64,000 bases of DNA, taken from the NCBI RefSeq assembly GCF_017406825.1, contig NZ_JAFQXT010000027.1, forward strand, positions 1 through 64,000. Direction: 5' to 3'. The notes beneath the pieces are model-generated. The model was given only the letters and a program-made list of their open reading frames with translations. It had not been told where the DNA came from and did no database searches. Within the stretch, counting starts at the first letter, position 1. Every line of letters begins with the position of its first letter. Below, piece by piece: positions 1 through 64,000 of the stretch. The stretch comes from Methanobrevibacter sp. (GTDB taxonomy: Archaea > Methanobacteriota > Methanobacteria > Methanobacteriales > Methanobacteriaceae). A program made the translations under genes and the position numbers.

Positions 1-2472
1 ATCAAGCAAAATCATTTTCAATGTGATGTCTATAAGGCAAGATATTTGCAGATTGCAAAATCATACCGTGATTGGATAGAGTTGATGGAGAGCGAACATG
101 TCTGCGATCAGAACTATCTTTTGGTCAAGGCTCTGGAAATATTGTCCGATGAGAATAATCTGAAACAGGTGCAATACCGTAATGTCTTAATCGATGAATT
201 TCAGGACACTGATGCCATTCAGATGCAGATATTTGAACTCATGAGAAGCATATCCGATACATTCACTGTCGTTGGAGATGCTGACCAAAGCATCTATTCA
301 TTCAGGGCGGCAAATCCTAAATTCTTCAATGATTATTCAGAAAATGATGAATTTGAAAATAAGATTCTTATCAACAATTACAGATCCACTTCTGACATTG
401 TAAAGTTTAATGAGGAGTTCATTCGTGAAAAACGCGTAAACCAAAAGGATTTGAAGACAATAAATAAATCTAAAATGCCGGTTTATTTGCTTGAGAATTC
501 ACGTCCGGAAGATGAATATCGCGGAATTGCTTATATCATTAAAAACTTAAAGTCTTCCGGCAAGATATCCAAATATAGTGACGTATGCATCCTCTTTAGA
601 AGCCATAAGGATAAGAAAGATATTCTTGAAGAGTTTGAAAAGGAAAAGATTCCATATTACCTTAAGGGAATTGATGATTTGATTTATCAGGATGAGGTGA
701 AAGCCGTATTGGCGCTTTTATGGTACATGCTGCCATTCAATCCAACACGGATATCCTATTACGGCGACGGAGGACAGTGGATTAACCTGTCATCTTTCAC
801 GGACAAGTATTATGAGGCATCAAAAGTGTTCAAATTATCCAAAAAGACCCAGGACATATTGAATGACATAGAACTCATGTATCATGCCAATGTATTGAAT
901 ATTAAAAATGACTTCGAGGCAATGGATTCATCATCAAAGTCAAATTCAATCATGGATGTCGTTCGAGACTATTCGGATGATACCTTAGATGAAATATTCA
1001 AACGGGTTGGTGTCATCGATTTAAGTTTATATTCTCGCGATGAACTTAAGTCCATTGGCATTACGGATGAACACGATTTGGACCTCTTTGAAGGATTGAA
1101 TGATTTAAAATCATCTCTTAGTGAAGTTAGATTAACCTGTCTTCAGGTATTCTATGAATTAATAAAAATCACAGGCTATGCTGATGAACTGCTGTCCCGA
1201 AATGACTTTGAAGCAAAAAAGGCGGCATTGAACTTGGCATTGATTTCTGAAATAATCTCCGATTATGAAAATATCATGGGAAAATATGATTTAATAGGAT
1301 TATTCAATTACATATATCGTTCACTCAAATACTATTCATGTCCAATCAATGAAGAGGAAGACAACTCACAAAAGGTCCATATCATGACTGTTCACAAGGC
1401 AAAAGGCCTGGAATATCCTGTAGTGATTACGGCGTCCATCAAGGACAGAAGCTTCCCGCTCACGTTTTCAAAACAGCGCAAAGCACATATTTTCAATAAC
1501 TATCCTGTTTACCCAACGCCAAATGAATTCCTGAAGTATAAGGTATCCGAGGATAAGGAGCCTTATGAATTCAACAGGGAAGAGGAAAGAGTGATGTATG
1601 TTGCAAATACCCGTGCAGAGGAATTGCTGATATTGTCTGCGGTAATGCCCCGCACAGGCAGCAAAATACCTAAAGTCCTGCAGGACTTTGAGAATGATTT
1701 GGTTAAGATAGAGCCAACGGATGTATTTAAGATGAAAAAGGTCACTTCACACACGATTCGCGATACTAATCTGTTTAACCAAATAGACTTTGAAAGTATA
1801 CTGGACGATTATCTGTTCTGTCCGTTAAGATACAATCTGGAGTCCAATCTGAAGTTCAAAAATCCAAAAAACATTAATAAATTTGTCGATTCTAAAATTA
1901 GGATAATTGTCAACCGCCTTCACAATGACAAGTTCATGACCGATTGGGACAGGGAAAGTATTGAAAATCTTGTATCGGAAGTTATCAAATCATACTCATT
2001 TTCATCAGGCGAAAAGAGCTTAAAGGAACTTTTTAATAATTTCGCTGAGTACTGGCAGGTCTATGGCAGGAACTTCGACGTTGTCAGCACTGCCCATCCG
2101 GTCAGTTTAGAGCTAAACGGCCATGACATAAACGGAGTGATCGATTTGGTTATAAACGACGGTGACGGCGTGAGTCTGGTTCACTTTATCAGGACACGTG
2201 ATGAGATGAAAAACTACCATTCCTTTTATATGGAGCTTCTGAATTATTATGCATTGGCATTAAGCGAAAGGGAAGACGTCAAGGTTGAAAACCTAATATT
2301 ATATGTTTTGGATGAGGGAAAACTCTATGAAAAGGAATTCATTGAAAATGAGTTCACAGTCGAGTTCTTAAGTAGTGTGGTTAAAAATATTTCAGCGGAT
2401 AACTACTCCAAACATCATGTTAACTGCGACAAATGCGAATTCAATGATTTGATTTGCCAAGCCAGGAGATAA
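1..2472 (+). CDS. UvrD/Rep-family (SF1A) helicase with C-terminal Fe-S AddB-like nuclease domain, 5' end outside window
   Basis: The reading frame is open from base 1, so the N-terminus, including Walker A, lies outside the window. Visible SF1 helicase motifs are IDEFQDTD (motif II), VVGDADQSIYSFRAA (III), VHKAKGLEYPVV (V) and VANTRAEELL (VI). The C-terminal 220 residues look like an AddB/Cas4-type PD-(D/E)XK domain: a Cys in FCPLRY (codon at 1819) plus a CxxC-x6-C cluster (codons 2425, 2434, 2455), the usual four ligands of an Fe-S cluster. The nuclease core seems degenerate: GVIDLV keeps one Asp, but the expected DxK strand reads VHFIRT. Family knowledge suggests DNA-end processing in recombination. 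It lies upstream of a TPR gene and mre11-rad50. The family is certain; loss of nuclease activity is inferred. Confidence 0.93.
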   Translation: MKQNHFQCDVYKARYLQIAKSYRDWIELMESEHVCDQNYLLVKALEILSDENNLKQVQYRNVLIDEFQDTDAIQMQIFELMRSISDTFTVVGDADQSIYSFRAANPKFFNDYSENDEFENKILINNYRSTSDIVKFNEEFIREKRVNQKDLKTINKSKMPVYLLENSRPEDEYRGIAYIIKNLKSSGKISKYSDVCILFRSHKDKKDILEEFEKEKIPYYLKGIDDLIYQDEVKAVLALLWYMLPFNPTRISYYGDGGQWINLSSFTDKYYEASKVFKLSKKTQDILNDIELMYHANVLNIKNDFEAMDSSSKSNSIMDVVRDYSDDTLDEIFKRVGVIDLSLYSRDELKSIGITDEHDLDLFEGLNDLKSSLSEVRLTCLQVFYELIKITGYADELLSRNDFEAKKAALNLALISEIISDYENIMGKYDLIGLFNYIYRSLKYYSCPINEEEDNSQKVHIMTVHKAKGLEYPVVITASIKDRSFPLTFSKQRKAHIFNNYPVYPTPNEFLKYKVSEDKEPYEFNREEERVMYVANTRAEELLILSAVMPRTGSKIPKVLQDFENDLVKIEPTDVFKMKKVTSHTIRDTNLFNQIDFESILDDYLFCPLRYNLESNLKFKNPKNINKFVDSKIRIIVNRLHNDKFMTDWDRESIENLVSEVIKSYSFSSGEKSLKELFNNFAEYWQVYGRNFDVVSTAHPVSLELNGHDINGVIDLVINDGDGVSLVHFIRTRDEMKNYHSFYMELLNYYALALSEREDVKVENLILYVLDEGKLYEKEFIENEFTVEFLSSVVKNISADNYSKHHVNCDKCEFNDLICQARR

Positions 2473-2509
2473 TAATCTATTTATTAAACTATTTTTAAAT
2501 TAATAATTA

Positions 2510-3475
2510 ATGATTTCCAATATTCCTGACGAACTAATTTTTGAGACAATAAATAATAAAGTCAAATTCTCCCTTGGAGACATGTCGACCGGTTGGTTGG
2601 ACTGTGATGATTCATTTATCCAGAGGATTGATGAAAGCAATATGAATAAGATTTTCTTAACTCAACATATTGTCAAGGAAATCGAAATTAAAAATGTTCT
2701 GGATGAGGGAATTAGTTTTTTAAAATCAGGCAAATTAATTAATGCCATAGGCAATTTCGATGAAGTGTTATTTTATGATCCTGAATATGCCAATGCATTG
2801 TTATACAAATCATTTGCTTTACGGGGCCAAAAACATTTTGTAAAAGCATTAAGACATTATAAACATGCTGTCAAATGCGATGCGGGACTCAAGGATATTG
2901 ACTATCACAAAACCCTTTTAAAGGAAGCGAACAATGAAAGGGATAATTTTCCAAAGTTAAAATTGAATATCTTCGCTGGCGATGAGTACTTTGCAAAAGG
3001 GGAATATGGGAATGCGGTTGATAGTTACAATAGGGCGCTGGCAAATCCATCCAAATTCAAGGAGAAAATATTATCAAAATTATTAAACAAAAAAGCGACA
3101 GCATTGATGAAATTAGAAAACTTCAACGAAGCTTTGGATTGTTTTAAAGAGTCACAAAATGTCAGCGTTAATGATTATGCTATCTTCGGTGAAGGCGTCT
3201 GTGAGCATCAGTTGGGGATGCAGGTCTGCGATGAGTTCAAAACAAAGTTGGATATCACTAAAAAGCAGATGTTGAAGCAAATCCAAATCCTGAACAAAAA
3301 CGGTTATTTCGCCGAATCTTTAGCAATCAACGATTTTTTGTTTGAAAATCATTTCATGATTGATGATTTCTATTTCAAATTGTTGAATGCTCGTAAATAT
3401 GCTATGAAAGAACTGGATATGGATTTAACTAAAATTAATGAGATTATTAATCAGATTGTAGAAAAACCGCTTTAA
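2510..3475 (+). CDS. TPR-repeat protein
   Basis: This 321-residue soluble protein has tetratricopeptide-like repeats. Recognisable units include one near residues 70-105 (AIGNFDEVLFYDPEYANALLY region), the next repeat (ALRHYKHAVKCD), and later ones near residues 160-175 (AVDSYNRALANPS) and 205-215 (ALDCFKESQNV). TPRs make protein-binding scaffolds; the partner is unknown. It has no signal peptide or membrane segment. The gene lies 37 bp after the helicase and before mre11. It has no ribosome binding site, and a TATA-like TTTATTAAA near 2480 sits about 25 bp before the ATG, so a leaderless transcript is possible. A repair-related role is only suggested by position. Confidence 0.85.
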   Translation: MISNIPDELIFETINNKVKFSLGDMSTGWLDCDDSFIQRIDESNMNKIFLTQHIVKEIEIKNVLDEGISFLKSGKLINAIGNFDEVLFYDPEYANALLYKSFALRGQKHFVKALRHYKHAVKCDAGLKDIDYHKTLLKEANNERDNFPKLKLNIFAGDEYFAKGEYGNAVDSYNRALANPSKFKEKILSKLLNKKATALMKLENFNEALDCFKESQNVSVNDYAIFGEGVCEHQLGMQVCDEFKTKLDITKKQMLKQIQILNKNGYFAESLAINDFLFENHFMIDDFYFKLLNARKYAMKELDMDLTKINEIINQIVEKPL

Positions 3476-3530
3476 GATAAATCTTGATATTTCTTTCTAT
3501 TTTTTACACATCAAAATCAATATTGAATAC

Positions 3531-3566
3531 TTTGCAAATGCTCTCTTGGCAAAAGGTTAAATATTA
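3531..3566 (+). promoter_or_regulatory. mre11-rad50 promoter with shared CAAATGCTCTCT element
   Basis: The sequence TTTGCAAATGCTCTCT (3531-3546) is followed by a TATA-like TTAAATATTA at 3557-3566. The mre11 ATG is at 3648, so a leader of roughly 55-60 nt is expected. The same 16 bases occur inverted at 15736-15751 before a UvrD-like helicase gene, and the 12-base core CAAATGCTCTCT recurs at 15809-15820 before an MrfA-like helicase gene. In all three the element has the same orientation relative to its gene and lies just upstream of TATA. That it binds a regulator is inference. Confidence 0.6.
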
Positions 3567-3647
3567 TTAGGTTAGATTATTAAACATTAAATGCTTGTTA
3601 AAGTGTTTAAATTGGTTATAATACACAAAATTAAAGAAGGTAATATA

Positions 3648-4850
3648 ATGAAATTTGCACATTTAGCAGACACTCATTTGGGTTACCGTCAATACGGTTT
3701 AATTGAACGGGAAAAGGACTTTTATGAAGTGTTTGAAAGGGTTATAGATAAAATAATCGAGGAAAATGTAGACTTTGTAATACATAGTGGGGACTTATTC
3801 GAAACCTCAAGGCCGTCACCCATTGCGCTTCTGACTTTCCAAAAGGGATTGCTGAAACTTAAAGGTGCTGGAATTCCAATGTATGCTATTGCCGGAAACC
3901 ATGATGCGGTAATGCGTAAAGGATCCATTCCTCCACAGGTAATCTTTAAGAAATTAGGTCTTAAAGTAATCAGCACTATCAATCCCACTTATATGCATGA
4001 TGATATATTCATTGCAGGACTGCCTTTTTTCCCGGCTTCACATGGCAAAGCTTTAAAAAGTAAATTGGCGGAGTTATCTGAAAAAGCAACACACCATGAA
4101 AAGTCAATCCTAGTTTTACACCAGGGAATAGACAAGTATTTCGGTTACAATTATGAATTGGAAATAGGAGACATTCCGGATAACTTTGACTATTATGCGA
4201 TGGGCCATATTCACAAGTATGTCAATGATAAATTCGGAAAGGGCAGGCTGGTTTATCCTGGATCCAGTGAAATTTGGAAAACATCAGAAATTCCGGATTA
4301 TCATGAAAACGGTAAAGGTTTTGTGGTTGTTGATTTGGACGGCTCAAAACCGATAATTAAAAGAGTAAAAATTGAAATGCCAAGGCAATTCATCAAAAAG
4401 ACGATTGATTATTCTAGCTTAGAGAGTGAAATCTTATCAATAAAAGAAGCTATAAAAGATTTTGACAAAAAACCAATTCTATCTCTGGAAATAAATAATG
4501 TCGAATCCGATACTAAAGTGATTTATGAGATTATTAATGAAGAGTTAGGCGATTTGGCACTGATGATTAGGCCAAAATTCAATCTGGCAGGACAAGACCC
4601 AATACTTGATGATGAATCAAGTTCTGATATGAGCCCTGAGGCGCTATTGGTTAAACAGCTTGAAAAATATGACAATACCGATGTAAATATTCTGGCCACA
4701 GACTTATACGGTTTGTTGTCTAAAGATAAAACAGAGGAAGCCAGTGAGTTAATCAGTCAGTTTTATAATGAACATTATTCCACAGTCACTGAAGATGCTG
4801 ATGAGGAACCTCCCGAAGGGGATGAACAGACAACACTTGAGGAGGATTAA
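3648..4850 (+). CDS. mre11: DNA double-strand break repair nuclease Mre11
   Basis: Mre11 is the Mn-dependent 3'-5' exonuclease and endonuclease that acts with Rad50 to process DNA ends. With the start at 3648 the protein has 400 residues and shows the phosphoesterase motifs: ADTHLG (D8, H10), HSGDLF (D49), AGNHD (N84, H85), LHQG (H158) and MGHIHK (H187, H189). The longer reading frame from 3591 would add 19 residues before the conserved MKFAHLADTH start; the 3648 ATG has AAGAAGG upstream and is preferred. The C-terminus is acidic. The gene is 2 bp from rad50, with the rad50 ribosome binding site GAGGAGG inside its end. Its promoter carries the CAAATGCTCTCT element. Confidence 0.97.
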   Translation: MKFAHLADTHLGYRQYGLIEREKDFYEVFERVIDKIIEENVDFVIHSGDLFETSRPSPIALLTFQKGLLKLKGAGIPMYAIAGNHDAVMRKGSIPPQVIFKKLGLKVISTINPTYMHDDIFIAGLPFFPASHGKALKSKLAELSEKATHHEKSILVLHQGIDKYFGYNYELEIGDIPDNFDYYAMGHIHKYVNDKFGKGRLVYPGSSEIWKTSEIPDYHENGKGFVVVDLDGSKPIIKRVKIEMPRQFIKKTIDYSSLESEILSIKEAIKDFDKKPILSLEINNVESDTKVIYEIINEELGDLALMIRPKFNLAGQDPILDDESSSDMSPEALLVKQLEKYDNTDVNILATDLYGLLSKDKTEEASELISQFYNEHYSTVTEDADEEPPEGDEQTTLEED

Positions 4851-4852
4851 TA

Positions 4853-7600
4853 ATGATTTTCAATAAATTAAAATTAAACAATTTCAAATCCCATGAACAT
4901 ACAGTAATAAATTTCGATAAAGGAATCAGCGTTATTGTTGGAGAGAATGGAGCTGGAAAATCAACAATCCTTGAAGCAATAAGCTTTGCATTATTCAAAC
5001 AGCACACAGGTAAAAAGATAGATGATCTGGTTAGGAATAATGCTCAATCCATGTCAATTGAATTGGAATTCACATCTAGCGGTAGAGATTATAAGATTGT
5101 TCGCATGAAAAAATCAAACTTAAAATCTTCATTGTTTAAAAGAACATCTTCAGAAGGAGGATATGTACATGTCTGCACCGGGGATAAAGAGGTCGCAAAT
5201 GAGATTCGCCAAATACTGGATATAGACTCAGATTTATTCCTCAATGCAATTTACATAAGACAAGGGGAAATTGCAGAACTAGTTGACAAGACTCCTGCTG
5301 AGAAAAAAGCATTAATTAATAAACTATTGGGTCTGGATTCCCTTGACAAGGCATGGAAAAATCTCTTACCATTGATTAATGATTATGAAAATCAATTAGC
5401 TGAACTAAAAGGAAAATTATACAACTCTAAAGAATTGCGTGAAGAATACGAAACTAAAAAATCAGAGTTGGATACCCTTAAACAAAAAGGCCATGAACTT
5501 GAAAGTGATATCGAAGAGGTAAATAAGGTTTTGGATGAAATGGCTGAAAGCAAACGCAATATGGAAATTGAAAAGGAGATTTTTGAAAACCAGAAGAATA
5601 GTTTGGAAGCCGAAAATAATACATTATCCAAGTTAGAAGATGAAAAGGTAAGAGTCCAAAACGATTTGGATAAGGTTCGCGAGTCTGAAGTTGAAATTGA
5701 GAGGCTTGAAAAATTTATTTCAAAACTGGATATCTACCTTGATTTTGAAAAAATTGTGGGAAAAATCAGAACATTGAAAAATCAAGAAAAGGAAATTGAA
5801 GAAAAATTAGAATCAATTGCGGCTCAAAAGGATATACTTTCAGATAAAAAAGATGGTTATAACAGTTATTTGTCATCTGAAGATGAAATCAATGAACTCA
5901 ATAATCAAAAAACTGATCTTGAAAAGGAACTGGCTAAAATGGCCAAGCTTGAAACCGATAAAAAGGAATTATTGAGACAAATTGAAGATGAAAGAAATGA
6001 CATAGAAAAATTCTTCTCAAAGGCAAAAGATACCTTGCAGGAAAATGGTCTGGACCAGGACGAATTGGCTGAAATCGATGACTTGAATCATCTGGAGGAA
6101 TCTACAGCCAAATTCAGTGATGAGATATCTTCCAAGATAGATGATTTGTCAAAAGACATAACCTCTAAAAGCGAAGACATCGTTGTGTTCAAACAGAATA
6201 TCAAAGCCTGCGAAAAACCTCTTGCCGAATTGGATGGAATTGACAATAAATGTCCTGTTTGTCAATCAGATATTGATTCAGATAAGAAGAAGGAATTGAC
6301 TAAACAATATACTTCTGAGATTACTGAAAATAAGAAATTAATTGCTCAAAACGAAGAAAGTCTTCGTTTAATGACTAGGAATAAAAACAGATTTGAAGAA
6401 AAACTTGAAAGTCTTTCCGGATTATCTAAAGAGATTATTGAATATAAGCAAAAATTCCATCAGTTACAAAAAGAGTTGGTTAAACTAAATAAAATCGATG
6501 AAGACTTGGAATCTAAAGAGCATATTAGCGACAAACTCGGTGGAATAATATGGGAAATCTCCAACAAGAGATCAAAACGTGAAGTTTTCAAAGAGGACCA
6601 TGATGCATATATTCAGGCCCAGGGAGCTTTGGATGCTTTAGGTGATGAAACCGAAGTTCAATATAGTCTAAAACAAATTAAAAATGAAATCGATGTTCAG
6701 GTTGCCAATATCAAATTGCTCATGGAACAGGACCCTCATTTAAGTTCCGACATCAGTGCAGAAGAACTTACAAACCGCATTGAAGATTTAAAGCAGAAGA
6801 ATGAGGAGTATAACCAACACAAAGGTTTTGTTCAAAATAAACAGTCATTGATGGCTCAGATGGATTCTATTAAGGATGATATCGGAATGTCCATAAATCA
6901 AATTGACATCCTTGAAAATAAGATTAAAGCATCCGCATTTAATCAGGAAAAATATGAACAGATATTATTTAACTATGAAAGATATGAAAAAAGAAAAGAA
7001 GTGTCTTCAACTGAACTTTCAGAAATTAAAGGTCAGGCACGCGAATCAATAAAGGTCATCACTGATTTGACCAACAAAATCAGAAAGTCAAGCAAATTCG
7101 AACAGGAGTATAATGACATATCAGATTATATTGACTTATTATCTCATATTAGGAGTTTATACAGTAAAAACGGTATTCAAAAGGATTTAAGAAATATTTC
7201 AAGGCCAATGATTCAAAAACACACTAAAGAATTCTTCAATGAGTTCAATTTCAATTATTCCGATTTGACGATTGATGACGAATATGATGTGACAGTATAC
7301 GGTCCTGAAGGGGAATCATCAATGACAATGGTCAGCGGTGGCGAAAAGATAGCCATTGCACTTGCTTTAAGATTGGGTATTACTCAAGCGATGGCAAATG
7401 GTGAATTGGATACTATCTTATTGGATGAGCCTACAATCCATTTGGATGCTTCAAGAAGGCATGAACTGATCAATCTATTGAAAGAGATGTCTTCCCTGCC
7501 TCAAATGATTATTGTAACTCATGAGGCTCAACTTGAGAATGCTGCCGATAATCTGATAAAAGTAGAAAAGGAAAATGGTATTTCAAGAGTAATAATGTAA
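4853..7600 (+). CDS. rad50: DNA double-strand break repair ATPase Rad50
   Basis: Rad50 is an SMC-like ATPase that tethers DNA ends and controls Mre11. The 915-residue protein starts with Walker A GENGAGKST (residues 30-38) and then has a long heptad-rich coiled coil broken by the zinc hook CPVC (C467, C470), where two Rad50 molecules join. The second coiled arm leads to the ABC signature VSGGEK (about residue 827) and Walker B ILLDEPTIHLD (about 855-866). Length and layout are typical of archaeal Rad50. It is cotranscribed with mre11. It ends 19 bp before the convergent TIR-like gene, with a T-rich terminator between. Confidence 0.98.
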   Translation: MIFNKLKLNNFKSHEHTVINFDKGISVIVGENGAGKSTILEAISFALFKQHTGKKIDDLVRNNAQSMSIELEFTSSGRDYKIVRMKKSNLKSSLFKRTSSEGGYVHVCTGDKEVANEIRQILDIDSDLFLNAIYIRQGEIAELVDKTPAEKKALINKLLGLDSLDKAWKNLLPLINDYENQLAELKGKLYNSKELREEYETKKSELDTLKQKGHELESDIEEVNKVLDEMAESKRNMEIEKEIFENQKNSLEAENNTLSKLEDEKVRVQNDLDKVRESEVEIERLEKFISKLDIYLDFEKIVGKIRTLKNQEKEIEEKLESIAAQKDILSDKKDGYNSYLSSEDEINELNNQKTDLEKELAKMAKLETDKKELLRQIEDERNDIEKFFSKAKDTLQENGLDQDELAEIDDLNHLEESTAKFSDEISSKIDDLSKDITSKSEDIVVFKQNIKACEKPLAELDGIDNKCPVCQSDIDSDKKKELTKQYTSEITENKKLIAQNEESLRLMTRNKNRFEEKLESLSGLSKEIIEYKQKFHQLQKELVKLNKIDEDLESKEHISDKLGGIIWEISNKRSKREVFKEDHDAYIQAQGALDALGDETEVQYSLKQIKNEIDVQVANIKLLMEQDPHLSSDISAEELTNRIEDLKQKNEEYNQHKGFVQNKQSLMAQMDSIKDDIGMSINQIDILENKIKASAFNQEKYEQILFNYERYEKRKEVSSTELSEIKGQARESIKVITDLTNKIRKSSKFEQEYNDISDYIDLLSHIRSLYSKNGIQKDLRNISRPMIQKHTKEFFNEFNFNYSDLTIDDEYDVTVYGPEGESSMTMVSGGEKIAIALALRLGITQAMANGELDTILLDEPTIHLDASRRHELINLLKEMSSLPQMIIVTHEAQLENAADNLIKVEKENGISRVIM

Positions 7601-7612
7601 ATTCATTATTAC

Positions 7613-7620
7613 TTTTTTTT
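7613..7620 (+). terminator. Poly-T terminator after rad50
   Basis: A run of eight T follows the rad50 stop codon by 12 bp. Archaeal RNA polymerase terminates at such runs without a hairpin. The run reaches the last bases of the convergent TIR-like gene. Confidence 0.6.
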
Positions 7621-8014
7621 ACATTGTATGGTGTGCGTCTTTGACTGAATCTACAATGCAGTTGGCATTCCATCCAACGATGGTTGCAGCATTTTCTTCG
7701 AGTATTTCAGGAACTTCCTCAAGTCCGTATGGCCTTACTAAAACTATTGGTATATTATATTCTTTGCTGGCATTCAAAAGGTCTTCAAACAATTCCTTAT
7801 TGTCTTCATATAATCCGGCTAACATGATTATTGCATCTATTTTGCTGTAGAATCTTTCTCCTGCTGCTGAATATGACCCTGATATTGATTCTTTCCAGAG
7901 GAATTCTACTTTTGAATATAGTTTTTCTGTAAATTGCGCATATTCATTATTTTTATCGAAACCGTTTGTGATAATTAAGTTGTAAATTTTGTCATCTCTA
8001 TCATCTTCGAACAT
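7619..8014 (-). CDS. ThsB/MTH538-like TIR-fold protein
   Basis: This 131-residue soluble protein resembles the MTH538/ThsB TIR-like family (DUF1863), whose members have a flavodoxin-like fold. Visible blocks are YNLIITNGFDKNN at the start, a central Asp/Ile-rich strand IDAIIMLAGLY, VLVRPYG, and the end IVGWNANCIVDSVKDA, close to the usual closing motif of the family. In Thoeris defence, ThsB makes a cyclic ADP-ribose signal for the NADase ThsA. No SIR2/ThsA partner gene is seen here, so a defence role is unproven; MTH538 itself is a stand-alone methanogen protein. The start has an AAGGTG ribosome binding site. It converges with rad50 and diverges from the Mur ligase gene. Confidence 0.72.
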   Translation of the reverse strand: MFEDDRDDKIYNLIITNGFDKNNEYAQFTEKLYSKVEFLWKESISGSYSAAGERFYSKIDAIIMLAGLYEDNKELFEDLLNASKEYNIPIVLVRPYGLEEVPEILEENAATIVGWNANCIVDSVKDAHHTM

Positions 8015-8111
8015 CTAAACACCTTGCTTTAATTTTAATCGTCATCTTATAAAAATATTTATTAATTCAAAAAGTTAAGATTATATTATAATTATTTAGG
8101 AATTATTTTTT

Positions 8112-9392
8112 ATGAGAGCCGCTGTAATAGGATTGGGAGTAGAAGGTAAGAAGGCTGTTAATTCCCTTTTAAAACATGGATGGGAAGTTTATGCTACTGA
8201 TTTAAATATTAACATTGATTTGAATGGTTTGAATTTGCCTTTGTTGGATATGAATATGATTGATGACAATCAAACAGTTTCCATTGTTGGGGACAATATC
8301 ACTGTTGATTTAGGTTTTACTAATTCCTATGCTATTGAGGAGTGTGATGCAATAGCTTTTAGCCCTAGCATGTACGGAGGCTCTTTTGCAGAAAAGCTAT
8401 TGGAAAACGGAAACCTGTTGAGTGATGTTTTAGTAAATCATAAAAGCATTTTCACTATTGGAATTACCGGAACCAACGGCAAAACCACCACTGTCCACAT
8501 GTTGAAAAATATTCTGGAAAGTGCCGGCAAAAGGGTTTTGGTTGGCGGAAACGGTGGCGGAGGCTTTTCCGGATATTATGATCTTATTCTTGAAGCCGAA
8601 GAAGGCGATTATGATATTCTTCTTGTAGAGGTTTGCGATATGACTCTTGACTTTGCCAATTACTGTTTTGATTTTGATATGGTCGGACTTACTAACATTG
8701 GAAATGACCATATGGATGTGCATAAGACCATTGCGAATTATAAGAATTCATTGGTCAGGTTTTTCACAGGAAAAACTATTTTTACAGCTTTCAATCAGGA
8801 TTTCAATGCCGATTTTAAGGATGTGGCTAAAAAATATGTTCCTTATTTTGCCTATCAGGATGAACTTCAGCTAATCGGTAAGTTCAATCTTCTAAATGCC
8901 GGTTTGGCCACAGCCATTGCGACTGAGCTGAAAATATCTAAAGATGTCATCAGACAAACTCTTGCTAATTTTAAGGCCGTTGTGGGTCGTTTGGATGTCT
9001 ATAAAATCAATGATGCTGATGTTTATGTTGGAAAAACAGATAATTCTGATGCATTGGCTTCCGTTTTAAAGGAAAGAGATTTTTATGCATTGTTTATCGG
9101 CACTCCAAGACATAATGAAGTGCATAGGCTGGATATACTGGATGTGGCCGTCAAATATAATCCGGAGGTAATCGTACTGTTTCCGGGATTGGATGATACA
9201 TTGGATATTGCAATATATAGATTACATTCCTTGGGTTATATGGGAAATATCATAACGGTTAGCACTCTTGACCAAATCATCGAATTGGTTGCGGAGTACT
9301 CTCATGAAGAGGCTATTTTCATTGGAGGCAATGGTCAAGATACGATTATAGATATTCAAGAAAGAATCAAATTAATTTCCGAAAAGTTATGA
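8112..9392 (+). CDS. Mur ligase family protein (MurC/MurD-like)
   Basis: This 426-residue protein has the three-part Mur ligase layout. It has an N-terminal nucleotide-binding fold (GLGVEGKKA, residues 7-15), a central ATPase domain with the P-loop GITGTNGKTTT (117-127) and GNDHMD, and a C-terminal domain with GRLDVY and IFIGGNGQDT. Mur ligases form amide bonds using ATP. In pseudomurein-containing methanogens, homologues are proposed to build the cell-wall peptide, while another relative (CfbE) works in coenzyme F430 synthesis; I cannot tell which substrate applies. The Rossmann-first order is most like MurC/MurD. It is followed by a membrane protein with a VanW-like end, which mildly favours a wall role. 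Confidence 0.85.
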   Translation: MRAAVIGLGVEGKKAVNSLLKHGWEVYATDLNINIDLNGLNLPLLDMNMIDDNQTVSIVGDNITVDLGFTNSYAIEECDAIAFSPSMYGGSFAEKLLENGNLLSDVLVNHKSIFTIGITGTNGKTTTVHMLKNILESAGKRVLVGGNGGGGFSGYYDLILEAEEGDYDILLVEVCDMTLDFANYCFDFDMVGLTNIGNDHMDVHKTIANYKNSLVRFFTGKTIFTAFNQDFNADFKDVAKKYVPYFAYQDELQLIGKFNLLNAGLATAIATELKISKDVIRQTLANFKAVVGRLDVYKINDADVYVGKTDNSDALASVLKERDFYALFIGTPRHNEVHRLDILDVAVKYNPEVIVLFPGLDDTLDIAIYRLHSLGYMGNIITVSTLDQIIELVAEYSHEEAIFIGGNGQDTIIDIQERIKLISEKL

Positions 9393-9406
9393 TAGTCAAA
9401 AACCTT

Positions 9407-9414
9407 TTTATATA
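9407..9414 (+). promoter_or_regulatory. TATA box for the VanW-like membrane protein gene
   Basis: TTTATATA preceded by AAAACC (BRE-like) lies 15 bp after the Mur ligase stop and about 50 bp before the ATG at 9458. The next gene therefore probably has its own promoter. Confidence 0.5.
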
Positions 9415-9457
9415 ATGTAGAGTATATTTATATATGTGTATTAATTAGGTGTATAAA

Positions 9458-10645
9458 ATGAAAAACGGTTGGAGAAAAATTTCTATTACAATTTTGATAG
9501 TATTAATTTTTTTATGTATATTTGTAGCTTTCACTAGTTCTGCAACTACAAATTATACCGCTGAATCCGTATCTAAAGATTATAATCTTCCTATCGGCCA
9601 GTCAATGTTTGAAAATCAATCCATTGTCGGTACAACTGAACCGATTGAAGTTCCTTTAATATCCAATGCAGGATTTTTACTTCATCAACTTTTAGCTTTA
9701 GATTTGCAGGGTATCTTGCTGGCCACTTCAACAGGAGTAGTTCCGTTTGACTTTTCAACTGTTGCTGCAGAGGGCATTGATTCTTATGGTAATGTTGTTG
9801 ATGTGGACGGTCCTGGATTTTTAACCTATGCCGGTGATAAACTAACTGTTAAAGAACCTGACAATTACGTATGGGCTTATAGTGCTCCATATAAATGGTT
9901 GGAAAAAACCGAAAATGGAATAGATATTTACGAAGATGGCAAACTGGTTAAATCTGTTCCTGTAGACCAAATTAGAGAATTGGACTATAAGAATGATTAT
10001 TATAATGGCACCACTATTGCAAATTGGTATAATTATGATGCTAAGGAAGGTTCTACATTCACTTTGGAAAAAGGAATGGTTGCATTTTCCGATGGAAGAA
10101 ATAATATCAGTTCCGCTGACGTTACCAAAATATTCGGTAAGGATGTAGTGGATTACGCTTTTGAATATCCAACTGGTTCTCCAATCTTATTATATGTTGG
10201 AAATTACACAGAAGAAGATGGGGAAGTCTATGGTACTTCATTGGGTTCATATCCTGAATACGGTAATGCCGTTAGGGAAGTGAATGCAAGACAATTTGTG
10301 GAAGCGTGGAATGGAACTATCATTCCTCCTAAGTCAACATCAAGTGGAAAGGATTATGTTTACTTCGAATCCGCTAGCGATCCTGAAGCGCCTGGTGGAA
10401 GTGCAGCTCATGGTGTATGTCCGCCGGCTAGAGCTTTAAGGGCTGCAGTTACTTCTGAAGGATTTGACTTACCTGTAGGCATGAGCTGGGATGAAAATGC
10501 AGTAATGTTCGGTTACAATCCTGCACAGGACATAACAGTAACCAATAACCATGATTATCCTGTCAAGCTCCATATGTGGACTGAAGGCGAGGGCACAGGA
10601 ATGGGCATTTATTGCCAAGTAATAAGATATATTCCGAATGATTAA
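9458..10645 (+). CDS. Membrane-anchored extracellular protein with VanW-like C-terminal region
   Basis: The ATG at 9458 has the ribosome binding site TTAGGTG just upstream; the GTG at 9449 is part of that site and is rejected as start. The 395-residue protein has one N-terminal hydrophobic helix (about residues 8-30) and then a large extracellular part. Near the C-terminus, HGVCPPARALRAAV followed by DLPVGMSWDENAV and ITVTNNHDYPVKL resembles the VanW domain pattern (GxCQVSTxLYNA, then a DATV strand and NNTDxPV). VanW is linked to glycopeptide resistance in bacteria, but its biochemical role is not settled. The domain match is by eye. A wall-related function next to the Mur ligase is inference. 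Confidence 0.65.
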   Translation: MKNGWRKISITILIVLIFLCIFVAFTSSATTNYTAESVSKDYNLPIGQSMFENQSIVGTTEPIEVPLISNAGFLLHQLLALDLQGILLATSTGVVPFDFSTVAAEGIDSYGNVVDVDGPGFLTYAGDKLTVKEPDNYVWAYSAPYKWLEKTENGIDIYEDGKLVKSVPVDQIRELDYKNDYYNGTTIANWYNYDAKEGSTFTLEKGMVAFSDGRNNISSADVTKIFGKDVVDYAFEYPTGSPILLYVGNYTEEDGEVYGTSLGSYPEYGNAVREVNARQFVEAWNGTIIPPKSTSSGKDYVYFESASDPEAPGGSAAHGVCPPARALRAAVTSEGFDLPVGMSWDENAVMFGYNPAQDITVTNNHDYPVKLHMWTEGEGTGMGIYCQVIRYIPND

Positions 10646-10663
10646 TTTCATTCTCTTTTTTTT

Positions 10664-11317
10664 ATGTCAATCTCAACTATTATTACAGCGGCAGGTAAAA
10701 ATTCTAGAATGAGAAAGGATCAGCTTTCCCGTGGAATTGAATTGACCAATAAACTGATTTTGCCATTCAATGGCAAGACCGTTATAGAGACAACTATAGA
10801 CAATGCATTATCCTTGAATATAGATGAATGTATTGTAGTGCTTGGTCATTTTGCTAGTGAAATAAAAGAAGTTATTTTTGATAATTATAAAGGCGATGTA
10901 AAATTCATTGAAAACAATCCTGTTGATGTAGGTTTATCAGTATCATTATATAATGGTTTGTCAAATTCAACTTCCGATTTTGCATTGTGCATTACCGCAG
11001 ACCAACCGACCGTCACAACAGAAACATTCAATAAAATGATTGAAGTAAGCCGTAACAGTGAAGACCCATTTAAGACCATTTCAATTCTACGTAGAAGAAA
11101 AACAGGTTTGCTGGATACCGCTGAAGGTCTGGGAATGCCTTTCGTAGCGCCCCGTGAAAACCTAATGAAATATCTTGAAAAAGAAAACGATAATCTAAAT
11201 CCGATTTTGCGTAAAATTTTCGATGACGGTTATACGTTTTACGGAATAAAAGAAAAAAATGAAAAAGAGTTGTTAAACATCAATCATTATGATGATTATC
11301 TAAAACTCTTAGATTGA
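10664..11317 (+). CDS. MobA/MocA-like nucleotidyltransferase
   Basis: This 217-residue protein is a GT-A-fold NTP transferase. It has the N-terminal loop ITAAGKNSRM (residues 7-16), a Lys in TNKLILPFNGKTVIE (23-41 region), and the metal-binding ITADQPTV near residue 110. Related enzymes attach CMP or GMP to molybdopterin, or NMPs to sugar phosphates; the substrate here is not evident. The inserted QLSRGIELTN before the PFNGK strand is longer than in MobA. A T8 run (10656-10663) directly precedes the ATG, so the leader must be very short or the gene is read through from upstream. Its end overlaps the convergent DUF169 gene by 9 bp. Confidence 0.78.
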   Translation: MSISTIITAAGKNSRMRKDQLSRGIELTNKLILPFNGKTVIETTIDNALSLNIDECIVVLGHFASEIKEVIFDNYKGDVKFIENNPVDVGLSVSLYNGLSNSTSDFALCITADQPTVTTETFNKMIEVSRNSEDPFKTISILRRRKTGLLDTAEGLGMPFVAPRENLMKYLEKENDNLNPILRKIFDDGYTFYGIKEKNEKELLNINHYDDYLKLLD

Positions 11318-11986
11318 TTCAAGTCCTGAAATAACTTCCTCGATCTTAGCCTTGCTAATGCCCACTGTCATTTCATTATCTTTAATGTCAGCTGCTTTTC
11401 TGGATCCGTCACAGCCTAAAGTGAAATTAACTCCTTCTGATAAGTAAGGATTAGCAAATGCATCACCGCATAATGACTGAATGCCTGCAAAGGACGGGTT
11501 GATTTTCTCACCAGTCTTATAAACAATACTTTGAGCGAGTTTCATTCCACCAACAGGTTCGGTTATGACCTGAATCACGTCAGCTTCAAAGTCAGCTTCA
11601 TCCAATGGTGCATAAATCATTCCCCAGCTAATGTCTTCAATAATTGAAAGTTTTCCTGTAAGTTTTTTAGCGGTTTCCAAATCTTGGAATCTGCCCAATG
11701 AGAAGTATTTTTCACCGTTTGCTAATTTTTCAGGCATATCCCTAAGTCCGATGGCTCCTGCTCCTCCCAAACATAGCTGCTCATCAATTGTTGAGTAGAA
11801 TTTGTTTCCTAATGAGGCTTTTCTAACCATTTCGCAATGCCTGATTTTTTCATCAATCAAATCATAGCCTTCGGGAAGGTCCTCTTCAGTTTTGATTAAT
11901 TTCATTGCCACAGGTTTAGCATCAAGCTTGATTTTGCTTTCGATTACTTCACAATATTTTTTGTTTTTCTCCAAATTGTCTGCCAT
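11309..11986 (-). CDS. DUF169 family protein
   Basis: This 225-residue soluble protein fits the DUF169 family common in methanogens and other anaerobes. Recognisable are the N-terminal KPVAMKLIKTEEDLP, RHCEMVRKA, the glycine-rich CLGGAGAIGL, and LGCDGSRKAA near the end. The family has conserved Cys residues (here in RHCEM, EQLCLGG, SLCGD and LGCDG), and its biochemical role is unknown; members often sit near redox or corrinoid genes. The start has a GGTGA ribosome binding site. I cannot assign a function. Confidence 0.82.
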   Translation of the reverse strand: MADNLEKNKKYCEVIESKIKLDAKPVAMKLIKTEEDLPEGYDLIDEKIRHCEMVRKASLGNKFYSTIDEQLCLGGAGAIGLRDMPEKLANGEKYFSLGRFQDLETAKKLTGKLSIIEDISWGMIYAPLDEADFEADVIQVITEPVGGMKLAQSIVYKTGEKINPSFAGIQSLCGDAFANPYLSEGVNFTLGCDGSRKAADIKDNEMTVGISKAKIEEVISGLESI

Positions 11987-12011
11987 ACAATCACCTATAT
12001 TCTTATTTGTA

Positions 12012-13232
12012 TTATGGAATTCTTATATCTTTGTTTTTAACACTGTTATTTTTACAGAATGTTCTGAAATCACAAGCACTGCAAGTTCTCTCATCTGATT
12101 CGGCCTTCCAGGCTTCCTGTATCTTACAGCCTTTCATTTCCCTGATTAATGAATCTTCTATTTTGGCAACTACACTGTCAAACTTCAAAAGGGCATCATT
12201 TTTTTCATTTTCATCAACATTTATGATTCTGATGGAACGGCTAATCTTAAACTCATCACTCAATTCAGGAGCTTTGTCTTCCTCTTCCCAATTTCTGATT
12301 AAATCAACATCTCTTTCGAATTCACATCCGACATCAGTCAGATTGTTCTCAAGTTCATCCTTGATTAAAGCCAAATCCTCTTTTGACGGAACAAGTTCAT
12401 TCAAATAGAATATGATTCCGGCAACAATGGGTTTTGAATCTTCCTGTTTGGACCTGAGCCAGGAATATGTAAGAATCTGCTGTTTATGATTTTCCCAGTT
12501 GTCTTCAACATTTAAGTCAGTTACAACTGAAGGCGGCCTTTTCATTCCTTTATAATCGATTATTATCTCATAATCCTCATTATCCTTATAACCAGCTATC
12601 CTTTTTTGAAATTCAGGATCCCTTTTGAGAAATTTAATAATAAGATTGTCAAAATTGTCAAGGTTGCTCTGTTCCAAATCATTTATCTTAATTGAAGTCA
12701 GCACATCGACGACACCGTTAATTCCATAATAATTGGACCTGCTGATATTTTCATTATAGTTAGGCATCTGTCTAACTCCTTTGATAAGGAGCTCTGAAGA
12801 GTCAATTAATGGGAATAAATGTTTTCCCCATATATTAATCGCCTTTTCGGCTCTAGCACTGGCTAATTTTTTGTGGTCATGCTCGTTTAAATCATCTATT
12901 TCCGGATGATTTGACATGCTGAAAAACAAATCCTCATCATAAGGATAGAGGCCCCTGACTTGAAGCCTTAAATCGATCTGCTCTTCAATCGGCCTGATGT
13001 TTTCCAGCCAGTCCCATGGAAATTGGGTCTGTTTGTATTTCCAATCCAGAAATGCTTCTTCCAGAACTCCATGAATGAATTCTCCAAACCATCTCTGCAC
13101 AGGTTTTGAAGGGGGCAATGTTCCCTTATTCTGGTATCTGTATTGTAAATTGCAAGTCAAAAATGAAAGCAGGTCTCCTGTCAGGCTATATTCCGGAATT
13201 TTATAGGGTCTAGATTTTGCAGGCAGTTTCAT
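12012..13232 (-). CDS. PD-(D/E)XK nuclease with AddB/Cas4-type Fe-S cluster
   Basis: This 406-residue protein has an intact RecB-type nuclease core: H54 in FIHGVLEEA, D176 in NGVVDVL, and D226 plus K228 in IIIDYKGM. The Fe-S ligands are C27 in FLTCNLQYRY and C384, C387, C393 in TCSACDFRTFC, the arrangement known from AddB, Cas4 and Dna2. It probably cuts single-stranded DNA made by the helicase encoded just upstream (13241-15685). The two genes are 8 bp apart and the ribosome binding site GGTGA lies in that gap, so they form an operon and probably one helicase-nuclease complex like AddAB. The order is helicase first, nuclease second. Confidence 0.9.
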   Translation of the reverse strand: MKLPAKSRPYKIPEYSLTGDLLSFLTCNLQYRYQNKGTLPPSKPVQRWFGEFIHGVLEEAFLDWKYKQTQFPWDWLENIRPIEEQIDLRLQVRGLYPYDEDLFFSMSNHPEIDDLNEHDHKKLASARAEKAINIWGKHLFPLIDSSELLIKGVRQMPNYNENISRSNYYGINGVVDVLTSIKINDLEQSNLDNFDNLIIKFLKRDPEFQKRIAGYKDNEDYEIIIDYKGMKRPPSVVTDLNVEDNWENHKQQILTYSWLRSKQEDSKPIVAGIIFYLNELVPSKEDLALIKDELENNLTDVGCEFERDVDLIRNWEEEDKAPELSDEFKISRSIRIINVDENEKNDALLKFDSVVAKIEDSLIREMKGCKIQEAWKAESDERTCSACDFRTFCKNNSVKNKDIRIP

Positions 13233-13240
13233 ATTTTCAC

Positions 13241-15685
13241 CTAAATTAAGTATATCTCCTTAAATCCAACATATTTTTCATCTCTACTCCATCCAAGAGC
13301 GATATTTGGAATATCAAAATGGTCATTTTTCTTGTTGTATCCTTCAATGGCCGAATTGAGTCCCACAAGCAGCAATACACTTTCAGCTCTTGAAAATGCA
13401 ACGAAGTATAATCTTGTCAAATCATCAAATAATCTGTCTTTTTCACTTCTTTTGCTTTCTCCAAGTGAACTGTGCTGTCTTATGCTGTCTTCAATTGTCA
13501 TGTTGTCTTTAATGGATTTTGGGAATCTTAAACGTTGAGTTCGAATGTCATTTGTTTTGAATCTTGAACCTACATCCACTATTACCAATGGGAATTCCAA
13601 TCCCTTGGACTGGTGGATGGACAATACATTCACCCTATCGTCGGGCAAGGTCTCAAGCAGCGATTCGTCAATTCTGACCCCTCCGGTTGAAAGGGGAATG
13701 AAAATGTTCCAAATGGCTTCCAGCACGGAATCCTTTTCCTGCTTCTCGTTTCTGAATGAAATATTTGAATGATAATCATTGAAAAATCCGGTTTGGGTAA
13801 TTGATTTGGTTATGGCTTCAAGGTATACAATTCCTTCAACGTCATCCTGAAGGTCTTCAATCCATGTTGTTATTTTGTAGGCAAGTTCCATTAAACTGGC
13901 GGTTTTGGGCCATTCGTCATGCCCTCGCGGTCTTCTAAGCTGCCAATAGGTCACGAATTCAGACAAAGTTATTGGTTGACGAGGTTCAGGATTCAATTTG
14001 ATGTAGTCCTTGGCTTTAAGTCTCCATATGTTCATATTTCTTTTGGCTAAATTTGGAATGGTTTTATCCGAATTCTGGAAACTTGCTCCGGGGTCTATAC
14101 ATTCAAGCATCAGGCCGCAGAAGACTCCCACTATATCTATTTCCTGTAGGTCAATTCCTCTAGGATTGAAAATTTCGATAGGTTGTTTGAATTTTTTAAG
14201 GTTTTTCCTCAAATAATAAAGGAAGGAACGATTTCCATGATGCACTTCCCTGGGGGAATATGATAGGATGGCAATATCCGAAGCGGATCCATATTCACCA
14301 TCCAATCTGAGTTTTATTTTAGGAATATGTTTTCCCAATGCCAGGTTTTCACTTCTCAACTGTTGCAGTTTGGCAATATCGATTGCACCGTTCATCTTTT
14401 CATAATATTCCTTGTTTAAAACCTGCAACACTTTCAAGTCACATTCTCCTTTATTTATCAGTTTGTTTAACAATATGGACAAGTCCCTTGCAAGCATTTC
14501 GGGGTTGTTTCTAAACATTCCCAATATAGGCATTTTATCCTTTTCAAAATCGGGAGCTATAATTTTCGGTTTGTTTTCAACTCTGGCGTTTTGATATTCG
14601 GAGTCGAGTTCTGCAAACTGATTGCAGTGAGCTATAATATTTTCAGTTGACCTGTAATTGGTCTGCAGGTTAATCTCTGCAACATCAATTCCTAGGCGTT
14701 GCCTGACACGGTTTTTGTAATCGGTGAACAAGTCCACGGTAGCTCCTCTGAAGCGATACAGGGATTGGTCGTCATCACCCACTACAGTAATGCTGCCGCC
14801 ATTTTTAAGGGCGCTTTCAGCTATGGTGAAGTAAATGTCCTCCTGAATAAGGTTGGTGTCCTGATATTCGTCAATAAGGACAATTTTAATCTCATCTAAA
14901 AAGTTTTCCAGTTCACCACTTTTTAGTTTATTTAAAAATAATGATTCAAGCATTGCAAAGTCAATCGTATTCCTTTTTATTAATGTTGTTTCATAATCCC
15001 TAATGCAATCGAGCGCAATCTGCTGACCGCTTCCCTTTTCGGTTTTTTGATATAACTCATCAATGTCTACCTGATCATAATAAAGTCTATTTTTAATTTG
15101 CACAAGTATTTCACTCATTTTTGATGGTTCTTCCAGTGCAGACCTTCCACTTAACTCTTTGAGGTATTCAACTAATTCCTTTTTCAGATACTTTTCATTT
15201 TCAATAAGAATCTTCATCATGGCTGAGTTTGCAACGAATTCTTCAATCACTACAGACTGATTTTCACCGGGTTTTTTATTGTCCCGAAGCAATTCCTCAG
15301 CCACGCTGTCGGTTGTACCGATCCTGATTTGGTTGAAGTCAATTCTGTCAATTTTTAAGAGGGTGTCGAAGTTTTCTTCATCGATATTGTCTATTAGATG
15401 GGTTTTAATTTCATCTCCCCATCCAAGAATTCTGGAATGCAATTCTTCAGCCGCTTTTTTGGTGAATGTTGTTGCCAGTATCTCATTTGGATTGATGTCA
15501 TCAACAAAAATGTATTTTAATATTTTAAGAACCATTACGGTGGTTTTTCCGGAACCAGGTCCTGCTACGATAAATAATGATTTATCTCCATTGGCCAATA
15601 TTGCATTCTGCTGGTTCTGATTTGAAGAGATATCCCTTTTTAGCGTATTAACTATAATATCCTCAAATTCCTCATATGAAATCAT
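13241..15685 (-). CDS. UvrD/AddA-like SF1A helicase
   Basis: This 814-residue DNA helicase has a full motif set: Q-motif region NQNQQNAI (22-29), Walker A AGPGSGKTT (41-49), ATTFTKKAAEEL (71-82), VLIDEYQDTN (269-278), VVGDDDQSLYRFRGA (301-315), LSIHQSKGLEFPLVIVD and VAFSRAESVLLL. It ends soon after motif VI and lacks its own nuclease domain; that is supplied by the next gene (12012-13232). Together they resemble a split AddAB or AdnAB machine that resects double-strand breaks. It reads from the divergent promoter shared with the MrfA-like helicase, and its start has a GAGGT ribosome binding site. The promoter carries the CAAATGCTCTCT element. Confidence 0.93.
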   Translation of the reverse strand: MISYEEFEDIIVNTLKRDISSNQNQQNAILANGDKSLFIVAGPGSGKTTVMVLKILKYIFVDDINPNEILATTFTKKAAEELHSRILGWGDEIKTHLIDNIDEENFDTLLKIDRIDFNQIRIGTTDSVAEELLRDNKKPGENQSVVIEEFVANSAMMKILIENEKYLKKELVEYLKELSGRSALEEPSKMSEILVQIKNRLYYDQVDIDELYQKTEKGSGQQIALDCIRDYETTLIKRNTIDFAMLESLFLNKLKSGELENFLDEIKIVLIDEYQDTNLIQEDIYFTIAESALKNGGSITVVGDDDQSLYRFRGATVDLFTDYKNRVRQRLGIDVAEINLQTNYRSTENIIAHCNQFAELDSEYQNARVENKPKIIAPDFEKDKMPILGMFRNNPEMLARDLSILLNKLINKGECDLKVLQVLNKEYYEKMNGAIDIAKLQQLRSENLALGKHIPKIKLRLDGEYGSASDIAILSYSPREVHHGNRSFLYYLRKNLKKFKQPIEIFNPRGIDLQEIDIVGVFCGLMLECIDPGASFQNSDKTIPNLAKRNMNIWRLKAKDYIKLNPEPRQPITLSEFVTYWQLRRPRGHDEWPKTASLMELAYKITTWIEDLQDDVEGIVYLEAITKSITQTGFFNDYHSNISFRNEKQEKDSVLEAIWNIFIPLSTGGVRIDESLLETLPDDRVNVLSIHQSKGLEFPLVIVDVGSRFKTNDIRTQRLRFPKSIKDNMTIEDSIRQHSSLGESKRSEKDRLFDDLTRLYFVAFSRAESVLLLVGLNSAIEGYNKKNDHFDIPNIALGWSRDEKYVGFKEIYLI

Positions 15686-15732
15686 TTAAGTACCTCTTAA
15701 TTTAATTTATATGATTAACTTATTTAAATAAT

Positions 15733-15835
15733 ATGAGAGAGCATTTGCAAACTAATATTCTTGAAAAGAAATCTGTTGTGCGAAAGTTATTTCATAATTA
15801 ATACTTATCAAATGCTCTCTCATCTGCTTTATATA
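15733..15835. promoter_or_regulatory. Symmetric divergent promoter with inverted CAAATGCTCTCTCAT elements
   Basis: Two perfect inverted copies of a 15-base element flank a 61-bp spacer: ATGAGAGAGCATTTG at 15733-15747 and CAAATGCTCTCTCAT at 15809-15823. On the right arm the element is followed after 4 bp by TATA box TTTATATA (15828-15835) for the gene at 15884. On the left arm, read on the minus strand, it is followed after 4 bp by TTTAAATA (15721-15728) for the gene starting at 15685. Identical spacing on both arms suggests that one regulator controls both promoters. The element also occurs at the mre11 promoter. Confidence 0.7.
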
Positions 15836-15883
15836 CAATCATTGACAAGAAATATAATCATAATTATTTAAGGGTTTGGATTT

Positions 15884-18742
15884 ATGGATGAAGTAAGCAA
15901 TATTGACATGTTTAAGAATGATGTGAGGTACAGGGAAAATATAGCTCATATTGAAACAATCCCCGCTAAAAAGGCCAGTTTCAAAAAAGTAGATAATCTA
16001 AACGAAAGGATTGTTGATTATCTCTCATCAAAGGATGTGAAGCTATACCGACATCAGGCAGATACCTATGAATCCATTCAAAACGGGGAAAATGTCATCA
16101 TCACAACCCCGACCGCTTCCGGAAAGACCCTCGCCTTTAACTTGCCCATAATGGAAACAATGATAAATGATGAGGATGCAACAGCATTGTACATCTATCC
16201 TGCTAAAGCATTGTCTAATGATCAGCTGCATGTTCTGGAAAACCTGGAAAGGGAACTGGACATCAAAATCAACCCAAGGACATATGACGGCGATACGCCA
16301 CGCGAAGAAAAAAGGGGAATACGCGAAAAATCAAGAATTGTTTTAACCAATCCATATCAGCTGCATCTCATTTTGGCATGGCACCATCAGTGGTCAAGGT
16401 TCTATAAAAACTTAAGATACATTGTCATTGATGAATCCCATTACTACAAGGGCGTGTTCGGTTCCAATGTGGCGTTTCTGATTAAAAGATTAAAGAGAAT
16501 TGCTAATTTTTACGGGTCATATCCCCAATTCATATTGTCCTCAGCGACACTGGCAAATCCTCTGGAGCTTGCCAATCGTTTAACCGGTGAAGATTTCGTT
16601 CTTGTTGATAATGACACATCACCAAGCGGTGAAAAGGACTTCATCCTTTATAATCCATTTAAGAATTATGTGAGAAATAAAGTCAATTCCCAAAATGCCC
16701 CTTCAGTCCATATGGAAACGGAGAATATATTCATGTATATGATGTTAAAAAACATCCAGACATTATGCTTCACAGTTTCAAGGAAGACAACCGAACTGAT
16801 TGCAATGTGGGCTAAAAATGACATGACTCAGGTTAAAGGAAAGCTGGCCCATAGAATTGCAGCTTACCGTGCAGGTTATCAGGCTCAGGAAAGGCGTGAA
16901 ATCGAAGAGGGACTTAAAAGCGGAAAATATTTGGGAGTGACATGCACCAATGCCCTGGAATTGGGAATTAATATAGGTTCTTTGGATGCAGTAATCATTT
17001 CCGGATATCCTGGAACTATGATATCAACATGGCAACAAGCCGGAAGGGCAGGCAGAAGCAATCAGAAATCTTTAGCAGTCCTTATTGCTTTTGAAAATCA
17101 GCTGGACCAGTATTTTATGAATAATCCAAAATTCTTCTTCGATAAGGCTCATGAAAATGCAATCATCGATTTAACAAATCCTATATTGCAGGAGGCTCAT
17201 CTGTTGTGCGCTGCCAAGGAATTGCCCCTTCAAAGGGGAGAGGCAGAAAAATATTTCTCAATATCCCAGGATGTAATCGACGGGTTGGTTTCCAAAAAGG
17301 ACCTGCATGAAAATCACAGGGGGGATTTCATGTATCCTTATGATGACAATCCCGCAATGGACCATTCCCTTGATCAGATTTCATCACAGGAGTTTAGGGT
17401 GATGAATAACGGCAACCTTCTTGAGACTATGGAAAAATCTCAGGTTTATCGTGAAGCTCATGAGGGAGCCATTCTAATCAACAAGGGAGATACCTATGTT
17501 GTAAATAGCGTCAATTTGAAAAACGGATATGTCAACGTATCCAAACAGGCGGTTGATTATCATACGATGGTTCTAAATCAGACTGACATCAACATTAAAA
17601 GGAAATTGTCAAAAACAAAATACGGCAATCTGACAATACACTTTGGAGAGTTGACTGTCCGGGAAGATTACTTCAAATATAAGAAAATGCAATTTTCAAA
17701 AGTGATTGGAACGTATCCTTTGGATTTGCCTCCTTTGAAATTCAACACCAAGGGATTATGGTTTACGATACCTAAACAAGTCAAGGACACTCTTGATGAC
17801 ATGTTCCCAAATGAAGAGGAAGTGTTTGCAGGAGGATTGCACGGTGCTGAACATGCTTTAATCGGATTGTTCCCGCTCCATACAATGTGTGACAGGTTTG
17901 ACATTGGAGGATTATCCACCAATTACCATGAAGATACTCAGGAAGCAACAATATTTATTTATGACGGTTATGAAGGTGGAATTGGAATATGTGAAAAAGC
18001 GGTTGACGTATTTGTTGATTTGCTTAATTCAACCATCGACCTTTTGGATAACTGTCAGTGCCAAAGCGGCTGTCCGGCTTGCATTTACTCACCGAAATGC
18101 GGAAATGACAATAAGCCTCTGCACAAAAACGCCACCAAATTTATCCTGGAATACATGTCTAAACTGATTTCAAATGAGACTATAGCTGAAAAAGAGGAGG
18201 TCAGTGTTGAGGAATCCGACGAGTTCGATGATTTCGCTGACGCATTAAAATTGTATGAAAAAGGGGATTATTCGGCTTCAAAAGATGTGTTAAATAGTGT
18301 TCTTGCCCATAACAATCAACATTCACAGGCTCTGGCTTTAATGGCTAAGATATTATATGAACAGGACCAGAGGGATATAGCATTGGTTTTTGTCAGAAAA
18401 TCATTATCATGCGACAGGTCCAATGAAATGGCAAATGAGCTTGAAGTTCTGCTGTCAAATAAGCCTCAAAAGCCTGATGTTATAGTGGATTCTCTTGACG
18501 ATATCGATACATTATATGAAGAGGCATATGATCTTTACGCCCAGGGAGATTTGGAAACATCTTTTGAAATATTGGAAAAACTTCTTGATTTTGATGATAA
18601 GAACTCAGAGGCACTTGCATTAATGGGCTTAATTTATTACCACTCGGGAATATTTCCAAAGGCAATTGAATATTATAAGAAAGCTTTAAAAATAAATAAA
18701 AATGGTGAAATGGTTAATGAATTAAAGATGAGGGTTTCCTAA
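15884..18742 (+). CDS. MrfA/Hrq1-like DEAD/DEAH-box helicase with C-terminal TPR region
   Basis: This 952-residue SF2 helicase has YRHQ (Q motif, about residue 58), Walker A TPTASGKT (75-82), VIDESHYYKG, SSATLANP, ALELGINIGSLD and QQAGRAGRS. A C-terminal Cys cluster with C724, C726, C730, C733 and C739 (CPACIYSPKC) matches the DUF1998/MrfA zinc-binding module. MrfA in Bacillus repairs mitomycin-type DNA damage by an excision pathway. Two TPR-like stretches follow (about residues 780-835 and 875-945; FDDFADALKLYEKGDY and AIEYYKKALKIN), an extension the bacterial enzyme does not have as far as I know. It is divergent from the AddA-like helicase and shares its regulatory element. Confidence 0.92.
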   Translation: MDEVSNIDMFKNDVRYRENIAHIETIPAKKASFKKVDNLNERIVDYLSSKDVKLYRHQADTYESIQNGENVIITTPTASGKTLAFNLPIMETMINDEDATALYIYPAKALSNDQLHVLENLERELDIKINPRTYDGDTPREEKRGIREKSRIVLTNPYQLHLILAWHHQWSRFYKNLRYIVIDESHYYKGVFGSNVAFLIKRLKRIANFYGSYPQFILSSATLANPLELANRLTGEDFVLVDNDTSPSGEKDFILYNPFKNYVRNKVNSQNAPSVHMETENIFMYMMLKNIQTLCFTVSRKTTELIAMWAKNDMTQVKGKLAHRIAAYRAGYQAQERREIEEGLKSGKYLGVTCTNALELGINIGSLDAVIISGYPGTMISTWQQAGRAGRSNQKSLAVLIAFENQLDQYFMNNPKFFFDKAHENAIIDLTNPILQEAHLLCAAKELPLQRGEAEKYFSISQDVIDGLVSKKDLHENHRGDFMYPYDDNPAMDHSLDQISSQEFRVMNNGNLLETMEKSQVYREAHEGAILINKGDTYVVNSVNLKNGYVNVSKQAVDYHTMVLNQTDINIKRKLSKTKYGNLTIHFGELTVREDYFKYKKMQFSKVIGTYPLDLPPLKFNTKGLWFTIPKQVKDTLDDMFPNEEEVFAGGLHGAEHALIGLFPLHTMCDRFDIGGLSTNYHEDTQEATIFIYDGYEGGIGICEKAVDVFVDLLNSTIDLLDNCQCQSGCPACIYSPKCGNDNKPLHKNATKFILEYMSKLISNETIAEKEEVSVEESDEFDDFADALKLYEKGDYSASKDVLNSVLAHNNQHSQALALMAKILYEQDQRDIALVFVRKSLSCDRSNEMANELEVLLSNKPQKPDVIVDSLDDIDTLYEEAYDLYAQGDLETSFEILEKLLDFDDKNSEALALMGLIYYHSGIFPKAIEYYKKALKINKNGEMVNELKMRVS

Positions 18743-19887
18743 GGGGAGCCCGCATAAGGTGAGAATCCTTCTGTAAAGTGTTCGCATACTTTTTCCAGTT
18801 CATCGGGAATTTCGATGTGTTGGGTACAATGATCAACACAAGTTCCGCAGAATGTGCAATCTTCGGCGGAAACTTTTTCATCAGCAAGTTTATCGAAGTA
18901 TAGTCTGTAGATATTGGATTCCGGGCGATTTGTGCTTATGTTGTATAAACTGAAATATTCAGGAATAGGAATCATTTCGGGACAGACATCCACGCAATAT
19001 CCGCATTCGCTGCACGGTACAGCAACACTGGAGTTAAGTTTTTCGGCCATCTTTTCTAAAAATTCTGTTTCTTCACCGCTCAGCGGTTCGAAATTCTCGA
19101 ATGTATCGCAGTTGTCAAGCAAATCATCCATCTTGCTCATCCCACTTAACACGATTTTAACGTTTTCAAGTGATGCGCAGAATCTCAATGCAAAGCTTGC
19201 GATTGATTTTTCTGGATTGAATTCTTTAAAGTCATTCCTTATTTCGTCATTAGGGTTTACGATGACTCCCCCTTTAAGGGGTTCCATAACATAAACGTCA
19301 ATGCCATGTTTTACGCATAGGTCGTAGCATTTATGGGCTTCAATTGCAGGGTCCTCCCAATCAAGATAGTTCAGTTCCAATTGGACAATATCCATCATGT
19401 CACCATATTTTTCAAGAACCTCTTCAAGTAGGCTTGCATTGTCATGGAAACTGAATCCGATTTTTCTGGCAATTCCATTTTCCTTCATTTTCCTGACATA
19501 TTCGAATGTGTTGTGTTTTTCGGCAAGCTTATACCATGGGGTGTTGATGTTGTGGATGAAGAACACGTCAAAATAATCAATGCCTAACCTTTCAAGCATT
19601 TCATTGACGAATCTGTCGTTATCATCTTCGCTTGTCAATGCCCATGTCGGCATTTTGTCGCAGATCTGGTAGGATTCGCGGGGATATCTTTCAACCACAG
19701 CTTTTCTTATGGCCACTTCGCTGGTTCCATTATGATAAGCGTAAGAGGTATCGAAATAGTTGAATCCTTTATCCATGTATATGTCAACCATTTGGTTGAA
19801 TAAATCCTGGTCTACTGATGTAGGGTCATTTTCATCGGTTAAGGGAAGCCTCATGCATCCGAAACCGAATTTTGATTTGTAAGTCAT
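18739..19887 (-). CDS. Aldo/keto reductase with C-terminal 4Fe-4S ferredoxin domain
   Basis: This 382-residue protein has an aldo/keto reductase barrel (GCMRLP near the start, NYFDTSYAYHNG with the catalytic Asp/Tyr region, FFIHNI, FSFHD, LNYLDW). A ferredoxin-like tail with CSECGYCVDVCPEM and CTFCGTCVDHCTQHI follows, enough for two 4Fe-4S clusters. Such fusions are common in anaerobes, and their substrates are mostly unknown; an electron-transfer link to ferredoxin is likely. The start has a GGAG ribosome binding site. It overlaps the convergent helicase by 4 bp and diverges from hypA. Confidence 0.92.
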   Translation of the reverse strand: MTYKSKFGFGCMRLPLTDENDPTSVDQDLFNQMVDIYMDKGFNYFDTSYAYHNGTSEVAIRKAVVERYPRESYQICDKMPTWALTSEDDNDRFVNEMLERLGIDYFDVFFIHNINTPWYKLAEKHNTFEYVRKMKENGIARKIGFSFHDNASLLEEVLEKYGDMMDIVQLELNYLDWEDPAIEAHKCYDLCVKHGIDVYVMEPLKGGVIVNPNDEIRNDFKEFNPEKSIASFALRFCASLENVKIVLSGMSKMDDLLDNCDTFENFEPLSGEETEFLEKMAEKLNSSVAVPCSECGYCVDVCPEMIPIPEYFSLYNISTNRPESNIYRLYFDKLADEKVSAEDCTFCGTCVDHCTQHIEIPDELEKVCEHFTEGFSPYAGSP

Positions 19888-19951
19888 AATATAATCTCCT
19901 TGATATTAACTTTATATAAATTAATATATATTTGTTGTTGTTATCAACATT

Positions 19952-19995
19952 CAAGTATTACTTGCAATAAGGTCATATATTAAATACTTTTATAA
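19952..19995 (+). promoter_or_regulatory. Inverted repeat and TATA box upstream of hypA
   Basis: CAAGTA-T-TACTTG (19952-19964) is a perfect inverted repeat with a 1-base centre. It is followed by TATA-like sequences (ATATTAAATAC, then TTTTATAAG near 19987). hypA starts at 20045. The repeat could be an operator for hypAB or for the divergent reductase gene. A nickel link is speculation. Confidence 0.35.
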
Positions 19996-20044
19996 GTAAA
20001 TAAAACTAAAATGTAAGTATTAATGTTTGAATAGGTGTAAAAAA

Positions 20045-20422
20045 ATGCACGAATTATCTATGGCACAGGGCATTATCAATGCAGTGCTGGAAACTGCAGA
20101 GGCAAATAATGCAACTGAGGTAAATGAAGTAACTGTCGAAGTAGGCAGATTAGCTATGATTAATCCAGAACAATTGGAATTCATATTAGGTGTTCTAATA
20201 GATAATACAATCATACAAGATGCGGAAATCAAATTTGAGGAAATTCCTGCTGAAATACAATGTCATGATTGTCAGTTTAACGGTGAAGCCATACTGGATG
20301 ACAGTGACCATTATGCTCCGCTTGTCAAATGCCCTAAATGCGACAGTTTAAATGTAGAGACTTTAAACGGTAAAGATATTGTCGTTAAAAATATTGTTAT
20401 TGAAAAACCTGATGATACTTAA
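20045..20422 (+). CDS. hypA: Hydrogenase nickel insertion protein HypA
   Basis: HypA delivers nickel to [NiFe]-hydrogenase together with HypB. The 125-residue protein begins with the diagnostic MHELSMAQ, where the N-terminal Met amine and His2 bind Ni. It carries a zinc site CHDC and CPKC near residues 77-105. The start at 20045 follows a GGTG ribosome binding site; the in-frame upstream codons from 20027 would bury His2 and are rejected. It is followed by hypB after 18 bp, so the two are cotranscribed. Methanogens need this pathway for F420-reducing, Eha/Ehb and Mvh hydrogenases. Confidence 0.96.
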   Translation: MHELSMAQGIINAVLETAEANNATEVNEVTVEVGRLAMINPEQLEFILGVLIDNTIIQDAEIKFEEIPAEIQCHDCQFNGEAILDDSDHYAPLVKCPKCDSLNVETLNGKDIVVKNIVIEKPDDT

Positions 20423-20440
20423 AATAATTGAGGTGAAAAT

Positions 20441-21094
20441 ATGCACCAGGTAGCTGATGTTGAAGTAGCAAAAAATATTATGGATGCAAATAAAAAATTA
20501 GCAGATAAAAACTTAAAAAATTTAGAAGAAAAAGACATATTCTGTGTTGATTTTGTAGGAGCAATTGGTTCTGGTAAAACAACACTCGTAGAAGAAATAA
20601 TAGATAATACTGATTATAAAATCGGCGTTTTAGCCGGAGATGTAATTTCAAAATTTGATGCAGGACGTATAGAAAAGCATAATGTTCCTGTTGTAGGTTT
20701 AAATACTGGTAAAGAATGCCACCTGGATGCTCATTTGGTAGGTCACGGCCTTGAAGACTTGCCGTTAGATGACTTGGACATGGTCATCATCGAAAATGTG
20801 GGCAACCTAATCTGTCCGGTTGACTTTGAGTTAGGTTCTCATTTAAGAATCGTTGTTGTGAGCGTCACTGAAGGTGATGACACTGTAGAAAAACATCCAA
20901 TCATCTTCCAAACATCAGATGTGGTTGTCATCAACAAGGTGGATCTTGCCGATGCCGTCGGAGCCGACGCCGATAAGATGGTTGCCGATGCTCAAAAATT
21001 AAATCCTAATGTTAAAGTTATCAAATCCAGTCTTAAACAAGGCTGCGGTTTAGATGAAATTATTGAAGTCATTGAAGAAGCAATGAACAGTTAA
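20441..21094 (+). CDS. hypB: Hydrogenase nickel incorporation GTPase HypB
   Basis: HypB is the SIMIBI GTPase that works with HypA in nickel delivery. The 217-residue protein has the P-loop GAIGSGKTT (about residues 40-48), GDVISKFDAGR, a metal site with Cys and His in GKECHLDAHLVG and the Cys in NLICPV, and the base-recognition NKVDL. The N-terminal CxxCGC nickel motif of some bacterial HypB proteins is absent, as usual in archaea. The start has a GAGGTG ribosome binding site. It forms an operon with hypA, and possibly with the DUF354 gene 24 bp downstream. Confidence 0.97.
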   Translation: MHQVADVEVAKNIMDANKKLADKNLKNLEEKDIFCVDFVGAIGSGKTTLVEEIIDNTDYKIGVLAGDVISKFDAGRIEKHNVPVVGLNTGKECHLDAHLVGHGLEDLPLDDLDMVIIENVGNLICPVDFELGSHLRIVVVSVTEGDDTVEKHPIIFQTSDVVVINKVDLADAVGADADKMVADAQKLNPNVKVIKSSLKQGCGLDEIIEVIEEAMNS

Positions 21095-21118
21095 TCATTA
21101 TTATAATCCGGTGGTAAC

Positions 21119-22150
21119 ATGAAAGTATGGATAGACATTTCAAACGCTCCTCACGTAAGATTTTTTAAGGATGTTATAAAATATCTGGAAGCCGAAGGCG
21201 AGGATGTAATTGTTACAGCAAGACAGTTTGGAGATATTCATAAGTTACTTGAAATGTATGAAATAGACTTCATTTCAGTCGGCAAGCATGGAGTCAGTTT
21301 ATATGACAAGCTTAGGGAAAGTACCCAAAGGGTATTCAATCTTGTGGACATCATACATGGCGAAAATGTTGACGTTGCCCTTAGCAAGCATTCTATAGAG
21401 CTTCCGAGAATATCATTCGGTTTAGGAATTCCTAGCTTATATGTCCTGGATAATGAACATGCCCTTGCGGCAAATAAGCTGACACTTCCTTTATGTGACA
21501 GGATTATCACCCCGGACATAATTGATTTTTGGAAGCTGATGAAATTTGGAGCTGACCCAAATACAATCATTCCATACGATGGTACTTCCGAATTGATGCA
21601 TTTTAAAAGCTTTAAATACAATGATAATGTTTTCAATGATTTAAACTTAGATTTGACTCATCCTAAAACCATTCTAATGAGGCCTGAACCTTCATTGGCA
21701 TCATATCTGAATGCGGATTGCAGAAAATCAGTTTTATCTCCGATAGTTGATGAGTTAAAGAATGTCGCCAACATCTTAATCCTGCCTAGATTCAAGGAAC
21801 AGGAGAACATATTTGAAGGCATTGAAAATGTCCATATACTGAAACCTCCTGTTGATACATCAAGCATTATCAAAAAATCAGACCTGGTTATTGGTGCTGG
21901 CGGAACAATGAATAGGGAAGCTGCAATCTTGCAGACTCCTGTTATTTCCTGTTATCCTGGAGAAACATTGTCTGTCGATCAGTATTATATCAATAAGGGA
22001 TTGATGTATCGGTCCCATGATAGTGATGATGTCATTAATAAGGCACTTGAGTTCATTGTCAACCCTCATGAAAAAATCGATGTGAAAACTGATGATTTAT
22101 TCCAGATTATTATAGATAACTTATATGATTTGGCACGTAACGGCAAATAG
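21119..22150 (+). CDS. DUF354 family GT-B-like protein
   Basis: This 343-residue protein begins MKVWIDISNAPHVRFF, typical of DUF354, a family with a GT-B glycosyltransferase/epimerase-like fold. A C-terminal nucleotide-sugar binding loop is suggested by DLVIGAGGTMNREAAILQTPVIS (about residues 255-278). The true substrate is unknown; relatives sit in archaeal surface-polysaccharide clusters. Its ribosome binding site is GGTGG. It follows hypB closely but has no obvious link to hydrogenase maturation, so shared transcription may be incidental. Confidence 0.8.
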   Translation: MKVWIDISNAPHVRFFKDVIKYLEAEGEDVIVTARQFGDIHKLLEMYEIDFISVGKHGVSLYDKLRESTQRVFNLVDIIHGENVDVALSKHSIELPRISFGLGIPSLYVLDNEHALAANKLTLPLCDRIITPDIIDFWKLMKFGADPNTIIPYDGTSELMHFKSFKYNDNVFNDLNLDLTHPKTILMRPEPSLASYLNADCRKSVLSPIVDELKNVANILILPRFKEQENIFEGIENVHILKPPVDTSSIIKKSDLVIGAGGTMNREAAILQTPVISCYPGETLSVDQYYINKGLMYRSHDSDDVINKALEFIVNPHEKIDVKTDDLFQIIIDNLYDLARNGK

Positions 22151-22175
22151 TTATTTATAGTAAAACTTTCATAAC

Positions 22176-22183
22176 TTTATATG
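22176..22183 (+). promoter_or_regulatory. TATA box of tRNA-Ala
   Basis: TTTATATG is centred about 25 bp before the tRNA 5' end, the expected spacing for an archaeal promoter that starts transcription at or near the mature 5' end. Confidence 0.55.
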
Positions 22184-22203
22184 ATATTCATATTTTTTTA
22201 TAT

Positions 22204-22276
<73 letters not shown>

Positions 22277-22315
22277 TTTTAAATTTTTATTAATAAACGA
22301 AACTGTGATTAGAAT

Positions 22316-23398
22316 ATGTTGTTAATCGCTCAAAACCATTTACAATTGATTGTTGAAATAGCAATAATGCTATTTGTCACATGGATATTTGTTTTAAACT
22401 TGATTCCGTTGTCACTTAGTGTTGTAACCTTTCTGTCCCTATTCATATTGGGAGGGTTTACAGTACTTTTCGGTGCGGATATTGCACTTTTGATAATATC
22501 TTCGAGTCAGGCAGAATTTACCCATCCATTTGGTCCGATTGCGCTTTTGGGAGCGGTCACCGCTCTTGCATCGCTGAAGGTGATGAAGGAATCGGGAGTG
22601 GATATTAGGCCACTTAGAAGATTTGTAATCCTGTTCATTGCAGGCATTACCGTGTTTGGAGGATTAATGCACAGGTCCTTTTTAATCTTATGGGTTTTAG
22701 GATTATTCTTCGGTTATCTGATAATTTCCAAATCCTTTAGGGAAAAATCCGTATTCACATTCAAAAGGATTTTATCATTCCTGGGAATATTGGCAGTAGG
22801 TTTCATACTTCTGGAAGTTGTTGCAAGGATAACAGGCATGACAATCTTTTCACCAATGTTAAGGTTAGGAAGGATTGAACAGTACTCCCTATCAAGTATT
22901 AAAACGGTATTGCATAACATTCAGTTAATAGGCCATAGCGCAGACGCATCATATTGGGGAGCGGAAGGAACGGCTTTCGCTGAAGGTTATATTACAATGC
23001 CTATGCAGTTGGTCTTATTCTTCGGATTACCTTTCCCAATGTTTTTCGGTATATTGGTCAACCAAAAGGATACAATCGATTATCTGCTTCCAGGTATATT
23101 TGGTTATGGATTCGACTTTGGAATATTAGGTTTAGTCGGTTTAGTGGTATTTGTGCTTGGAACCATACTAATTGGTTTTAAAGTATTGAAGATGTACCGT
23201 GAAAAAAGAGAGAAAAACAATAAAAAGTTCCTTGGTAAAGAAGTATTATTGACCGGTGCATTAGCGGCATTCTCCACACAGGCATTAATAGGCATGTTTG
23301 TATTTAACAGAACCATCAATGGTATGGCGTTATTAACATTTTTATTCTTGGGCACATTAATTTTAGCAAATGTCGTTACATTAAAAACAAGATCATAA
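22316..23398 (+). CDS. Polytopic membrane protein of unknown function
   Basis: This 360-residue protein has about eight to nine hydrophobic segments, for example residues 10-50, 58-85, 95-120, 120-140, 155-180, 225-245, 260-290 and 315-355. A long loop between about residues 185 and 225 contains SPMLRLGRIEQYSLSS and GHSADASYWGAEGTAF. I recognise no transporter or enzyme family. It is followed after 13 bp by the DUF1890 gene, so it may be cotranscribed with DUF1890-DUF1894-metE. There is no clear ribosome binding site at the ATG. Confidence 0.75.
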   Translation: MLLIAQNHLQLIVEIAIMLFVTWIFVLNLIPLSLSVVTFLSLFILGGFTVLFGADIALLIISSSQAEFTHPFGPIALLGAVTALASLKVMKESGVDIRPLRRFVILFIAGITVFGGLMHRSFLILWVLGLFFGYLIISKSFREKSVFTFKRILSFLGILAVGFILLEVVARITGMTIFSPMLRLGRIEQYSLSSIKTVLHNIQLIGHSADASYWGAEGTAFAEGYITMPMQLVLFFGLPFPMFFGILVNQKDTIDYLLPGIFGYGFDFGILGLVGLVVFVLGTILIGFKVLKMYREKREKNNKKFLGKEVLLTGALAAFSTQALIGMFVFNRTINGMALLTFLFLGTLILANVVTLKTRS

Positions 23399-23411
23399 TA
23401 GAGGTATTTAT

Positions 23412-23870
23412 ATGAAGGCTTTAGTTTTACTTGGATGTCCTGAGACTCCATCTCAAACTCCAATGGCAGTTTATGTATTCAATAAGTTAACAAACTTAGG
23501 TTATGATGTAACAATAGCTGCAAACCCTGCAGCATCCAAATTAGTGAAAATATCCGACCCTGAAGGATTCTATAATCTCAATCTTGTGGATTTGGAAAGA
23601 ACCTTGGGCGAAATTCAGCAGGGGGATTATGATTTATTGGTCGGTTTTGTACATAAGGATGCGGCGGCATCATTTTTCGTAACATTCGAACAAATTTTGC
23701 AATGCAAATCACTTGCACTGGTATTTTCCAGGGATGCCGATGAAGTGGCGGAATTTGTCACAATGATTGAAGAAAGCGGAAGCAATGCAATAATTGCAGC
23801 GGTCAGAGCTTTCCATAATCCTTCACCGATTAAAGTTAAATTCGACAGAGCAATAAAGGAGTTTGAATAG
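23412..23870 (+). CDS. DUF1890 family methanogen protein
   Basis: This 152-residue soluble protein, starting MKALVLLGCPETPSQTP, fits DUF1890, a family largely confined to methanogens with an alpha/beta Rossmann-like look (LGCPETP loop, YDVTIAANPAA, GDYDLLVGFVHKDAAA). Its function is unknown. The ribosome binding site is GAGGT. The next gene, DUF1894, starts 2 bp after its stop and metE overlaps that one. The tight three-gene set suggests a shared step around methionine or corrinoid methyl transfer, but that is inference. Confidence 0.85.
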   Translation: MKALVLLGCPETPSQTPMAVYVFNKLTNLGYDVTIAANPAASKLVKISDPEGFYNLNLVDLERTLGEIQQGDYDLLVGFVHKDAAASFFVTFEQILQCKSLALVFSRDADEVAEFVTMIEESGSNAIIAAVRAFHNPSPIKVKFDRAIKEFE

Positions 23871-23871
23871 A

Positions 23872-24186
23872 ATGTCTTTTTGTTTAGATACTTACCTTCA
23901 ACAATCTGATAATTATGAGATACATGCTTCAAAAGCCGGTTTCAAAGACTGTGCGATGATTATAAGATTCAAGGCAGATGATTTGGTTTACATCAAACCT
24001 GGTGATGAAGTATTAGGTGTTCGCGTAATCGGAATACCTCCCATACCAATAGGCTTCGACAACGAAAAAGGAACAGTCTTTTTACCTTATACAAAGCCAT
24101 GTCACGGAACTTCAGTGGTGGAACTTCCAATCACTGAAGAGGAAGTCGAAAAAATCAGAAAGTTAGATACCGGTAATAAAAAATGA
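23872..24186 (+). CDS. DUF1894 family methanogen protein
   Basis: This 104-residue protein matches DUF1894, which regularly accompanies DUF1890 in methanogens. Conserved-looking parts are IHASKAGFKDCAMII, the loop IKPGDEVLGVRVIGIPPIPIG and TKPCHGTSVVELP. Two Cys residues (DCAM and PCHG) could bind metal. The start is ATG at 23872; the upstream in-frame TTG at 23863 overlaps the DUF1890 gene and is unlikely. The end overlaps the metE start in ATGA. The function is unknown. Confidence 0.85.
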   Translation: MSFCLDTYLQQSDNYEIHASKAGFKDCAMIIRFKADDLVYIKPGDEVLGVRVIGIPPIPIGFDNEKGTVFLPYTKPCHGTSVVELPITEEEVEKIRKLDTGNKK

Positions 24187-25127
24187 AATCCACAGTAGTT
24201 GGAAGCTATCCAGTGGAACTTAAAGAGCTATCTTCCTCAAAAGACAAGCTTCTGAAATTCCTAGGAGCTCATGATACATATAAAGACGCCATCAAAAGCA
24301 GCGTCATCGCTCAGCTTGATGCAGGAGTCGATATAATCTCTGACGGTCAAGTTAGGGGAGACATGGTTTCTATTTTTACAGAATATATTCCCGGAATGAG
24401 GATTGAAGACGGAAACACCTTCATTGTTTCCAAAATCAGGAATCCCACTAAAGAAATCTCAGTAAAGGACTTGCAATATGCAAAAAAAGTCATGAGTGAT
24501 TATTATGGCGGCAAGATTCCTGAAGGAAAAGGAGTTAAGGGAATAATCACAGGTCCAAATACCATTGTCCATTCTTCCAGAATTCAGGCTTTCTATAAAA
24601 ACAAGGAAGATGCCATTATCGACTTGGCGCATAGTCTAAAGCATGAAGTCGATGCAATTGCAAAAAAGGCGGAACCTTCCTATATTCAGATAGATGAGCC
24701 GTTTTTATCCACAGGAATGGTTGATATGAAAACTGCCCGTGAAGCCATTGACATTCTGCGCGACGGTTTGGATGTTCCGTTGGCAATGCATGTTTGCGGA
24801 ATTCTATCTCAGGCGTTTAAGGATATTTCCAGATTCAATGTTGACATTCTTGATTTTGAATTTGCCGGCAACAATGTTAATATTGGGGTTTTGGAAAAAA
24901 ATGCAGATTTGATAGCCAATAAGAAAATCGGATTCGGCTGCATTGATTCATCTGTAAATACGCTAGATGATGCAAAGGATGTAGAAGAATTGGTCAAAAA
25001 AGCTATTGAAATAGTTGGAAAGGATAATCTAATTTTGGATCCTGATTGCGGTTTGAGAAGGGCCCCTAAAGATATAGCATTCGGTAAACTAAAACTGTTG
25101 AATGAAATCAAGGACAAATACAGTTGA
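24183..25127 (+). CDS. metE: MetE-core methionine synthase
   Basis: This 314-residue protein matches the C-terminal catalytic half of cobalamin-independent methionine synthase. The zinc ligands are visible in MHVCG (His and Cys, about residues 207-209), IDEPF (Glu region) and DPDCGLR (about residue 287). In Methanothermobacter the short enzyme takes the methyl group from methylcobamide rather than methyltetrahydrofolate, and this protein is the same size. It starts inside the DUF1894 stop (ATGA overlap), so translation is probably coupled. Confidence 0.92.
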   Translation: MKSTVVGSYPVELKELSSSKDKLLKFLGAHDTYKDAIKSSVIAQLDAGVDIISDGQVRGDMVSIFTEYIPGMRIEDGNTFIVSKIRNPTKEISVKDLQYAKKVMSDYYGGKIPEGKGVKGIITGPNTIVHSSRIQAFYKNKEDAIIDLAHSLKHEVDAIAKKAEPSYIQIDEPFLSTGMVDMKTAREAIDILRDGLDVPLAMHVCGILSQAFKDISRFNVDILDFEFAGNNVNIGVLEKNADLIANKKIGFGCIDSSVNTLDDAKDVEELVKKAIEIVGKDNLILDPDCGLRRAPKDIAFGKLKLLNEIKDKYS

Positions 25128-25132
25128 TTCCT

Positions 25133-25684
25133 ATGGCGGAATATTGCAGTAAATGTGGCGAAAAGTTAAAGGAAGATGCAGTATTTTGCGGCAATTGCGG
25201 CGAGAGGGTTCCGGGCAAAAATAGGAAACTATCAAATAATCATATTATTTTAATCGTTGTTATTCTTGTCATTTTAGCTATTTTTTTATCGTACACTTTT
25301 CTTTTTAATCAGACTCAGGTTGTAAAGGTTGATGATGTGCAATTTGAACTGCCTGCAGATTACATCAATGAACCGTTAAGAACCGATGTAAACTATGATG
25401 CAAATGTAAAATCAAGTGCAATGGGATGGAGCAACGACAGGTATTATATAGAAATTGGAGTTACGCAAACCCCTGGTTCAGGTTTCAATAGCGAAGAGGT
25501 GGCTGCAAGTCTCGGCGGAACTCCAACAAAGATGTTTGGATATTCAGGTTATTATCTTGAATATGAAAATGAGGGCTATGCATTCATATTTGGCCTAAGA
25601 GATGAGGTATGCATGATCTATGTATCGGATTATGACGCATTTGATGATGTTAAGGTAATCGGTCAGGATATTTCGCAACGTTAG
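25133..25684 (+). CDS. Zinc-ribbon membrane protein
   Basis: With the ATG at 25133 the protein has 183 residues. An N-terminal double-CxxC zinc ribbon (YCSKCGEKL and FCGNCGERV) is followed by a positively charged linker, one membrane helix (about residues 35-58), and an outer domain of about 120 residues containing VDDVQFELPADYINEP and YSGYYLEYENEG. A similar ribbon-helix-outer-domain layout is seen in the protein at 51567. The outer domain resembles small lipoprotein-like folds but is not recognised. It follows metE with 5 bp between stop and start. Confidence 0.75.
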   Translation: MAEYCSKCGEKLKEDAVFCGNCGERVPGKNRKLSNNHIILIVVILVILAIFLSYTFLFNQTQVVKVDDVQFELPADYINEPLRTDVNYDANVKSSAMGWSNDRYYIEIGVTQTPGSGFNSEEVAASLGGTPTKMFGYSGYYLEYENEGYAFIFGLRDEVCMIYVSDYDAFDDVKVIGQDISQR

Positions 25685-25732
25685 ACTAGCATTCATATTT
25701 ACAGTCCTTTTCATGTTTTGATTAAATATCTC

Positions 25733-25741
25733 TTTTTTTTT
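25733..25741 (+). terminator. Poly-T terminator
   Basis: A run of nine T follows the zinc-ribbon gene by about 48 bp, typical of archaeal factor-independent termination, and closes the metE operon. Confidence 0.55.
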
Positions 25742-25772
25742 AAACTAAAAATAGAAAATTAGTTCGATAATG

Positions 25773-25811
25773 GCATGCAAGTGAGTGCTTACATGCGGAA
25801 ATGTTTATATA
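25773..25811 (+). promoter_or_regulatory. Palindromic operator and TATA box before a small gene
   Basis: Bases 25773-25796 form an imperfect 24-bp palindrome with outer half-sites GCATG and CATGC, then AAG and CTT at positions 7-9 and 16-18. TATA box TTTATATA begins 8 bp after it (25804-25811). The expected transcription start is near 25835 and the small gene starts at 25872. The position immediately upstream of TATA suggests a regulator-binding site. Confidence 0.6.
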
Positions 25812-25871
25812 TGGACTGATATAAACTATAGAATAGATTTAGTTAATAAATGAACTAAAGGAAGTGAAAGG

Positions 25872-26045
25872 ATGAATATCATTGAATCTGTTAAAAAAAT
25901 CGCGACCGTTTTGGATGCTCCTCAAGTTGAACCGTACACAATCGAAAAGTTCAATAAGAAAACTGGCGAAATAGAAAAAATCCATATAATCCCAGTTTCT
26001 GCCGGTGGGGTTTCATACAATTCATACCCATCATATTTATATTAA
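25872..26045 (+). CDS. Small protein, 57 residues
   Basis: The ATG has a good ribosome binding site (GAAGTGAAAGG) and a promoter with palindrome upstream, so this short reading frame is likely real. The protein begins MNIIESVKKIATVLDAPQVE, has a charged middle (EKFNKKTGEIEKIHII) and ends in an unusual tail rich in Ser, Gly and Tyr (AGGVSYNSYPSYLY). It has no signal peptide and no Cys. I do not recognise a family. The Tyr-rich tail could be a binding tag. It lies between the metE operon and cbiF. Confidence 0.65.
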   Translation: MNIIESVKKIATVLDAPQVEPYTIEKFNKKTGEIEKIHIIPVSAGGVSYNSYPSYLY

Positions 26046-26110
26046 TAATCTTCTTTTACAAAGCATTGAGTTAAAAAGTAGAAATTTTGGGAAATTATTC
26101 TATTTCCCAT

Positions 26111-26863
26111 TTAACGATATTCATGTTTAAAGTTTTTGTCATATAGCTTGGATGCATTAAAGTCACCAGGGTCTAACACATCTCCCACTACAATCATTGC
26201 AGTCTTTGTTATATTGGCATCTTTAACTTTTTGTGCAATATCCGCAAGGGTTCCTCTAATTATTTGCTGGTCTGGCCAAGTGGCTTTTTTGACAACTGCA
26301 ATTGGAGTGGTCTCTTCATAACCTACAAGCAATTCATCAACCACCTTGTCAATCATACCAATCCCTAAAAAAATGCACATGGTCGCATGATGCTTTGAAA
26401 AACTGGCAATGCTTTCACCATCAGGCTTTGGAGTTCTGCCTTCAGGACGGGTTATAATAACACTTTGTGAAATCTCCGGTAAAGTTAATTCCGCTTCCAA
26501 AACACTGGCGGTTCCAAATAATGAGCTGACACCTGGAATAATCTCATAGTCAATGTCATGTTTTTTCAATTCACGAATCTGTTCGGCAATGGCTCCATAG
26601 ATTGAAGGGTCTCCTGTGTGTACGCGGGCAACCAATTTGCCTTCACTAACCGCTTCAGTGATTATTGCATCGGTTTCTTCTAGATTTAGGTATGCGCTAT
26701 TGTGAATTTCACAGTCTTCTTTTGCAGGGCATAATACATTTTTATTTACCAGTGAGCCCGCATATATTATTACATCAGCTTTTTCAATAACATTTCTTCC
26801 TTTGACAGTGATTAAATCAGGATCTCCAGGTCCCGCACCGACAAAAATTACTTTACCTTTCAT
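26111..26863 (-). CDS. cbiF: Cobalt-precorrin-4 C11-methyltransferase CbiF
   Basis: This 250-residue SAM-dependent tetrapyrrole methylase acts in anaerobic corrinoid synthesis, methylating C-11 of cobalt-precorrin-4. Family motifs are VGAGPGDPDLITVKG (residues 6-20), ADVIIYAGSLV, the SAM loop HTGDPSIYGA (about 83-92), IPGVSS and the late VVGDVLDP. YAGSLV and the overall length fit CbiF/CobM rather than CbiL or CbiH. Methanogens need corrinoid for Mtr. The gene stands alone on this strand and has no clear ribosome binding site. Confidence 0.93.
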   Translation of the reverse strand: MKGKVIFVGAGPGDPDLITVKGRNVIEKADVIIYAGSLVNKNVLCPAKEDCEIHNSAYLNLEETDAIITEAVSEGKLVARVHTGDPSIYGAIAEQIRELKKHDIDYEIIPGVSSLFGTASVLEAELTLPEISQSVIITRPEGRTPKPDGESIASFSKHHATMCIFLGIGMIDKVVDELLVGYEETTPIAVVKKATWPDQQIIRGTLADIAQKVKDANITKTAMIVVGDVLDPGDFNASKLYDKNFKHEYR

Positions 26864-26960
26864 AATGTTATTTTTACATAAAATATTATTTAATGATTTT
26901 GCATCAAAATTTATCTTTATTCAGAGCAAATTTTATTAATTTCTAAAATAATTTAAAAAT

Positions 26961-27353
26961 ATGGATAATAAAGGCTTTATTTCAATAGAATATTTATTTT
27001 CATTATTCATTGTTATAATTATTGCTTGCGGAATGTTATTTTATGCATCCTCAGCAATTTCATCAGATTTCAGTATTGAAAATAGCTTAACCCATAGGCT
27101 GATTCTTGATGATGTGGCAAATCAGATTGCTCAGGTAAACTCCAATGGCGTCGGCTATTCCAAGTATCTTGAACTTCCGGGCGACAGAGGATATTTTGAA
27201 ATAACAGTTGATAAAAATAAGCTGACAATCGAATACGATGACAAAAAAGGCGAAACACTGATTCCCCTAACCCATATGAACTCAAAATATAGGCTAATTA
27301 GCGGCAGAAGCTATATTATTACAAAAACATCAGACGGGATTGTGATAACATGA
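26961..27353 (+). CDS. Class III signal-peptide pilin-like protein
   Basis: This 130-residue protein begins with a short charged leader then KGFISIEYLFSLF and a hydrophobic stretch (residues 5-32). It follows the class III (type IV pilin) pattern in which the prepilin peptidase cuts before the QxSxE-like motif; here Q is replaced by F. The rest is a small beta-rich outer domain. It overlaps the next, similar gene by 4 bp (ATGA), so the two are probably made together as minor pilins or a surface complex. There is no ribosome binding site, and the AT-rich upstream sequence suggests a leaderless start. Confidence 0.75.
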   Translation: MDNKGFISIEYLFSLFIVIIIACGMLFYASSAISSDFSIENSLTHRLILDDVANQIAQVNSNGVGYSKYLELPGDRGYFEITVDKNKLTIEYDDKKGETLIPLTHMNSKYRLISGRSYIITKTSDGIVIT

Positions 27354-27847
27354 TGGACAATAAGGCCCAGATTTCAGCGGAATTTCTGTTTTTATTCGGC
27401 ATATTGATACTGATTGTCATGTTGTCGATAATCTTTATTGCAGAGGAGCAGGAGCTGAACATTGCAATGGCAGCCGCCCGCAGCGGAGCGGTTGAAGGCG
27501 TTTCAACATCATCTGCCGCAATCTATCCGGCAGACACATATAGAGATTATTCCAATTCAAAGACAAGTTTGCTGTATCCATATTCGGTTGAAATAATAAA
27601 CGTATCATATACTGAACTTGGACATGATGTCAGCTATGACAAGAAGAAAATACAATTCAGGGTCTATGCCAGAACTTCGGCTAGGTTTGATAATGAGGAA
27701 CTGATTTCCATAGGGGATAGGATAAATTATAACTTAAGAAAATCTCTGGCAATCAGTTTCAACTCCACTGATTCGACAAATAAATTATACAATCCGGTCT
27801 TTTCTTCCCATTATGTTTACACAACCGCTAATGTTAAATGGGTTTAG
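27350..27847 (+). CDS. Class III signal-peptide (DUF361-type) pilin-like protein
   Basis: This 165-residue protein has the N-terminal motif KAQISAEFLFLFG followed by a hydrophobic helix (to about residue 30). It matches the QxSxEFL motif of archaeal pilins processed by EppA-type peptidases. The helix is followed by a Ser/Tyr-rich outer domain. No other pilus assembly genes (ATPase, platform) are nearby, so it probably uses machinery encoded elsewhere. It is translationally coupled to the preceding paralogue. Confidence 0.8.
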   Translation: MMDNKAQISAEFLFLFGILILIVMLSIIFIAEEQELNIAMAAARSGAVEGVSTSSAAIYPADTYRDYSNSKTSLLYPYSVEIINVSYTELGHDVSYDKKKIQFRVYARTSARFDNEELISIGDRINYNLRKSLAISFNSTDSTNKLYNPVFSSHYVYTTANVKWV

Positions 27848-27862
27848 CGATAATCATTAATT

Positions 27863-28243
27863 ATGACTAGATATGAAAAAGGCAAAGAAACTTTAGAGAA
27901 TATTCAGGAAAGGTCAGTTGAAGAAATATTCAAAGACCTGGAGGACATTGCGCCTGACCTGTCAAGATTCGTCATTGAATTTCCATATTCCGAAATCTAC
28001 ACACGTGAAGAACTTGATTTGAAAACCCGTGAGATATGCACTGTTGCGGCACTGACAGTTTTGGGAACCGTTGCCCAGCTCAAAGACCACATCAACGCTG
28101 CCTTGAATGTCGGAAATTCACCAAGAGAAATCGTTGAGATAATTATGCAGATGAGTGCCTATTGCGGTTTTCCAAAATCAATCAATGCAATGGTGGCTGC
28201 AAAAGAGGTATTTGCACAAAGGGAACTGCTTCCTCTGGAATGA
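27863..28243 (+). CDS. Carboxymuconolactone decarboxylase-family protein
   Basis: This 126-residue helical protein has the CMD/AhpD-like motif TREICTVAALTVLG followed by QLKDHINAALNVG (residues 55-82), with the conserved Glu, Cys and His. It then shows SPREIVEIIMQMSAYCGFP. Family members are decarboxylases or peroxide-related enzymes; in methanogens they are usually unassigned. It lies in a short operon with the small Cys-rich protein 4 bp downstream. Confidence 0.85.
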   Translation: MTRYEKGKETLENIQERSVEEIFKDLEDIAPDLSRFVIEFPYSEIYTREELDLKTREICTVAALTVLGTVAQLKDHINAALNVGNSPREIVEIIMQMSAYCGFPKSINAMVAAKEVFAQRELLPLE

Positions 28244-28247
28244 GAAT

Positions 28248-28496
28248 ATGAGAATCGACGGGATTAACATTTCAGATACTGGCGGTGACAGGGTATGCTT
28301 GAACTGCAAGCATTGGCAAACGGATGTTCAACTGAAAGGCCCTGCCAATGGTGTCATTTGCCGTTTAACCAAAGAACATACAAATCCTACTGACACATGT
28401 AGCCAGTTTTCACCTAACAGCACCTTTGACAGCCTGCAGGATCCAAACAAGTATCATGACAAAAAGCATAAACTCAATGTCTTTAAAAGATTCTAA
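28248..28496 (+). CDS. Small Cys-rich protein, 82 residues
   Basis: Starting at the ATG 4 bp after the previous stop, this 82-residue protein has CLNCKHW near residue 17, then VICRLTKEH and DTCSQF. That gives four Cys in a CxxC-x(n)-C-x(n)-C pattern that could hold zinc or an Fe-S cluster. A longer frame from 28155 would run inside the previous gene and is rejected. I do not recognise a family. Its position suggests a role together with the CMD-family protein. Confidence 0.7.
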   Translation: MRIDGINISDTGGDRVCLNCKHWQTDVQLKGPANGVICRLTKEHTNPTDTCSQFSPNSTFDSLQDPNKYHDKKHKLNVFKRF

Positions 28497-28502
28497 AATT
28501 AA

Positions 28503-29264
28503 TCAGATTTTGAAGATTTTTCGAGCGTTTTTGGTGGTTATCTCATCAACGGCACTTATATTCATATCCTTTATCTCAGCAATTTTTGCAACGGCTTTTG
28601 CAACATTTGCAGGTTCATTTCTTTCTTCCTTTGTCATTGCTAAGTAGGGACTGTCCGTTTCAGTTAAAACATAATCCAAATCTATCTTTTCAATCAAATC
28701 CTGGTGGTGTTGGGAATAGCAGAGCATTGTTGAAAAGCTCATTACGCAATTGTCCATATTCATGATTTTTTTAGCGGTTTTCAGGCTTCCGCCATAGCAG
28801 TGGAAAACAAAATATGGAATATCTTCATATTCGGGGATTATATTGACAGCCTTTTTCTCGCAATCTCTCACATGCATCACTATAGGAACCTTATATTCAT
28901 TGGCAAGTTCCAAAAATCCTTTAAAAATTTCCTGCTGTCTTTCACGCAATGCCTTGTCGGTTACATAAAAATAGTCCATTCCGACTTCGCCGACAGCAAC
29001 AATGTAATCCAAATATTTTTTAATATTCTCATGGGCAATTCGGATATCCTCTTCGGTGGCATTCTGCGAACTCACAGGATGAAAACCAAATGTCGGATAA
29101 ATAAAACCTTTATAATCCTTTGAAAGTTGCAATACTTCCATATTGCTGTCATTGCTGTATCCGGAAACGATTACATTGTCTAATCTGTCCTGAGCTCGTT
29201 TGATGACATCCTCACGGTCATCATCGAAATCCTTAAAATCAATATGGCAATGGGTATCTATCAT
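28503..29264 (-). CDS. TatD-family metal-dependent hydrolase
   Basis: This 253-residue amidohydrolase-fold protein has the metal ligands in IDTHCHIDF (residues 2-10), a Glu in VGEVGMDYF, His in IVMHVRDCE and FHCYGG, and the closing TETDSPYL. TatD proteins act as DNases or have D-aminoacyl hydrolase-like roles. It sits 3 bp after uppS and completes the mtxX-uppS-tatD run. Confidence 0.93.
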   Translation of the reverse strand: MIDTHCHIDFKDFDDDREDVIKRAQDRLDNVIVSGYSNDSNMEVLQLSKDYKGFIYPTFGFHPVSSQNATEEDIRIAHENIKKYLDYIVAVGEVGMDYFYVTDKALRERQQEIFKGFLELANEYKVPIVMHVRDCEKKAVNIIPEYEDIPYFVFHCYGGSLKTAKKIMNMDNCVMSFSTMLCYSQHHQDLIEKIDLDYVLTETDSPYLAMTKEERNEPANVAKAVAKIAEIKDMNISAVDEITTKNARKIFKI

Positions 29265-29267
29265 GGT

Positions 29268-30032
29268 CTATACTCCAAACCTACGATCTCTTGCTTGATA
29301 TGACCTGATTGCTCTTATAAAATCAACTTTCCTAAGTTCCGGCCATAATGTTTCACAGAAATACAATTCAGAGTAGGAGGATTGCCAAAGCAGGAATCCG
29401 CTTAAACGTTCTTCGCCGCTGGTACGGATAATCAGGTTAGGGTCATCCAACCCTCCTGTGTAGAGGTTTTTACTTACTAATTCCTCATCAACGTCATCAA
29501 TTGTGATTTTGCCTGCCTGCACATCAGCAATTATTTTTTTGAATGAATCGATAATCTCCAAACGTCCGTCATATCCGATTGCTATATTGAATAATCTTTT
29601 ATCGTAATGCGCTGTTGCATCTTCAGCTTCTCTTATTGCGTCGCGCACACTTTCCGGAATTAATTCAGTTCTGCCCACCACTTTCACTTTCACTTCGTTT
29701 TTGTGTATTTTTTCGTGGTCAACTAATCTTTTGAAGTTTTTAACGAACAGTTTCATTAATCCCTCAACTTCGTGTTGCGGTCTGTTGAAGTTTTCTGTTG
29801 AAAAGGCATATACGGTAATGATTTCGATTCCAAGCTCAATACTCCAATCGAGAACCTTTTCCAATGTGTCAACGCCTATCTCATGGCCTTTGACAACGTC
29901 CATGTTTCCCTGAAGTCTTGAGTATCTTCTGTTCCCGTCCATTATTATAGCGACATGTTTCGGCATTTTCTCTGGTTTCAAGTCACGAGTAATGTACCAT
30001 TCATAAAGTCTATAAAGTATATTTTCTCCCAT
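29268..30032 (-). CDS. uppS: cis-Polyprenyl diphosphate synthase UppS
   Basis: This enzyme extends farnesyl or geranylgeranyl diphosphate with cis isoprene units to make the lipid carrier used in glycan assembly. Motifs are [14 protein letters not shown] (pyrophosphate and Mg site), [12 protein letters not shown], and [18 protein letters not shown] with SELYF. The ATG at 30032 (MGENILYRL) lies after AGTGAT; the GTG at 30041 would abut the mtxX stop and is less likely. Size (254 residues) is normal. The product would serve the surface polymer enzymes encoded later in the window. Confidence 0.94.
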
Positions 30033-30041
30033 TCTTATCAC

Positions 30042-30755
30042 TTATTCTGATAATTGGTTAGCTAATATTAAACTGCGGACATAACCATCTATGCTTTGGT
30101 CTCGGCTTGTGTCGATGTATACTCTATCGATTCCAAATGTAACGGCACCATAACTTGGCCAGGAGCTAAGTAAAACAAGTGTTCTGAAAATGATATTCCC
30201 CACCCTGCCGTTAGGTGCAATGATAATGTTGGATTTGCTGTTGATGGCTTTTTCTATTAGAATAAAGTAATTTGTAACTTCTTCGGAAGTGTTTTCTTCG
30301 ATGAGTTTTGTTAATTTTTTGCTGTCTATGATGGAGTTTGAAACTTCGCTTCCCCGTCCGAAGTCATCCTCCCTTCCTTCAGCAAGAATTGCAATTTTAG
30401 GTTTTTTACCAACTTTTTTGAGAAAATCAATACAGTTCTGGGTAATTTCAAATCTTTCCTCTATGTCTTTTCCCTCATCAATTCCGACAGGAGATAACAG
30501 GAATTCATAGTCGTCTCCATTAACGTAGGTCGCTCTTGATAGATTGGGATAGTATTCTTTAAGTTCCTGCATGATATTTGATGCCGGAAGTGATCCACGA
30601 ACTACTGCATCGACTTTATCATCTAAAACTGCTTTTACTAAGTCTTCATCTTTATATATTAGTTTTATGTCCGTATTTGGGTGTTTTTCTTTGAAAATAT
30701 GGCATGCCTGAATAATATTTTCATTTTCACCAACACCAATAGCTATTGTTTTCAT
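30042..30755 (-). CDS. mtxX: Methanogenesis marker protein MtxX (marker protein 4)
   Basis: This 237-residue protein matches MtxX, named for its nearness to methyltransferase genes and listed as methanogenesis marker 4. It has a phosphotransacetylase-like alpha/beta look with VDAVVRGSLPASN, LSPVGIDEGKD, EGREDDFGRGSEVS and IIAPNGRVGNIIFRTL. Its reaction is not known. It starts the mtxX-uppS-tatD run; uppS begins 9 bp after its stop. Confidence 0.88.
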   Translation of the reverse strand: MKTIAIGVGENENIIQACHIFKEKHPNTDIKLIYKDEDLVKAVLDDKVDAVVRGSLPASNIMQELKEYYPNLSRATYVNGDDYEFLLSPVGIDEGKDIEERFEITQNCIDFLKKVGKKPKIAILAEGREDDFGRGSEVSNSIIDSKKLTKLIEENTSEEVTNYFILIEKAINSKSNIIIAPNGRVGNIIFRTLVLLSSWPSYGAVTFGIDRVYIDTSRDQSIDGYVRSLILANQLSE

Positions 30756-30868
30756 TAATTTATGTATATTATCTTTTTATAAATTAAAGTTTTCTAATTT
30801 TTGGGGTTATGTGAAAAATTTTTAAATAATTAAAATGAAAGTATTATTAACTTGTGGGGATTTTGCAC

Positions 30869-32062
30869 ATGACAAGTATAAAAGAATTATCAAAATACAG
30901 CAGAGTAGACAGGGAAAAATCCTTAATGATTGATGAAGTCTTAAAGGAATATGAAGAGCCAATGCTTGAAGAAAAGCTATTGCTAAAAGAGCTGCATGAA
31001 GATATATCATTCTCTTTTAAATTATCAAAAGTAGAATGTGATGATATATATGCTTCCAGTTCTGATAGCCTTCCATCAAAATACTGTCCGAAATGCGGTC
31101 GTGAATTTCCGGAAGGTGAAAATGTCTGTTTCGATTGTCTGGTTCATTTAAAGGAAATCTCAGATAAAGTGGATGTCAGCGAAATTAAATCAGCTCCCAA
31201 ATTCATATTTAATGGAGAAAATGATTTTGAAGACTTCAATAGATTATTAAATAAGGAAAATCTCGTGAAAATCAATGAATTCGATTTCTCTATCGATGAT
31301 TTTTCAGATATTGTGAAGGATATCAAGTCCCAGGCATTCAGAAATTTTGATGACCTTGTTAAAGCAAACGAGATAGATTTTGATTCACTTGACATTCTTG
31401 ATAAGGTTATTCTATTTACAAAATCATTTGTCAAAGTCGAGTATAAATCATTTGGCGGGCAATTGGGTTATTTTGAAACAGGCACAATATTCATCGATGA
31501 CAGACAAACCAAATCTCTTCAAATCACCACTCTGATTCATGAACTGTCCCATTTCTTAATTCAGGAAATTCTGATTCATATCCTATGCACAATATTGGAT
31601 GCTTCCAGAAATTCCTTCATGGAAGTGTTGTCCTCGTTCATTTTATCATATGCACCATTCACTCAACTTATTGACGAGTATTCCGCCCATAATGTTGAGG
31701 GAAGATTCACTGTTTTTGGTTTTCAGGACTACTCATCATATAAACAGATTGAGCAAAGTCTGAATGGTGAAATGTCATTTGAGGAAATCGAAATAATAAA
31801 ATCCATCGGAAACACATTCGCAATCAACATTAAGGAAATATTGGAGGCATTGATCGACAGGGATTTACGTGAGGAAATCAAAGAACAATTTTTAAGTGAT
31901 GTTCTGGATAGGCCTAACTACAATGCCTTGAAAATGGAAAACTGCCAAATCCTAAACGATGAAGGATTCATCAAGGCTATCTGGCTGATTTTAAATGACG
32001 GATGTGAAGTTGCAAGCTCCAATATCGAGAAGTTGGACGAGCTCAAAGAAATATTTACATAA
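30869..32062 (+). CDS. Zinc-ribbon protein with HExxH metallopeptidase-like domain
   Basis: From the ATG at 30869 (upstream GTGGGGA; the frame start at 30854 is less likely) the protein has 397 residues. A zinc ribbon at C73, C76, C87, C90 (CPKCGREF and CFDC) is followed by a linker and a candidate zincin: IHELSHFL with H224, E225, H228, and IDEYSAH with E270 as a possible third zinc ligand, 42 residues on. That spacing recalls minigluzincins such as IrrE. There is no signal peptide or clear membrane segment, so it acts in the cytoplasm. I do not recognise the family. Two small genes follow closely, forming an operon of unknown purpose. Confidence 0.75.
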   Translation: MTSIKELSKYSRVDREKSLMIDEVLKEYEEPMLEEKLLLKELHEDISFSFKLSKVECDDIYASSSDSLPSKYCPKCGREFPEGENVCFDCLVHLKEISDKVDVSEIKSAPKFIFNGENDFEDFNRLLNKENLVKINEFDFSIDDFSDIVKDIKSQAFRNFDDLVKANEIDFDSLDILDKVILFTKSFVKVEYKSFGGQLGYFETGTIFIDDRQTKSLQITTLIHELSHFLIQEILIHILCTILDASRNSFMEVLSSFILSYAPFTQLIDEYSAHNVEGRFTVFGFQDYSSYKQIEQSLNGEMSFEEIEIIKSIGNTFAINIKEILEALIDRDLREEIKEQFLSDVLDRPNYNALKMENCQILNDEGFIKAIWLILNDGCEVASSNIEKLDELKEIFT

Positions 32063-32084
32063 CTTGAAGACATATACTATATGT

Positions 32085-32378
32085 ATGAATATTGAAGAAA
32101 GAATTTTGAAATTAAATCAGGAACACGCTAACGAAACCATCGACATCAATGAGGTACTTTTAACAATCGTAACCAAATTCCAACTCTTCGAACCTTGCAG
32201 TTACTTGTCAGAGGATGAGGAATGGGTGGATGTGGTTATAGTGTCACTGGAGTCAAATGAGATGTCACAGCCATTATGCATCAAAAAAAGCGAAATAACC
32301 AGTTTCGGAATTTTTAAACGCGAAGAGATTGAAGTCGAATTCGTCACTCAAAAGGGATCTGAGGATTTATACCAATGA
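32085..32378 (+). CDS. Hypothetical protein, 97 residues
   Basis: This small acidic soluble protein begins MNIEERILKLNQEHANET and is rich in Glu and Ser. It has a mixed alpha/beta look (VDVVIVSLES, EITSFGIFKREEIEVEFV) and two Cys. No family is recognised. The ATG at 32085 lies 22 bp after the zincin gene; another ATG at 32081 is in a different frame. It overlaps the next gene by 4 bp (ATGA), which indicates coupled translation and a joint function with the zincin-like protein. Confidence 0.65.
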   Translation: MNIEERILKLNQEHANETIDINEVLLTIVTKFQLFEPCSYLSEDEEWVDVVIVSLESNEMSQPLCIKKSEITSFGIFKREEIEVEFVTQKGSEDLYQ

Positions 32379-32665
32379 ATGAAATTTTTTTGGATGATGA
32401 TTTTGATGTTGAAAATACATCAAATCACATCAATCATATAATGTCAAAGTGGTCAATTCAGTTTCTGGACATCAACGGTCCCAATTGGGTAATCTATGAT
32501 TATGATATGGAAGTGAAATACGTCTTTTTCTTCCACGTTGACTTTGAAGACATTGAAACAAGAATAAAACTGGAAGATTTGAAACTGAATGTCATACATC
32601 ACATTGAATCCCTAAAGGATGAAACAAATTATAGGGATAATCTTATCAATGCAGTATTTCTCTAA
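32375..32665 (+). CDS. Hypothetical protein, 96 residues
   Basis: This small acidic soluble protein has aromatic-rich stretches (WSIQFLDINGPNWVIYDY, VKYVFFFHVDFEDIETR). No family is recognised and no metal motif is visible. It is the last gene of the operon led by the zinc-ribbon/HExxH protein and starts inside the stop codon of its neighbour. The three genes could encode a peptidase-like protein and its two partners, but this is a guess from layout. Confidence 0.62.
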   Translation: MNEIFLDDDFDVENTSNHINHIMSKWSIQFLDINGPNWVIYDYDMEVKYVFFFHVDFEDIETRIKLEDLKLNVIHHIESLKDETNYRDNLINAVFL

Positions 32666-32692
32666 AAAAAATAAAAAAAGAAAGAATTAAAA

Positions 32693-33055
32693 TTATTTAA
32701 TTCTTGTATTGTAATATCTTACGCCATCAGTGTCGTAAGTGTACCATCTGTTAAATTCATCATCGTAACCTTCACCGATTACAGTTACATATGAGTCGCT
32801 TTGAGGATTGTATACCCTGTAGGTCTGATTGGTTGTATTGGTGTCATTTCCAGTGGAATTATCGTCTACAGCAGTGTCATTAGTAACATTTCCATCTTTA
32901 TCAATCATAATAACTGTATTATTTTGTGTTTTGTTTTCGATGGTGATATTTTCAACAGCATCATCATTGCCATTTGAAGCGATGTATGCACCAAGTGCTA
33001 TAAGTATGATTACTAAAACGGCAATTGCAATTAAAATAATTTTATTTTTATCCAT
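32693..33055 (-). CDS. Small membrane-anchored protein
   Basis: The protein (120 residues from the ATG at 33055, preceded by AAGGTG) has one N-terminal membrane helix (KIILIAIAVLVIILIALGAY). A Thr/Asn/Asp-rich outer linker and a short Tyr-rich ending follow. The outer part has many N-x-T/S sequons, which are possible N-glycosylation sites. The gene is short and unassigned, with an A-rich tract after it that acts as T-rich terminator on this strand (32665-32686). Confidence 0.72.
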   Translation of the reverse strand: MDKNKIILIAIAVLVIILIALGAYIASNGNDDAVENITIENKTQNNTVIMIDKDGNVTNDTAVDDNSTGNDTNTTNQTYRVYNPQSDSYVTVIGEGYDDEFNRWYTYDTDGVRYYNTRIK

Positions 33056-33093
33056 TTTTATCACCTTGGTTATATTTTAGACTAAACTACTAT

Positions 33094-34185
33094 TTAATCG
33101 CTTACATCATAATCGTCAATCATATAGTATTCAAATTCCGGATATTTCTGTTTAATCTCATTTAATATTTTGTTTTTCACCTGTTCCCTATCTGCATCAA
33201 AGTCGACGATAATGTCGAAAGTGACAAGTTTTTGAGCTTCATAAACAATGAATCCATGTATCTCAAGCACTTCATCATATTTTGAAGCTATTTCATATAA
33301 ATCGTTGCGGATAGCGTTGTATTTATCATTTCTTGCATAGATTCCAACTGTTAAAATTATGGAGAACTCTTCAAAAATCTTTTGAGAAATCTGACGGGTC
33401 AGTTTATGGATTTCAAGAGCGGTCAAGGTGTCATCAACTTCAACATGCACGGACCCTTGCATGTCTTCAGGCCCGTAATTGTGAAGGCTCAAGTCATATG
33501 CCCCGTAAATTCCCGGAATTTCACATATTGCATCTTTGATTTTGCGGGAAAGCTCTGAGTCGACCCTTGCACCGATCATGCTGTCAAGAGTCTCTTTAAG
33601 CATATCAATACTTGCCTTGATGATAACGATTGATATGATTACTCCCAATATTCCCTCAAGGGAGATATGGAAAAATATGGAGATTATTGCCGCAACCAAT
33701 GTTGACAGTGATAGGATTGCATCGAAAAATGCATCGCTACCTGATGCAACAAGAGCCTGTGAATTGATATCCTCACCAACACGTTTAACGTATTGTCCCA
33801 AAACAAATTTGACAACTACCGCAACGGCAACGATGACAAGTGACACTGTAGTGTAATTTGTTACATCGGGATTGAATATCTTAGGCCATGATTCCATAAG
33901 TGCGGTTATACCTGCCCACAATACGATGGCTGCAATAATCACTGATGAGAAATATTCAATACGGCCATAACCATAAGGATGGTCCTTATCAGGTGCTTTT
34001 CCGGCCAATTTTGTTCCAATAATTGTAATGATGGATGATAAAGCATCAGTCAGGTTGTTGACTGCATCCAATGTAATCGCAATAGAATTTGTTACAATTC
34101 CAACCACTGCTTTGAAAGCAACAAGTATGAGATTGACAACAATGCCCACTATACTAGTTTTTACAATCTTTTCCTGTCGTGACAT
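33094..34185 (-). CDS. Cation diffusion facilitator (CDF) family metal exporter
   Basis: This 363-residue efflux protein has six predicted helices and the CDF signatures NSIAITLDAVNNLTDALSS (metal site in helix II) and DHPYGYGRIEYFSS, then a second site around SGSDAFFDAILS. CDF proteins export Zn, Fe or Mn by proton exchange. The C-terminal half carries the cytoplasmic ferredoxin-like dimer domain plus an extra segment of about 70 residues that ends in an acidic tail. In the metal site, Asn replaces some of the usual His/Asp, so the metal is uncertain. It diverges from the glutathione peroxidase gene. Confidence 0.92.
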   Translation of the reverse strand: MSRQEKIVKTSIVGIVVNLILVAFKAVVGIVTNSIAITLDAVNNLTDALSSIITIIGTKLAGKAPDKDHPYGYGRIEYFSSVIIAAIVLWAGITALMESWPKIFNPDVTNYTTVSLVIVAVAVVVKFVLGQYVKRVGEDINSQALVASGSDAFFDAILSLSTLVAAIISIFFHISLEGILGVIISIVIIKASIDMLKETLDSMIGARVDSELSRKIKDAICEIPGIYGAYDLSLHNYGPEDMQGSVHVEVDDTLTALEIHKLTRQISQKIFEEFSIILTVGIYARNDKYNAIRNDLYEIASKYDEVLEIHGFIVYEAQKLVTFDIIVDFDADREQVKNKILNEIKQKYPEFEYYMIDDYDVSD

Positions 34186-34276
34186 AATAATTAATATTGC
34201 GAGACATGATAATTAAAATTTTTTACAAAACTTTAAATATTTTCAATTTTAAACTAATCAAAAAGGAGGCATGTTA

Positions 34277-34816
34277 ATGTCAATATATGATTTTGAAGTT
34301 AAAGACGGTGATGGAAACCCAGTTTCACTATCACAATACAAAGACAAAGTACTATTAATAGTAAACTCAGCAACAAAATGCGGATTCACACCGCAATACA
34401 CAGAATTGAACGAAATTTACGCCGAATTCAACGAAAAAGGTTTTGAAATCCTTGATTTCCCATGCAACCAATTCGGAAAACAAGCCCCTGGAACAACTGA
34501 AGAAATCACAGAAGTCTGCAGATCAAAATGGCTGGTTCCATATACAATCTTTGACAAGATTGATGTAAATGGGGAAAACGCTTCTCCGCTATTCGAATAC
34601 CTAAAACAAGAACAGCCATTCACAGGTTTGACAGGTAAAGGTGCAGGTAAATTGAAGCTTGTTGTTAAAATGATGGATAAAAACTATAAAGACAACAACG
34701 ATATAAAATGGAACTTCACTAAATTTTTAGTTGACCGTGAAGGCAATGTTGTTCGCAGATTCGAACCGACCGAAGATTTGGCCGATGTAAAAGATGCTAT
34801 CAAAGCTCTTTTATAA
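34277..34816 (+). CDS. Glutathione peroxidase-family thiol peroxidase (Cys type)
   Basis: This 179-residue protein has a GPx fold with the catalytic Cys35 in NSATKCGFT, Gln in CNQFGKQAPG and Trp/Asn in KWNFTKFLVD, the usual tetrad. It has Cys where many homologues have selenocysteine. It most likely reduces peroxides using thioredoxin-like partners, since methanogens do not normally make glutathione. The start at 34277 is preferred because GGAGG (34264-34268) is 8 bp away; the ATG at 34271 is too close. Such genes are common in bacteria and scattered in gut methanogens, so bacterial origin is likely. Confidence 0.93.
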   Translation: MSIYDFEVKDGDGNPVSLSQYKDKVLLIVNSATKCGFTPQYTELNEIYAEFNEKGFEILDFPCNQFGKQAPGTTEEITEVCRSKWLVPYTIFDKIDVNGENASPLFEYLKQEQPFTGLTGKGAGKLKLVVKMMDKNYKDNNDIKWNFTKFLVDREGNVVRRFEPTEDLADVKDAIKALL

Positions 34817-34903
34817 CTTCTCTTTTTTTACTTTTCTATTTTTCTAAAATATTATTAACTATTAACTACAAACATTATATTACTTACATAAAGGTGCAAG
34901 TAA

Positions 34904-35332
34904 ATGTATAAAAAAATATTATTACCGACCGACGGTTCAACCTACGCTGATGAAGAAGTGGAAAGGGTTGAAAAGCTAATCGCCGATGACGGTGAAGTAA
35001 TTGTATTGTCCGTTGCAGGCAGATTAACTTCCAGTGCTTTTCAACCAAGGAGAAAAATAAAAAAAGTCAATGAAAAACTCAAAAAAGATGCTCAAAGATA
35101 CGTTGATCACATGGCATCTAAATTTGATGATGATGTGAATGTTAAAAAAATGGTTTTAACAGGTTTTCCTGCTGAGACAATTAAGAAAGTAACTGAAGAG
35201 GAAGGTGTTGATTTGATTATAATCTCATCATCCGGAAAAAGTGGAATCCATAAATTCGTGATTGGAAGCGTCGCTGAAAAGGTTCTTAAAGACAGTGAAG
35301 TTGACGTGCTGTTAGTTCATAATGATGAATAG
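34904..35332 (+). CDS. Universal stress protein (UspA family)
   Basis: This 142-residue protein starts MYKKILLPTDGSTYADEE and ends with the ATP-binding loop SSSGKSGIHKFVIGSVAEKVLK, typical of ATP-binding Usp proteins. Its role in archaea is a general stress response with no known partner. The ribosome binding site is AAGGTG. The next gene begins 9 bp on with its own GGTGG site, so they may be cotranscribed. Confidence 0.93.
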   Translation: MYKKILLPTDGSTYADEEVERVEKLIADDGEVIVLSVAGRLTSSAFQPRRKIKKVNEKLKKDAQRYVDHMASKFDDDVNVKKMVLTGFPAETIKKVTEEEGVDLIIISSSGKSGIHKFVIGSVAEKVLKDSEVDVLLVHNDE

Positions 35333-35340
35333 GTGGACAT

Positions 35341-35727
35341 ATGAAAGCTAAAACTTTATTGATTTTAATAATTGTGGCAATTCTGGTTATTGCAATGGGA
35401 GCATTCTTTTTCATCCAGTCCAATTCACACAACACAAAAGTAGAAATAATCAGCAATTCAACATTGAAGAATGGGGACACTGTTCAAGTTGTGTTAAAAG
35501 ACGAATATAGGAATGTATATCCCAATGAAAAGATTCACATCAAAATCCTTGATGATTCCGGCTGGGCGAATAACTATGATGTTGTCACCGACAATGAAGG
35601 TGAGGCATCAGTTGTATTAACCGCATTTGAAAACGGTAACTATACCATCCATACAAATTATAACGGAACATTATTCAACAAAGCGTATCACGGTGTAAAC
35701 GCATTGGTAATCGATGACGGTTACTAA
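35341..35727 (+). CDS. Membrane-anchored protein with single Ig-like domain
   Basis: This 128-residue protein has an N-terminal membrane helix (residues 5-24) and one Ig-like domain (about 35-122) of the type repeated in Methanobrevibacter adhesin-like proteins: VVLKDEYRNVYPNEKIHIKI, then VTDNEGEASVVL and ENGNYTIHTNYNG. It is a short version of such surface proteins and may be a fragment or a minor surface component. It lies downstream of uspA. Confidence 0.72.
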   Translation: MKAKTLLILIIVAILVIAMGAFFFIQSNSHNTKVEIISNSTLKNGDTVQVVLKDEYRNVYPNEKIHIKILDDSGWANNYDVVTDNEGEASVVLTAFENGNYTIHTNYNGTLFNKAYHGVNALVIDDGY

Positions 35728-35730
35728 CTC

Positions 35731-35745
35731 TTTTTTTCTTTTTTT
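35731..35745 (+). terminator. Poly-T terminator
   Basis: Two T runs, T7 and T7 separated by a single C, follow the Ig-like protein gene by 3 bp. They close the uspA operon before the surface-polymer locus. Confidence 0.55.
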
Positions 35746-35786
35746 CATTAAACAATTTTATATTATATGTTGAACATATTGTTCAA

Positions 35787-36677
35787 ATGATGAGGTTTTA
35801 TATCAAATTAATTATTGTAACAATTTTTTTACTTTTTCTCACATTCAGCTATGTGTCCGCCAATGAGGATATTCCTTCAAACGGTTTCAATAGCTCTGAA
35901 GATGTAAAACTTCATAATTTCACAGAATTGAATGCAGAAATTCAAAACTTTGCAGGTGATGTGTATACGTTAAATCATGACTATTGTTATGGGGCTAATG
36001 ATAGTTTGGTGATTATTGACAGGTCTATAACTATTAATGGTAATGCGCATCATTTAGATGCTAAAAATTCATCCTTATTTGAGATTAAAGCAGACAAAAA
36101 TATCTCCCTCATATTAAAGAATATCACTTTTAGCAATCATGCAAACATATTCAATATCAATTCATCTAACATAACCTGTTTTGACTGTTTATTTGAAAGC
36201 GATTATGATTCTATTGTATATGCATCACTGGAATTCCCCAGTAAGTCTTCTATCTATTATGGGGGCAAACCATCAAACTTGATTAAACAAGCTGCTTTAT
36301 CCATCGTTGGCAACTCTAAGGATATTGCAGCGGCCAAAAAAATTGCAGTGTGGATTAAAAGGAATATGGCATCTGAAAATAAAGCAGGTTTTTATCAAAG
36401 TCCAGATGATTCTCTAAAACGACTGAGAAGTAATTGCTGTTGTCGAAGCCTTTTGTTTTTGCAGATGTGTGAATCTATTGGTTTGACAAAGAATCATAAA
36501 TTCTATCTTGTTCATGTAGGGAATATTGTATTTGGGTCTAGACATTTCTTTGTAGTTGTAGATAACATTTGTGTAGATACCAGTTTAGTTAGCCCATGGG
36601 GTAGGGGAGGATTTTTTGGAAGGAATGTTTTTTCCATCACTGAGTATCCATATTTACCACTTCCCAAAGGATATTAA
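35787..36677 (+). CDS. Secreted transglutaminase-like cysteine peptidase with adhesin-like N-terminus
   Basis: This 296-residue protein has a signal sequence or anchor (residues 4-24). A region of about 120 residues follows with the INGNAHHLD / FEIKADKNISLIL / NITFSNH repeat style of parallel beta-helix adhesins. The C-terminal part is transglutaminase-like, with Cys in SNCCCRSLLF (217-219), His253 in SRHFFVV and Asp264 in CVDTS. This Cys-His-Asp set is also used by pseudomurein endoisopeptidases, so wall peptide cutting or cross-linking outside the cell is plausible. The triple Cys is odd. It starts the surface-polymer locus. Confidence 0.75.
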   Translation: MMRFYIKLIIVTIFLLFLTFSYVSANEDIPSNGFNSSEDVKLHNFTELNAEIQNFAGDVYTLNHDYCYGANDSLVIIDRSITINGNAHHLDAKNSSLFEIKADKNISLILKNITFSNHANIFNINSSNITCFDCLFESDYDSIVYASLEFPSKSSIYYGGKPSNLIKQAALSIVGNSKDIAAAKKIAVWIKRNMASENKAGFYQSPDDSLKRLRSNCCCRSLLFLQMCESIGLTKNHKFYLVHVGNIVFGSRHFFVVVDNICVDTSLVSPWGRGGFFGRNVFSITEYPYLPLPKGY

Positions 36678-36760
36678 AAATCTTGTTTTTGAGGAAAATC
36701 TTTTTATTGATTGGGATTAAATATAATAATGTATTTTTGATAGACTCGAGTAGGTTTTGT

Positions 36761-39445
36761 ATGATAATAAATGATGAATCGAAAAAGTATGATATAGATG
36801 AAAAGAAATTCTCAATAGTTATCACATTTCACAATAGTGAACATCATCTTGAAGAGGCTATTGAATCTGTATTAAATCAGGATATCGGTTTTAAGGAAAA
36901 TGTTCAGCTTATTTTAGTCGATGCCGCCAGTAATGATTTGTCTTTGCAGATTGCTTTGAAATATGAGAAGTTATATCCTGAAAATATATTGATTCTAACT
37001 CAAACTTTTGACAATATCCCTCTAGGTCGTAATCTAGCAAAAAAATATGTCAGAGGCAAATATGTCAACTTCTTTGAAAGCTTTGATAAATTGGGTCCTA
37101 CTTGCCTGACCAAACTTGATGAGACATTTTCTAAAAAGGATGTCAATATCCTCAGATTACCTATCTGCACTTTTACAAATGAGGGAATGACTCCCAGAGC
37201 ATATATAAATAAAGGAATTATAGACTTGAATGAAAATCCCGATTTATATTTGACAGAAATCTTTTCTTCATTTTTCAGATTTGAGGCAATTGAAGATTTG
37301 GAATTTGATTCAAGGATTGAAACATCACATGAACTTAAATTTATGTCTCAAGTTTTATTGAAGGATAATAGGTTTATGTTATTGGATTTTGAGGATTATT
37401 ATTATTTCAGAAAGCGATTCGTTTTAAATCCGGAAATCAAGCTGGAAAAGAGATATTATGCAAAAAATATTAATTATCTAATAAACGATTTGATTAACTA
37501 TTCATTACAAAAATATGGTGAAATACCATATTTCTTAAAATTCATTCTTATTAAGACAATTGTTTCTTTATCAAAGGACAATGATGTGGTTAATATTTTG
37601 GAAGATGATTTCGATGACTTTTTCGTAATGTTAAAAAACATTTTACATAAATTCACAAATCATGAAATAATTGAAATCTGCGATTATCCTTCAAATTCAG
37701 GGTTTTTCATTGCCATAAAAAATGAAGACATCACTATTGACCACATTAAGGAAAATGTTCCCAGTGACTTATTAAAATTAAAATTCGGCAAAAATGATGT
37801 TAACCTGTTGTCTAATGATGTCGTTATTGATGATTTGGCTTCACGCTCAATATTTCTTGACTTTGTAAATATGAGAGATGGTGTGTTGTCATTTTCAGGT
37901 TTTCTAAAGAGTAATTTTAATAAGGAAAATATTTCCGTAACTGCGGTTAAGGAATATAAAAACAAGGAAGTTGAACTGATTAATGCAACATTCTATGACT
38001 ATCCGACACGTTCAACATCAACAATGTTAGGATATAACTGGGAATATGTGTATAATTTTGATTTGGTTGTTCCTACAAGAAACGAAAAGGAAGTTTCAAG
38101 TATTAGACTGCTTGTAAATTTTACCTATGATAATAAGAAAATATCATTAGAATGCCCTATTACTTTTAGAAAATACTGCAACATGTCATATACAAGCCAT
38201 TACTATGTTAAGGAAAATAGGATAGTCATGTTCAACGGCAGATTCAATATAATGCCTTATTCCTATTTGAAAATGGCCAAATATGAAATCAGAGGTCTGA
38301 TAAAATTATTGATGGATCATGATTTCTTCTTCAAGCAGGCACTCTTTTTTAGGGTGTGTCATTTATTTTTATATCCTTATATGAGACATAAGGAGATATG
38401 GATTATAATGGACAGGAAAAATGTTGCTGATGATAATGCGGAACATTTTTATAAATATGCGATACAGCAGGACGATGGAATCAAAAAGTTTTTCGCAATT
38501 TATGAGGATAGTCCGGATTATTCAAGATTACAAGAAGCCTATGGCAATGTTTTGCCGTTTGAATCAATCAAACATAGGTTTTATTATACATTTGCAGATA
38601 AGATTATTTCATCACAGGGTTCTGAATTCTATTTGAATCCATTTAGAAACAGAAGATATTATCTGACTGCAGGAATTTCCAACATTGACTTTTATTTCTT
38701 GCAGCACGGTATCATAAAGGACAACATGTCTTCATGGCTTAGAAAGTATGACAGAAACCCTAAATTGATAGTGACTTCCACCGAACTGGAGTATAAATCA
38801 TTATTCGATGAGGGTTACAATTATGGCGATAAGGTAATTCAGCTTTTAGGTCTGCCTAGATATGATAATTTAAACAATAAAGGTTATAGAAAACAGATTG
38901 TTATCATGCCTTCCTGGAGAAATTTCATCACTGATGAAAAAAGCCTGCTGGAATCGGAATATTTCCACAGATTCAATTCATTAATCAACAACGAACGATT
39001 AATTAAACATGCGAAAGAGAATGGTTATGATATAATATTCAAGCCTCATCCCGAATTGGTAAGGTATCTTGATTTATTCGATGAAAATGATTATGTACAT
39101 ATTGACCAGTTGAAGAAATATCAGGAGATATTCAATGAATCTGCAGCTTTGGTGACAGATTACTCTTCTATATTCTTTGATTTTTCATACCTTAAAAAAC
39201 CGTTGATATACTACCAATACGGAAACGATTATCACTATGATTCCGAAAATGGATATTTCCAGTATGAGACAATGGGATTCGGTCCTGTAATAAAGGATGA
39301 GGATGAACTGGTCGATAAACTGATTGAATATATGGAAAATGATTGCATAATGGAAGACAAATATAAACAAAGGGTCGATGACTTCTTCAAATATAATGAT
39401 CACAATAATTCAAAGAGATGTTATGATTGGATTCATGAACATTAA
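36761..39445 (+). CDS. GT2 glycosyltransferase fused to TagB/TagF-like glycerophosphotransferase
   Basis: The ATG at 36761 is preferred over TTG at 36683, giving 894 residues. The N-terminal GT2 domain shows FSIVITFHNSEHHLEEAIES and VLNQDIGF with QLILVDAASND, but lacks a clear DxD. A beta-rich middle domain contains MLGYNWEYVYNFDLVVP. The C-terminal 400 residues match the Glyphos_transf family: RKNVADDNAEHFYKY, FYFLQHGIIKDNMS, FKPHPEL, VTDYSSIFFDFSYLKKP. In bacteria TagB/TagF transfer glycerol phosphate to build teichoic acid, and this layout resembles bacterial TagF-like fusions. The protein should act at the inner membrane face. Confidence 0.88.
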   Translation: MIINDESKKYDIDEKKFSIVITFHNSEHHLEEAIESVLNQDIGFKENVQLILVDAASNDLSLQIALKYEKLYPENILILTQTFDNIPLGRNLAKKYVRGKYVNFFESFDKLGPTCLTKLDETFSKKDVNILRLPICTFTNEGMTPRAYINKGIIDLNENPDLYLTEIFSSFFRFEAIEDLEFDSRIETSHELKFMSQVLLKDNRFMLLDFEDYYYFRKRFVLNPEIKLEKRYYAKNINYLINDLINYSLQKYGEIPYFLKFILIKTIVSLSKDNDVVNILEDDFDDFFVMLKNILHKFTNHEIIEICDYPSNSGFFIAIKNEDITIDHIKENVPSDLLKLKFGKNDVNLLSNDVVIDDLASRSIFLDFVNMRDGVLSFSGFLKSNFNKENISVTAVKEYKNKEVELINATFYDYPTRSTSTMLGYNWEYVYNFDLVVPTRNEKEVSSIRLLVNFTYDNKKISLECPITFRKYCNMSYTSHYYVKENRIVMFNGRFNIMPYSYLKMAKYEIRGLIKLLMDHDFFFKQALFFRVCHLFLYPYMRHKEIWIIMDRKNVADDNAEHFYKYAIQQDDGIKKFFAIYEDSPDYSRLQEAYGNVLPFESIKHRFYYTFADKIISSQGSEFYLNPFRNRRYYLTAGISNIDFYFLQHGIIKDNMSSWLRKYDRNPKLIVTSTELEYKSLFDEGYNYGDKVIQLLGLPRYDNLNNKGYRKQIVIMPSWRNFITDEKSLLESEYFHRFNSLINNERLIKHAKENGYDIIFKPHPELVRYLDLFDENDYVHIDQLKKYQEIFNESAALVTDYSSIFFDFSYLKKPLIYYQYGNDYHYDSENGYFQYETMGFGPVIKDEDELVDKLIEYMENDCIMEDKYKQRVDDFFKYNDHNNSKRCYDWIHEH

Positions 39446-39466
39446 ACTGATGTAAGGTTGAATAAA

Positions 39467-40552
39467 ATGGCTGATGTGAAGACTAAAAAGAGGATAATAT
39501 ACCTGGATTATTTGAGGGTTCTTGCGATTTTCGGCGTATTGCTTAATCACATTTCCGCAAATTGGGAAGGTGGAGAGTTAATAAATAGCTCCATAGCTTT
39601 ATTATATAACTCTTTTGGAAGAATTGGAGTCCCTCTTTTCTTGATGTTAACTGGTGTTCTTCTATTAAACAATAAACTGCCAATCAAGGATTTCATTAAA
39701 CGCAGATATCCGAGGGTCATCATTCCGTTCCTATTTTGGATGACATTGCTGATTCTATACATGTTATTTGTTCTTAATCCTTCTTTGCTTAATGAAAACA
39801 TACTTGAATTTGCAATTGTGCATTATTTATCCGATAGATGGTATGTCTGGATGATTTTAGGTGTTTATTTAATTATTCCAATCATTGCAAGCTTTATTAA
39901 AGGCACAAAAATGGAAGGCGTTAAATATTTCCTGATAATATGGCTTATTACAACTGCATTAATCACATTATCTATGGTATTTGATTTTTCACTTCATTAT
40001 CTGGATTTAGTGATATTTTCAGGCCCGATTGGATATCTGATGTTGGGATACTATCTCCATAATAAAGAGATAAGCATGTCTCCTAAAAAGGTTGTCAGCA
40101 TTTCATTATTTGTGTTTATCCTTTTTACAGTAATTAAAACATTCATTTTAAGTCAGGATGTTGTTGATCCGTATGCATTCAGATATTTTATCTTCACAAT
40201 GAAAAGCAGATTGGAGATTGACACTGTAAGCATTGTTCAGGTTGCCGCTTTGTTCTTAATCGTAAAATATATGCCTAAGGTGACATCAGGCATTTATCAA
40301 AAAATCACAAAGTTCTGCAATAAGGAAAAAGTCTTATTGCTGATTATTTCAATAAGTCAAGCCAGTTATGGAATATATTTGAATCATTATTTCATTACAA
40401 ATACACTTAAGACATATCATTTCCCATTTGCAAGCTTGCCTTCAATAATATTTGTGCCGTTGTTGGCAATCATCGTTTTATTATTGGCATATGCCATAAT
40501 AATGGTTTTAAACAGAGTTCCGGTTATCAATAAATTAACAGGATATCATTGA
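39467..40552 (+). CDS. Acyltransferase-3 family membrane protein
   Basis: With ATG at 39467 (upstream TAAGGTTG) the protein has 361 residues and about ten hydrophobic helices. The start IIYLDYLRVLAIFGVLLNH carries the Arg and His typical of the OafA/acyltransferase-3 family. RRYPRVIIPFLFW follows, as in the family pattern. Such enzymes move acyl groups onto sugars of surface polymers across the membrane. It is the first of three related genes in a row (39467, 40563, 41648). Confidence 0.88.
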   Translation: MADVKTKKRIIYLDYLRVLAIFGVLLNHISANWEGGELINSSIALLYNSFGRIGVPLFLMLTGVLLLNNKLPIKDFIKRRYPRVIIPFLFWMTLLILYMLFVLNPSLLNENILEFAIVHYLSDRWYVWMILGVYLIIPIIASFIKGTKMEGVKYFLIIWLITTALITLSMVFDFSLHYLDLVIFSGPIGYLMLGYYLHNKEISMSPKKVVSISLFVFILFTVIKTFILSQDVVDPYAFRYFIFTMKSRLEIDTVSIVQVAALFLIVKYMPKVTSGIYQKITKFCNKEKVLLLIISISQASYGIYLNHYFITNTLKTYHFPFASLPSIIFVPLLAIIVLLLAYAIIMVLNRVPVINKLTGYH

Positions 40553-40562
40553 GGTATAAAAC

Positions 40563-41549
40563 ATGAACATAAAGAATGATTATATTAATAAAATTAATGT
40601 ATTGGCTTTAATTTTTGTTTCGATATATTGCATATCAGTCATTGGATATGATATGGAATCATCCCATAAACTGATATATGTTTTAACCCGTCTCATAACT
40701 AATCTGGCGTTTCCTCTCCTGTTGATGACATTTGGTTCAGTAATGTTAACTAAAAAGGAAAATCCTTTAGAATTTGTAAAGGATACATATAAGCTTTTAT
40801 TGCCTCCGTTTATACTTTGGAATATTATTTTGGGAATTCTGATTATATACTATAACGGATTCCATTTGTTTGCAACAACAATAACCCATATCAATTGGTT
40901 TATATGGATTGTAATGTCAAATGTGTTGGTTGTTCCGATATTAAGCGAATTTATAAATTTCGAAAAGGAAAACGGAATCAAATACATATTGGCATTGTTC
41001 ATTTTCTCAAGTATTTTATGGTCTTTAAGCGTTCAGTTTGATTTCAGCTTGTATTACATTGACCTGGTATTCTTTGCCCAACCTTTATGTTTCATGGTAT
41101 TAGGTTATTATTTGGATAACAAGGATTTCAAATATTCTTCCAATAAGATTTTTATCATTAGTTTAATTATATTATTAATCACTCTGTTTATCCGAGTCTT
41201 ATTGATAATAAATGGAATTGCCGAATGGAATAGCTATTTCACACAAATCTTCGGCACAACTTTACAGATAAGCATTGATCCGTTTACAATCATTGAAGCT
41301 TCAGCAATATTCTTAATGATTAAATCCTTCGATGGTTTTCTTAACAACAATTCTCTTATAAATTTCTATTCCAAAAAGACATTCTCGATAATTTTGGCTT
41401 TGGGCATTTTTGCATTCATTTTATCGAAATTAACGTTTTCAGTAAGTTGGATTATCTTAACAGTTCTTTCAACAATTTTATTCATGATACTTATAGGAGT
41501 TTTATTTTTTGTTTTAGAAAAAATTCCTTTTTTGGATAGGTTTTTCTAA
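40563..41549 (+). CDS. Degenerate acyltransferase-3-like membrane protein
   Basis: This 328-residue polytopic protein lines up with its neighbours (DYINKINVLALIFVSIYC against LDYLRVLAIFGVLLNH), but the conserved Arg is replaced by Asn and the catalytic His by Cys. A KDTYKLLLPPFILWNI stretch matches RRYPRVIIPFLFWMT, and FAQPLCFMVLGYYLDN matches FSGPIGYLMLGYYLHN. It has probably lost enzyme activity or changed function, perhaps as a partner of an active copy. The ribosome binding site is GAGGT. It lies 10 bp after the first copy. Confidence 0.8.
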   Translation: MNIKNDYINKINVLALIFVSIYCISVIGYDMESSHKLIYVLTRLITNLAFPLLLMTFGSVMLTKKENPLEFVKDTYKLLLPPFILWNIILGILIIYYNGFHLFATTITHINWFIWIVMSNVLVVPILSEFINFEKENGIKYILALFIFSSILWSLSVQFDFSLYYIDLVFFAQPLCFMVLGYYLDNKDFKYSSNKIFIISLIILLITLFIRVLLIINGIAEWNSYFTQIFGTTLQISIDPFTIIEASAIFLMIKSFDGFLNNNSLINFYSKKTFSIILALGIFAFILSKLTFSVSWIILTVLSTILFMILIGVLFFVLEKIPFLDRFF

Positions 41550-41592
41550 TTTAATATAATTTTATTTATTTTTTCTTTATTTTACCATAAGT

Positions 41593-41645
41593 TTTATATA
41601 CTTTTGAAAATATAAGTGATTTTAATAATTATTGGGATTAAATAT
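41593..41645 (+). promoter_or_regulatory. Promoter of the third acyltransferase gene
   Basis: TATA box TTTATATA lies at 41593-41600, about 50 bp before the ATG. The leader ends in ATTGGGATTAAATAT (41631-41645), and the same 15 bases occur at 36710-36724 before the GT2-TagB/F fusion gene. Confidence 0.45.
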
Positions 41646-41647
41646 TT

Positions 41648-42745
41648 ATGACAAATGTTTCAAGTGGGAAGAAAAAATCAAAAAGAATATTTTATTTTGA
41701 TGCATTAAGGGCATTAGCTATCCTCACTGTAATCACACTTCACATTTATAATAATACTGGAAGTATGGTTGCGGAACAATATGGCGTTATTCCGTCAATA
41801 AACTGGATAATTAGTTGTTTTAATGGATCATGGTTCAGATTTGGTGTAGATTTATTTTTGATGCTATCCGGAGCCCTTTCATTAGGTAGAGTTTGGGATA
41901 TTAAATCATTTTTAGGCAAAAGAATTCCTCGTATCGTAATGCCGTTCTTATTTTGGGGTTTCGTTTTAAGCATGCTTTTAATAGGAATCTCCTATTATGC
42001 TCCAGATTTCTTATGCACTATCAAATCATTTGATATAATGAGCATATTGACTTATCTGTGGGATTCTTATAATGCAAGTAATATGGGATTCACACAATAC
42101 TGGTTCTTCTGGATGATTTTAGGAACCTATTTGATTATGCCTATATTCAATAAATGGTTATTGCATTCCGAGTTGACTGAAGTTGAGTATTTCCTTTTCT
42201 TCTGGTTAATCACATGTATTTTTGATTTTACAATATACACACCATTCCCAATTAAATTAAGTTATTTCTCAGGACCTATCGGTATGGTTGTTTTAGGTTA
42301 TTATCTAAGGCATACTGAAAGAAAAATCTTCAATAATCCATATGTCGGACCGGTTATTACAATTTTGGCATTAATTATAAATGCATATGTATTTTATATT
42401 ATGTTCCCTGTTGATGGATTTAAAATCGACAGATATTCCATATTCTTAGCTTTCCAAGTAACTGGTATATTTTTATTGTTCAAAAACTTTAAGTGGGATG
42501 AACATAGATTAACCAAACCGGATGGATTATTCCGTAAAGGAGTTCAGTCAATTGCAAAATACAGTTATGGATTCTATTTAATCCATATCGTTATTTTAAA
42601 ATTACTATTAACTTATCTACAACCGTTTTTACATTATAAGGCATTGACTTTCACATTGTGGATTTTAACAATTGTATTCACATGGATTGTGATGGCGGTC
42701 TGTTATAGGGTTCCATATCTAAATCAAGTTATTGGAGCTAAATAG
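41648..42745 (+). CDS. Acyltransferase-3 family membrane protein
   Basis: This 365-residue polytopic protein has the intact start IFYFDALRALAILTVITLH (Arg and His present), GVDLFLMLSGAL and KRIPRIVMPFLFWGF. These are standard acyltransferase-3 features. Its likely role is O-acylation of a surface polysaccharide. It has its own promoter after the middle, degenerate copy. It ends 3 bp before the convergent GT2 gene. Confidence 0.9.
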   Translation: MTNVSSGKKKSKRIFYFDALRALAILTVITLHIYNNTGSMVAEQYGVIPSINWIISCFNGSWFRFGVDLFLMLSGALSLGRVWDIKSFLGKRIPRIVMPFLFWGFVLSMLLIGISYYAPDFLCTIKSFDIMSILTYLWDSYNASNMGFTQYWFFWMILGTYLIMPIFNKWLLHSELTEVEYFLFFWLITCIFDFTIYTPFPIKLSYFSGPIGMVVLGYYLRHTERKIFNNPYVGPVITILALIINAYVFYIMFPVDGFKIDRYSIFLAFQVTGIFLLFKNFKWDEHRLTKPDGLFRKGVQSIAKYSYGFYLIHIVILKLLLTYLQPFLHYKALTFTLWILTIVFTWIVMAVCYRVPYLNQVIGAK

Positions 42746-42748
42746 CTC

Positions 42749-44248
42749 CTATCTTTTATATTTTTCTAAAGTTTCTTCTAATCTTTTCTTAAAAGGATAA
42801 TCCTCTATATAAATCAAATCTTTTTCATTGAAAATCTTTTTGGATTTTTTAATTAAGTTATTGTCATTTCTGAATATTTTATCATAATCTTCAAATTTAA
42901 GATGCCCCTTGATTTCAGAATCATTGTCATTTTCGATATAATTGACAATAAAACTCAAATCAAATTCTTCTTGTTTTTCCATAGGTATCTCAAAATCAAA
43001 ACAATATACATATTTCCAGTCAATACCTAAACAATTGGTTTTTCTAGACAACTCTTCATTATATTCAGCTATAAACTCCTCAGGAGATTTTTCCATATTT
43101 TTAATTGCCTTAATTTTCAAATATTCGCTTTTACAGTAACTGCTGAATTTTCCGGATATCAGCAGATTTCTCTTTTTGACATCAATGCCAGTAATCCAAA
43201 GTTTATTGTTGTTTAATTTATTTAGGACATGATCCTTTGTTTTTAAAACAACTAAATTACCTTTGACATCAATATTGAATTGACAATTGTTTTTTAAAAA
43301 CAATAAAAATTTCTTTTTATCGTTAATTGGAATATATTCATGGTTTAAAATTATCTCTTCATCGATATAACCTAGAATCTCTTGAAGTTTTTTCATGAAA
43401 TTTTCATATTCCTCTTCGGATAATATCTCCTTTATTTGGGATTTGCCGTAATACCACTGCAGATCATATGCGATTACATATTGGATGAATTTTGCAACAT
43501 ATCCGAGCTGATCTAACGAAAATTTAATTAGTTCTTCATGAAAATATCTTAATTTATCTAAATAAAATTCCTTTTTATAGCCTATATCATCTAATGTGGA
43601 TGAAGAATCGTCTCTTTTCCGGTATAAATAATCTGTGGTGTTCAGAAAAGCAATATTCTTTTCATTAACTAATAGTTTATTTATAAAGACAGCATCTTCA
43701 CCAAGATTTATCTGCGTATCGAATTCGTTATCATTAATGATGTTTTTGTTAAAAAAACAAGATGAAGCAGAAAGTTGAGGATAATTATAATTTTCAAAAA
43801 CATTAATAATTTGTTCTTTTTCAAATTTATTGTTTAAAGGATGTTCTTTATCTTTAACATTGAAAAATTTTAATGGTATGGCAAGTATATTGATATCTTC
43901 ATGGTTTTTGATGAAATTGTCAATGGTTTCCAAGGCATTTAGTGATAGTTTATCATCGCTGTCTAAAAAATTAAAATAATTTCCAGTTGCATGTTTTAAA
44001 CCTAAATTACGAGCAAAAGATTGCCCTTCGTTTTCTTTTGATAGTACAATTATATTCTCAGGGAATTTTTTCTGGAAATATAAACAGATTCGTTTGGAAT
44101 TATCAGAACTGCCATCATCCACTAGGATTAATTGCACGTTCTCTTTAAAACCTATTGTTTGATTAATAACAGATTCCACAGATTCATGCAAATATTTTTC
44201 AACATTATATACTGCCATAATTATTGAAAACTTAAATTCCTTAACCAT
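42749..44248 (-). CDS. GT2 glycosyltransferase with C-terminal beta domain
   Basis: This 499-residue protein is a GT-A fold GT2 enzyme (FSIIMAVYNVEKYL, ILVDDGSSDNS, FLDSDDKLS). A helical linker and a beta-rich C-terminal domain of about 100 residues follow (GIDWKYVYCFDFEIPM). That domain resembles the middle domain of the protein at 36761 (YNWEYVYNFDLVVP), though here no glycerophosphotransferase follows. It is the only gene of the glycosyl locus on this strand, and it ends head-on against the third acyltransferase. Confidence 0.88.
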   Translation of the reverse strand: MVKEFKFSIIMAVYNVEKYLHESVESVINQTIGFKENVQLILVDDGSSDNSKRICLYFQKKFPENIIVLSKENEGQSFARNLGLKHATGNYFNFLDSDDKLSLNALETIDNFIKNHEDINILAIPLKFFNVKDKEHPLNNKFEKEQIINVFENYNYPQLSASSCFFNKNIINDNEFDTQINLGEDAVFINKLLVNEKNIAFLNTTDYLYRKRDDSSSTLDDIGYKKEFYLDKLRYFHEELIKFSLDQLGYVAKFIQYVIAYDLQWYYGKSQIKEILSEEEYENFMKKLQEILGYIDEEIILNHEYIPINDKKKFLLFLKNNCQFNIDVKGNLVVLKTKDHVLNKLNNNKLWITGIDVKKRNLLISGKFSSYCKSEYLKIKAIKNMEKSPEEFIAEYNEELSRKTNCLGIDWKYVYCFDFEIPMEKQEEFDLSFIVNYIENDNDSEIKGHLKFEDYDKIFRNDNNLIKKSKKIFNEKDLIYIEDYPFKKRLEETLEKYKR

Positions 44249-44402
44249 TCTCTCACTTAATTTAAAAAATCATTTTTTTATGTATATTTTATGTATATTA
44301 TTTTTTATAAAATATCTCTTTTAAATAATTATCTTTCTAAATGCTCATTTTTAAATAAGATTAATTAAATAAAATAGTATAGAATTATAGAGGTAAATTT
44401 TA

Positions 44403-45515
44403 ATGGTTAAAATTTCAGTTATAGTCCCTGTTTATAATGTTAGCGAATATCTTGAAGATGCACTTTCCGGGCTTTTGAACCAGACCTTCCATGACTTTGA
44501 AGCAATTTGTGTAAATGACGGATCCAAAGATAATTCATTGGAAATCCTCAATGAATTTGCTAAAAAGGATTCCAGAATCAAGGTCATTGATAAGGAAAAT
44601 GGAGGTTGTGGTTCTGCTAGAAACAGGGCTTTGGATGCAGCATCAGGCGAGTATATTTATTTCTTCGATCCGGACGATTATATTGCTCCTAACGCATTTG
44701 AAGAGTTATATGAAAATATCACAAGCAATGATTCGGATTTGGTGATATTTAAGATAGCCTGGTTTATGGAAGGAGAGCCGGTTAACTACAAGAAACCTAT
44801 GTTCAATTTTGATGAAATCTTCACTGATGTCGATTTTAATAATTTCACATTCACATTTAGAGATGTTAAACGTTATGTTTTAAATGTTGCCTTCGCGCCA
44901 TGGTCCAAATTATATCGAAAAGAATTTTTAGACAAGTATGATGATTTCAGATTTGATTTGGGCGTTGCATTTGATGATGTTCCATTCCATGTCAAATCAA
45001 TGTTAAGGGCAACAAAGATTTCATTTGCTCCTGATTTTTACTATCATTATCGTTATGCCAATCCGAATTCAGTCAACAATACTTCATCTAACGGCATTGA
45101 CATTATGAAGATTGTCGATATTGTTGAAGGATTTTTAAAATCTGAAGGATATTTCGATGAACTAGAAAAAGAATTTTATGAATTTAAGGTTAGGCAAATC
45201 TTCATGTATATGCTATCTTCACATTCGGAGGAATATTTCAGGCTTGCCCAGGAAAAACTTCTGGAAGTCAAAGAGTTTGATGTGCCGGAGGATTTAATCC
45301 AAAGATACTACTGGGCAATAAATGCGAATTCTTTTAAGGAATATGAATTGAATGTTAAGGTAGATGGATATCAAAAACGAGTCAATAAATTATCAAAGGA
45401 AAACAAATCCCTTAAAAAAGAAATCAAAAAGAACAAAAAGATAAATGATGAATTATTGTCATCTAAAAGCTGGAAAATTACAAAACCACTAAGAAAGATG
45501 AACATATTCAAGTAG
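44403..45515 (+). CDS. GT2 glycosyltransferase with C-terminal SSxSWKxTxPLR tag
   Basis: This 370-residue protein has the GT2 core ISVIVPVYNVSEYL, CVNDGSKDNS, RNRALDAASGEYI and FFDPDDYI (DxD-type site reads DPDD). A helical C-terminal part becomes a coiled coil (KLSKENKSLKKEIKKN). It ends in the tag LLSSKSWKITKPLR plus a short basic end. It is closely similar over its length to the second half of the protein at 54840 (FFDPDDYI, DVKRYVLN, FAPWSKLY against FAPWTKLY), showing a local duplication. The ribosome binding site is GAGGT. Confidence 0.93.
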   Translation: MVKISVIVPVYNVSEYLEDALSGLLNQTFHDFEAICVNDGSKDNSLEILNEFAKKDSRIKVIDKENGGCGSARNRALDAASGEYIYFFDPDDYIAPNAFEELYENITSNDSDLVIFKIAWFMEGEPVNYKKPMFNFDEIFTDVDFNNFTFTFRDVKRYVLNVAFAPWSKLYRKEFLDKYDDFRFDLGVAFDDVPFHVKSMLRATKISFAPDFYYHYRYANPNSVNNTSSNGIDIMKIVDIVEGFLKSEGYFDELEKEFYEFKVRQIFMYMLSSHSEEYFRLAQEKLLEVKEFDVPEDLIQRYYWAINANSFKEYELNVKVDGYQKRVNKLSKENKSLKKEIKKNKKINDELLSSKSWKITKPLRKMNIFK

Positions 45516-45535
45516 CACAACAAGGATGGGTAATT

Positions 45536-46576
45536 TTGGTAAAAATTTCTGTTATAGTTCCGGTTTATAATGTTGAAGATTATTTAAAGGAATGTTTAGA
45601 CAGCATTTTAAACCAGTCACTAAAGGAAATCGAAGTCATCTGCATTAATGACGGGTCAACTGACGGTTCATTGGAAATTCTAAAGGATTATCAAATAAAC
45701 GATACTAGAGTTAAGGTTTTTTCCCAGCAAAATAAAGGCCTTGGATGTACTCGAAATGTCGGATTGGAACATGCCATTGGAGAATATGTTTTTTTCATTG
45801 ATTCGGATGATTATATTATTGAAGACACTCTTTTCAATTTATATTCCCATGCCAAAGAAAAAAACGCTGATATGACATTATTTAAATTGCTTAATTTTGA
45901 TAATGAAACAAGGAAAACCCAACCGATTAAGTATTTCGACATTCCATTTTTGAAAAAATATGGAGAGTCCACATTCAACTGTTCCGATTTGGGAGAAAAG
46001 TTATACGGCGTTTCAGTTACCGCACCGGGAAAATTATTTAAAAGGGAAATAATTGAAAAATTAAGGTTTCCGGAAAAACTAATTTTTGAGGACACTCCTT
46101 TCGTCGTTGAATCGATCTTTTTATGTGAACGGATGCTATTTGTAGATGAATACTATTATATGAGAAGAGTTCGCAAGGATTCCATCACTCGTTCCAATTT
46201 TTCCCGATTTTCTGATTGTATTGAGATTTTTAACATGGTAAATGATATTTCCAGGAAATATGGATATTATGATATCTATAAGGAGCTTTTATTCTCAAGA
46301 AAATACCAGAATATCTCAACAAGATTTCAGGAAGTAAATAAGCGGGATAAACAGGAATTCTTTGACAAGATTAAAAAGGATTTGATTTTAAAAGAGGATG
46401 AAGTTAAAGAACTTGATTTTGATAAGGTAAAACCTAAAGCAAAACATTTTTATCATTCAGCCGTTAATTCAAAGGATTTCAATGAATTTGAATCATCACT
46501 TAAACATGAAAAAAATCATAATAATAAAAAAACCGGTTTTAAAAAATTGATTAGTGCTTTGAAGAAGAAGATTTAG
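45536..46576 (+). CDS. GT2 glycosyltransferase, TTG start
   Basis: This 346-residue GT2 enzyme has ISVIVPVYNVEDYL, CINDGSTDGS, GLGCTRNVGLEHAIG and FIDSDDYI. It starts at TTG 45536: the coding frame has no nearby ATG, GGATGGG is upstream, and paralogues start at the same residue (MVKISVIVPVYN). The C-terminus ends in basic Lys-rich residues without the SSxSW tag seen in its neighbours. Gene order (20 bp after the previous stop) suggests cotranscription. Confidence 0.92.
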   Translation: MVKISVIVPVYNVEDYLKECLDSILNQSLKEIEVICINDGSTDGSLEILKDYQINDTRVKVFSQQNKGLGCTRNVGLEHAIGEYVFFIDSDDYIIEDTLFNLYSHAKEKNADMTLFKLLNFDNETRKTQPIKYFDIPFLKKYGESTFNCSDLGEKLYGVSVTAPGKLFKREIIEKLRFPEKLIFEDTPFVVESIFLCERMLFVDEYYYMRRVRKDSITRSNFSRFSDCIEIFNMVNDISRKYGYYDIYKELLFSRKYQNISTRFQEVNKRDKQEFFDKIKKDLILKEDEVKELDFDKVKPKAKHFYHSAVNSKDFNEFESSLKHEKNHNNKKTGFKKLISALKKKI

Positions 46577-46618
46577 TTTTCAAAACTTTTATACTATAAT
46601 AACACTAATTTAATATTG

Positions 46619-48004
46619 ATGTGTGCTAATTGTGATGAATTGTATATTTCATGTTTATTCCCGCCTTCCGATTATGTTTCAGGAATAAACGTGCTAAAAA
46701 GGATTATTGAAAACAATAAGAATGTAGATGTATTGCATATAAAGATTAATTCATCAGATGACTCTATTTTAAATGATAAAATCGAAAAATTTGTTAACAA
46801 TAGATTAATCATTGATATTGACTGCAATTATGATTGGGCAGATTGCATATTTGAAGTAATCAACAAGGGCATTCCCGCGATCAAAAACGATTATAAAAAG
46901 ATTTATTCAAGGTCATGGTTAATGTCAAATCATTTTTTAGCATTTGAATATAAATTTTTATCCCCTGATGTCTTTTGGCAGGCAGAGTTTTCAGATCCAT
47001 TGATTTATGATTTATCCAATAAACCTAAACGATATAGGGAAATGATAATCGATAATAAGCAATACATCGAAAAAATCAATAGTATGATTAACGACTATAA
47101 TCTGGAACATGGAACTGATTTTGAGTTGGTCAAAAACAAATCTTCCGCTTATTTTATCTGCGAATACATGGCTTATCTATTTGCGGATAAGTTAATTTTT
47201 ACCAATGAAAACCAGCGGGAAATAATGCTGGGCCAATTTCCAGTTGATATCAAAGACCATATAATTCACAAAACCGAAATCAAACCTCATTCGGTACTTC
47301 CTAATGAATATTACTATTTAAATGAAGCTAATTTGGATTTGGATAATGAGAACATAAATATTGCTTATTTTGGAAATGACTATTATGGAAGAAGACATTT
47401 TGAAAGCATATTCTATGCATTTGAAACATTGAACCATAAATATCTGGATAATGTCAAGTTTCATTTCTATATAAGTGATGAAAAAATCTTAAAAACATTA
47501 ATTGATTCTCTAGACTCATCAGATAATTTCATAGTCAAAAAGCCATTGCCTTATCTGGAATTTTTGAATGCATGTACTCAATTTGATGTTTTGGTGGTTA
47601 GTGACAGCATAACTGAAGGCAATTATGAAATGAATCCATATCTTCCATCAAAGCTTTCCGATTATCTGGGTTCAAATAGTGACGTTTGGGCTTTATATGA
47701 AAAAGGCAGCAGCCTATCCAAATACGAATTAAAATATAAATCAGACATAACAGACTTTAACGCCTGTCGGGAAGAATTAGTTAAAATATTAAATGATTTT
47801 GGCTGCGGTGACGAAAATTATTCTGTAAATGATGAAGGTTATCTGAATAAAAGATTAACTGTTTTAAATGGTTTATATGAAGAAGAATTCCGCCGAAAAG
47901 ACAATTTCAAAAATAAGGCAGACAAACTAAAGAAATTAAATGACGAGATTCTATCTTCAAATAGCTGGAAGCTAACAGGTCCTTTAAGAAAACTGAGAAA
48001 ATAA
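46619..48004 (+). CDS. Putative GT-B glycosyltransferase with C-terminal tag
   Basis: The ATG at 46619 is chosen (461 residues). No ribosome binding site is present, and TTTTATAC at 46587-46594 lies about 27 bp before it, so a leaderless start is likely. The second half looks like a GT-B C-terminal domain (NIAYFGNDYYGRRHFESIFYA, then VKFHFYISDE, FDVLVVSDS, PYLPSKLSDYLGSNSDVWAL). The N-terminal half is not recognised. It ends with a short coiled region and the tag ILSSNSWKLTGPLR, the same as on the GT2 enzymes around it. That link to GT2 neighbours is the best support for a glycosyl transfer role. Confidence 0.72.
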   Translation: MCANCDELYISCLFPPSDYVSGINVLKRIIENNKNVDVLHIKINSSDDSILNDKIEKFVNNRLIIDIDCNYDWADCIFEVINKGIPAIKNDYKKIYSRSWLMSNHFLAFEYKFLSPDVFWQAEFSDPLIYDLSNKPKRYREMIIDNKQYIEKINSMINDYNLEHGTDFELVKNKSSAYFICEYMAYLFADKLIFTNENQREIMLGQFPVDIKDHIIHKTEIKPHSVLPNEYYYLNEANLDLDNENINIAYFGNDYYGRRHFESIFYAFETLNHKYLDNVKFHFYISDEKILKTLIDSLDSSDNFIVKKPLPYLEFLNACTQFDVLVVSDSITEGNYEMNPYLPSKLSDYLGSNSDVWALYEKGSSLSKYELKYKSDITDFNACREELVKILNDFGCGDENYSVNDEGYLNKRLTVLNGLYEEEFRRKDNFKNKADKLKKLNDEILSSNSWKLTGPLRKLRK

Positions 48005-48014
48005 TGGTGTTTGA

Positions 48015-49109
48015 ATGTGCGAAATTTCTGTCATTGTACCGGTTTATAATGTTGAGAATCATTTAAGTGCCTGTTTGGACAGTATTTTAAATCAGAGTTT
48101 CAGAGGCATTGAAGTAATCTGTGTTAATGACGGATCAAATGATAATAGCCTATCGATACTTGAGGGTTATGCCAAAAAAGATAAAAGAATTAAAATCATC
48201 ACACAGGAAAATCAAGGTCTTGGAGCCAGTAGGAATAGAGGATTAAATGAATCCAAAGGAAAATATGTTTATTTCATTGATTCGGACGATTTGATTGATT
48301 TGAATGCACTTGAAAAGCTTCACAATAATGCTATTGAAAACAGTTCGGACATGGTGATGTTCAAGTACCAAACCTTCGGTGGCAATAATAAGCAGACTGG
48401 TTTCAAAATTGATAGAAACTTTGGAGATATTGATTACAGCACTTTAAAGTTCACATATTCCGATGTTAAGAATCATGTTTTGAACTCTGAATATTCTGCA
48501 TGCACTAAATTATATAAAAAAAAGTTTCTGGACTCATATGATGACTTTTATTTTCCTGAAGGCGTATTATATGAGGATATTCCATTCCATGTAAAGGCAA
48601 TGCTTAGGGCTTCTTCAATTTCTTTTGTTCCCGAAGAGCTATACTATTATAGGGTCAATCCAATTTCCATATCTAATTCTAACACTAGCCCTTTTGATAT
48701 ATTCAAAATAATCGATATGGTCGAGTCCTTTTTGAAGCAGGAGAATTATTATGAGGAGTTTGAAATTGAATTTTTCAAATTCAAAGTGGCTCAAATCTTG
48801 AGATACCTGTTTTTAACTAATTCCATTGATTATTTTAACCGCGCTAAAAATGAATTCAAAAAAATGGAAATTAAAAATGAATCCCTAATCAAAAAGGATT
48901 GGATATCTGCTTTTAAGTTGATTATATCTTCAGACGATTATGATGAATTCGTTTCAGCTTATTTTAATAATAGAATTTCAGAATTAACTGAGCTAAATGA
49001 AAAATTAAAACAGGAAAATAAGAGGTTAAATGTGGAAAATCAAAAGATTCTATCTTCAACTAGTTGGAGATTAACAAAATCTCTTAGGAATTTAAGAAAA
49101 TTTCACTAA
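48015..49109 (+). CDS. GT2 glycosyltransferase with C-terminal SSxSWRxT tag
   Basis: This 364-residue GT2 enzyme has ISVIVPVYNVENHL, CVNDGSNDNS, GLGASRNRGLNESKG and FIDSDDLI. The middle part (YSDVKNHVLNSEYSACTKLYKKKFLDSYDDF region) is a paralogue of the copies at 44403 and 54840. It ends in a coiled stretch (LTELNEKLKQENKRL) and LSSTSWRLTKSLR. The ribosome binding site is GGTG, and the gene lies 10 bp after its neighbour. Confidence 0.93.
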   Translation: MCEISVIVPVYNVENHLSACLDSILNQSFRGIEVICVNDGSNDNSLSILEGYAKKDKRIKIITQENQGLGASRNRGLNESKGKYVYFIDSDDLIDLNALEKLHNNAIENSSDMVMFKYQTFGGNNKQTGFKIDRNFGDIDYSTLKFTYSDVKNHVLNSEYSACTKLYKKKFLDSYDDFYFPEGVLYEDIPFHVKAMLRASSISFVPEELYYYRVNPISISNSNTSPFDIFKIIDMVESFLKQENYYEEFEIEFFKFKVAQILRYLFLTNSIDYFNRAKNEFKKMEIKNESLIKKDWISAFKLIISSDDYDEFVSAYFNNRISELTELNEKLKQENKRLNVENQKILSSTSWRLTKSLRNLRKFH

Positions 49110-49191
49110 TTTCAAGTTAGAATAGTAGTAATAATAATATTTTGAACATTTAATAATTACATTAATATATTTAATTAAATAAATTATATTT

Positions 49192-49226
49192 TAGTAGAAA
49201 AAATTCTACTATATAGTTATAACTAT
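49192..49226 (+). promoter_or_regulatory. Two palindromes upstream of the amino-acid ABC transporter
   Basis: The first is TAGTAGAA-AAAA-TTCTACTA (49192-49211), a perfect 8-bp inverted repeat. The second, ATAGTTATAACTAT (49213-49226), is a perfect 14-bp palindrome 1 bp later. They lie between an AT-rich promoter region (about 49160-49190) and the ribosome binding site GGTG at 49230-49233. A repressor here could block transcription of the whole transporter operon. Confidence 0.6.
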
Positions 49227-49240
49227 TTTGGTGTTTTAAA

Positions 49241-50077
49241 ATGAATAAAAAGATAGGTATTATATTAGCTTTAGTATTAGTAGCTTTCTTAGTTATGGGT
49301 ACTGCAAGCGCTGGTTTATTTGACTTTTTAGGGGGAGATAATGCCGATGATGCCATTGCAAATGATGATGACACTTTCATCGTAGGATTTGACGCAGAAT
49401 TCCCACCTTACGGATATAAAGACGACAGTGGAAACTATGTTGGTTTCGACTTAGACTTAGCAAAAGAAGTTTGTGAAAGAAATAATTGGACATTTGTAGC
49501 ACAACCAATCGATTGGGATGCAAAAGATGCTGAACTTGACTCCGGTTCTATCGACTGCATATGGAACGGATTCACAATCAACGGAAGGGAAGATGACTAC
49601 ACCTGGACTGATGCATATATTGACAACAAACAGGTAATCGTTGTCAAGTCCGATTCAGGAATTGACTCTCTCGATGATTTAGCGGGCAAAACTGTTGAAA
49701 CACAAAAAGATTCATCAGCATTAGCTGCACTTCAAGGCGACAACAAAACTTTAGCTGACACCTTTGCAACATTAACCGAAGTTGCTGATTATAACACTGC
49801 ATTTATGGATTTAGAATCCGGTGCTTGTGATGCAGTAGCTATAGATATTGGTGTAGCTCAATACCAAGTTAACTCTAAAGACAACTCTGATGATTATAAA
49901 ATCTTAGATGATTCTATTTCATCAGAACAATATGGTGTCGGATTTAAACTTGGAAATGAGGATTTAAGAGACAAAGTACAAGCAACTTTAGATGAAATGT
50001 TTGCTGATGGAACTGTTCTTAAAATCGCTGAAAACTACAGTGATGCAGGTGTTCCAGGATCTTTAATCACAGAATAA
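49241..50077 (+). CDS. Amino-acid ABC transporter substrate-binding protein
   Basis: This 278-residue protein has an N-terminal hydrophobic helix ending in ASA (residues 5-25) and no lipobox Cys, so it is secreted or membrane-anchored. The family-3 solute-binding fold is clear: FIVGFDAEFPPYGYKDDSGNYVGFDLDLAKEV, WNGFTING and ETQKDSSALAAL. Family members bind polar amino acids such as Glu, Gln, His or Arg. It starts a three-gene operon with permease and ATPase, under two palindromic sites. Confidence 0.94.
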   Translation: MNKKIGIILALVLVAFLVMGTASAGLFDFLGGDNADDAIANDDDTFIVGFDAEFPPYGYKDDSGNYVGFDLDLAKEVCERNNWTFVAQPIDWDAKDAELDSGSIDCIWNGFTINGREDDYTWTDAYIDNKQVIVVKSDSGIDSLDDLAGKTVETQKDSSALAALQGDNKTLADTFATLTEVADYNTAFMDLESGACDAVAIDIGVAQYQVNSKDNSDDYKILDDSISSEQYGVGFKLGNEDLRDKVQATLDEMFADGTVLKIAENYSDAGVPGSLITE

Positions 50078-50108
50078 ACTAGTTTAGTTTTAGAGGGAGA
50101 ATTAATAA

Positions 50109-50759
50109 ATGATATTAAGTAATGTAATATCACAATTGCTTGGAGGTATGGTTACCTCAATAGAGATATTCTTGCTTACATTACTATTCTCTCTTCCTCT
50201 CGGTTTAGCTATTGCCGGAGGAAGAATGAGTAGTTTCGGACCACTTAGATGGTTAATGAAGATTTATATCTCAATCATGAGAGGTACTCCGCTGATGTTA
50301 CAGTTAATCGTAGTATTTTTCGCCCCATACTATGTGTTCGGCATAAGCCTGTCAGCCGACTATAGGTTCATTGCAGTGATTATTGCATTCACTATGAATT
50401 ATGCCGCATACTTTGCGGAGATTTATAGGGGTGGAATTGAATCTATTAACAGCGGCCAGTATGAAGCGGCTCAGGTACTCGGTTATTCCAGATTGGAAAC
50501 ATTCTTTATAATCATCATGCCCCAAGTGTTCAAGGTAATTCTTCCTTCTGTAACTAATGAAGTAATCACACTTGTAAAGGATACTTCACTGTCATTTGTT
50601 ATTGCAATTCCGGAAATGTTCACTGTAGCTAAACAGATTGCAGCTGCAGATGCATCAATTGCGGCATTGCTTGTAGCAGGTATTTTCTATTATATATTCA
50701 ATATAATTGTAGCATTTGTAATGGAACGCTTAGAGAATAGATTAGATTATTATGAATAG
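50109..50759 (+). CDS. Amino-acid ABC transporter permease
   Basis: This 216-residue HisMQ-type permease has about five membrane helices. It has MRGTPLMLQLIVVFF and the EAA loop AAQVLGYSRLETFFIIIMPQVFK, which couples to the ATPase. Only one permease gene is present, so it probably works as a homodimer. The ribosome binding site is GAGGGAG. Confidence 0.95.
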   Translation: MILSNVISQLLGGMVTSIEIFLLTLLFSLPLGLAIAGGRMSSFGPLRWLMKIYISIMRGTPLMLQLIVVFFAPYYVFGISLSADYRFIAVIIAFTMNYAAYFAEIYRGGIESINSGQYEAAQVLGYSRLETFFIIIMPQVFKVILPSVTNEVITLVKDTSLSFVIAIPEMFTVAKQIAAADASIAALLVAGIFYYIFNIIVAFVMERLENRLDYYE

Positions 50760-50767
50760 GTGAAAGA

Positions 50768-51451
50768 ATGAGTTTGCTTGAAGTTAAAAATCTTAAGAAA
50801 AGTTTTGATGATAATGTAGTCTTAAAAGATATTTCCCTAAGTGTTGAAAAAGGAGAGGTTTTAGCCATTATAGGACCTTCAGGTTCCGGAAAATCCACAT
50901 TACTTAGATGCATAACAGATTTGGAAACCGAAGATAGCGGCGAAATTAATTTTGACGGGACTTTCGGCCTGGTATTCCAGAATTTTAATCTGTTCCCACA
51001 TCACTCCGTGATGAAAAACATTACCAATGCACCAATACGTGTTCAAAAAAGAGATAAGAAAGAAGTTTTTGAACATGCAAGAGATTTGCTTAAAAAAATG
51101 GGTCTGCAGGATAAGGAAAACGCTTATCCCTGTGAGTTGTCCGGGGGTCAGCAGCAACGTGTATCGATTGCACGCGCACTTGCAATGAATCCGGATATTC
51201 TGTTCTTTGACGAACCGACATCAGCACTTGATCCTGAATTAACCGGTGAAATCTTAACTGTCATACGTGACCTTGCAGCAGAACACATGACAATGGTAAT
51301 TGTCACTCACGAAATGGCATTTGCCCGTAATGTCGCTGACAAGATTATTTTCATGGATGATGGTGTCATTGTTGAGGAAGGTTCACCTGATGAAGTCTTC
51401 TCATCTGATAATAAAAGGATGAAAGAGTTCTTAGGCAAATTTTATGATTAA
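50768..51451 (+). CDS. Amino-acid ABC transporter ATP-binding protein
   Basis: This 227-residue ATPase has Walker A GPSGSGKST (about residues 38-46), Q-loop LVFQNFNLFPH, signature LSGGQQQRVSIARAL, Walker B ILFFDEPTSALD and the switch THE in VTHEMAF. Compared with common GlnQ-type proteins, about 15 residues are missing between INFDG and FGLVFQ. That shorter loop is not expected to disturb the nucleotide site. The ribosome binding site is AGGTGA. Confidence 0.96.
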   Translation: MSLLEVKNLKKSFDDNVVLKDISLSVEKGEVLAIIGPSGSGKSTLLRCITDLETEDSGEINFDGTFGLVFQNFNLFPHHSVMKNITNAPIRVQKRDKKEVFEHARDLLKKMGLQDKENAYPCELSGGQQQRVSIARALAMNPDILFFDEPTSALDPELTGEILTVIRDLAAEHMTMVIVTHEMAFARNVADKIIFMDDGVIVEEGSPDEVFSSDNKRMKEFLGKFYD

Positions 51452-51566
51452 TTCTTTTTAATCATTTCACTTTTTTTCTATTGGAAATTTTCATACTATT
51501 CAATAAAACTTATTTAATATTGTGTATAAAATATTATTATCTTTATAGTTATTGAGGTGATAATTA

Positions 51567-52220
51567 ATGCGCTGTCCGAATTGTGGTAATGAAAATAATG
51601 ATGATGCAAAATTCTGTAAAAAATGTGGAACTCCATTGAAAAAGGAAATCAATCATAACCAGATGATTAATTCAATGGATAAAGGCAATAGCGATAATAC
51701 AACTAAATACATTATTATTGCATTGGCGATTATTGCTGTGGTTCTTGCAGGTGCCTTTGTTTACATTTATGGATTCGGGTCTAATCAAAGCAATGATTCA
51801 CAGCCTAACCAAATTGACAACAGTCTAAATGTCAATCAAAGCAATGATGAACCAAAAACTGCCCAGGCTTCTGAACCGGTACAGCAATCCACTCCTAGTT
51901 CAATTTCCATTCTGGGAGGAAGTTTTTCAACAGGCAGTGCCGAATCAGATAAAACCTATGCAAGAATTAATGTGGGAACCGCACATGCCGGTGAAAATGT
52001 TATTGTTCAAATTTTCTATTCAAGAGATGGCAATGCCTTAAATCATGGTAATATGGTGCCTGCTACTGTTCACAGTGATGGTTACCTTGAGATAGCCAGT
52101 GCGGATGCATATCACTATTACCCGGATTATGCAACAATCAAAATTTATGATTCAAATAGCAATCTTTTGACAACTCAAAGTGTGGCTTTAAGCCCTACAA
52201 GCGGTACTCAAACATTTTAG
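51567..52220 (+). CDS. Zinc-ribbon membrane protein
   Basis: This 217-residue protein has an N-terminal zinc ribbon MRCPNCGNENNDDAKFCKKCG and a charged stretch. One membrane helix (YIIIALAIIAVVLAGAFVYIYGFG, about residues 47-70) and a Gln/Asn/Ser-rich linker lead to an outer beta domain of about 100 residues (ARINVGTAHAGENVIVQIFYSRDG, NLLTTQSVALSPTSG). The layout matches the protein at 25133. The role is unknown. The stop codon lies in the loop of a terminator hairpin. Confidence 0.8.
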   Translation: MRCPNCGNENNDDAKFCKKCGTPLKKEINHNQMINSMDKGNSDNTTKYIIIALAIIAVVLAGAFVYIYGFGSNQSNDSQPNQIDNSLNVNQSNDEPKTAQASEPVQQSTPSSISILGGSFSTGSAESDKTYARINVGTAHAGENVIVQIFYSRDGNALNHGNMVPATVHSDGYLEIASADAYHYYPDYATIKIYDSNSNLLTTQSVALSPTSGTQTF

Positions 52221-52244
52221 TTGAGTACTATTTTTCCTTTTTTT
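52204..52244 (+). terminator. Hairpin plus T-run terminator
   Basis: GTACTCAA (52204-52211) and TTGAGTAC (52221-52228) form a perfect 8-bp stem around a 9-base loop that contains the TAG stop. T5 and T7 runs follow (52231-52244). The hairpin is unusual for an archaeal terminator. Confidence 0.6.
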
Positions 52245-52439
52245 CTAATTTTTTCAGTTTAAAAAAGAATGTCATACTGTCTATTCGATAATTTTAAATA
52301 AAAAATCAATAAAAATATTATTATATCGCTAATATTGTTATTTGCAACTAAATGTTATTTTTAATATCATTTAGGTTATTAGAATTATTGCTAGATTATC
52401 ATTAAACAGAATTAAAATATTGTATTCGTTGGAGAGATT

Positions 52440-53762
52440 ATGAATATTACTGTTATTGGAACTGGATATGTTGGACTTGTTACCGGCGCATGTTTTTCTA
52501 AAATGGGAAATAAAGTCTATTGTGTTGACATTGATGAATCAAAAATTGAAGGATTAAAAAAAGGAATTTTACCAATTTTTGAACCTCATTTAGCGACAAT
52601 GGTAAAAAATGGTCAGGAAAAAGGCGATTTGATATTTACAACACAAATCAAAGAGGCTCTTTATGAAACAGACATTATTTTCATTGCCGTTGGAACTCCA
52701 ATGGCAAGTGATGGCTCAGCCAATCTTGATTATATTTTCTCAGCTGCAACGGATATTGCTGAAAATATCTCTCATGATTCATTGGTGGTAATCAAATCAA
52801 CTGTTCCAATTGGAACAGGTTTTAAAGTTAAGGAGCATATAGAAAGAATCTTGCAGGACAATAACTCTAATGTTAAAATTGACATTGCTTCAAATCCTGA
52901 ATTTCTAAAAGAAGGAAGGGCAATTGAGGATTGCATGCATCCTGACCGTGTGGTAATCGGTGCGGAAAAAGATGAAATATTTGATATATTGAAAGATTTG
53001 TATTCTTCATTCGTATTGAATCATGATAGATTTGTTTTAATGGATATAAAATCCTCTGAAATGACAAAATATGTTGCTAATGCAATGCTTGCAACAAAAA
53101 TATCCTTCATGAATGAGATAGCAAATATTTGTGAAGTTACCGGTGCTAATGTCCAGCAGGTCCGTTTGGGAATCGGTTCAGATAGGCGTATAGGTTATGA
53201 TTTTATTTATGCCGGCTGCGGATATGGCGGGAGTTGCTTCCCAAAGGATGTTCAGGCATTAATCAATACTGCCCAGAATGCCGGTTATGAACCTATGATT
53301 TTATCCAATGTTGAAAAGGTTAATGCAAAACAAAAAAAGGTCTTAGTAAACAAGGTAGTCGATAGGTTTGGTAGTGATTTAAACGGACGAACTTTTGGAA
53401 TTTGGGGGCTTTCCTTCAAACCCGGCACTGATGATGTTCGTGAAGCTACATCACAGGTAGTAATTACATCACTTATTGACAAAGGTGCAAAAATCAAAGC
53501 ATATGATCCGGAAGCTATCAATGAATTCAAAAAGGCAATTGATGATAAGTATTTGGATTCAATAGAATTTGTTGATAATAGATATTCCGCTGCAGATGAA
53601 TGTGACGGATTGATTTTAATAACAGAGTGGAAAGAATTCAGAAATCCTGATTTTGAATTGTTAGGAAATAAATTAAATGAGAAAGTAATATTCGATGGAC
53701 GAAATATTTATGATAAGAAAATAATTAAAAAAGGATTTGAATTATTCCAAATCGGATGTTAG
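52440..53762 (+). CDS. UDP-glucose 6-dehydrogenase
   Basis: This 440-residue NAD-dependent enzyme makes UDP-glucuronate (or the matching uronate from a related sugar). The NAD site is GTGYVGLVTGACF (residues 6-18), the substrate loop is NPEFLKEG, and the catalytic Cys sits in GCGYGGSCFPKD (about 258-269), with GLSFKPGTDDVR near the C-terminal domain. Length is standard. It supplies uronate for the glycosyltransferases around it. The end overlaps the frame of the LicD-like gene by a few bases, and the LicD start lies 21 bp downstream. Confidence 0.95.
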   Translation: MNITVIGTGYVGLVTGACFSKMGNKVYCVDIDESKIEGLKKGILPIFEPHLATMVKNGQEKGDLIFTTQIKEALYETDIIFIAVGTPMASDGSANLDYIFSAATDIAENISHDSLVVIKSTVPIGTGFKVKEHIERILQDNNSNVKIDIASNPEFLKEGRAIEDCMHPDRVVIGAEKDEIFDILKDLYSSFVLNHDRFVLMDIKSSEMTKYVANAMLATKISFMNEIANICEVTGANVQQVRLGIGSDRRIGYDFIYAGCGYGGSCFPKDVQALINTAQNAGYEPMILSNVEKVNAKQKKVLVNKVVDRFGSDLNGRTFGIWGLSFKPGTDDVREATSQVVITSLIDKGAKIKAYDPEAINEFKKAIDDKYLDSIEFVDNRYSAADECDGLILITEWKEFRNPDFELLGNKLNEKVIFDGRNIYDKKIIKKGFELFQIGC

Positions 53763-53782
53763 AATTAGGTGAAGTGTTAATT

Positions 53783-54796
53783 ATGCTAGGCAAGTTAAAA
53801 AATAAATTTTTGCAACATAGCGGGTCTTATAATTTCTATAAAAAAGAGCATGAAATTTTAACTAAGGATTTGGATAAAAAGATAAATCAATTGTCTAAAG
53901 AAAATAAGCAACTTAAAAGGAAAATCAATGAAAATGAAAAGATTTTAGATTCATATCATGATTTATTTGAAAACATATTTCTGAACCATGAATTAAAACC
54001 CATTAAGTTATGGGAACAGGTGCAGACTTTAGAACAAGAGTTATTAACATTTATTGATAATATCTGCAGCAAATATGGTTTGGAATACTGGCTGGATTAT
54101 GGTTCGTTGCTAGGTGCAGTGAGACATGGAGGATTCATACCTTGGGATGATGATTTGGATATTGGTATGATGAGGAGGGATTTTGAAAAGTTATATCCTA
54201 TTCTCGAAGAAGAGATTAAATTGCATAACTTGGAAAATGACATCGATTTAAGGCTTTATCATGTAAACATTAATGATTTTGTCATTGCTTTTATTCAATT
54301 TACTTATAGATATCCAAATTTTGGGATTACAATGAGTAACATAGATATCTTTCCTTATGATTATATAAATTCAACTGAAAATATCACTGATGAATTATAT
54401 TATAAACAAAGAGATTCAATGATAAAGAAATTCAATGATAAAGTTAATCCTAAGCTCGTAATTGAAGAGTATATGGATAGTTTGGATTTAACTTATGAAC
54501 ATTCATCTTATATTGTTCCTGGACCTGAAGCGCCAAGAGGCAAAACACAATATAAGTTCCATATTTATGATGAAAATGTCATATTTCCATTAAAAACAAT
54601 TAAGTTTAAAGATAGGATTTTTAAATGTCCTAATAATTGTGATGAACATCTTAAAGGAATTTATGATGATTATACAGTAATTCCAAAGAAAATAACTAAT
54701 CATAATTTGTTAAAGGCTTTAAAAGCAACTGATAATATTGAAGAAGAGTTTGTTATAGCAATTGAGAAATTAAATAAAATAAATAATGAATTTTAG
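53783..54796 (+). CDS. LicD-family phosphotransferase
   Basis: The ATG at 53783 has AGGTGA upstream and gives 337 residues. The N-terminal 60 residues form a coiled region (GSYNFYKKEHEILT, then LSKENKQLKRKI) that also occurs inside the glycosyltransferase at 56891. The LicD domain follows, with YGSLLGAVRHGGFIPWDDDLDIGM near residues 105-128 (Asp-rich metal site), and SNIDIFPYD. LicD enzymes move phosphocholine or other phospho-groups onto sugars of wall or surface polymers. The transferred group here is unknown. It lies directly after UDP-glucose dehydrogenase. Confidence 0.88.
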   Translation: MLGKLKNKFLQHSGSYNFYKKEHEILTKDLDKKINQLSKENKQLKRKINENEKILDSYHDLFENIFLNHELKPIKLWEQVQTLEQELLTFIDNICSKYGLEYWLDYGSLLGAVRHGGFIPWDDDLDIGMMRRDFEKLYPILEEEIKLHNLENDIDLRLYHVNINDFVIAFIQFTYRYPNFGITMSNIDIFPYDYINSTENITDELYYKQRDSMIKKFNDKVNPKLVIEEYMDSLDLTYEHSSYIVPGPEAPRGKTQYKFHIYDENVIFPLKTIKFKDRIFKCPNNCDEHLKGIYDDYTVIPKKITNHNLLKALKATDNIEEEFVIAIEKLNKINNEF

Positions 54797-54839
54797 TATA
54801 AATGAATAATATTTTTAATTAACGATTTGGGAATTGAAT

Positions 54840-56891
54840 ATGAGTCTTAAAAATAATGGGGTTAAAATTTCAATTTTAATGCCGGTGTTCAATGATGAAG
54901 AGTATCTAAGCGAATCAATAGACAGTATCGTCAAACAAACATTAAAGGACATTGAGCTAATATGTGTTAATGATGGTTCAACTGACAGTTCATTAGAGAT
55001 TCTTAACGATTATTCGAATAAGTATGATTTTATTAAGGTTTTCACAAAAGAAAACGAAGGATCAGGTATTGCAAGAAATTATGCTTTAACAAAAGCAACT
55101 GGTGAATTTATTGCATATTTGGATTCGGATGATATTTTCATCAATGAAAGGGCATTGGAACTAATGTATGACTCAGCAATAAAAAATAATGCTTTAATGG
55201 TTTCAGCAAACCTTCTTGGCATAAATATTAAGGGCGAACTTGTCGTCAATGATAATTTGGAAAGATTCAGCGAAGAAGGAATGATAACCCCTCAGGAATA
55301 TGGAATTCCTTATTCATTTTATAAAAATATATTTAATAGAGAGTTCTTGTTAGAGAATAATATTATATTTCCGGACTTGTTGAGAGGCCAGGACCCTGTA
55401 TTTTTAGCGGAAATATTCACTCTCGTTGACAAGATTCCGACCGTTCCTGTTGATTTATATGGTTTCAGATATCCTAAAACCGGAAGCCTATTAAAGATAA
55501 ACACCTATCGTAAAAAATATGATTATATAAAGCATTTTAAAGAGACATTCGATATTTTGGATGAGGCTGGATTTAGCCAAATGAAGGCAAATTATGAGAA
55601 AAGGCTAGCTGAATTCATCAATGCATATCATAACAGATACACTAAAGAAATTAAGGACATTGTATATGAGGTATTTAAAGATGATGAGGATATCTTGAAT
55701 TCAGTGAAAGACTTGTTCATCAACCCTAAGATTTCCGTTATAATTCCTGTTTATAATGCATCCAAATTTCTGCATGAATCTATTCCAAGCGTATTAAAAC
55801 AGTCTTTGAAGGAAATAGAATTGATTTGCGTTAATGACGGATCCAAAGATGATTCGCTTGAGATTTTAAATGAATTTTACCAAAAGGATAGTAGGGTCAG
55901 GATCATCGATCAGGAAAATGCGGGCTGCGGCGCTGCAAGAAACAGGGCATTGGATGAGGCCTGCGGGGATTATATTTATTTCTTCGACCCTGATGATTAT
56001 ATCCAAAGAAATGCTTTTAAGGAATTATATAATAATGCAGTTAAAAACGATTCCGATTTGGTGATTTTCAAGATAGCCAGATTCAGGGAGGGTGAGGATA
56101 TCGACTATTCAATTCCGGGTTTTAACCTGGAAACCGTATTCAAGGATGTTGATTTCAACGATTTCACTTTTGATTATAAGGATGTCAAGAGGTATGTTCT
56201 GAATTCATCCTTCGCGCCATGGACTAAGTTATATAAAAAAGCGTTTTTAGACAAATATGATGATTTCAGATTCCCGACAGACGTTGCTTTTGATGACACT
56301 CCGTTCCATGTCCAGTCAATGCTGAGGGCATCAAAAATGTCATTCATTCCAAAATTCTTTTATCATTACAGACTCAATCCAAATTCCATAAACAACACTT
56401 CATCAAATGGCATATTCATTTTTGACATATGCGATATTGTTGAAAGATTTTTGAAGAAAGAAAATTATTTTGATGAATTTGTAGAAGAGTTTAAACTGTT
56501 TAAGATTACTCAAATAAATAACTATATGTTGTCCACGGATTCGGAGGACTATTTCCAGCGTGCCAAAAAGGAATATTCGGCAATCGATTTAGGTGAAAAT
56601 CACCTGGTCAAACCTGCATTATTAAAGAGATATAATTTTGTTCTAGAATCTGATTCCCTTGAGGAATACAAATCAAAGGAATATGAAGTGCGAATCCGAG
56701 AATATATAGTCAAAAGAGACAACCTCAAAAAGGAAAACAGAAAATTGATCGATGAAAACAATAGGCTTAAAAAGGAATTATCAAAGCAGAAAGACTTGAA
56801 CAAATCAATTCTTTCATCTTCAAGCTGGAAAATAACAAAGCATTTCAGAAAGTTTACGAATGTTTTAAGAAAGATTAAAAGGAGATTATAA
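54840..56891 (+). CDS. Tandem double-domain GT2 glycosyltransferase with C-terminal tag
   Basis: This protein (683 residues from ATG 54840) has two GT2 domains. The first (about residues 10-240) has ISILMPVFNDEEYL, CVNDGSTDSS and YLDSDDIF. The second (from about 297) has ISVIIPVYNASKFL, CVNDGSKDDS and FFDPDDYI, and is nearly a copy of the protein at 44403. Two active sites in one chain could add alternating sugars. After a coiled stretch (LKKENRKLIDENNRLKKEL) it ends in LSSSSWKITKHFR and a basic tail. The next gene overlaps it by 1 bp. Confidence 0.92.
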   Translation: MSLKNNGVKISILMPVFNDEEYLSESIDSIVKQTLKDIELICVNDGSTDSSLEILNDYSNKYDFIKVFTKENEGSGIARNYALTKATGEFIAYLDSDDIFINERALELMYDSAIKNNALMVSANLLGINIKGELVVNDNLERFSEEGMITPQEYGIPYSFYKNIFNREFLLENNIIFPDLLRGQDPVFLAEIFTLVDKIPTVPVDLYGFRYPKTGSLLKINTYRKKYDYIKHFKETFDILDEAGFSQMKANYEKRLAEFINAYHNRYTKEIKDIVYEVFKDDEDILNSVKDLFINPKISVIIPVYNASKFLHESIPSVLKQSLKEIELICVNDGSKDDSLEILNEFYQKDSRVRIIDQENAGCGAARNRALDEACGDYIYFFDPDDYIQRNAFKELYNNAVKNDSDLVIFKIARFREGEDIDYSIPGFNLETVFKDVDFNDFTFDYKDVKRYVLNSSFAPWTKLYKKAFLDKYDDFRFPTDVAFDDTPFHVQSMLRASKMSFIPKFFYHYRLNPNSINNTSSNGIFIFDICDIVERFLKKENYFDEFVEEFKLFKITQINNYMLSTDSEDYFQRAKKEYSAIDLGENHLVKPALLKRYNFVLESDSLEEYKSKEYEVRIREYIVKRDNLKKENRKLIDENNRLKKELSKQKDLNKSILSSSSWKITKHFRKFTNVLRKIKRRL

Positions 56892-59791
56892 TGATCAAAG
56901 TTTCAATAATTATCCCGGTTTATAATGCTGGAAAATATTTGTCAGAGTGTTTGGAAAGCATTATCAATCAAACATTAAAAGATATTGAAATAATTTGCGT
57001 TAATGATGGCTCAACGGATAATTCACTAGATATCCTTGAAGATTATGCAAAAAAGGATAATAGGATTAAAATAATATCTACAGAAAACTCCGGTGCAGGT
57101 CATGCCAGAAATATAGGATTGGATAATTGTCAAGGAGAATATTTATATTTTATGGATGCTGATGATTTCATTGATTCGAATACCTTAGAGGAAATTTATA
57201 AATTATCCAAAGATAAAGACCTTGAAATGTTGATGTTTCCTTTAATAAATTACGATGATGAGGAAGATGAATATTTCAACAGCGATTATTATGATATGGC
57301 CGATTTGGCCGATGTTGGAGAGAATGTCTTTAATTATGAGGATATTGATGATTTGATATTTAAGATTGCCGTTTCTCCCGTTAATAAGCTGTATAATAAT
57401 GAATTTATAAACAAATTCAATGTAAGGTTTCCTGAAGGCACCATTTTCGAGGACAATATTTTCTTCTGGAATGCCTTTCTAAATGCAGAAAAGGTTTTAT
57501 TTGTTAAAAAATATTATTATAAACGCAGAATTCATCATTCTTCCGTTATGAGTTCTTCAAATGCAAAATTCATTGATACGATAAAGATCCATAATATGAT
57601 TTTTGACATATTCCAGGAGCATAATATCTTCAATAAGTTCAAATCAAATTTGTTCAATAAGAAGGTTAGTGGAGTCTACAATAGATTATTTGAAGTAGAA
57701 AAAAATCTCCATGAACTATTTTTCACAGAGATAAAAAAAGACTTTCAATTAATGAGTGATGAATATGGTCATGATGAAATTTTATCTTATTTAACAACTA
57801 AAAACATACAAATTTTCAATAATGCACTTATTTCTAGGACTGCAAAGGAATTTAAATTATTGATGGCTCATTTTTCTATTGGAATGAAAAATGATGAAAT
57901 AAAATCTGAAAATAAAGAATTAAGGAAAGAAATAAAACGATTTAAAAAAGAAAACAATACTTTATTATCATCCAATAGTTGGAAAATCACAAAACCTTTA
58001 AGATTCATCAGAAATTTTTCAATAGGCAAATACTTTTTGAATAGAAGCAATAGTTATCTTTTTTATAAAAATGAATATGAGAAGTTAACTCATAAGAATA
58101 ACAATCTTAAAAGAGATGTTAAAAAAATAGAAGCGGAAAATAAAAGATTGCTTAAAGACAAAAATCACTCGCAATCACAGTCCGATGTATACCATGGAGA
58201 AGCAACTCAATTAAATGATAAATTGAATTATATTTATGATAAAAGTTCTGAATATGATAAACTTGAGGATAAAGGTTTATTTATTAAGTTATTGGGATAT
58301 AAGGACCGTCTTGATGAATTAGATAAAGATATCCGTGAGTTATATAAAAATGACATGGCAAGGATAGACCTTAGAAATTTTGGGATTAGCTCTAATGGCA
58401 TTGAAATTATTGAAAATTCAGCTTCAAATCCGTTGCAAAGCTTCCCTAGAGGCTTTGTTATTAAAGAAGGTAAAAGAATCATTATAGAGGCTTGCTGCGG
58501 CAAATTGGATTTAAAAATAAGGGCTATTAATGACGGAATCTTAAACGTATTCCTTCGAAGTATTTATTATGCGAATAAAAATTTGGAAAGGGTCGATTTT
58601 TACATTGAGTATACTTCATTAATTATAAATGGGGTAAACTATTTGGATAAACCTGATTTGTATGGTCTTGACAATCCATTCATTGCTGAAAGGGAAGTCA
58701 AAGACTCTGAAATTCTGGATATACATATAGAATGGGTCACCTACGATAGAACAAATCCTTATGATGGAAATAGGGATATGGAAGAAATCTATCAGGAAAT
58801 CAGAAATGATCTGATAGAATCAGACCTGCAATCAGATGCCCTTAAGAAAATGCCCTTGGAATTATATAGTTTCTATATAAGAGTCTTAAATTATGAAAGC
58901 TATTATGGATATCTTAATTTCAATAATGCTTTAAAGACAAACCATAATCACGTTAACAAAAAAGAGATGCAGCATGAAATCGATAACTTCACAGGATATG
59001 GTCTCAATACCGAGAAAAGGGATGAATCAATTGTTGTATCATTAACTTCGTTTCCAGAGCGCATGGAAGATATTCATTTCTGCTTATACTCTTTGCTAAC
59101 ACAGAATTTCAAGCCCGATAAAGTTATTCTATGGTTAGCTGATGAACAATTCCCCAATAAGGAAGATGATCTTCCCGAAAGTGTTTTAAAACTGAAGGAA
59201 AACGGATTAACAATCAGATGGTGTCACGATATCAAATCATACAAAAAACTGATTTTCATCTTAAAGGAAAATCCGGATGATTTCATTGTAACTGCCGATG
59301 ATGATATTTATTACCATAATGACTGGCTAGAAAAGATATGGAATACCTATCTTGAAAATCCAAATACAATCATATCTTCCAGACCAAGAGTAATCGCAAA
59401 GGATGAAAATAGAATATTGGATTACTATGAATGGAAGTTATCTGATGGGTTTAAAAAGCCTTCCTATTTGAATTTCCCTACAGGTGCAGGAGGCACTATG
59501 TATTTCCCGGGCGCCTTGTGCGAAAAGGTTTTTGATGAGGATAAATTCATGAGAATATGCCCGACCGCTGACGACATCTGGTTTTGGGCTATGGCCATAT
59601 TAAACAATACAAAAATAACAGGCATTGATAATCCTTATAACTTTTTAACATATGTTAATGTTGCTAGGGAAACCGGAGTTATAGATAATTATACTCTATG
59701 GAACTTAAACAAGACAGGAAAAAACGATGAACAATTAAAAGATATTTTCAAGGAGTTTCCAGAAATATTGGAAAAAATCAATAATGAGTAG
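56891..59791 (+). CDS. Large multi-domain glycosyltransferase (GT2 plus second GT-A domain)
   Basis: This 966-residue protein has an N-terminal GT2 domain (SIIIPVYNAGKYL, CVNDGSTDNS, FMDADDFI; to about residue 330), then the tag LLSSNSWKITKPLR (359-371). A coiled module with SYLFYKNEYEKLT (388-400), shared with the LicD-like protein, is next. A beta-rich region (about 490-690) leads to a second GT-A domain (713-966) with SLTSFPERMEDI, TADDDIYYHNDW (DxD-type site) and PTADDIWFWAM. It probably adds two different sugars. It overlaps the stop of the previous gene by one base, so translation is coupled. Confidence 0.9.
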   Translation: MIKVSIIIPVYNAGKYLSECLESIINQTLKDIEIICVNDGSTDNSLDILEDYAKKDNRIKIISTENSGAGHARNIGLDNCQGEYLYFMDADDFIDSNTLEEIYKLSKDKDLEMLMFPLINYDDEEDEYFNSDYYDMADLADVGENVFNYEDIDDLIFKIAVSPVNKLYNNEFINKFNVRFPEGTIFEDNIFFWNAFLNAEKVLFVKKYYYKRRIHHSSVMSSSNAKFIDTIKIHNMIFDIFQEHNIFNKFKSNLFNKKVSGVYNRLFEVEKNLHELFFTEIKKDFQLMSDEYGHDEILSYLTTKNIQIFNNALISRTAKEFKLLMAHFSIGMKNDEIKSENKELRKEIKRFKKENNTLLSSNSWKITKPLRFIRNFSIGKYFLNRSNSYLFYKNEYEKLTHKNNNLKRDVKKIEAENKRLLKDKNHSQSQSDVYHGEATQLNDKLNYIYDKSSEYDKLEDKGLFIKLLGYKDRLDELDKDIRELYKNDMARIDLRNFGISSNGIEIIENSASNPLQSFPRGFVIKEGKRIIIEACCGKLDLKIRAINDGILNVFLRSIYYANKNLERVDFYIEYTSLIINGVNYLDKPDLYGLDNPFIAEREVKDSEILDIHIEWVTYDRTNPYDGNRDMEEIYQEIRNDLIESDLQSDALKKMPLELYSFYIRVLNYESYYGYLNFNNALKTNHNHVNKKEMQHEIDNFTGYGLNTEKRDESIVVSLTSFPERMEDIHFCLYSLLTQNFKPDKVILWLADEQFPNKEDDLPESVLKLKENGLTIRWCHDIKSYKKLIFILKENPDDFIVTADDDIYYHNDWLEKIWNTYLENPNTIISSRPRVIAKDENRILDYYEWKLSDGFKKPSYLNFPTGAGGTMYFPGALCEKVFDEDKFMRICPTADDIWFWAMAILNNTKITGIDNPYNFLTYVNVARETGVIDNYTLWNLNKTGKNDEQLKDIFKEFPEILEKINNE

Positions 59792-59800
59792 GGGTTTTTT

Positions 59801-59959
59801 ATGAGTATGAACGATTGTGATAGAAAAATTGACGAAATGGAAAAAGAGATTGGAAGATTAAGATCATTAATTGAAGAAAAAGATAAAATAATTGAAAAAA
59901 ACAAAGAGTATATATTTGTTTTAGAATATGAACTTGAAAAGATGAACTCAGCAAGTTAG
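59801..59959 (+). CDS. Small coiled-coil protein, 52 residues
   Basis: The ATG at 59801 follows the long glycosyltransferase stop by 9 bp. The product is strongly charged and has a single coiled coil with heptads (RKIDEMEKEIGRLRSLIEEK, then DKIIEKNKEYIFVLEYELEK). It has one Cys near the start. It may bind the coiled-coil arms of the neighbouring glycosyltransferases. The upstream GGGG is a possible ribosome binding site. No family is recognised. Confidence 0.62.
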   Translation: MSMNDCDRKIDEMEKEIGRLRSLIEEKDKIIEKNKEYIFVLEYELEKMNSAS

Positions 59960-59988
59960 ATTTTAAATTTAAATTAGGAGCACTATTA

Positions 59989-61773
59989 ATGGCAATAAAC
60001 TCATTTTTCAATGATATGAATTTAGATAAGGGAGATGCACCTTATCTAATTTTATTATTAGTATTTGGCCTATTTTTGGTTGTGGATATAATTCATTTTA
60101 ACCAATTAAGAGGTGCTTTTAATTCAGACATTTATATATATTTAATCAATGCACTTAATTTTGCAGGAATGAATTACAACAATTTATCTAGTCCGTATTG
60201 TATGGTAAACGCTCCTGTAATTTGTTTTTTAACTTCATTATTTTTTAGGATGGGTTATGTTGATATTAATGCGATTTTCATTGTCACAGGATTTTTCAGT
60301 GTTTTAGGAATTTTCGGGATGTATACCTTTTTGAAGGTTAGGTTTTCTTCATTATTAAGTTTCACCGGCGCCATATTATACAGTAGTTTATCAATAACCT
60401 TATATTGGTTTTCAAATGGTATGGTTGACGTTCCTGCTGTTTCAGTTATTCTGTGGACATTAATATTCAGTGTTGCGGCTGTTGATAAAAATCCTAAATA
60501 TTGGATTCTTGCCGCCATCTCATTTGTCATTTCATTTTTTATTAGATTTACATGTGCTTTTGTTATTTTAATAATCCTTTTGTATCTTATGAAAAAATTT
60601 GACGTTATCGGTCTAATTGATAATCTTATTTCAGATAGGCCATATTTCAAAGAGCAATTAATCTCATTTTTCCGAAGTCCGGATTTTAAATGGATTTTAT
60701 ATTCCTCTATTTTAGGAGCATTTCTTTTGTTATTCGGATTTTATGTAATATGGTCTTATGGCGCCCAATTGTCATTTATTGGCCAGGCATCTAATTCCGT
60801 TGTTGGATTTAAAAGCAATTTCAATGATCCAAATTACATAACAGACCGCTGGTTTTATTTTAAAAACTTTTTAAATTTTTTATCATGTAATCATATTACC
60901 TTTAATGACCGGTTGACTGAATTTTTTGAGGAACCATCATTATTTGCTTATTTGATATGCGCCATATTATCTATTGGAATTATATTAAAAGTTATCAATA
61001 CTGCCAGAAGGAATTTAAAATTCGATTTTTTCAAGAATTCTTATAAAACAAAGTATTTTAATTATGTTTTGCTATTCTCCTTGGCAGTATTTTTGATTTT
61101 ATCAAGATACGGATTCAGATATAATTATCTTATTTCACTTTTAGGATTGTTCTTGAGCATTTCTATAATCATATCTGTTCTTCATAAATATGATTTGAAT
61201 AACACTTATTCTGTTTTCTTTATTGCAAATTTGTCGTTATTTATATTTTACATGGTCATATTTTCTTATCTGAATATAAAATGCATTAGATATATTTTAC
61301 CTACAATACCTGCCTTTGTATTTTTTGTTATCTATGCATTAGAGAATATCCTAAACGTTCTTGATAATGGTTTTAATACTAAAAACTCATTAAATGATAA
61401 ACAGGAATATTTTATCCCAAAAAAGTTAGTATCAAAATTAGTTCCTGTAGTTTTAATAATCATATGTTTATTTGTCATTGCCAATTATACTGATACTGTG
61501 GAAATTGCAGACAGAGGAATTGATATAATAAATGTTTGCGAGTTTATCATAGATTATGATTCTGATTACCAATCAAAGGAAATAGGTTCCTATATCAATA
61601 GATACTATGAATGGTATTTGGATAAAAATGTAAAATCATTCTATGGTGTTCCACTTAAGGATTCAAATTTCACATATATTATCTCATATGAAAAATTGCA
61701 TAATCGATATTATGATAAGATATATCGCTCCGGAGGAGTATATGTTTATGAAAGAACTGCGGATTTAACTTGA
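59989..61773 (+). CDS. Polytopic GT39-like (ArnT/PMT-type) glycosyltransferase
   Basis: This 594-residue protein has about 12 membrane helices. The first outer loop has FNSDIYIYLINALNF, with the Asp region typical of GT-C enzymes, then VRFSSLLSFTGAILYSSL and a positively charged mid region. GT-C enzymes use lipid-linked sugars and act on the outer face of the membrane. The match to GT39 is by layout, not by clear motif, so a flippase or polymerase role stays possible. The ribosome binding site is AGGAG. Confidence 0.72.
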   Translation: MAINSFFNDMNLDKGDAPYLILLLVFGLFLVVDIIHFNQLRGAFNSDIYIYLINALNFAGMNYNNLSSPYCMVNAPVICFLTSLFFRMGYVDINAIFIVTGFFSVLGIFGMYTFLKVRFSSLLSFTGAILYSSLSITLYWFSNGMVDVPAVSVILWTLIFSVAAVDKNPKYWILAAISFVISFFIRFTCAFVILIILLYLMKKFDVIGLIDNLISDRPYFKEQLISFFRSPDFKWILYSSILGAFLLLFGFYVIWSYGAQLSFIGQASNSVVGFKSNFNDPNYITDRWFYFKNFLNFLSCNHITFNDRLTEFFEEPSLFAYLICAILSIGIILKVINTARRNLKFDFFKNSYKTKYFNYVLLFSLAVFLILSRYGFRYNYLISLLGLFLSISIIISVLHKYDLNNTYSVFFIANLSLFIFYMVIFSYLNIKCIRYILPTIPAFVFFVIYALENILNVLDNGFNTKNSLNDKQEYFIPKKLVSKLVPVVLIIICLFVIANYTDTVEIADRGIDIINVCEFIIDYDSDYQSKEIGSYINRYYEWYLDKNVKSFYGVPLKDSNFTYIISYEKLHNRYYDKIYRSGGVYVYERTADLT

Positions 61774-62795
61774 TGAGTTTCTTTCAAACTATTTTTTATA
61801 CGAGTAAATCTATATTATTAAACATGCCAGAAATCTCAGTAATCCTGCCGGTTTACAACTCCCAGGATTATATCAAAAAAGCTATTGAAAGCGTACTTTC
61901 CCAGACATTCGCCGATTTTGAGTTGATTATCATTAATGATGGATCCACTGACAATACATTGAATATCATCAATCAGTTTGAGGATAAAAGGATTAGACTC
62001 ATCACGCAGGACAATCTCGGACCGGGAGCCGCAAGAAACAACGCTTTAAAGATAGCCAAAGGAGATTATATAATGTATCTTGACTCCGACGATTGGTTTT
62101 GCTCTGAAGCACTGGAAATAGCTTACGGCGAGGCCACCAGATTCGGAACAGATTTGACATTTTTCCAGATGATCAACTGGGATGGTGAGGTTTTCTATGA
62201 AAACGACTGGTTTGACATGAAGACTTTTGATGAGTCATTTGAAAATAGGGTGTTTTCACCTACTGAGACTCCAGGTTCAATTTTTGACCTTTCTGTTGGG
62301 GTCTGCCAGAAGATATACAGAAAGGAATTCCTTAAATCAATCGATGCCAGGTTTCCCGAAGGAATATTTTTTGAGGACATGCCATTCTTTTATTATGTCT
62401 ATCTTAAGGCCGATAAAATTTCCATCATCAAAAAGCATCTGTATGTCAGGCGTAAGCATACCAAGTCAATCACCAATGTCGTTGATGAGAAATTCTTCGA
62501 TACCGTTCCTGCCGGACAGGTCTTGCTCGACATATTTATCAAAAATGGATGGTATGATGCATACAAGTTCGACCTGCTTGCCTATAAAATCAATGGCCCT
62601 CGTTTTGCTTTAAGGGACTTGCCATTAAAAGACAAACCTCATATGTTTGACTTAATTAAAAAGGACTATGAACAAATTAAACAGGGTCAATATTATGATG
62701 ACTTTTTGGCTGAGTTGGGTCCTGTAAAAAAGAAGTTCTTTTTGGATGTTTTGAGTTCAAAAGATTATGAGGAATTTAGTAAAACATCCCACTAA
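61773..62795 (+). CDS. GT2 glycosyltransferase
   Basis: This GT2 enzyme (about 340 residues) has ISVILPVYNSQDYI, IINDGSTDNT, GPGAARNNALKIAKG and YLDSDDWF. It starts in the stop of the preceding gene (TGATG), so translation is probably coupled. The alternative ATG at 61824 (MPEISVIL) starts where most GT2 paralogues start but lacks a ribosome binding site. Base composition is less AT-rich than the preceding genes. It has no C-terminal tag and overlaps the convergent DUF2115-like gene by 20 bp. Confidence 0.9.
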   Translation: MSFFQTIFYTSKSILLNMPEISVILPVYNSQDYIKKAIESVLSQTFADFELIIINDGSTDNTLNIINQFEDKRIRLITQDNLGPGAARNNALKIAKGDYIMYLDSDDWFCSEALEIAYGEATRFGTDLTFFQMINWDGEVFYENDWFDMKTFDESFENRVFSPTETPGSIFDLSVGVCQKIYRKEFLKSIDARFPEGIFFEDMPFFYYVYLKADKISIIKKHLYVRRKHTKSITNVVDEKFFDTVPAGQVLLDIFIKNGWYDAYKFDLLAYKINGPRFALRDLPLKDKPHMFDLIKKDYEQIKQGQYYDDFLAELGPVKKKFFLDVLSSKDYEEFSKTSH

Positions 62796-63243
62796 ATCCC
62801 ACATTTTTACATACGCAGTATCTACAAAGTGATTTTTCATCATGAATTGCAGTCATACGGGTTCTGCAATAATATGTTCCGTCCTGATAATAAACGTCAT
62901 CCTTTTTGTCATCTGAAAATGGATGGAGAGGTTTTTTGGCAATCAGTGCCAGGTATAAGGAGATGTTTTCAGTGAATCGTTTTGTTTCATCATCGCCGCC
63001 GGCATACCTGTCAAAGTAAAACCCGATGTCTGAGCGAATATTTTTTATTACCTTGTCCTTGATTTCAAAGTCATCAGCAATTTCAATAGAATATATCTCA
63101 TCGTACACGCCGGAATTGTATTTGGCAAGCTTTTTTGTTAACGGATCCCTATATCTTGGATCAGTAACCTTATTTCTCAGATAGTCAATCGGATAGTTTT
63201 CCAAATCCTTTCTTATCATGGACAGTAATTTTGATGCTTTCAT
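62776..63243 (-). CDS. DUF2115 (UPF0305)-like protein
   Basis: This 155-residue soluble protein is rich in charged residues. It begins [18 protein letters not shown], and near the C-terminus it has [24 protein letters not shown], a Cys cluster that could bind a metal. The assignment to DUF2115, a methanogen family without known role, is tentative. Its start overlaps the stop of the PHP gene by 4 bp, so the two are cotranscribed. Confidence 0.6.
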
Positions 63244-63905
63244 AAGATTCCTTTGCTTTTCAAAAGTTCTCTTGGATTATCGACAAGAGCTTTCATTGCT
63301 TCGTCGTGACTTAGTCCAGCACCCAATGCGATTTCATATGATTTGTCGAAGGTTATCAAATCACTTGGGGCGTGGGTATCGGTATCGACGAGCAGTCTGT
63401 TTCCAACTTCGCGTGCGATGTTTGCAACATGGCCGTTTCCCAAACAGTGGCCTTTACGTGCGGAAATTTCAAGATAAATGTCATTTTCAAGAGCGATTTC
63501 GGCTTCCTCTTTAGTGATTAAGCCAGGATGTCCGAGTATGTCCACGTTTTCGGATTCAACTGCGGCCCGGTTGGTTCCAGGGGTCACAGGTTCATTTAAT
63601 GTTTCTCCGTGCACAACCACTATCTTTGCACCCAAATCCTTTGCACGTGCAGCAATTCCGTCAATTGATTCGCATGGGGCATGGGTCACTTCAGCGCCCA
63701 ATACCACAGTAATGTCCCAGTTGGCGTTGATGTCGTCAATCGCATCCTGAATCGCAGGTATGGTATCCACATTTGACCAATCGACATGGTCTGTAATGGC
63801 AATCACTTCATGGTCTAGTTTCAATGCTCTTCTTGCAAGTTCGGAGGGCAGTAATTCCCCGTCGCTGAATAAACTGTGCATATGTAAATCGATTCTTTTA
63901 GTCAT
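63240..63905 (-). CDS. PHP-domain metal-dependent phosphoesterase
   Basis: This 221-residue protein has the PHP metal motifs [18 protein letters not shown] (His, His, Asp), ITDHVDWS, the Glu in [21 protein letters not shown] and DTDTHAPSD. Relatives include YcdX-like phosphatases and histidinol phosphatase; this one is the size of the short methanogen form (histidinol-phosphatase-like). The substrate is unknown. It forms an operon with the DUF2115-like gene. Confidence 0.9.
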
Positions 63906-63969
63906 ATAATAATTTATATAGAATATAGAATATATATTTATATAACTTAAATATTTTAGAGGTTTGAAA

Positions 63970-64000
63970 ATGAAAGCGAAAGCAGTTAAGATTGCAGACG
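63970..64000 (+). CDS. Start of a gene cut by the window edge, possibly a flavodiiron protein
   Basis: An ATG after GAGG begins [10 protein letters not shown], and the frame runs to the window end. The first residues resemble the start of methanogen FprA (F420H2 oxidase), but ten residues are too few to be sure. TATA-like sequence TTTATATAA lies about 35 bp upstream. Confidence 0.35.

Follow-up and report, generated by a model that had tools for sequence, protein, structure and literature searches.

Three promoters in one stretch of a Methanobrevibacter genome share a short DNA element and face DNA-repair genes. Do they belong to a wider, jointly controlled set of genes and, if so, which protein would read the element? 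To our knowledge, archaea are usually said to be without an SOS-like joint switch-on of repair genes. The window (the whole stretch of DNA that was analysed, 64,000 nucleotides) contains the following sites and genes.

3526..3545, + strand: repair element AATACTTTGCAAATGCTCTC, preceding mre11-rad50, its spacing to mre11 kept in relatives
3556..3563, + strand: TATA-like box GTTAAATA, 10 bp past the element; relatives have TTAAATAT there
3648..4850, + strand: mre11 (Calcineurin-like phosphoesterase, Pfam; orthologues found)
4853..7600, + strand: rad50 (AAA_23 and Rad50 zinc hook, Pfam)
12012..13232, - strand: PD-(D/E)XK nuclease of the AddA-like operon (Pfam PF12705)
13241..15685, - strand: AddA-like UvrD/Rep helicase (Pfam PF00580, PF13361)
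15721..15728, - strand: TATA-like box TTTAAATA, 8 bp past the element
15737..15756, - strand: repair element ATTAGTTTGCAAATGCTCTC, preceding the AddA-like operon
15800..15819, + strand: repair element AATACTTATCAAATGCTCTC, preceding the mrfA-like helicase gene
15828..15835, + strand: TATA box TTTATATA, 8 bp past the element
15884..18742, + strand: MrfA-like helicase (DEAD, MZB, HRQ1 winged helix and TPR domains, Pfam)

The core of the element, the 12-mer CAAATGCTCTCT, lies at 3535-3546 (+), 15747-15736 (-) and 15809-15820 (+), with no further exact copy in the window, and the 16 bases TTTGCAAATGCTCTCT are identical between 3531-3546 and 15751-15736, all as the initial annotation had described. 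Its statements that every copy stands just upstream of TATA and points at DNA-repair genes are also correct: each element is followed after 8-10 bp by a TATA-like box, and the Pfam domains downstream are those of mre11-rad50, the AddA-like operon and the MrfA-like helicase. The shared element itself thus stood, but its length, first given as 12-16 bases, did not, as the element is 20 bp long. The AddA-like operon and the mrfA-like gene form a divergent pair with one element copy per direction. The nearest named relatives of mre11 are from Methanobrevibacter.

The genome that holds the window (G000, Methanobrevibacter, 1.72 Mb on 54 contigs) was scanned for the element, with the reversed pattern in the same genome as the control for copy counts. 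With up to one mismatch, CAAATGCTCTCT has 29 matches versus 1 for the reversed pattern. The longer pattern TACTTWTCAAATGCTCTC occurs in 16 perfect copies and, when up to three mismatches are allowed, in 32 matches versus 2 for the control. Overall there are about 25 good copies, compared with 1-2 for the reversed control, and the copy number in the whole genome is far above chance. From 56 sites in G000 and a second species (G014) we derived the 20-bp consensus AWTACTTNTCAAATGCTCTY, of which the 12-mer is the core and which also contains ACTTNTC. The consensus is without palindromic symmetry, and across the 56 sites it keeps a single orientation relative to the downstream gene. The TATA box starts 8 bp past the element at 22 of these sites and 10 bp past it at 9 (31/56 together).

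Targets were assigned by reading downstream of each element copy. They include hjc, hef, hel308, mre11-rad50, rpa-radA, nurA-herA, uvrA, an XPD/DinG-like helicase, a MutS-like gene with HhH, the AddA-like operon and the mrfA-like gene, together with topo VI B and A, the small and large rfc subunits and the anaerobic ribonucleotide reductase gene nrdD. A known repair role is absent for a further group, made up of DUF763, a YdjM membrane protein, a SocA/Panacea protein, PfkB and two small unknown proteins; the gene of a 61-aa membrane protein is also a target. DNA repair or replication genes lie behind about 13 of 23 distinct sites, a strong concentration (binomial P about 1e-11, given a rate of 5% for this class that is an assumption and not a computed genome-wide null).

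The second species has 34 element copies. Sixteen of its targets are orthologous to targets in G000, its orthologue of the AddA-like helicase is likewise preceded by the element, and MCM is an additional target. Upstream of mre11, 22 of 42 relatives keep the element, 119-123 bp ahead of the ATG, and in 17 of these it has no more than one mismatch; some other relatives have decayed remnants, and one group, part of the genus, has lost it. Several genera of the family show enrichment of the element. All 9 further Methanobrevibacter have the rpa copy, as do most of the family's other genera, and variants of it precede rpa in both order-level families. The rpa promoter of the class-level outgroup G049 lacks it. 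The rpa site can be traced to the base of the Methanobacteriales. The candidate archaeal repair regulon that the initial annotation had proposed is supported by both checks that it had set, enrichment before repair genes in the genome scan and conservation before mre11 in related species. For the dedicated transcription factor that it had inferred, we put forward below a candidate that it did not have, Cdc6-2.

The arrangement recalls the bacterial SOS system (LexA/RecA), in which one operator precedes recombinase, ssDNA-binding, uvr and helicase genes and is also shared by proviruses. Unlike the SOS operator, a palindrome that blocks the promoter, the operator here is asymmetric and lies upstream of TATA, which suggests activation. 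A damage regulon of the activator type that does without LexA also has a parallel in bacteria, under the WYL-domain activators PafBC and DriD. Among archaea, the closest comparison is with the Sulfolobales, where the non-initiator Orc1-2 is a global damage regulator that acts via the non-palindromic ANTTTC beside the BRE (PMC9738581, PMC5817253). In both systems, a set of promoters has, ahead of BRE/TATA, a short element that is no palindrome and always points the same way, and a non-initiator Orc1/Cdc6 paralogue is present here too. They differ in that the element here is the 20-bp AWTACTTNTCAAATGCTCTY rather than ANTTTC, and in that it directly precedes genes of recombination and excision repair. 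In Sulfolobus, by contrast, UV brought no rise of repair genes (PMC2246294) and struck the ups pili, tfb3 and others. In Halobacterium NRC-1, UV raises the expression of radA1, of rfa (RPA) and of ribonucleotide reductase genes, which matches the radA, RPA and ribonucleotide reductase genes in the present set; the same study reports that neither an SOS-like response nor induced uvr genes were seen (PMC1224876), and we came across no mention of a shared element there.

We propose that in the Methanobacteriales AWTACTTNTCAAATGCTCTY may serve as operator for DNA-repair genes throughout the genome, which would form a functional analogue of the SOS regulon. The protein bound to this site would aid or gate the recruitment of TFB/TBP upon DNA damage or stalled replication. 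This mode of action seems the most likely one because the site is asymmetric and lies just upstream of BRE/TATA; its constant orientation at a distance of about one turn from TATA suggests contact with TFB/TBP and hence activation rather than repression. The bound protein would be Cdc6-2, an AAA+ ATPase with a winged helix, working as Orc1-2 does in the Sulfolobales. Proviruses and IS605-type elements would have copied the site, so that expression of their integrases and TnpB would then track the damage response of the host. We consider this explanation, taken as a whole, to be probable, although by no means secure.

Cdc6-2, the second Orc1/Cdc6, is found in 31/31 genomes of the order that were searched, and the class-level outgroup has one Cdc6 only. 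In Methanothermobacter thermautotrophicus, Cdc6-2 has been viewed as a helicase loader, a point against the proposal. In most of 21 genomes examined, cdc6-2 is adjoined by an element and a gene for a membrane protein of 57-79 aa, which has the element at its front and converges on cdc6-2. This linkage extends to two order-level groups (f2 and f3) in which few element copies stay recognisable. Short Cdc6 paralogues have the element upstream in 12/12 cases examined (genera g21, g22 and g25), with the right half that is typical of each genus. In g25, ATTACTTATCAATACCCCTT-like repeats are arrayed in tandem beside cdc6-2, and the right half reads ACCCC at this array, at the short cdc6 genes and at topo VI. 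Two basic wing residues of Cdc6-2, K349 and R352, are near invariant elsewhere and are changed in this same genus. The protein retains the AAA+ Walker A, a DD-form Walker B, an ISM-like region and the winged helix. By alignment, its wing reads TGKGxRGNSR versus SRGRGKGRT in the initiator Cdc6-1, and is without the ORB-contacting arginines of initiators. The top fold matches of its AF2 model (pLDDT 72.5, moderate confidence) are DNA-bound archaeal Orc1 structures. Based on the linkage, the paralogue elements, the wing and fold data and the example of Orc1-2 in the Sulfolobales, Cdc6-2 is the best candidate for the element-binding protein.

The same regulon and damage signal could instead be served by another, order-specific transcription factor, with Cdc6-2 a mere neighbour and the short paralogues mere targets. 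The short paralogues could indeed be mere regulon members, and the regulon includes several small proteins of unknown function. Cdc6-2 also seems not to be controlled by an element of its own. In the Sulfolobales type the regulator binds its own promoter; here the full-length cdc6-2 promoter in G000 has no element, the adjacent copy facing the convergent small gene, while the short paralogues do have one upstream. This reading does not readily account for a cdc6-2 linkage kept across the order, for the element at all 12 of the extra paralogues, or for wing changes in the very genus with an altered site. Searches for regulators of known type also speak against it. No PafBC/DriD-type WYL-domain regulator was found in 13 Methanobacteriales-class genomes. 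A LexA-type repressor (HTH plus S24 peptidase) was not found either; the S24 matches are probably signal peptidase, since they are single, about 200-220 aa long and present in the outgroup G049 too. We therefore regard an order-specific factor as unlikely, while giving it appreciable weight.

The foremost alternative is to read the target list in terms of the cell cycle, so that the element would serve replication and recombination genes in S phase and would not be a damage element. The presence of rfc, rpa, topo VI, nrdD and, in G014, MCM among the targets is in its favour, and replication timing would suit a regulator of the Orc1/Cdc6 type. Most targets, however, are repair-specific nucleases and helicases, and the copies at provirus integrases and TnpB genes fit a stress signal better. 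The element was found in 27 viral contigs versus 4 for the reversed control, with 10 copies directly before tyrosine-recombinase integrases. Among named viruses of the Methanobacteriales, 4/5 have it (MSTV1 of M. smithii, vir075, vir080 and vir249), 38-62 bp from the integrase start; the integrase of psiM100 is without it. In MSTV1, this integrase copy is the single strong element of the virus. In G014, the element precedes ten IS605-type TnpB genes and two integrase-like genes. If the signal is damage, mobile DNA would be expected to make such use of a host repair operator, as it does in the SOS system of bacteria. Thus, we consider the cell-cycle reading improbable. Separately, the Orc1/Cdc6 encoded by MSTV1 was set aside as a relative of Cdc6-2, the likeness being distant and no element lying in front of it, and a DNA similarity search in phages with the promoter pair gave no meaningful match.

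A third reading is that the replication initiator Cdc6-1 binds the element, in the manner of DnaA at promoter boxes. The blocks TTAC, AAAT and TCTC are common to the element and the origin site (ORB), and the resemblance is visually striking. Shuffling gave it no significance (P 0.12-0.27), so we rejected the identity of element and ORB and did not use the likeness as evidence. Moreover, the origin boxes of g25 are still TTACACTTGAAA although the element has changed there, and G049 has Cdc6-1, yet its rpa is without the element. Binding by Cdc6-1 is thus very improbable. Least credible of all is a core-promoter variant without a regulator, or the relics of a mobile element that has spread, for although the site adjoins TATA and has copies at TnpB genes in G014, it comprises 20 near-fixed bp upstream of the BRE region with unrelated flanking DNA, is bound to one functional class and is kept at orthologous genes across genera.

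We found no prior description of the element or the regulon in the open-access literature; a report elsewhere is possible. The wider picture of a complete SOS-like regulon with Cdc6-2 as its master regulator, with Orc1-type damage control in both crenarchaea and euryarchaea, proviruses and TnpB elements tuned to its operator, and a small membrane protein, induced by damage, that might act as a brake on cell division, strikes us as evenly poised between right and wrong. With a precisely defined operator, its list of targets, a candidate for the regulator and viruses that hijack the site, the question of an archaeal SOS can now be put to a direct test in gut methanogens. Should Cdc6-2 prove to be the regulator, Orc1 paralogues would control the damage response in the two main branches of the archaea. 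A reason for keeping a second Orc1/Cdc6 would then suggest itself, as would a way in which the proviruses of methanogens could sense damage to their hosts.

The repair element, a 20-bp asymmetric site proposed as a damage-regulon operator, is contained in the promoters of IS605-type TnpB genes, both in G014, a second species, and in G000, the Methanobrevibacter genome that contains the window. It also stands 38-62 bp ahead of the integrase start in proviruses of Methanobrevibacter and other Methanobacteriales. The retrieved stretches (L numbers) and genes are as follows.

TnpB promoters with the element, G014: L125-L127, L129, L135, L141, L144, L151, L155, L156
TnpB promoter with the element, G000: L121
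Provirus integrase promoters with the element: PP537965 (L363), BK068243 (L364), BK063677 (L365), BK063678 (L367), L323-L350
Orc1/Cdc6-like ATPase of the M. smithii virus MSTV1: L370, 3990-5213
Element-driven membrane-protein gene beside cdc6-2: L119 (G000 contig C17, 9000-15000), about 1474-1660

The lysogeny switch of MSTV1 is said to be under its Orc1/Cdc6-like ATPase (PMC12134362). This protein is distant from Cdc6-2, the non-initiator paralogue that is our candidate element-binding protein, and the region upstream of its gene lacks the repair element. Every short Cdc6 paralogue in L277-L288 has the element upstream; these open frames of about 270-330 aa align to the 366-position family only up to about position 270, with no winged-helix match.

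The G000 assembly holds two near-identical uvrB-uvrA-uvrC regions (contigs C47:17162 and C35:6851; L117, L123), probably because this MAG, with 4.6% contamination, mixes strains.

Across the order, cdc6-2 adjoins an element-driven gene whose product, a membrane protein of 57-79 aa, reads MLGNNDTTIQVDLRKRSSIKDEI...CMVMLVAITALLLSVISVV. At this gene the element reads CAAATGGGGTC, not CAAATGCTCTC, in some genomes (G011, G021, G064), and in G021 the CAAATGGGGTC form is present at rpa too (L198, L199, L201, L301). In genus g25, ATTACTTATCAATACCCCTT-like repeats at intervals of about 22 bp form tandem arrays beside cdc6-2, upstream of the small membrane gene (L208, L210, L211); these arrays could also have a role as a second origin. 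We speculate that the membrane protein is a candidate damage-induced membrane effector, for example a cell-division brake.

What the first reader, a model, noticed from the sequence alone, without database searches (positions are those of the whole stretch)
30869..32665. Unknown three-gene operon led by a zinc-ribbon/HExxH protein
The first protein combines a four-Cys zinc ribbon with HELSH and IDEYSAH (E270), resembling a minigluzincin such as IrrE, which cleaves a repressor to switch on stress genes. Two small acidic proteins follow, the second overlapping the first by ATGA. None of the three belongs to a family I know. A peptidase with nucleic-acid-binding ribbon plus two partners would be a plausible sensing or toxin-control system.
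Basis: partly seen in the sequence, partly recalled or inferred. Interest (0 to 1): 0.62.

Follow-up and report, generated by a model that had tools for sequence, protein, structure and literature searches.

The report
Peptidase operon with proteasome-docking-like tail
Methanogens of the genus Methanobrevibacter carry a small operon that encodes an uncharacterised zinc-peptidase-like protein next to a tiny protein whose tail ends in the tripeptide signature other proteins use to plug into the cell's protein shredder (the proteasome), which suggests an unrecognised protein-destruction module.

Summary
In detail: three co-directional genes (P1 30869-32062, P2 32085-32378, P3 32375-32665; P2/P3 overlap by ATGA) in a Methanobrevibacter genome. 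P1 has a four-Cys ribbon (C73, C76, C87, C90), HELSH (224-228) and E270. In 50 homologues down to about 25% identity HExxH is invariant wherever covered and E270 is 50/50; weak profile and fold matches point to IrrE/PprI, ArdC and selecase, so a minigluzincin-type peptidase is well supported. P1 orthologues form one clade; a separate paralogue is nearly genus-wide, and other relatives are fused to MrcB_N, HsdR-like or TPR modules. The new element is P2: it models as an Hfq/Sm-like barrel with a disordered tail, and across three subfamilies (35 sequences, about 22% identity at the extremes) the penultimate residue is Tyr in 34 and position -3 is Leu/Phe in 34, an HbYX tail, the 20S-proteasome docking signature. 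P1 lies directly upstream of P2 in 37 of 40 copies. Nothing supports a toxin system or a local repressor target. Most likely the operon serves targeted proteolysis: P1 clips, P2 docks on the proteasome. P1's class is strong, P2's docking a prediction, their cooperation inference.

The parts
30821..30828 (+). TATA-box-like TTTAAATA about 45 nt upstream of the P1 ATG (candidate archaeal promoter)
   Evidence: read from the sequence; inference, no promoter test for archaea available
30869..32062 (+). P1, 397 aa zinc-ribbon + gluzincin-like peptidase
31085..31138 (+). four-Cys zinc ribbon of P1 (C73, C76, C87, C90)
   Evidence: CxxC-x10-CxxC in 20/20 operonic orthologues that reach it
31538..31552 (+). 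HELSH, residues 224-228 of P1, presumed zinc site and catalytic Glu
   Evidence: 49/49 homologues that cover it
31676..31699 (+). E270-Y-S-A-H-N-V-E277, presumed third zinc ligand (E270) and flanking conserved block
   Evidence: E270 50/50, A273 50/50, E277 49/50
32085..32378 (+). P2, 97 aa, predicted Hfq/Sm-like small beta-barrel with disordered C-terminal tail
   Evidence: fold; family
32367..32375 (+). codons of the C-terminal Leu-Tyr-Gln (HbYX tripeptide) of P2
   Evidence: Hb-Tyr-X in 34 of 35 family members, codons vary synonymously
32361..32366 (+). GAGGAT, Shine-Dalgarno-like site for P3 inside P2; GAG frozen in 20/20 orthologues
32375..32665 (+). P3, 96 aa, conserved small acidic protein of unknown fold; starts in the ATGA overlap
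32561..32623 (+). most conserved stretch of P3 (RIKLEDLKLNVIHHIESLKDE)

Best explanation
A three-gene intracellular proteolysis module of Methanobrevibacter. P1 is a cytosolic gluzincin-type zinc metallopeptidase (HExxH plus distal Glu, IrrE/ArdC/selecase-like fold) with an N-terminal zinc ribbon that probably recognises a partner or substrate. P2 is a small Hfq/Sm-like barrel, probably oligomeric, whose flexible tail ends in an HbYX tripeptide and is predicted to dock into the alpha-ring pockets of the 20S proteasome. P3 is a small conserved partner. The proposed mechanism: P1 makes a limited, selective cut in a target (or is itself guided to it by P3 and the ribbon) and P2 couples the module to the 20S core, opening or capping it so that the clipped protein is finished off without an ATPase. 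Shown here: genes, residue conservation, operon conservation, the HbYX tail as a protein-level feature. Predicted: folds, proteasome docking. Inferred: that P1 and P2 act in one pathway, and the order of events. My separate estimates: P1 is a gluzincin-type peptidase 0.85; P2 binds the 20S proteasome through its tail 0.55; P1 and P2 work in one proteolytic pathway 0.4.
For: P1: invariant HExxH and E270 over paralogues with different N-termini; 9 of 14 diverse members give sub-threshold M78 matches, and a TPR-fused relative just passes Pfam's gathering score (22.3 against 22.0); Foldseek top hits PprI, BlaR1 peptidase domain and M. jannaschii selecase; VIA top rows ArdC Z 5.0, IrrE 4.5, PprI 4.5. 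P2: penultimate Tyr in 34/35, -3 Leu/Phe in 34/35, -1 variable (Q, M, L, F), while the preceding ~15 residues are poorly conserved; Leu/Phe and Tyr codons vary while GAG, the ribosome site of P3, is frozen, so the tail is kept at protein level; relatives in another genus and the genus-wide paralogue have no P3 overlap and still end LYM/LYQ/LYL/LYF. Chance rate of such tails: 11 of about 930 other genes in the same loci and 0.93% of archaeal proteins (PMC11475706). Fold of P2: AlphaFold core pLDDT 70-85, tail disordered; Hfq dominates the VIA list at Z 6-6.7, rmsd about 2 A over 54-60 residues. Linkage: P1 next to P2 in 37/40 copies, across two different upstream neighbourhoods. Precedents: PbaB, a small ATP-independent archaeal activator that needs its C-terminal HbYX (PMC3605417); Wss1, a minigluzincin-like protease that works with Cdc48 (PMC4559962).
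Against: No binding or protease data. The P1 model is poor (mean pLDDT 48.5) and no Foldseek E-value is significant; the VIA Z-scores are under 8. The own-genome PAN ends MFG and Cdc48 ends QYM, so the local proteasome's preferred tail is not exactly LYQ. One P2 relative (L172) lacks the tail. P2-P3 exist without P1 in three loci and P1-P3 without P2 in two genomes, so the parts are separable. Nothing identifies a substrate.
Confidence: 0.4

Rival explanations
1. IrrE/ImmA-type switch: P1 senses stress and cleaves a transcriptional repressor, and P2/P3 are regulators or inhibitors of P1. P2's tail has some other role.
For: Closest folds are IrrE/PprI. The genus-wide paralogue of P1 is flanked by a conserved small winged-helix gene in most genomes (L035, L036, L040, L042, L045, L047, L104), as a protease-repressor pair would be.
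Against: No HTH gene in or next to the window's operon or its orthologues; P1 has no HTH or GAF part like PprI; the paralogue's wHTH neighbour lies on the opposite strand and the same wHTH family also occurs elsewhere.
Confidence: 0.25
2. RNA-linked module: P2 is a true Sm/Hfq-type RNA-binding ring, and its conserved C-terminus contacts RNA, P1 or P3 rather than the proteasome.
For: Predicted Sm-like fold with archaeal Hfq among the matches; Hfq family C-termini are flexible.
Against: No Pfam LSM or Hfq match for any of 20 members; P2 is strongly acidic (21 D+E to 8 K+R), unlike an RNA binder; an invariant penultimate Tyr with a free C-terminus is not a known Hfq feature.
Confidence: 0.15
3. 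Toxin-antitoxin or defence cassette built around a DNA-targeted protease.
For: Relatives of P1 are fused to MrcB_N and to HSDR_N-SWI2/SNF2-T1R_D3 modules typical of restriction systems; nearest fold by VIA is the antirestriction protein ArdC.
Against: Window copy has no such module, no PADLOC match, no viral relatives in IMG/VR scans, one clade with stable gene order.
Confidence: 0.08

Closest known systems
IrrE/PprI-type peptidases (Pfam PF06114, M78)
   Same: HExxH plus distal Glu, similar order of helices and strands, top fold matches
   Different: P1 itself is below the gathering score; no HTH/GAF parts; has a zinc ribbon; no repressor gene beside it
Selecase/jannalysin minigluzincins of Methanocaldococcus jannaschii
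   Same: archaeal minimal gluzincin; matched by Foldseek and VIA (Z 2.9-3.4)
   Different: selecase is about 110 aa, single domain, no operon partners of this kind known to me
Wss1/SPRTN DNA-protein-crosslink proteases
   Same: minigluzincin-like protease that works with the Cdc48 branch of protein degradation (PMC4559962); SPRTN 6mdx at VIA Z 3.0
   Different: no sequence relation detected; no SUMO/Cdc48-binding motifs sought or seen
PbaB / PAC2 family archaeal proteasome activators
   Same: small non-ATPase protein with flexible C-terminal HbYX (PMC3605417)
   Different: different fold (three-layer alpha-beta-alpha, tetramer), no PF09754 match for P2
Hfq / archaeal Sm-like proteins
   Same: predicted N-helix plus five-stranded barrel, VIA Z 6-6.7
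   Different: no LSM/Hfq profile match, acidic, HbYX tail

Membership tests
Gluzincin-type metallopeptidase (P1) | HExxH with a distal Glu as third zinc ligand, conserved in the family | tested here: met
   49/49 and 50/50; zinc binding itself not tested
Gluzincin-type metallopeptidase (P1) | zincin fold with the two His and the Glu around one metal | tested here: inconclusive
   model pLDDT 48.5; ranking favours gluzincins but scores are low
M78/IrrE family (P1) | match to PF06114 above the gathering score | tested here: not met
   17.5 bits against 22; one TPR-fused relative reaches 22.3
M78/IrrE family (P1) | HTH repressor substrate encoded nearby | tested here: not met
   no such gene in the operon or its flanks
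HbYX proteasome-binding proteins (P2) | hydrophobic-Tyr-any at the free C-terminus, conserved | tested here: met
   34 of 35, protein-level, in two genera
HbYX proteasome-binding proteins (P2) | HbYX-dependent binding or gate opening of the 20S proteasome | not testable with these tools
   needs a pull-down or peptidase assay
PbaA/PbaB (PAC2, PF09754) (P2) | match to PF09754 | tested here: not met
   no match among 20 members up to E 0.5
Sm/Hfq superfamily (P2) | Sm fold (N-helix and five-stranded barrel) | tested here: inconclusive
   pLDDT 68; Hfq dominates VIA at Z 6-6.7, under 8
Sm/Hfq superfamily (P2) | match to an LSM or Hfq profile | tested here: not met
Toxin-antitoxin / defence system | match to a known defence protein model | tested here: not met
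   no PADLOC match for P1, P2, P3

The most novel reading that the evidence does not exclude
Methanobacteriaceae possess a new class of ATP-independent 20S-proteasome regulator, an Sm-type ring (possibly with the alpha-ring's own seven-fold symmetry) carrying HbYX tails, with one genus-wide paralogue and one specialised copy that is operon-coupled to a dedicated zinc peptidase.
Probability: 0.25. Interest if true: 0.85.

Novelty: new variant of a known kind. Interest (0 to 1): 0.5.

Why it matters
Archaea lack most of the eukaryotic machinery that chooses proteins for the proteasome, and known archaeal 20S partners are few (PAN, Cdc48, Pba proteins). A small protein family with a conserved HbYX tail, kept next to a peptidase in dominant gut and rumen methanogens, is a concrete and easily tested candidate for a further route into the proteasome. 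It also defines an unnamed gluzincin family with 1-5 copies per Methanobrevibacter genome and swappable sensor modules, none of it covered by Pfam or NCBIfam cut-offs.

Tried and rejected
Sequence search of the PDB with P1 and with the family profile: no relative. Viral contigs: no relatives of P1 or P3. PADLOC: no match for the three proteins; hits only for the AAA+ protein of the neighbouring module in other genomes. P3: sub-threshold KH_DEAH11, CBM64 and others in a minority of members, treated as chance. HNH for P3 and Chordopox_A15 for P2: chance-level. AAA+/SseB genes upstream in other species were considered as part of the system: rejected as essential, because in the window's own genome they sit on another contig and P1-P2-P3 keep their order without them. 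That the conserved ...LYQ is only a by-product of the P2/P3 overlap was tested and rejected. P2 family sought in 115 genomes of another archaeal phylum: none (no positive control there).

Full report
What is there. The window is a stretch of a Methanobrevibacter genome (relatives fetched by protein search are Methanobrevibacter MAGs; own contig G000:C14). Three genes run in the same direction: P1 30869-32062 (397 aa), P2 32085-32378 (97 aa) and P3 32375-32665 (96 aa). A TATA-like TTTAAATA at 30821-30828 and a G-rich stretch before the ATG are compatible with a promoter and ribosome site for P1 (sequence reading, inference). P3 starts inside the P2 stop (ATGA). Downstream, a convergent membrane-anchored gene closes the operon.

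P1. None of the three proteins reaches a Pfam or NCBIfam cut-off. A homologue set of 50 proteins from the genus keeps HExxH in 49 of 49 that cover it and E270 in 50 of 50, with A273 50/50, E277 49/50 and H274 47/50. Members with quite different N-termini keep these residues, so the zinc-site signature is under selection. Nine of 14 diverse members give weak Peptidase_M78 matches, and one TPR-fused relative just passes the gathering score (22.3 against 22.0). The AlphaFold model is poor (pLDDT 48.5, five sequences allowed), yet Foldseek ranks PprI first, the BlaR1 peptidase second and M. jannaschii selecase third out of 350,542 chains, and VIA-align puts ArdC (Z 5.0), IrrE and PprI (Z 4.2-4.5) on top, with jannalysin, SPRTN and BlaR1 lower. 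None of these scores is significant alone; their agreement with the motif is what carries weight. The four-Cys ribbon is present in all 20 operonic orthologues that reach it. P1 is acidic, so a nucleic-acid role for the ribbon is not indicated.

The P1 family. A profile of the catalytic domain finds members in 89 of 152 genomes of the phylum, in four genera of one family, with up to five copies per genome. A maximum-likelihood tree puts the operonic P1 proteins in one clade (support 100/99) and a nearly genus-wide paralogue of about 327 aa in another (100/99). That paralogue sits between a multi-zinc-ribbon gene and a small winged-helix gene on the opposite strand, upstream of the RNase P/proteasome-alpha/SBDS/exosome gene cluster. 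Other relatives carry MrcB_N, HSDR_N-SWI2/SNF2-T1R_D3 plus zinc ribbons or TPR repeats before the peptidase domain. So this is a peptidase family with exchangeable targeting modules.

P2 and its tail. P2 is found in Methanobrevibacter next to P1, as tandem pairs in a second genus, and as a genus-wide paralogue of about 115 aa elsewhere in the genome. Over 35 sequences of the three subfamilies, pairwise identity falls to about 22%, and the only invariant positions are a Pro, a Glu, a Lys and the penultimate Tyr (34/35). Position -3 is Leu or Phe in 34/35, position -1 is Gln 29, Met 3, Leu 1, Phe 1, Lys 1, and positions -4 to -20 are poorly conserved. This is an HbYX tail. Two by-product explanations were tested. 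First, the overlap with P3: in 20 orthologues the GAG codon that serves as P3's ribosome site is frozen and the final CAA is forced by ATGA, but the Leu/Phe codons (TTA, TTG, CTG, CTT, TTT, TTC) and the Tyr codons (TAT, TAC) vary, so the residues and not the bases are kept. Second, relatives that have no overlapping P3 still end in LYM, LYQ, LYL or LYF. Tails of this kind occur in 11 of about 930 other genes in the same loci and in 0.93% of archaeal proteins (PMC11475706). The predicted structure of P2 (pLDDT 68; core strands 70-85; last 13 residues disordered) is an N-terminal helix and five strands; after one beta-barrel domain of a cytochrome, nearly all of the VIA top 50 are Hfq chains, archaeal ones included, at Z 6-6.7 and about 2 A over 54-60 residues. 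That is suggestive, not proof, and no LSM/Hfq profile matches.

Gene association. Of 40 window-type P2 copies, 37 have a P1 upstream on the same strand, usually within 150 bp; in nine the gap is larger (450-1160 bp), and in the five largest (and in G027, which has lost P2) an extra acidic ~300-aa gene lies between where inspected. The exceptions are G114, G123 and the second copy of G106, which keep P2-P3 alone. Two genomes have P1-P3 without P2, one of them with a broken P1 (G027). P3 alone occurs in about ten more genomes. In many species the operon follows an AAA+/zinc-ribbon/SseB gene group; in the window's genome that group is on another contig and uppS/tatD lie upstream instead. P1-P2-P3 is therefore a real unit, with P1-P2 the tightest pair, though not obligate.

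Mechanism. The most economical reading is targeted proteolysis: P1 as a selective zinc peptidase and P2 as a small, tail-bearing partner of the 20S core. Precedents exist for each half: archaeal PbaB activates the 20S through a C-terminal HbYX without ATP (PMC3605417), HbYX proteins of unknown function are common in archaea and one, MJ1494, was shown to bind and activate a 20S (PMC11475706), and the minigluzincin-like Wss1 works with Cdc48 (PMC4559962). An IrrE/PprI-type stress switch, in which ssDNA activates repressor cleavage (PMC10904395), is the main rival; it lacks a repressor gene here. The local PAN ends in MFG and the Cdc48 proteins in QYM, so LYQ would be a third kind of tail competing for the same pockets.

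What is shown and what is not. Shown: the genes, residue conservation, operon conservation, and the tail as a protein-level feature. Predicted: both folds and proteasome docking. Inferred: joint action of P1 and P2 and the role of P3. No paper in the held library joins Methanobrevibacter with HbYX, and I found none describing this operon.

Noticed in passing
L095:5723-9220 (-), L096:2598 onward: P1-family peptidase domain fused behind HSDR_N, SWI2/SNF2 helicase and T1R_D3 domains plus zinc ribbons: a restriction-R-subunit-like protein ending in a protease.
   Followed up: partly
L056:6344-8152, L057:5708 and 14793, L055, L026-L029: P1-family peptidase domain behind an MrcB_N (modified-base-type restriction) domain, in several genomes two copies 9-10 kb apart.
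   Followed up: partly
L168:5979-6323 and homologues L169-L182: Genus-wide paralogue of P2 with the same ...LYQ end, often just upstream of type I restriction S and M genes and near an MtrA-like gene.
   Followed up: partly
L061:5081-5977, L003:1360-2331, also L007, L009, L010: Highly acidic ~300-aa protein of unknown family inserted between P1 and P2 (or P1 and P3) in a subclade.
   Followed up: no
L048:239-5338, L043, L060, L152: Conserved module AAA+ ATPase with zinc ribbon - zinc-ribbon membrane protein - SseB-domain proteins, often directly upstream of P1-P2-P3; present in 51 of 66 genus genomes, on another contig (C51) in the window's genome.
   Followed up: partly
L035:5717-6697 with L035:6699 (-): Core P1 paralogue with a small winged-helix gene on the opposite strand, next to the RNase P-proteasome-exosome cluster: a possible peptidase-repressor pair.
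   Followed up: no
L003:256-1225 (G027): P1 is interrupted by stops and P2 is missing in this M. thaueri MAG, consistent with joint decay of the pair (or assembly error).
   Followed up: no
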